Below are positions 1 through 10,545 of a DNA stretch of 10,545 nucleotides, piece by piece. Under the pieces are notes generated by a model. The model saw only the letters and a list, made by a program, of their open reading frames with translations, searched no databases and had not been told where the DNA came from. The first letter of the stretch is position 1, and the number at the start of each line of letters is the position of its first letter. The position numbers were made by a program, and so were the translations under genes. This stretch comes from Clostridia bacterium (GTDB taxonomy: Bacteria; Bacillota_A; Clostridia; Oscillospirales; CAG-272). The stretch spans positions 1 through 10,545 of the forward strand of contig JAFXHW010000077.1 of NCBI GenBank assembly GCA_017533545.1, in the 5' to 3' direction.

Positions 1-1
1 C

Positions 2-106
2 GACGAAGACGAGTTCGAAGACGACGAAGACGGGTTCGAAGACGACGAAGACGAGTTCGAAGACGACGAAGACGGGTTCGAAGACGACGAAGACGAGTTC
101 GAAGAC
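2..106 (+). repeat. 21-bp in-frame tandem repeat, five copies
   Basis: Five consecutive 21-bp units run from 2 to 106. They are identical except for one position that alternates A and G (codon GAG or GGG), so the larger period is 42 bp. Each unit contains TTCGAA and encodes DEDEFED or DEDGFED. A sixth unit starting at 107 decays into GATGAAGAAATA. The array may extend left of the window. Near-perfect identity at the DNA level, including silent positions, points to recent expansion by slippage or unequal recombination. Confidence 0.95.
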
Positions 107-412
107 GATGAAGAAATAGTTGAAGAAGTCGAAGACGAATTTGTTACTCCTGAAAACGCTAAGCGCGGTGCCATCCCCCAGCGTATCAACCCCGTGAAGG
201 GAAGCGTCAAGGACCAGATCGCAAAGCTTAACAGCTCTCTTCTTTCCGATACTTCCGATCTTGGTCTCGAAGAAATGCCCGCCGAAGAAGAGATCGAGCG
301 TGTAAAGTTCGATGAGACCGAGGAGTTTGATTTGGATAAGGACTTCCTTGTTGATTCGGAAGAATCCAACGATAACGACGAAGAAGAGCAGATCAACTTC
401 GATTTTAACTGA
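2..412 (+). CDS. 3' end of a gene for a protein with a highly acidic repetitive tail, possibly DivIVA (5' partial)
   Basis: An open frame enters at the left edge and ends at the TGA at 410-412, leaving 136 visible residues and no start. The first 35 residues are five heptads alternating DEDEFED and DEDGFED. They are followed by a less regular acidic stretch, a short basic segment (KRGAIPQRINPVKGSVK) with the only positively charged cluster, then another acidic region ending in INFDFN. No membrane segment, enzyme motif or coiled coil can be recognised in this part. In many Bacillota the gene just before ileS is divIVA, a membrane-curvature and cell-pole organiser with a variable, often acidic C-terminus, so this could be a DivIVA tail. 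That identification rests on position only, because the conserved N-terminal domain lies outside the window. The frame itself is well supported by its length, its clean stop and the gap to ileS. Confidence 0.75.
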   Translation, partial: DEDEFEDDEDGFEDDEDEFEDDEDGFEDDEDEFEDDEEIVEEVEDEFVTPENAKRGAIPQRINPVKGSVKDQIAKLNSSLLSDTSDLGLEEMPAEEEIERVKFDETEEFDLDKDFLVDSEESNDNDEEEQINFDFN

Positions 413-439
413 TAATTTAACCTAAAAAATGTAATATTC

Positions 440-453
440 GCGCGGCAACGCGC
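440..453 (+). other. Small GC hairpin with a GCAA tetraloop in the ileS leader
   Basis: GCGCG at 440-444 pairs perfectly with CGCGC at 449-453 around the loop GCAA, a stable GNRA-type tetraloop. It lies 28 nt after the upstream stop codon and just before a longer hairpin. It has no U-tract. Its role is unknown; it may be part of a leader structure or of transcript-end processing. Confidence 0.5.
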
Positions 454-457
454 CGGT

Positions 458-500
458 ATATGGCGGGCAGAACGTGAACATGTCCGCCATATTGATTTTG
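458..500 (+). terminator. Possible intrinsic terminator or leader hairpin between the acidic ORF and ileS
   Basis: A 12-bp stem forms between 458-469 and 481-492. It has one G-U pair and an 11-nt loop, and is followed by TTGATTTTG. The stem is strong, but the U-tract is interrupted, so termination would be partial at best. It may terminate or attenuate transcription from the upstream gene, or act as an mRNA leader structure for ileS. The T-box sequence that commonly controls ileS in Bacillota is not seen. Confidence 0.4.
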
Positions 501-535
501 AAAATAACTTCATTTAATTAAGGAGATACATCCCA

Positions 536-3355
536 ATGGCAACCGACTACACCAAAACGCTTAATCTTCCCCAAACGGAATTTTCAATGAGAGCAAATCT
601 TCCTCAAAGAGAGCCCGATACCTTAAAGGCATGGGACGAGGAAAAAATATATTCGCTTATCAGAGAGAGAAATGCCGGCAAGCCCAAGTTTATTCTGCAC
701 GACGGACCTCCCTATGCAAACGGCAACATTCACATCGGTCACGCACTTAACAAGATTTTAAAGGATTTCATCGTTAAGTACCACGATATGAGCGGTTGGG
801 ATTCTCCCTTCGTACCCGGCTGGGACTGCCACGGTCTTCCCACCGAAAGCGCAATTTTAAAGCAGACCAAGCTTGACCGTTCGCAGATTCCCGTAGCCGA
901 TTTCCGCGACATGTGCCGCGATTTTGCCCTCGGATACGTTGATACCCAGCGCGATCAGTTCAAGCGTCTCGGTGTCACCGGTGACTGGGAACATCCCTAC
1001 ATTACCGTACTTCCCGAATTCGAAGCCGAGCAGATCAAGGTGTTCGGCGAGATGATGAACAAGGGCATCATCTACCGCGGATTCAAGAGCGTTTATTGGT
1101 GTCCCGATGACGAGACCGCTCTTGCCGAGGCCGAGATCGAGTATCAGGATGACAAGTGTGAGTCTATCTACGTTAAGTTCAAGGTATGCGACGACAAGGG
1201 CAAACTTGCTCCTCTTTGCGATCTTGACAATACCTATTTTGTAATCTGGACCACTACCACCTGGACTCTCCCCGGCAACCTTGCCATCTGCCTTAATGCA
1301 AACTTTGACTATATTCTCATGAAGGTTACCGAGGGTACACTTCCCAACGGTAAATCCTGTGCGGGCGAAACATATATCGTTGCCGAACAGCTCGCGAAGA
1401 ATCTTCTCTCCGCTTCGGGCATCGTAAGCTACGACGTAATTGCCAAGCTCAAGGGAAGCGAGCTCGAGCTTATGACCGCTTCTCACCCCTTCCTCGACCG
1501 TAAATCGGTTATCCTCAACGGTGACCATGTTACCGAAGAGGCAGGTACCGGATGCGTTCATACCGCTCCCGGCCACGGTAGCGAGGACTTTGACGTCTGC
1601 AAGAAGTACGACGCCGAGGGCAAGACCGAGATCGGTGTTGTCGTTCCCGTTGATGCAAAGGGCTGCATGACAGCCGATGCAGGCAAGTATCAGGGACTTC
1701 GCTACAACAAGGCAAATGTAGCAATTTTTGAAGATATCAAGGAAAGCGGCGCACTCGTCGCATCCGAAACCATAACTCACCAGTATCCTCATTGCTGGAG
1801 ATGTAAGAATCCCATCATCTATCGCGCAACCGAGCAGTGGTTCGCTTCCGTTTCCAAGCTTACCGAGGCCGCTGTTGCTTCCTGCGACGATATTACATGG
1901 CATCCCAAGTGGGGTAAAGACAGAATGATCGCCATGATCCGCGAACGCAACGACTGGTGTATCTCCCGCCAGCGCAACTGGGGCGTTCCGATCCCGATCT
2001 TCTACTGTGCTGACTGCGGCAAGCCCTATTACAGCGCAGAAACCTTCAATATCGTATCCGAGCTCTTCCGCAAAGAGGGCTCCAATGCGTGGTTCCGCCG
2101 CGATGCATCCGAGATCCTTCCCGAAGGCAGCTGCTGCCCCGATTGCGGATGCAAGTCGTTCACCAAAGAAACCGATATCATGGACGTATGGTTTGACTCC
2201 GGTTCTACCCATGCTGCAGTTCTTGATCAGCGTCCCGACCTCGTTTCTCCCGCAGACGTATATCTCGAGGGCGGTGACCAGTACCGCGGTTGGTTCCAGT
2301 CTTCCATGCTTACATCCATCGCCGCAAAGGGCGTAGCTCCCTATAAGACCATCATCACACACGGCTGGACCGTTGACGGCGAAGGCAAGGCAATGCACAA
2401 GAGCCTTGGCAACACCGTTGCTCCCGCAGACGTAATCAAGGACTGCGGTGCCGATATCCTCCGTCTTTGGGTATCATCTGTTGAGTACACAAGCGACGTT
2501 AAGATCTCGAAAGACATCTTAAAGCAGCTTTCCGAAGTATACCGCAAGATCCGTAATACCGTACGTATCCTTCTTGCAAACCTCGGCGATTTCAATCCCG
2601 ACACCGATGCGGTTTCGCTTGAAAACCTCACCGAGATCGATAAGTGGGCTCTCGGCCGTCTGAATACTCTTATCAAGAGCGTTCACAACGCCTACTCCAA
2701 TTACGAATTCCACTATATCTATCACAACATCAACAACTTCTGCACCATTGATATGTCGAAGCTCTACATCGACATTATCAAGGACAGAGTATACGTAGAG
2801 AGTGCTGACAGCCTGCCCCGCCGTGCGGCTCAGACCGTTATGTATGAGATCATGCGTGCGCTCACTCTGATGCTTGCACCTGTTCTCTCCTTCACCGCAG
2901 AAGAGATTTGGAGATATATCCCCCACCGCCAGGGCGACGATTGCCGCAGTGTATATCTCAACGATATGCCCGTATACAATCCCGAGTGGGAATTTACCGA
3001 AATCGAAGAGCATTGGGATAAGCTCTTTGACATGCGTGACGGTGTGCTTACCGCACTCGAAGATGCGCGCAACAAGAAGCTTATCGGTAAGTCTCTCGAA
3101 GCAAAGGTTAAGATCACAAGCTCTGATGCTTCTGTAATCGATACACTCAACAGCTTCGGCAAGGATACCCTTGCTATGGTATTCATCGTTTCTGCAGTCG
3201 AGATCGAGCTTGACAGCAACGCAGGCAGCTTCGATGTTGCAGTTGACGTTGCCGATGGCGAGAAGTGCGATCGCTGCTGGATGCACTCCGTTGAGGGCGA
3301 AAAGACCGAGGACGGATTCATCTGCGCTCGCTGCAAGAAGATCTTGGGTCTTTAA
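536..3355 (+). CDS. ileS: Isoleucyl-tRNA synthetase (bacterial type 1, zinc-binding)
   Basis: This cytoplasmic class I synthetase charges tRNA-Ile with isoleucine, and its editing domain hydrolyses misformed Val-tRNA-Ile. The 939-residue length fits bacterial type 1 enzymes. The HIGH signature is exact at residues 66-69 ([10 protein letters not shown]). [10 protein letters not shown] follows at 95-104. The CP1 editing-site motif [11 protein letters not shown] spans 342-352, with the conserved aspartate at 351. [14 protein letters not shown] precedes Cys491/494 and Cys534/537, a probable internal zinc knuckle. The KMSKS loop appears as AMHKS at 619-623, a variant that keeps the second lysine and the serine. 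Cys911, Cys914, Cys930 and Cys933 form the C-terminal zinc site typical of type 1. The ATG at 536 has a strong AGGAG 10 nt upstream. Codon use is strongly biased (AAG, ATC and TTC preferred) compared with lspA and rluD downstream, consistent with high expression. lspA begins within 30 nt, so the two are probably cotranscribed. Confidence 0.98.
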
Positions 3356-3370
3356 TTCCGCAGATTCTTA

Positions 3371-3385
3371 AAGGAAATGACTGTG
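3371..3385 (+). promoter_or_regulatory. Ribosome binding site that decides the lspA start
   Basis: AAGGAA at 3371-3376 directly abuts an ATG at 3377, which is too close for normal initiation. The in-frame GTG at 3383 lies 6 nt after it, a normal spacing. GTG 3383 is therefore the preferred start, giving a protein two residues shorter than one begun at the ATG. Confidence 0.6.
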
Positions 3386-3931
3386 AATAGCTTAAACGGC
3401 AAAAAAACATACAATCGCATATGGCTGATGGCATATCTGCTGTCAGCCGCCGCGATTGTCGGCATTGACCAGCTTACAAAATGGCTGACAGTCAAATATT
3501 TAAAGCCGATAGGCGATTTTCCGCTCATAAAAGATGTATTGCATCTGACGTACGTGGAAAACCGAGGCGCGGCCTTTGGAATGCTCAGCGATAATCGTTG
3601 GGTGTTCATGGTGCTTTCCACTGTTGCAATTCTGGGAATCGCCGTTTTTATGTGCGTGTTTTCGCATCGTATCAATCCGATTTTCGGTTCGGCGCTTGCG
3701 ATGATCGTTGGCGGAGGAATCGGGAATATGATCGACCGCATAACTCTCGGTTATGTTGTCGATTTCATCAATTTTGAGCTTATCGATTTTGCCGTGTTCA
3801 ACGGTGCCGACTCCTTTATCTGCATAGGTGCGGCGATAATGTTCATCTATGTCATCTTTTTCGATAAAGAAGAAAAGACAGACAAAAAAACTAAAGAAGA
3901 AGGGTCAGATAATGCCGAAAACGAGGCTTGA
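3383..3931 (+). CDS. lspA: Lipoprotein signal peptidase (signal peptidase II)
   Basis: LspA is an integral-membrane aspartyl protease that cuts the signal peptide from diacylglyceryl-modified prolipoproteins. The 182-residue product from GTG 3383 has about four membrane segments (near residues 13-30, 73-92, 99-114 and 143-160). The family signatures are all present: GIDQLTK near the end of the first helix, VENRGAAFG at 58-66, GGGIGNMIDR with catalytic Asp118, and FNGADS with catalytic Asp143. The last 22 or so residues are an unusually charged Lys/Glu-rich tail on the cytoplasmic side, beyond the usual end of the family. That tail is encoded where the mRNA also carries the ribosome binding site of the next gene, and the last 20 nt overlap its coding sequence. 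An ATG at 3377 is the alternative start. The position after ileS matches the common ileS-lspA pairing in bacteria. Confidence 0.96.
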   Translation: MNSLNGKKTYNRIWLMAYLLSAAAIVGIDQLTKWLTVKYLKPIGDFPLIKDVLHLTYVENRGAAFGMLSDNRWVFMVLSTVAILGIAVFMCVFSHRINPIFGSALAMIVGGGIGNMIDRITLGYVVDFINFELIDFAVFNGADSFICIGAAIMFIYVIFFDKEEKTDKKTKEEGSDNAENEA

Positions 3932-4871
3932 CCTTTATGTAGCCGCCGCCGAAGGAATTACCCGCTCGGCGGCGCAGCGGCTTATAGAGGAAGAAAATGT
4001 AAAAGTCAACGGTAAGGTTGAATCCAAAAATTATAAGGTGGAAGATGGGGATGAGGTGGTTATAAATCGTCCCGAGCCAAAACCTTGCGGCGTCGAACCT
4101 GAGGATATCCCTCTTGATATTCTCTATGAGGACAGCGACTTGCTTGTTGTATCAAAGCCGAAGGGAATGGTCGTTCATCCTGCACCGGGAAACCCCAACG
4201 GCACTCTCGTAAATGCGCTTCTTTACCATTGCGGAGCAAATCTGTCGTCCGGAGGGGACAGCGAATACGAGGACGACGGAGCATTTACAGGTATCGGCGG
4301 AGTTTTGCGCCCCGGAATCGTCCATCGCATCGACCGCGACACGAGCGGACTTCTTGTTGTTGCCAAAAACGACAGCGCGCATTTGTTTTTGTCTGATCAG
4401 CTGAAAGAACGCAAGATGGGGCGCATATACGAGACGGTTGTTTACGGCAATGTGCGCGAGGACACTTTCACCGTAGATATGCCGATTGGCCGCCATCCGA
4501 CCGATCGCAAAAAGATGGCCGTGGTTTCAAACGGCCGCAACGCCGTCACTCACGGCGAGGTCATCAGGCGTTTTTACACCTCTGATGGCGCCTTTACTCA
4601 CCTTCGGTTAAGACTGGAAACAGGAAGAACGCATCAGATCAGAGTGCATATGGCTAAAAAGGGGCATCCCGTCATAGGTGATACTGTTTATGGCGGCGAC
4701 CACAACAAATTCGCTCAGCGCAATGCGGGTATACTTTGCGGTCAGTGCCTTCATGCCCGCACACTTGAGATCGTTCATCCCAAAAGCGGCGAGGTTATGA
4801 GTTTTGATGGCGGCTTGCCCGACTATTTTACCGCAATACTCAAAAAGCTTGACAATATGGATCAGAAATAA
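3912..4871 (+). CDS. RluA/RluD-family 23S rRNA pseudouridine synthase
   Basis: The 319-residue protein isomerises uridine to pseudouridine in RNA, probably in 23S rRNA. An S4-type RNA-binding domain occupies about residues 4-50 (RLDLYVAAAEGITRSAAQRL). It is followed by the catalytic domain, with HRIDRDTSGLLVVAKND at 138-154 carrying catalytic Asp141, and RLETGRTHQIRVHMAKKGHP near 244-263, both hallmarks of the RluA family. The S4 domain and length favour an RluD/YlyB-like member, but the exact target uridines cannot be read from sequence. The start at ATG 3912 has AAGGG 7 nt upstream and gives the expected N-terminus. The frame is open further upstream, but that would add residues antiparallel to no known domain and extend the overlap with lspA. 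The true overlap with lspA is 20 nt, suggesting translational coupling. Confidence 0.95.
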   Translation: MPKTRLDLYVAAAEGITRSAAQRLIEEENVKVNGKVESKNYKVEDGDEVVINRPEPKPCGVEPEDIPLDILYEDSDLLVVSKPKGMVVHPAPGNPNGTLVNALLYHCGANLSSGGDSEYEDDGAFTGIGGVLRPGIVHRIDRDTSGLLVVAKNDSAHLFLSDQLKERKMGRIYETVVYGNVREDTFTVDMPIGRHPTDRKKMAVVSNGRNAVTHGEVIRRFYTSDGAFTHLRLRLETGRTHQIRVHMAKKGHPVIGDTVYGGDHNKFAQRNAGILCGQCLHARTLEIVHPKSGEVMSFDGGLPDYFTAILKKLDNMDQK

Positions 4872-4872
4872 G

Positions 4873-5676
4873 ATGGCAAATGACAAAAAATACGTAATCG
4901 TAAGCGATCTCGACGGTACTTTTTTTGCTTCGAACGGCGAACCTACGCAAAATAATCTTGCCGCAGTCGAGCGCTTCAAGAAGGCAGGACACTGTTTTAC
5001 GATAGCGACGGGCCGATTTAAAAATAAATGGTGCGAATGTGCGAACGCACCCTGCATACTCGCTAATGGAACTTTTATGCTCGACGTGACAAACGGTAAG
5101 ATAATCAACGAGCGGACCTTTGAATCAAAGAGCGCATATGAGCTTTTAAAGGAAATACGCGATGTTTTTGGCGATATAAGAGTACGATATACCGACCGAA
5201 ATGATGTGCACTATCTGTTTGCTTCAGGTGATGAAGATGAATTCGGAGAACAATGGTATAAGATCGTCTTTGAAAGCGTCAGAGAAAGCGAAAATGATAC
5301 GCCGTATATGAGAGCCGACCTTCTCGCGATGAGCGATTATCTGCGTAAAAACTATCCCGACCGATTCAGATACAATTTCTCCGCACCCTTTCTTTTTGAA
5401 CTGCTGCAGCATGGAGCTTCAAAAGGGGTGTGTATAGGTGATCTTAAAGACTATTTCAAAGACCGCGGTGAGGACGTGACTGTCGTAGCCGTCGGAGATT
5501 ATGAAAATGACATGGAAATGCTTGCTGCCGCCGATATAGCCGCCTGCCCGTCAAATGCTTTGCCGTCTGTTCTCGAATACGTGGAAAGCCGCCTGCAAAA
5601 GGGAAGCGGAATCATCGTTTCAGATAACGACAGCGGCGCTGTAAGCGACCTTGTTGACAAACTTTTAAATAGCTGA
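4873..5676 (+). CDS. Cof-type HAD-IIB family phosphatase
   Basis: This is a 267-residue haloacid dehalogenase-superfamily hydrolase, likely a soluble phosphatase acting on small phosphorylated metabolites; its substrate cannot be predicted. Motif I is VIVSDLDGTFF with nucleophile Asp12 and acid/base Asp14. Motif II is TIATGR, motif III includes Lys184 in GASKG, and motif IV is GDYENDMEM with Asp209 and Asp213 for magnesium. The region between motifs II and III fits the C2B cap of Cof/YidA-like enzymes. The chosen ATG lies one base after the pseudouridine synthase stop and gives a classical N-terminus. No strong Shine-Dalgarno is seen, so translation probably depends on ribosomes finishing the upstream gene. 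A longer frame reaching 4804 would overlap the upstream gene by 68 nt and add residues unlike the family. It is the last gene before a strong terminator. Confidence 0.92.
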   Translation: MANDKKYVIVSDLDGTFFASNGEPTQNNLAAVERFKKAGHCFTIATGRFKNKWCECANAPCILANGTFMLDVTNGKIINERTFESKSAYELLKEIRDVFGDIRVRYTDRNDVHYLFASGDEDEFGEQWYKIVFESVRESENDTPYMRADLLAMSDYLRKNYPDRFRYNFSAPFLFELLQHGASKGVCIGDLKDYFKDRGEDVTVVAVGDYENDMEMLAAADIAACPSNALPSVLEYVESRLQKGSGIIVSDNDSGAVSDLVDKLLNS

Positions 5677-5702
5677 AAATACGCCCGAGGGCGTATTTTT
5701 TT
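5676..5702 (+). terminator. Intrinsic terminator closing the ileS-lspA-HAD cluster
   Basis: AAAATACGCC and GGCGTATTTT form a 10-bp perfect stem around the tetraloop CGAG. A run of seven T (5696-5702), partly shared with the 3' arm, follows. It overlaps the last base of the HAD stop codon. This is a textbook Rho-independent terminator. Confidence 0.93.
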
Positions 5703-5782
5703 GCTTTGCTGCATAGATTGTTTAATAGCGCTTCAATATGGAAATAATATAGAGAAATAATTTGGATTTTTGAAAAAACATG

Positions 5783-5811
5783 TTGAAAAAAATCGTATTT
5801 TTTGATATTAT
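5783..5811 (+). promoter_or_regulatory. Sigma-A-type promoter for the GHL10-amidase gene
   Basis: TTGAAA (5783-5788) and TATTAT (5806-5811) are separated by 17 bp. Each differs from the consensus by one base. The spacer carries an A7 run and a T6 run, in a very AT-rich region typical of clostridial promoters. Transcription would begin near 5818, giving a leader of about 48 nt with the ribosome binding site AAAGGAAGG at 5849-5857. No operator is recognised. Confidence 0.7.
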
Positions 5812-5865
5812 TATATAAATGAAACTTGTTGCTAAAAGAATAGTCGGGAAAGGAAGGTTTTTTTG

Positions 5866-8800
5866 ATGAGAAGAGCATCACGCGAACCGGTTTATATAAA
5901 AATTGCGGCACTTTTGCTTGCCGTTGTTATTGTCGCGTCGACCGTCTTCGGTGTTTATTTGCTCATAGGCGTGAATCGTGCCAACAACATCAATGCAATA
6001 TCCCGGCCTTTAACTTCAGTTGAGGAGCAAAACCTGACAAGCCGTCCCATACGTGATCCGGACAGCGAGGTACGCGGCGTATGGATAGCCACAGTTTCGA
6101 ATATCGATTTTCCGTCAAAGCCCGGCCTTTCGGCAGAGGAGCTTAAAAAAGAGCTTCGTGATATTGTTGATACAGTAAAAAGCGCGAATTTGACATCGAT
6201 ATATTTTCAGGTTCGCCCAACCTGCGATGCTCTGTACGATTCGGAATATTTTCCCGCATCAGCTTATCTGACAGGCAGTCAGGATAAAGATTTTGCAGGC
6301 GGATTTGACGTGTTTGAATACCTTATAGATATTGCCCATGCAGAAGACATTGATGTACACGCATGGGTAAATCCCCTTCGCGTGACGAGCGGTACCGAGA
6401 CAAATCCTGCACACGATCTAAACTCCCTCGGGCTTAATAATCCCGCACGGCTTCACCCTGAATGGACTGTAAAATATGCCGACGGCAAGATATATCTTAA
6501 CGCAGGCATTGCCGATGTCCGTAAGCTCGTCGCTGACGGCTGCGCCGAGATCGTTGAGAATTACAACGTCGACGGCATCATTTTCGATGATTATTTTTAT
6601 CCTTATCCTGTAACCGGAGCATCATTTGACGATGACGCTCAGTATAAATCGTACATCGGCGATTTGTCACGTGACGATTGGCGACGCGAAAATATCAATC
6701 AGATGGTCAAGGGCTGTTATGATGCCATAAAGGCTATACGACCCGATTGTAAATTCGGAATATCTCCATTCGGTATCTGGCAAAACGATGACGGACAAAA
6801 CGGCGGCAGTGCCACAAACGGCTTTGAAAGCTATAAAAGCCTTTACTGCGATGCAAAAGCGTGGATCGAGGGCGGATATATCGACTATATTGCTCCCCAG
6901 TTGTATTGGCAATTCTCGCAGTCAAGCGCGAAATTTGATGTGCTCTGCCGTTGGTGGAATGCCCTTTGCGACGGTACGGGGGTTGATCTTTTGATTGCCC
7001 ACGGAGCGTACCGATCGGCTGAATGGGGCTCCGATTGTGAGATAAAAAATCAGGTTGAGTTTGCCCGCAGTGAAATGACCTATCGCGGCAGCATCATGTA
7101 TGGATACGCCGCGATAAAGCGAAATGATCAGGATCTTTTGGGACAGCTTCGCGAAGTATATTCGCATAATATCGTTTATACCGATCCTCATTCCAATGCA
7201 AGCCTTCTGCAGATCTCATCTCCTGCAGACAAAAGCACCCTGCAGTATGATAATATCTATCTTATAGGCTCATCAGACCCTGCATATCCTGTTTATCTTA
7301 ACAATAAAAAGATCAGCCGCACCAAATCGGGTTATTTCTCCCTGTACGTTCCCTTGAATGAGGGAGAGAATGTATTTACTTTTGTCCAGAACGGTCTTGG
7401 TATTAATTACACGGTTACTAACGGAACCGTTAAGAGTGAGACTGTATGGAAGACAATGGACGAATATTCGGTAGTGCCTATTTTACCCGCAAATAACTAT
7501 AATATCAAGGGCGGCGAGCGCATTGCTGTGTCGGCATACGCCCCGAGCGGATCCAAGGTTACAGCTGTTCTCGGCAATATTACAGTCAACCTGACTCAGT
7601 CTACCTATCCTAAAGGAAACAGTAAACTCCTTCAGGCAAAATATGAGGGAAGCATAACTCTGCCCAAAGCGGAGGCAGGCAGTCAGCTGCAGCTCGGAAA
7701 TATCGTATACAAAGCGAAGCGCGGATTTGAGAGCGCTGAAACTATTGGCGCATCTGTCACTGTCAATAACCGCGATATCATCTGCGCCATCGAGGTTATA
7801 AGAAATGATTCCGAGCTCAAGGTGTCGCCTACAAGCTGGTATTACGACGATTATACTCCCGCCGCTATCGGAATGCGCGCCAATGCCGTTCGCCTCGCAG
7901 ATGGCTTTTACAAGCTCGAGATGGGCGGATATATCGCTGAGAGTGATGTGTGCGTGATCGATGAAAGCGTGTCGGACGAATATGCGATAAGATCGCTTTC
8001 GATTGACGTAAGCAACGGCAAGACCCGCCTTATGATCGAGAGCGACGGCAAGTGCGCCGTCAACGGATATATGAATGACGACGGACTTTTCTCGCTTGCC
8101 GTGTATAATTCGTTGTGCAATGTGAGCGGCGTAAAGACAGAGAAAAATCCCATCTTTGAATCGGCCGAGATTGAGAAAAACGAAGAAAAGAATTGGGTGA
8201 AAATTTTATTAAAGCCGTACAGTATTGACAATTTCTACGGTTTTGAGTATTATTATACCGACGGATATACGGTGGTCGAATTCCGTAATCCGCAGACATT
8301 GGCCGATGGCGAGCTCCCTCTTTTGGGTAAGACCATTGTGGTAGATGCGGGTCATGGCGGAAGCGAAACGGGTACAGGTACACCTAAACCGAATTATTAT
8401 GAGAAGGCATTGAACTTGTCTATAAGCCAAGCGCTTTGCGATAAGTTGAAAGCGCTCGGCGCAAATGTGCTAATGATACGTACCGAGGATGTCACCGTCC
8501 CCATCGCCGACCGTCTCAATTACCTTATTGAAGTTGAGCCCGATCTTTGCGTGTCGATCCACCATAATTCGATGACTTTTGATACCGATATCACCACAAT
8601 ACGCGGACTTTTGGGACTCTATTTTGCCGATTCGGGCAGACTGCTTGCCAAGTGCATATCGTCATCTGCCGCCGATGAACTCAATCTGTATGAGCGAAGT
8701 GTGGCAAAGCAGCGCTTGGCAATGGTGAGAAACCCGAAATTCCCATCTATGCTCCTTGAAGTTGGTTTTGTAACATGCGTTGAGGAGTTTGAAATGCTGT

Positions 8801-8889
8801 CGTCGGCAATGGGTATTGACCGCGCGGCTGAGGGCGTTGCAAAGGGAATAATCGAGTATTATAAGGCACAGTCGGAATTTATTAGATAA
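5866..8889 (+). CDS. Membrane-anchored GHL10 glycosyl hydrolase-like and N-acetylmuramoyl-L-alanine amidase fusion
   Basis: This 1007-residue surface protein appears to carry two peptidoglycan-cleaving domains. A short basic N-terminus and a hydrophobic segment at about 10-36 form an uncleaved signal anchor. Residues 68-430 match GHL10 (DUF187) TIM-barrel proteins: RGVWIATVSNIDFP, QVRPTCDALYDS, HAWVNPLR, VDGIIFDDYFYP (235-246, acidic Asp236/241/242), SPFGIW (300-305), APQLYW and IMYGYAAI. E. coli DigH of this family cleaves denuded glycan strands. Residues about 450-515 look like an Ig-type beta domain (SSPADKSTLQYDN to LNEGENVFTF). A second beta-rich region follows, then an SH3-like stretch near 650-697 and an AMIN-like stretch near 705-812; these linker calls are tentative. 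Residues 822-1000 are Amidase_3 with zinc ligands His830 (DAGHGG), Glu846 and His899 (SIHHN), and catalytic Glu965 (LLEVGF), so it should be active. ATG 5866 is chosen because AAAGGAAGG lies 8 nt upstream; a TTG one codon earlier is the alternative. The gene is probably monocistronic. Confidence 0.93.
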   Translation: MRRASREPVYIKIAALLLAVVIVASTVFGVYLLIGVNRANNINAISRPLTSVEEQNLTSRPIRDPDSEVRGVWIATVSNIDFPSKPGLSAEELKKELRDIVDTVKSANLTSIYFQVRPTCDALYDSEYFPASAYLTGSQDKDFAGGFDVFEYLIDIAHAEDIDVHAWVNPLRVTSGTETNPAHDLNSLGLNNPARLHPEWTVKYADGKIYLNAGIADVRKLVADGCAEIVENYNVDGIIFDDYFYPYPVTGASFDDDAQYKSYIGDLSRDDWRRENINQMVKGCYDAIKAIRPDCKFGISPFGIWQNDDGQNGGSATNGFESYKSLYCDAKAWIEGGYIDYIAPQLYWQFSQSSAKFDVLCRWWNALCDGTGVDLLIAHGAYRSAEWGSDCEIKNQVEFARSEMTYRGSIMYGYAAIKRNDQDLLGQLREVYSHNIVYTDPHSNASLLQISSPADKSTLQYDNIYLIGSSDPAYPVYLNNKKISRTKSGYFSLYVPLNEGENVFTFVQNGLGINYTVTNGTVKSETVWKTMDEYSVVPILPANNYNIKGGERIAVSAYAPSGSKVTAVLGNITVNLTQSTYPKGNSKLLQAKYEGSITLPKAEAGSQLQLGNIVYKAKRGFESAETIGASVTVNNRDIICAIEVIRNDSELKVSPTSWYYDDYTPAAIGMRANAVRLADGFYKLEMGGYIAESDVCVIDESVSDEYAIRSLSIDVSNGKTRLMIESDGKCAVNGYMNDDGLFSLAVYNSLCNVSGVKTEKNPIFESAEIEKNEEKNWVKILLKPYSIDNFYGFEYYYTDGYTVVEFRNPQTLADGELPLLGKTIVVDAGHGGSETGTGTPKPNYYEKALNLSISQALCDKLKALGANVLMIRTEDVTVPIADRLNYLIEVEPDLCVSIHHNSMTFDTDITTIRGLLGLYFADSGRLLAKCISSSAADELNLYERSVAKQRLAMVRNPKFPSMLLEVGFVTCVEEFEMLSSAMGIDRAAEGVAKGIIEYYKAQSEFIR

Positions 8890-8912
8890 GAGGCCTTAAA
8901 AAGCATTTAAAT

Positions 8913-8937
8913 GGGGCGAAAAAGCACTTTTCGCCCT
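8913..8937 (+). terminator. Hairpin after the GHL10-amidase gene, weak terminator candidate
   Basis: GGGCGAAAA at 8914-8922 pairs perfectly with TTTTCGCCC at 8928-8936 around the loop AGCAC, and a G-T pair at 8913/8937 extends it. The stem is strong, but the sequence after it (CTCACCTTCGG) has no T-run on the + strand. The reverse strand also lacks a clean T-run next to the stem. It may be a 3'-end stabiliser, or a terminator that needs Rho or another factor. Confidence 0.4.
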
Positions 8938-8978
8938 CACCTTCGGAAAAAATACACTCATTTACAATAAATTTTGGG

Positions 8979-9008
8979 GTTACATTTTTCAGCACTTTTG
9001 CTTATAAT
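8979..9008 (+). promoter_or_regulatory. Sigma-A-type promoter for the mecA-like gene
   Basis: A perfect TATAAT at 9003-9008 lies 18 bp after GTTACA (8979-8984), which matches four of six -35 consensus positions. The flanks are AT-rich. Transcription would start near 9015, about 30 nt before the GTG at 9045. It is the only promoter-like signal seen before the mecA-like, udg and transporter genes, so it probably drives all three. Confidence 0.65.
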
Positions 9009-9044
9009 ATTAATAAGAAATTAAGAAACGGAGATATTATAAGC

Positions 9045-9617
9045 GTGGAGCTCATTTTGATAAACACGAGCAAGCTGAAGATTATGCTCACTCCCGACGA
9101 TATGAAGAGATATTCTCTCGATATCGATAAAATGAATTACGACAATACAGAGACTCGCAGAGTGTTTTGGAACATTCTCGACACCGCCAAGCACGAGACA
9201 GGATTCGATGCCGCATCAGACAGAGTGTGCATCCAGGTATATCCGTCAAAGGGCGGTGGATGCGAGATGTACGTTACAAAGCTCGCATCCGAAAAGTACG
9301 AGAGGGCGGAAAAAAAGACTCCTGACACTGTCTTGAAGGAAGAGGATACGCTCTGCGATGATACATACGTTTTTGAAACTCTCGGTGAGCTTTTGCAGTT
9401 TTGCTACTCCGCCTCGCTTTCCGGCTTTAACGGTGAGAGCAATCTGTATACCGACGGCAAACGCTACTACCTTACCTTTACGCAAAAATGCGAAAAGGTA
9501 CCTTGCATTGAATTTGCAAAAAAGGTCAGATCCCGTCTTGTCAAAGAGTATTTTGCCGAGCGGTGCAGAGTAATCTGTAAATCAGATGCAATAGCGAAAA
9601 TGGCATCCTTTGTATAA
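9045..9617 (+). CDS. MecA-like ClpC adaptor protein
   Basis: The 190-residue protein resembles the MecA/YpbH family, cytoplasmic adaptors that bring substrates to the ClpC-ClpP protease. The N-terminal half (about 1-80: ELILINTSKLKIMLTPDDM, then a FWNILDTAKHE segment and CIQVYPSKGGGCEMYVTKL) follows the substrate-binding domain pattern. A short charged linker spans about 82-106. The C-terminal half (107-190: YVFETLGELLQFC, then YTDGKRYYLTF and LVKEYFAERC) follows the ClpC-binding domain. It is shorter than B. subtilis MecA (218 residues), mainly in the linker. It contains eight cysteines (62, 73, 104, 120, 149, 154, 174, 178), many for an intracellular adaptor. GTG 9045 is chosen because GGAG at 9030-9033 lies 11 nt upstream and the N-terminus fits the family. 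The substrates are unknown; a competence role as in B. subtilis should not be assumed. udg follows 48 nt downstream. Confidence 0.82.
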   Translation: MELILINTSKLKIMLTPDDMKRYSLDIDKMNYDNTETRRVFWNILDTAKHETGFDAASDRVCIQVYPSKGGGCEMYVTKLASEKYERAEKKTPDTVLKEEDTLCDDTYVFETLGELLQFCYSASLSGFNGESNLYTDGKRYYLTFTQKCEKVPCIEFAKKVRSRLVKEYFAERCRVICKSDAIAKMASFV

Positions 9618-9635
9618 CAATAACAAATAAATCGG

Positions 9636-9668
9636 AAAGGAGTTACGCATAGCGTAATTCGAAAAATG
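9636..9668 (+). promoter_or_regulatory. Unusual udg ribosome binding site with a hairpin in the spacer
   Basis: AAAGGAG at 9636-9642 is the only strong Shine-Dalgarno before udg, but it lies 23 nt from the ATG at 9666. The spacer holds a perfect 6-bp inverted repeat, TTACGC (9643-9648) and GCGTAA (9652-9657), with loop ATA. If it folds, 15 nt are looped out and the effective spacing becomes 8 nt. The stem can also extend to 9640/9660 (G-C, A-U and one G-U pair), which would sequester the GAG of the Shine-Dalgarno. Both states are therefore possible. Confidence 0.7.
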
Positions 9669-10217
9669 ACGTTACAAAATCTTGAAGCGGCCTGTCAAAA
9701 ATGCGAAAAATGTGAGCTTTGCAAAACGCGCACCAACCTCGTTTTTGGAGTTGGTTCTCCGAATGCATCGCTTATGTTTGTCGGGGAAGCGCCGGGCGAG
9801 CAGGAGGATCTCGCCGGAATACCTTTCGTAGGACGTGCGGGAAAACTGCTCGATAAATTCCTCGAGGCTGTCGAGATAGACAGAAATGAAGTTTACATAG
9901 CAAACATTTTAAAATGCCGTCCGCCCAAAAACCGCGATCCGCTCCCCGAAGAGCAGGATATGTGTATTGATTGGCTGAGAAATCAGGTAAGATGTATAAA
10001 GCCCAAGATGATAGTATGTTTGGGACGTATTTCTGCGATGCGGTTGATAAAGAGCGATTTTAAGATCACAAAAGAGCACGGTGTAATATTTGACCGCGGA
10101 GATTTCAAGATGTGCGCAGTATATCATCCGTCCTATCTGCTCCGCGATCCGCGCAAGAAAGAGGATATGCTCGTTGATATGCGCAAGATCAAAGAAACGC
10201 TCGATTCTTTGTCTTGA
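9666..10217 (+). CDS. Family-4 uracil-DNA glycosylase (iron-sulfur type)
   Basis: This 183-residue cytoplasmic base-excision repair enzyme removes uracil from DNA. It follows the family-4 pattern: a 4Fe-4S cluster bound by Cys13, Cys16, Cys84 and Cys100 ([16 protein letters not shown] and DMC contexts), the uracil-pocket motif [20 protein letters not shown] at 40-59, [14 protein letters not shown] at 83-96 and the HPSYLLR motif at 154-160. From the start at ATG 9666, Cys13 and Cys16 fall at the same distance from the N-terminus as in family-4 proteins such as the Thermus enzyme, as I recall it, so the start is well supported despite the distant Shine-Dalgarno. Five further cysteines (10, 19, 110, 118, 150) are not assigned to the cluster. 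It is 48 nt after the mecA-like gene and 24 nt before the transporter, so cotranscription is likely. Confidence 0.95.
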
Positions 10218-10241
10218 GTATCGGAAAGGACAGTATACAAA

Positions 10242-10545
10242 GTGACACTTGATACATCATCGGTAGGATATTCAGTCCTTACAATGCTTTTGGTCGTAGT
10301 CGTGGGATATATAGCTCAAAAGCTTAATTTCTTCCCGGGCGACACCAGAAAGCGTTATTCCGACCTTATTATACGAATCGGTCAGCCATTTTTGATAGTC
10401 GGTTCGATCACATCGATCGAGTATTCATCCGAAAAGTTAAAAGACGGATTTTTCGTACTCTTTTTGGGCCTTGCCACTATCGCTTTGGCCGGTGTGATCG
10501 CCTTTTTTGCAACCCTTTGGATGAAGAACAAGGATGAGCGAAAAA
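10242..10545 (+). CDS. AEC-family (auxin efflux carrier-type) membrane transporter, N-terminal part
   Basis: An open frame starts at GTG 10242, 11 nt after AAAGGA (10225-10230), and runs off the right edge with 101 complete codons. Three membrane segments are visible, at about residues 10-26 (ending GYIAQKLNFF), 40-57 (SDLIIRIGQPFLIVGS) and 69-93. The pattern of an opening helix ending in GYIxxKL, then a Ser-Asp-Leu segment leading into a helix with a conserved Pro-Phe-Leu, fits the AEC permease family (Mem_trans), whose members export or import organic acids and other metabolites. The substrate cannot be judged. The C-terminal two-thirds are missing, so the family call is moderate. The gap to udg is 24 nt and no terminator lies between. 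Confidence 0.75.
   Translation, partial: MTLDTSSVGYSVLTMLLVVVVGYIAQKLNFFPGDTRKRYSDLIIRIGQPFLIVGSITSIEYSSEKLKDGFFVLFLGLATIALAGVIAFFATLWMKNKDERK

Follow-up and report, generated by a model that had tools for sequence, protein, structure and literature searches.

The analysed stretch of DNA (the window) comprises 10,545 nt of contig JAFXHW010000077.1 from a member of the Clostridia (Oscillospirales, CAG-272), and the GHL10/Amidase_3 gene described below lies on its plus strand, as do its domains and flanking signals. The gene order is ileS, lspA, an rluD-like gene, a HAD phosphatase gene, a gene for a protein with GHL10 and Amidase_3 domains, a mecA-like gene and a uracil-DNA glycosylase (UDG) gene. 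The GHL10/Amidase_3 gene, identified by its open reading frame and Pfam matches, encodes 1007 aa from ATG to stop (5866..8889); the machine-called ORF begins at a TTG at 5863, and the ATG is at 5866. A likely ribosome-binding site, AAGGAAGG, was read from the sequence at 5850..5857. A motif scan identified a terminator-like hairpin with a T run 3' of the upstream HAD gene (5675..5700), as well as a promoter-like TTGAAA-17-TATTAT with a TG before the second hexamer and 10 of 12 matches (5783..5811). Promoter-like sites are weak evidence alone, as the scan counted 18 of them where shuffled sequence has 7.0; the corresponding numbers of terminator-like sites were 9 and 3.3. Since a terminator-like hairpin closes the HAD gene and the gap beyond it contains a promoter-like site, the GHL10/Amidase_3 gene is probably a transcription unit of its own. 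At the 5' edge of the window, positions 2-409 encode the end of a repetitive protein (DEDEFEDDEDGFEDD repeats), very acidic and without a Pfam match, located immediately before ileS. In many Firmicutes this position is occupied by divIVA.

The initial annotation had read an anchored chain that combines a GHL10 domain with a zinc amidase, and both Pfam profiles score far over their cut-offs, in agreement with the PDB comparison. The protein starts with a long hydrophobic helix without a lipobox (residues 9-34, 5890..5967), seen in the structural model and with a hydropathy peak of 2.75 at residues 16-34, which is a likely signal anchor and supports the proposed anchoring. A homologue search (E at most 1e-10, 7996 candidates scored) gave 1134 homologues, the best 120 of which were listed. 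In a simple count of the N-termini of these 120 and the window protein, 102 have a hydrophobic stretch and 17 a motif resembling a lipobox, which leaves 2 with neither. The predicted glycan-cleaving GHL10 TIM barrel follows at residues 65-445 (6058..7200) according to PDB comparison and Foldseek, with Pfam borders of 68-382; the initial annotation had put it at 68-430.

Several beta domains lie between the barrel and the amidase. The first is Ig-like and resembles Glucodextran_B (residues ~448-519, 7207..7422; models, and Pfam 24.4 bits against a cut-off of 27), and the second is an Ig-like beta-sandwich in the models (residues ~532-635, 7459..7770; structural matches over model residues 92-195). 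A probable SH3-like domain (residues ~640-700, 7783..7965) is suggested by model strands and by a relative, L071, in which SH3_3 scores 26.7 bits (cut-off 27) just ahead of AMIN. Next comes an AMIN domain (residues 702-809, 7969..8292), found by structure comparison to have the fold of AmiC, and then the Amidase_3 domain (residues 824-996, 8335..8853; Pfam, PDB comparison). Of the AMIN and SH3 domains that had been suggested for a domain search, AMIN was recovered by fold and SH3 is probable. The AMIN Pfam profile (PF11741) has no match in the window protein up to E 1; in the stand-alone amidase L072 it scores 67.5 bits. The interval had been put at about 390 residues of apparent beta domains, and the measured spacing from GHL10 to Amidase_3 is 441 residues by Pfam borders or 377 by PDB borders. 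Foldseek with the middle part alone matched mostly eukaryotic Ig proteins, without functional meaning. L071 and its kin, which are stand-alone Ig-SH3-AMIN-Amidase_3 proteins, have the same order of middle domains and amidase, with SH3_3 and AMIN just below the cut-offs, but lack GHL10. E. coli AmiC and AmiB likewise share the AMIN fold directly before Amidase_3 and the zinc site residues, but are without GHL10.

Amidase_3 (PF01520) scores 115.9 bits in Pfam against a curated cut-off of 27, far beyond chance, and residues 823-1001 align with Amidase_3 enzymes in the PDB comparison (best 4rn7, E 2e-21). By alignment and conservation H830 (8353..8355), E846 (8401..8403) and H899 (8560..8562) are the predicted zinc ligands and E965 (8758..8760) the predicted catalytic glutamate. 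The four residues expected of such an amidase are therefore all present, and all four are unchanged in 130 of 131 relatives. The window matches to AmiA and AmiC split into two stretches. In AmiA a regulatory insertion occupies residues 151-194, with an equivalent in AmiB (available text of PMC10268282), whereas only 66 residues separate H899 from E965 in the window, and 55-74 across 202 aligned rows. Judged by this spacing the autoinhibitory insertion of E. coli AmiA/B is absent from the window amidase, so activation of the EnvC type would not be expected.

The GHL10 domain (PF02638) scores 222 bits in Pfam against a curated cut-off of 27.9, again far beyond chance. Residues 65-445 align with C. 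difficile Cwp19 (E 3.1e-86, PDB comparison), and Foldseek against 5oq2/5oq3 (E 3.9e-31 to 3.6e-30, TM-score by target 0.88-0.89) identifies a Cwp19-type TIM barrel. The alignment to Cwp19 was read by eye against the 13 pocket residues given in the available text of PMC5765458. Ten are the same as in Cwp19 (W73, Q115, W167, R172, D241, D242, Y243, S300, Q345 and Y347) and three differ (A378 for G328, Y412 for F367 and G413 for S368). R172 (6379..6381) corresponds to Cwp19 R132, and the acidic pair D241 D242 (6586..6591) to D195 D196; retention of this pair agrees with the acidic cluster reported in the initial annotation. Across 131 relatives Q115, W167, R172, D241, D242, Y243 and Y347 are invariant and Q345 differs once; W73 is W in only 87 of 131, and S300 is S in only 36 of 131. 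According to the same source, GHL10 proteins have a glycine where related barrels have a second catalytic glutamate. In the window barrel this position is A378, a small residue as in Cwp19, and with a small residue here the choice between lytic transglycosylase and hydrolase is not readable from the sequence.

The barrel had been described as DigH-like. This fits only loosely: BLASTP identity is 34% over 365 residues to E. coli DigH (YddW) and 39% to each of L032 and L033, and Foldseek identity to Cwp19 itself is 39-40%. Both of these are GHL10 proteins of Cwp19-like type; L032 has CWB2 repeats like Cwp19, and L033 is its sister in the tree. The GHL10 tree (75 rows) includes 15 of the 120 listed homologues and loci up to L064, and leaves out duplicate loci, GHL10 matches shorter than 250 residues and loci found later. 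In this tree, which is rooted at the midpoint and in which DigH sits on a long branch, DigH, L032 and L033 fall together in an 18-row group (98/97) with the window clade outside, and DigH stands beside L036/L037 (100/99), outside the 17-row set of the window (100/99). Membership of the window barrel in the DigH group was rejected on this placement, with the same reservation as to branch and root. DigH differs further in having 439 aa with no part aligned to an amidase, and in being reported as denuded-specific. Cwp19, a cell-surface protein of GHL10 and CWB2 repeats (PDB 5OQ2/5OQ3), has no amidase, is held by its CWB2 repeats and is a lytic transglycosylase that accepts peptide-bearing peptidoglycan (available text of PMC6016235).

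These differences bear on what the two sites would do together. The initial annotation had peptides removed first and the bared strand cut afterwards. In such a relay, which we regard as possible, though unlikely, the amidase would have to act first and the barrel would be denuded-glycan specific like DigH, so that a single protein would carry out what amidases and DigH do in succession. DigH is reported to act on denuded glycan only, and at the E. coli septum amidases make denuded glycan which DigH then degrades (available text of PMC12288456); moreover, GHL10 fusions involve two amidase families that are unrelated to each other. However, Cwp19, the closest solved GHL10 protein, releases peptide-bearing anhydromuropeptides, plus reducing ends at unsubstituted MurNAc (available text of PMC6016235), so that GHL10 membership does not imply denuded-only action. 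The separate grouping of DigH and the window clade also argues against the relay, as do seven relatives in which the GHL10 site is gone with the amidase kept and two in which the amidase is unrecognisable with GHL10 kept.

We consider it probable that the window protein is a membrane-anchored peptidoglycan hydrolase with two working sites, which would strip peptides and cut glycan in one wall patch. Domain identity, intact residues, conservation and recurrence were observed. Catalysis, the order of the cuts and the place of action are predicted from them. The N-terminal helix would tether the protein outside the membrane, and the Ig, SH3-like and AMIN domains, as their folds suggest, would keep it on the wall. 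There the C-terminal zinc amidase would take stem peptides off MurNAc, and the GHL10 barrel would cleave the glycan strand of the same patch, either ahead of the amidase or following it. Most likely the pairing serves local co-targeting of two complementary cuts, not strict processivity. The initial annotation had favoured a processive enzyme; no feature was found in favour of this, and relatives that have lost one site speak against an obligate pair.

On this reading the window protein would belong to a known kind, the bifunctional amidase-glycosidase autolysins. SpoIIP and SpoIID couple an amidase step to a denuded-glycan step during sporulation, as two proteins of other families. Atl-type autolysins differ from the window protein in glycosidase family, domain order and targeting. 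They are alike in carrying an amidase and a glycosidase, there a glucosaminidase, on one chain (available text of PMC6262408); an Atl-type glucosaminidase domain is not among the four Pfam families that match the window protein up to E 1.

The GHL10-Amidase_3 pairing is common in this part of the Clostridia, as the suggested survey of architectures made clear. Both Pfam domains are present in 120 of 120 of the best 120 of 1134 homologues, the top one being 99% identical to the window protein. Genomes with a fused ORF, including those with one site lost, number at least 57 of 147 in the order of G001, and at least 11 of 148, 4 of 398 and 15 of 78 in the class, phylum and family of G002, respectively. 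These four samples overlap, and the profile used for the counts contains the amidase and is therefore biased towards fused proteins. The counts are lower bounds because few candidates were scored per genome, namely 2 in the 398-genome sample and 5 or up to 10 in the others; they include G574, where GHL10 is cut by a contig end, and exclude G713 and G681, which are broken at contig ends. Within the 57 genomes, 48 have both sites, 7 are without the GHL10 site, 1 is without the amidase site and 1 has an E-to-Q change. A scan of genome contigs with a single protein gave two loci only. Two homologues (P0016 and P0081) were already named 'uncharacterized lipoprotein YddW (UPF0748 family)/N-acetylmuramoyl-L-alanine amidase' in a source. 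In a literature search mostly outside subscription journals no paper was recognised on GHL10-Amidase_3 proteins or their biochemistry. The pairing is thus widespread and already annotated piecemeal, and what is new here is the existence of relatives with one dead site.

Well-supported branches of the GHL10 tree require five or more changes between fused and unfused, so the pairing has been gained or lost repeatedly, the tree being compatible with both. In the amidase tree (38 rows) a single clade of fused proteins was not rejected (p-AU 0.29). Six of the 398 genomes of the phylum sample (G340, G364, G411, G475, G496 and G533) carry the halves as separate genes, with a GHL10 protein on one contig and an Ig...Amidase_3 protein akin to the C-terminal half on another, and the fused protein looks like these two separate proteins joined. 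G317 and G438 have an amidase-type protein and no GHL10 match at that threshold, with two candidates scored per genome. These separate genes would fit a second alternative, in which two independent hydrolases are tethered only for common export and wall targeting and neither uses the product of the other. We hold this to be possible, though unlikely. It is consistent with the 10 of 81 locus ORFs in which one site is lost or changed, and with the wall-type partners of other GHL10 proteins.

These partners were examined in 63 GHL10 ORFs without Amidase_3, which match 12 Pfam families, GHL10 itself included. Four of them (L045, L055, L148 and L165) touch a locus end, so partners may be missed, and L148 may be a cut fused gene. 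Wall-type or Ig/SH3 partners are Cu_amine_oxidN1 (14), SLH (13), Glucodextran_B (3), CW_binding_2 (2), Big_2 (1), SH3_3 (1) and Big-like (1); glycosidase-like matches to GHL6 (2), DUF4015 (1) and Melibiase (1) most likely fall on the barrel itself. Most of these proteins have wall-binding partners only, or no recognised partner, a point against the two-site reading. Amidase_2 is a partner in 2 of the 63, and no other peptidoglycan-hydrolase family was found among them. L164:1235-3760 is GHL10-SLH-Amidase_2, with an amidase unrelated to Amidase_3, and L165 has the same kind of segment at 50% identity; the two are hence of one lineage and may reflect one event. In the GHL10-only close relatives L167-L172 a search for ORFs of at least 200 aa that resemble an amidase found none, and thus no sign that the amidase had moved to a nearby gene. 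That amidases are the only peptide-side hydrolase partners found in the 63 ORFs argues against mere co-export of independent enzymes, as does retention of both sites in 71 of 81 locus ORFs and in all of the best 120 of 1134 homologues. Coupling of an amidase to a glycan cutter is supported indirectly by the recurrence of the pairing, the split-gene genomes and the fusion of a second, unrelated amidase to GHL10.

The most unusual feature of this bifunctional amidase-glycosidase family is its half-dead members, in which one site is lost or changed. The sites were compared in an alignment of 202 proteins (the window protein, the 120 listed homologues and 81 locus ORFs). Besides the 71 locus ORFs with both sites intact, as in the window protein, seven (L136-L142) keep the amidase residues but not the GHL10 site, three (L002, L092 and L151) keep GHL10 intact but differ at the amidase site, and none has lost both. 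Dead-barrel ORFs include L136:767-3844, L137:1636-4788, L138:1628-4705 and L139:1200-4277; in L141 the GHL10 domain is unrecognisable, and it was placed among the seven by alignment position. In L002 (7875-10799) and L092 (997-4299) the C-terminal 160 residues stand in the place of the amidase, the zinc and catalytic residues are lost and Amidase_3 has no Pfam match; the remnant was read from position, alignment and a very weak profile score (2.3 bits in L002). The change in L151 is a single E-to-Q substitution in one genome and may be an error. Among the seven genomes without the GHL10 site, G612 and G649 encode a separate GHL10 protein that scores over the cut-off and retains its site, and G613 has a further GHL10 fragment at a contig end; no second GHL10 was seen in the other four.

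Purifying selection, not random decay, marks the dead domains that were tested. Dead barrels were compared in five of the six possible pairs of L136-L139 and gave dN/dS values of 0.07-0.21 over 355 gap-free codons, and the sole pair of amidase remnants, L002 and L092, has 0.32 over 160 codons without gaps; some of the dS values are above 1, close to saturation. Within the L136 group four of five comparisons give the amidase, which is live, a lower dN/dS than the dead barrel, the exception being L136 with L138. Such selection suggests that the silent domain retains a role, of which binding would be the simplest, and the half-dead members (10 of 81 ORFs) mean that the family does not depend on joint action of the two sites. 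By extension one domain of the window protein might itself be a non-catalytic binding module, given that half-dead relatives exist and keep their dead domains; every catalytic residue checked is intact at both window sites, however, and we consider this very improbable. For the family as a whole a tentative picture, which we favour less than a plain two-site hydrolase, would be one of conserved clostridial single-chain wall cutters in which, more than once, one enzyme became a pseudoenzyme kept as a strand-reading module guiding its partner. A barrel that has lost its activity would offer glycan to the working amidase, an inactive amidase would detect stem peptides on behalf of the working GHL10, and proteins with both sites intact would strip and cut as self-contained units, free of activator control of the E. 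coli type.

That peptide stripping is coupled to glycan cutting has usually been deduced from enzymes that are separate proteins. With a fusion that exists in nature, both intact and half-dead, within a single bacterial group, the dependence between the cuts could be measured on one molecule. It also allows GHL10 activities, reported as lytic transglycosylase for Cwp19 and as denuded-glycan hydrolase for DigH, to be placed on one substrate scale.

The septum had been put forward as a place of action. The AMIN fold is compatible with this, but no conserved division neighbourhood supports it. Gene neighbourhoods were compared at 18 loci (16 flanks of up to 20 kb, L001 and L002), several flanks being short as contigs end, and no division or sporulation operon was seen around the fused gene in the loci examined. 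The neighbourhood is unconserved across the 18 loci, apart from UDG or MecA in three in all (UDG in 3 of 18, MecA in 2 of 18). Weak rluD-like and ileS-like matches, in one locus each at 28% and 27% identity, are probably paralogues. One further protein family recurs in 4 of the 18 loci, at varying distance from the gene.

Two further forms of the fused protein were observed. L124:1501-5781 encodes a long form of 1427 aa with Big_2 Ig-like repeats ahead of GHL10, and similar lengths occur in L130 and L132-L135. At L163:104-2707 a fused GHL10/Amidase_3 protein carries a dockerin domain and is adjoined by a second GHL10 ORF; the dockerin suggests attachment to a cellulosome-like scaffold.
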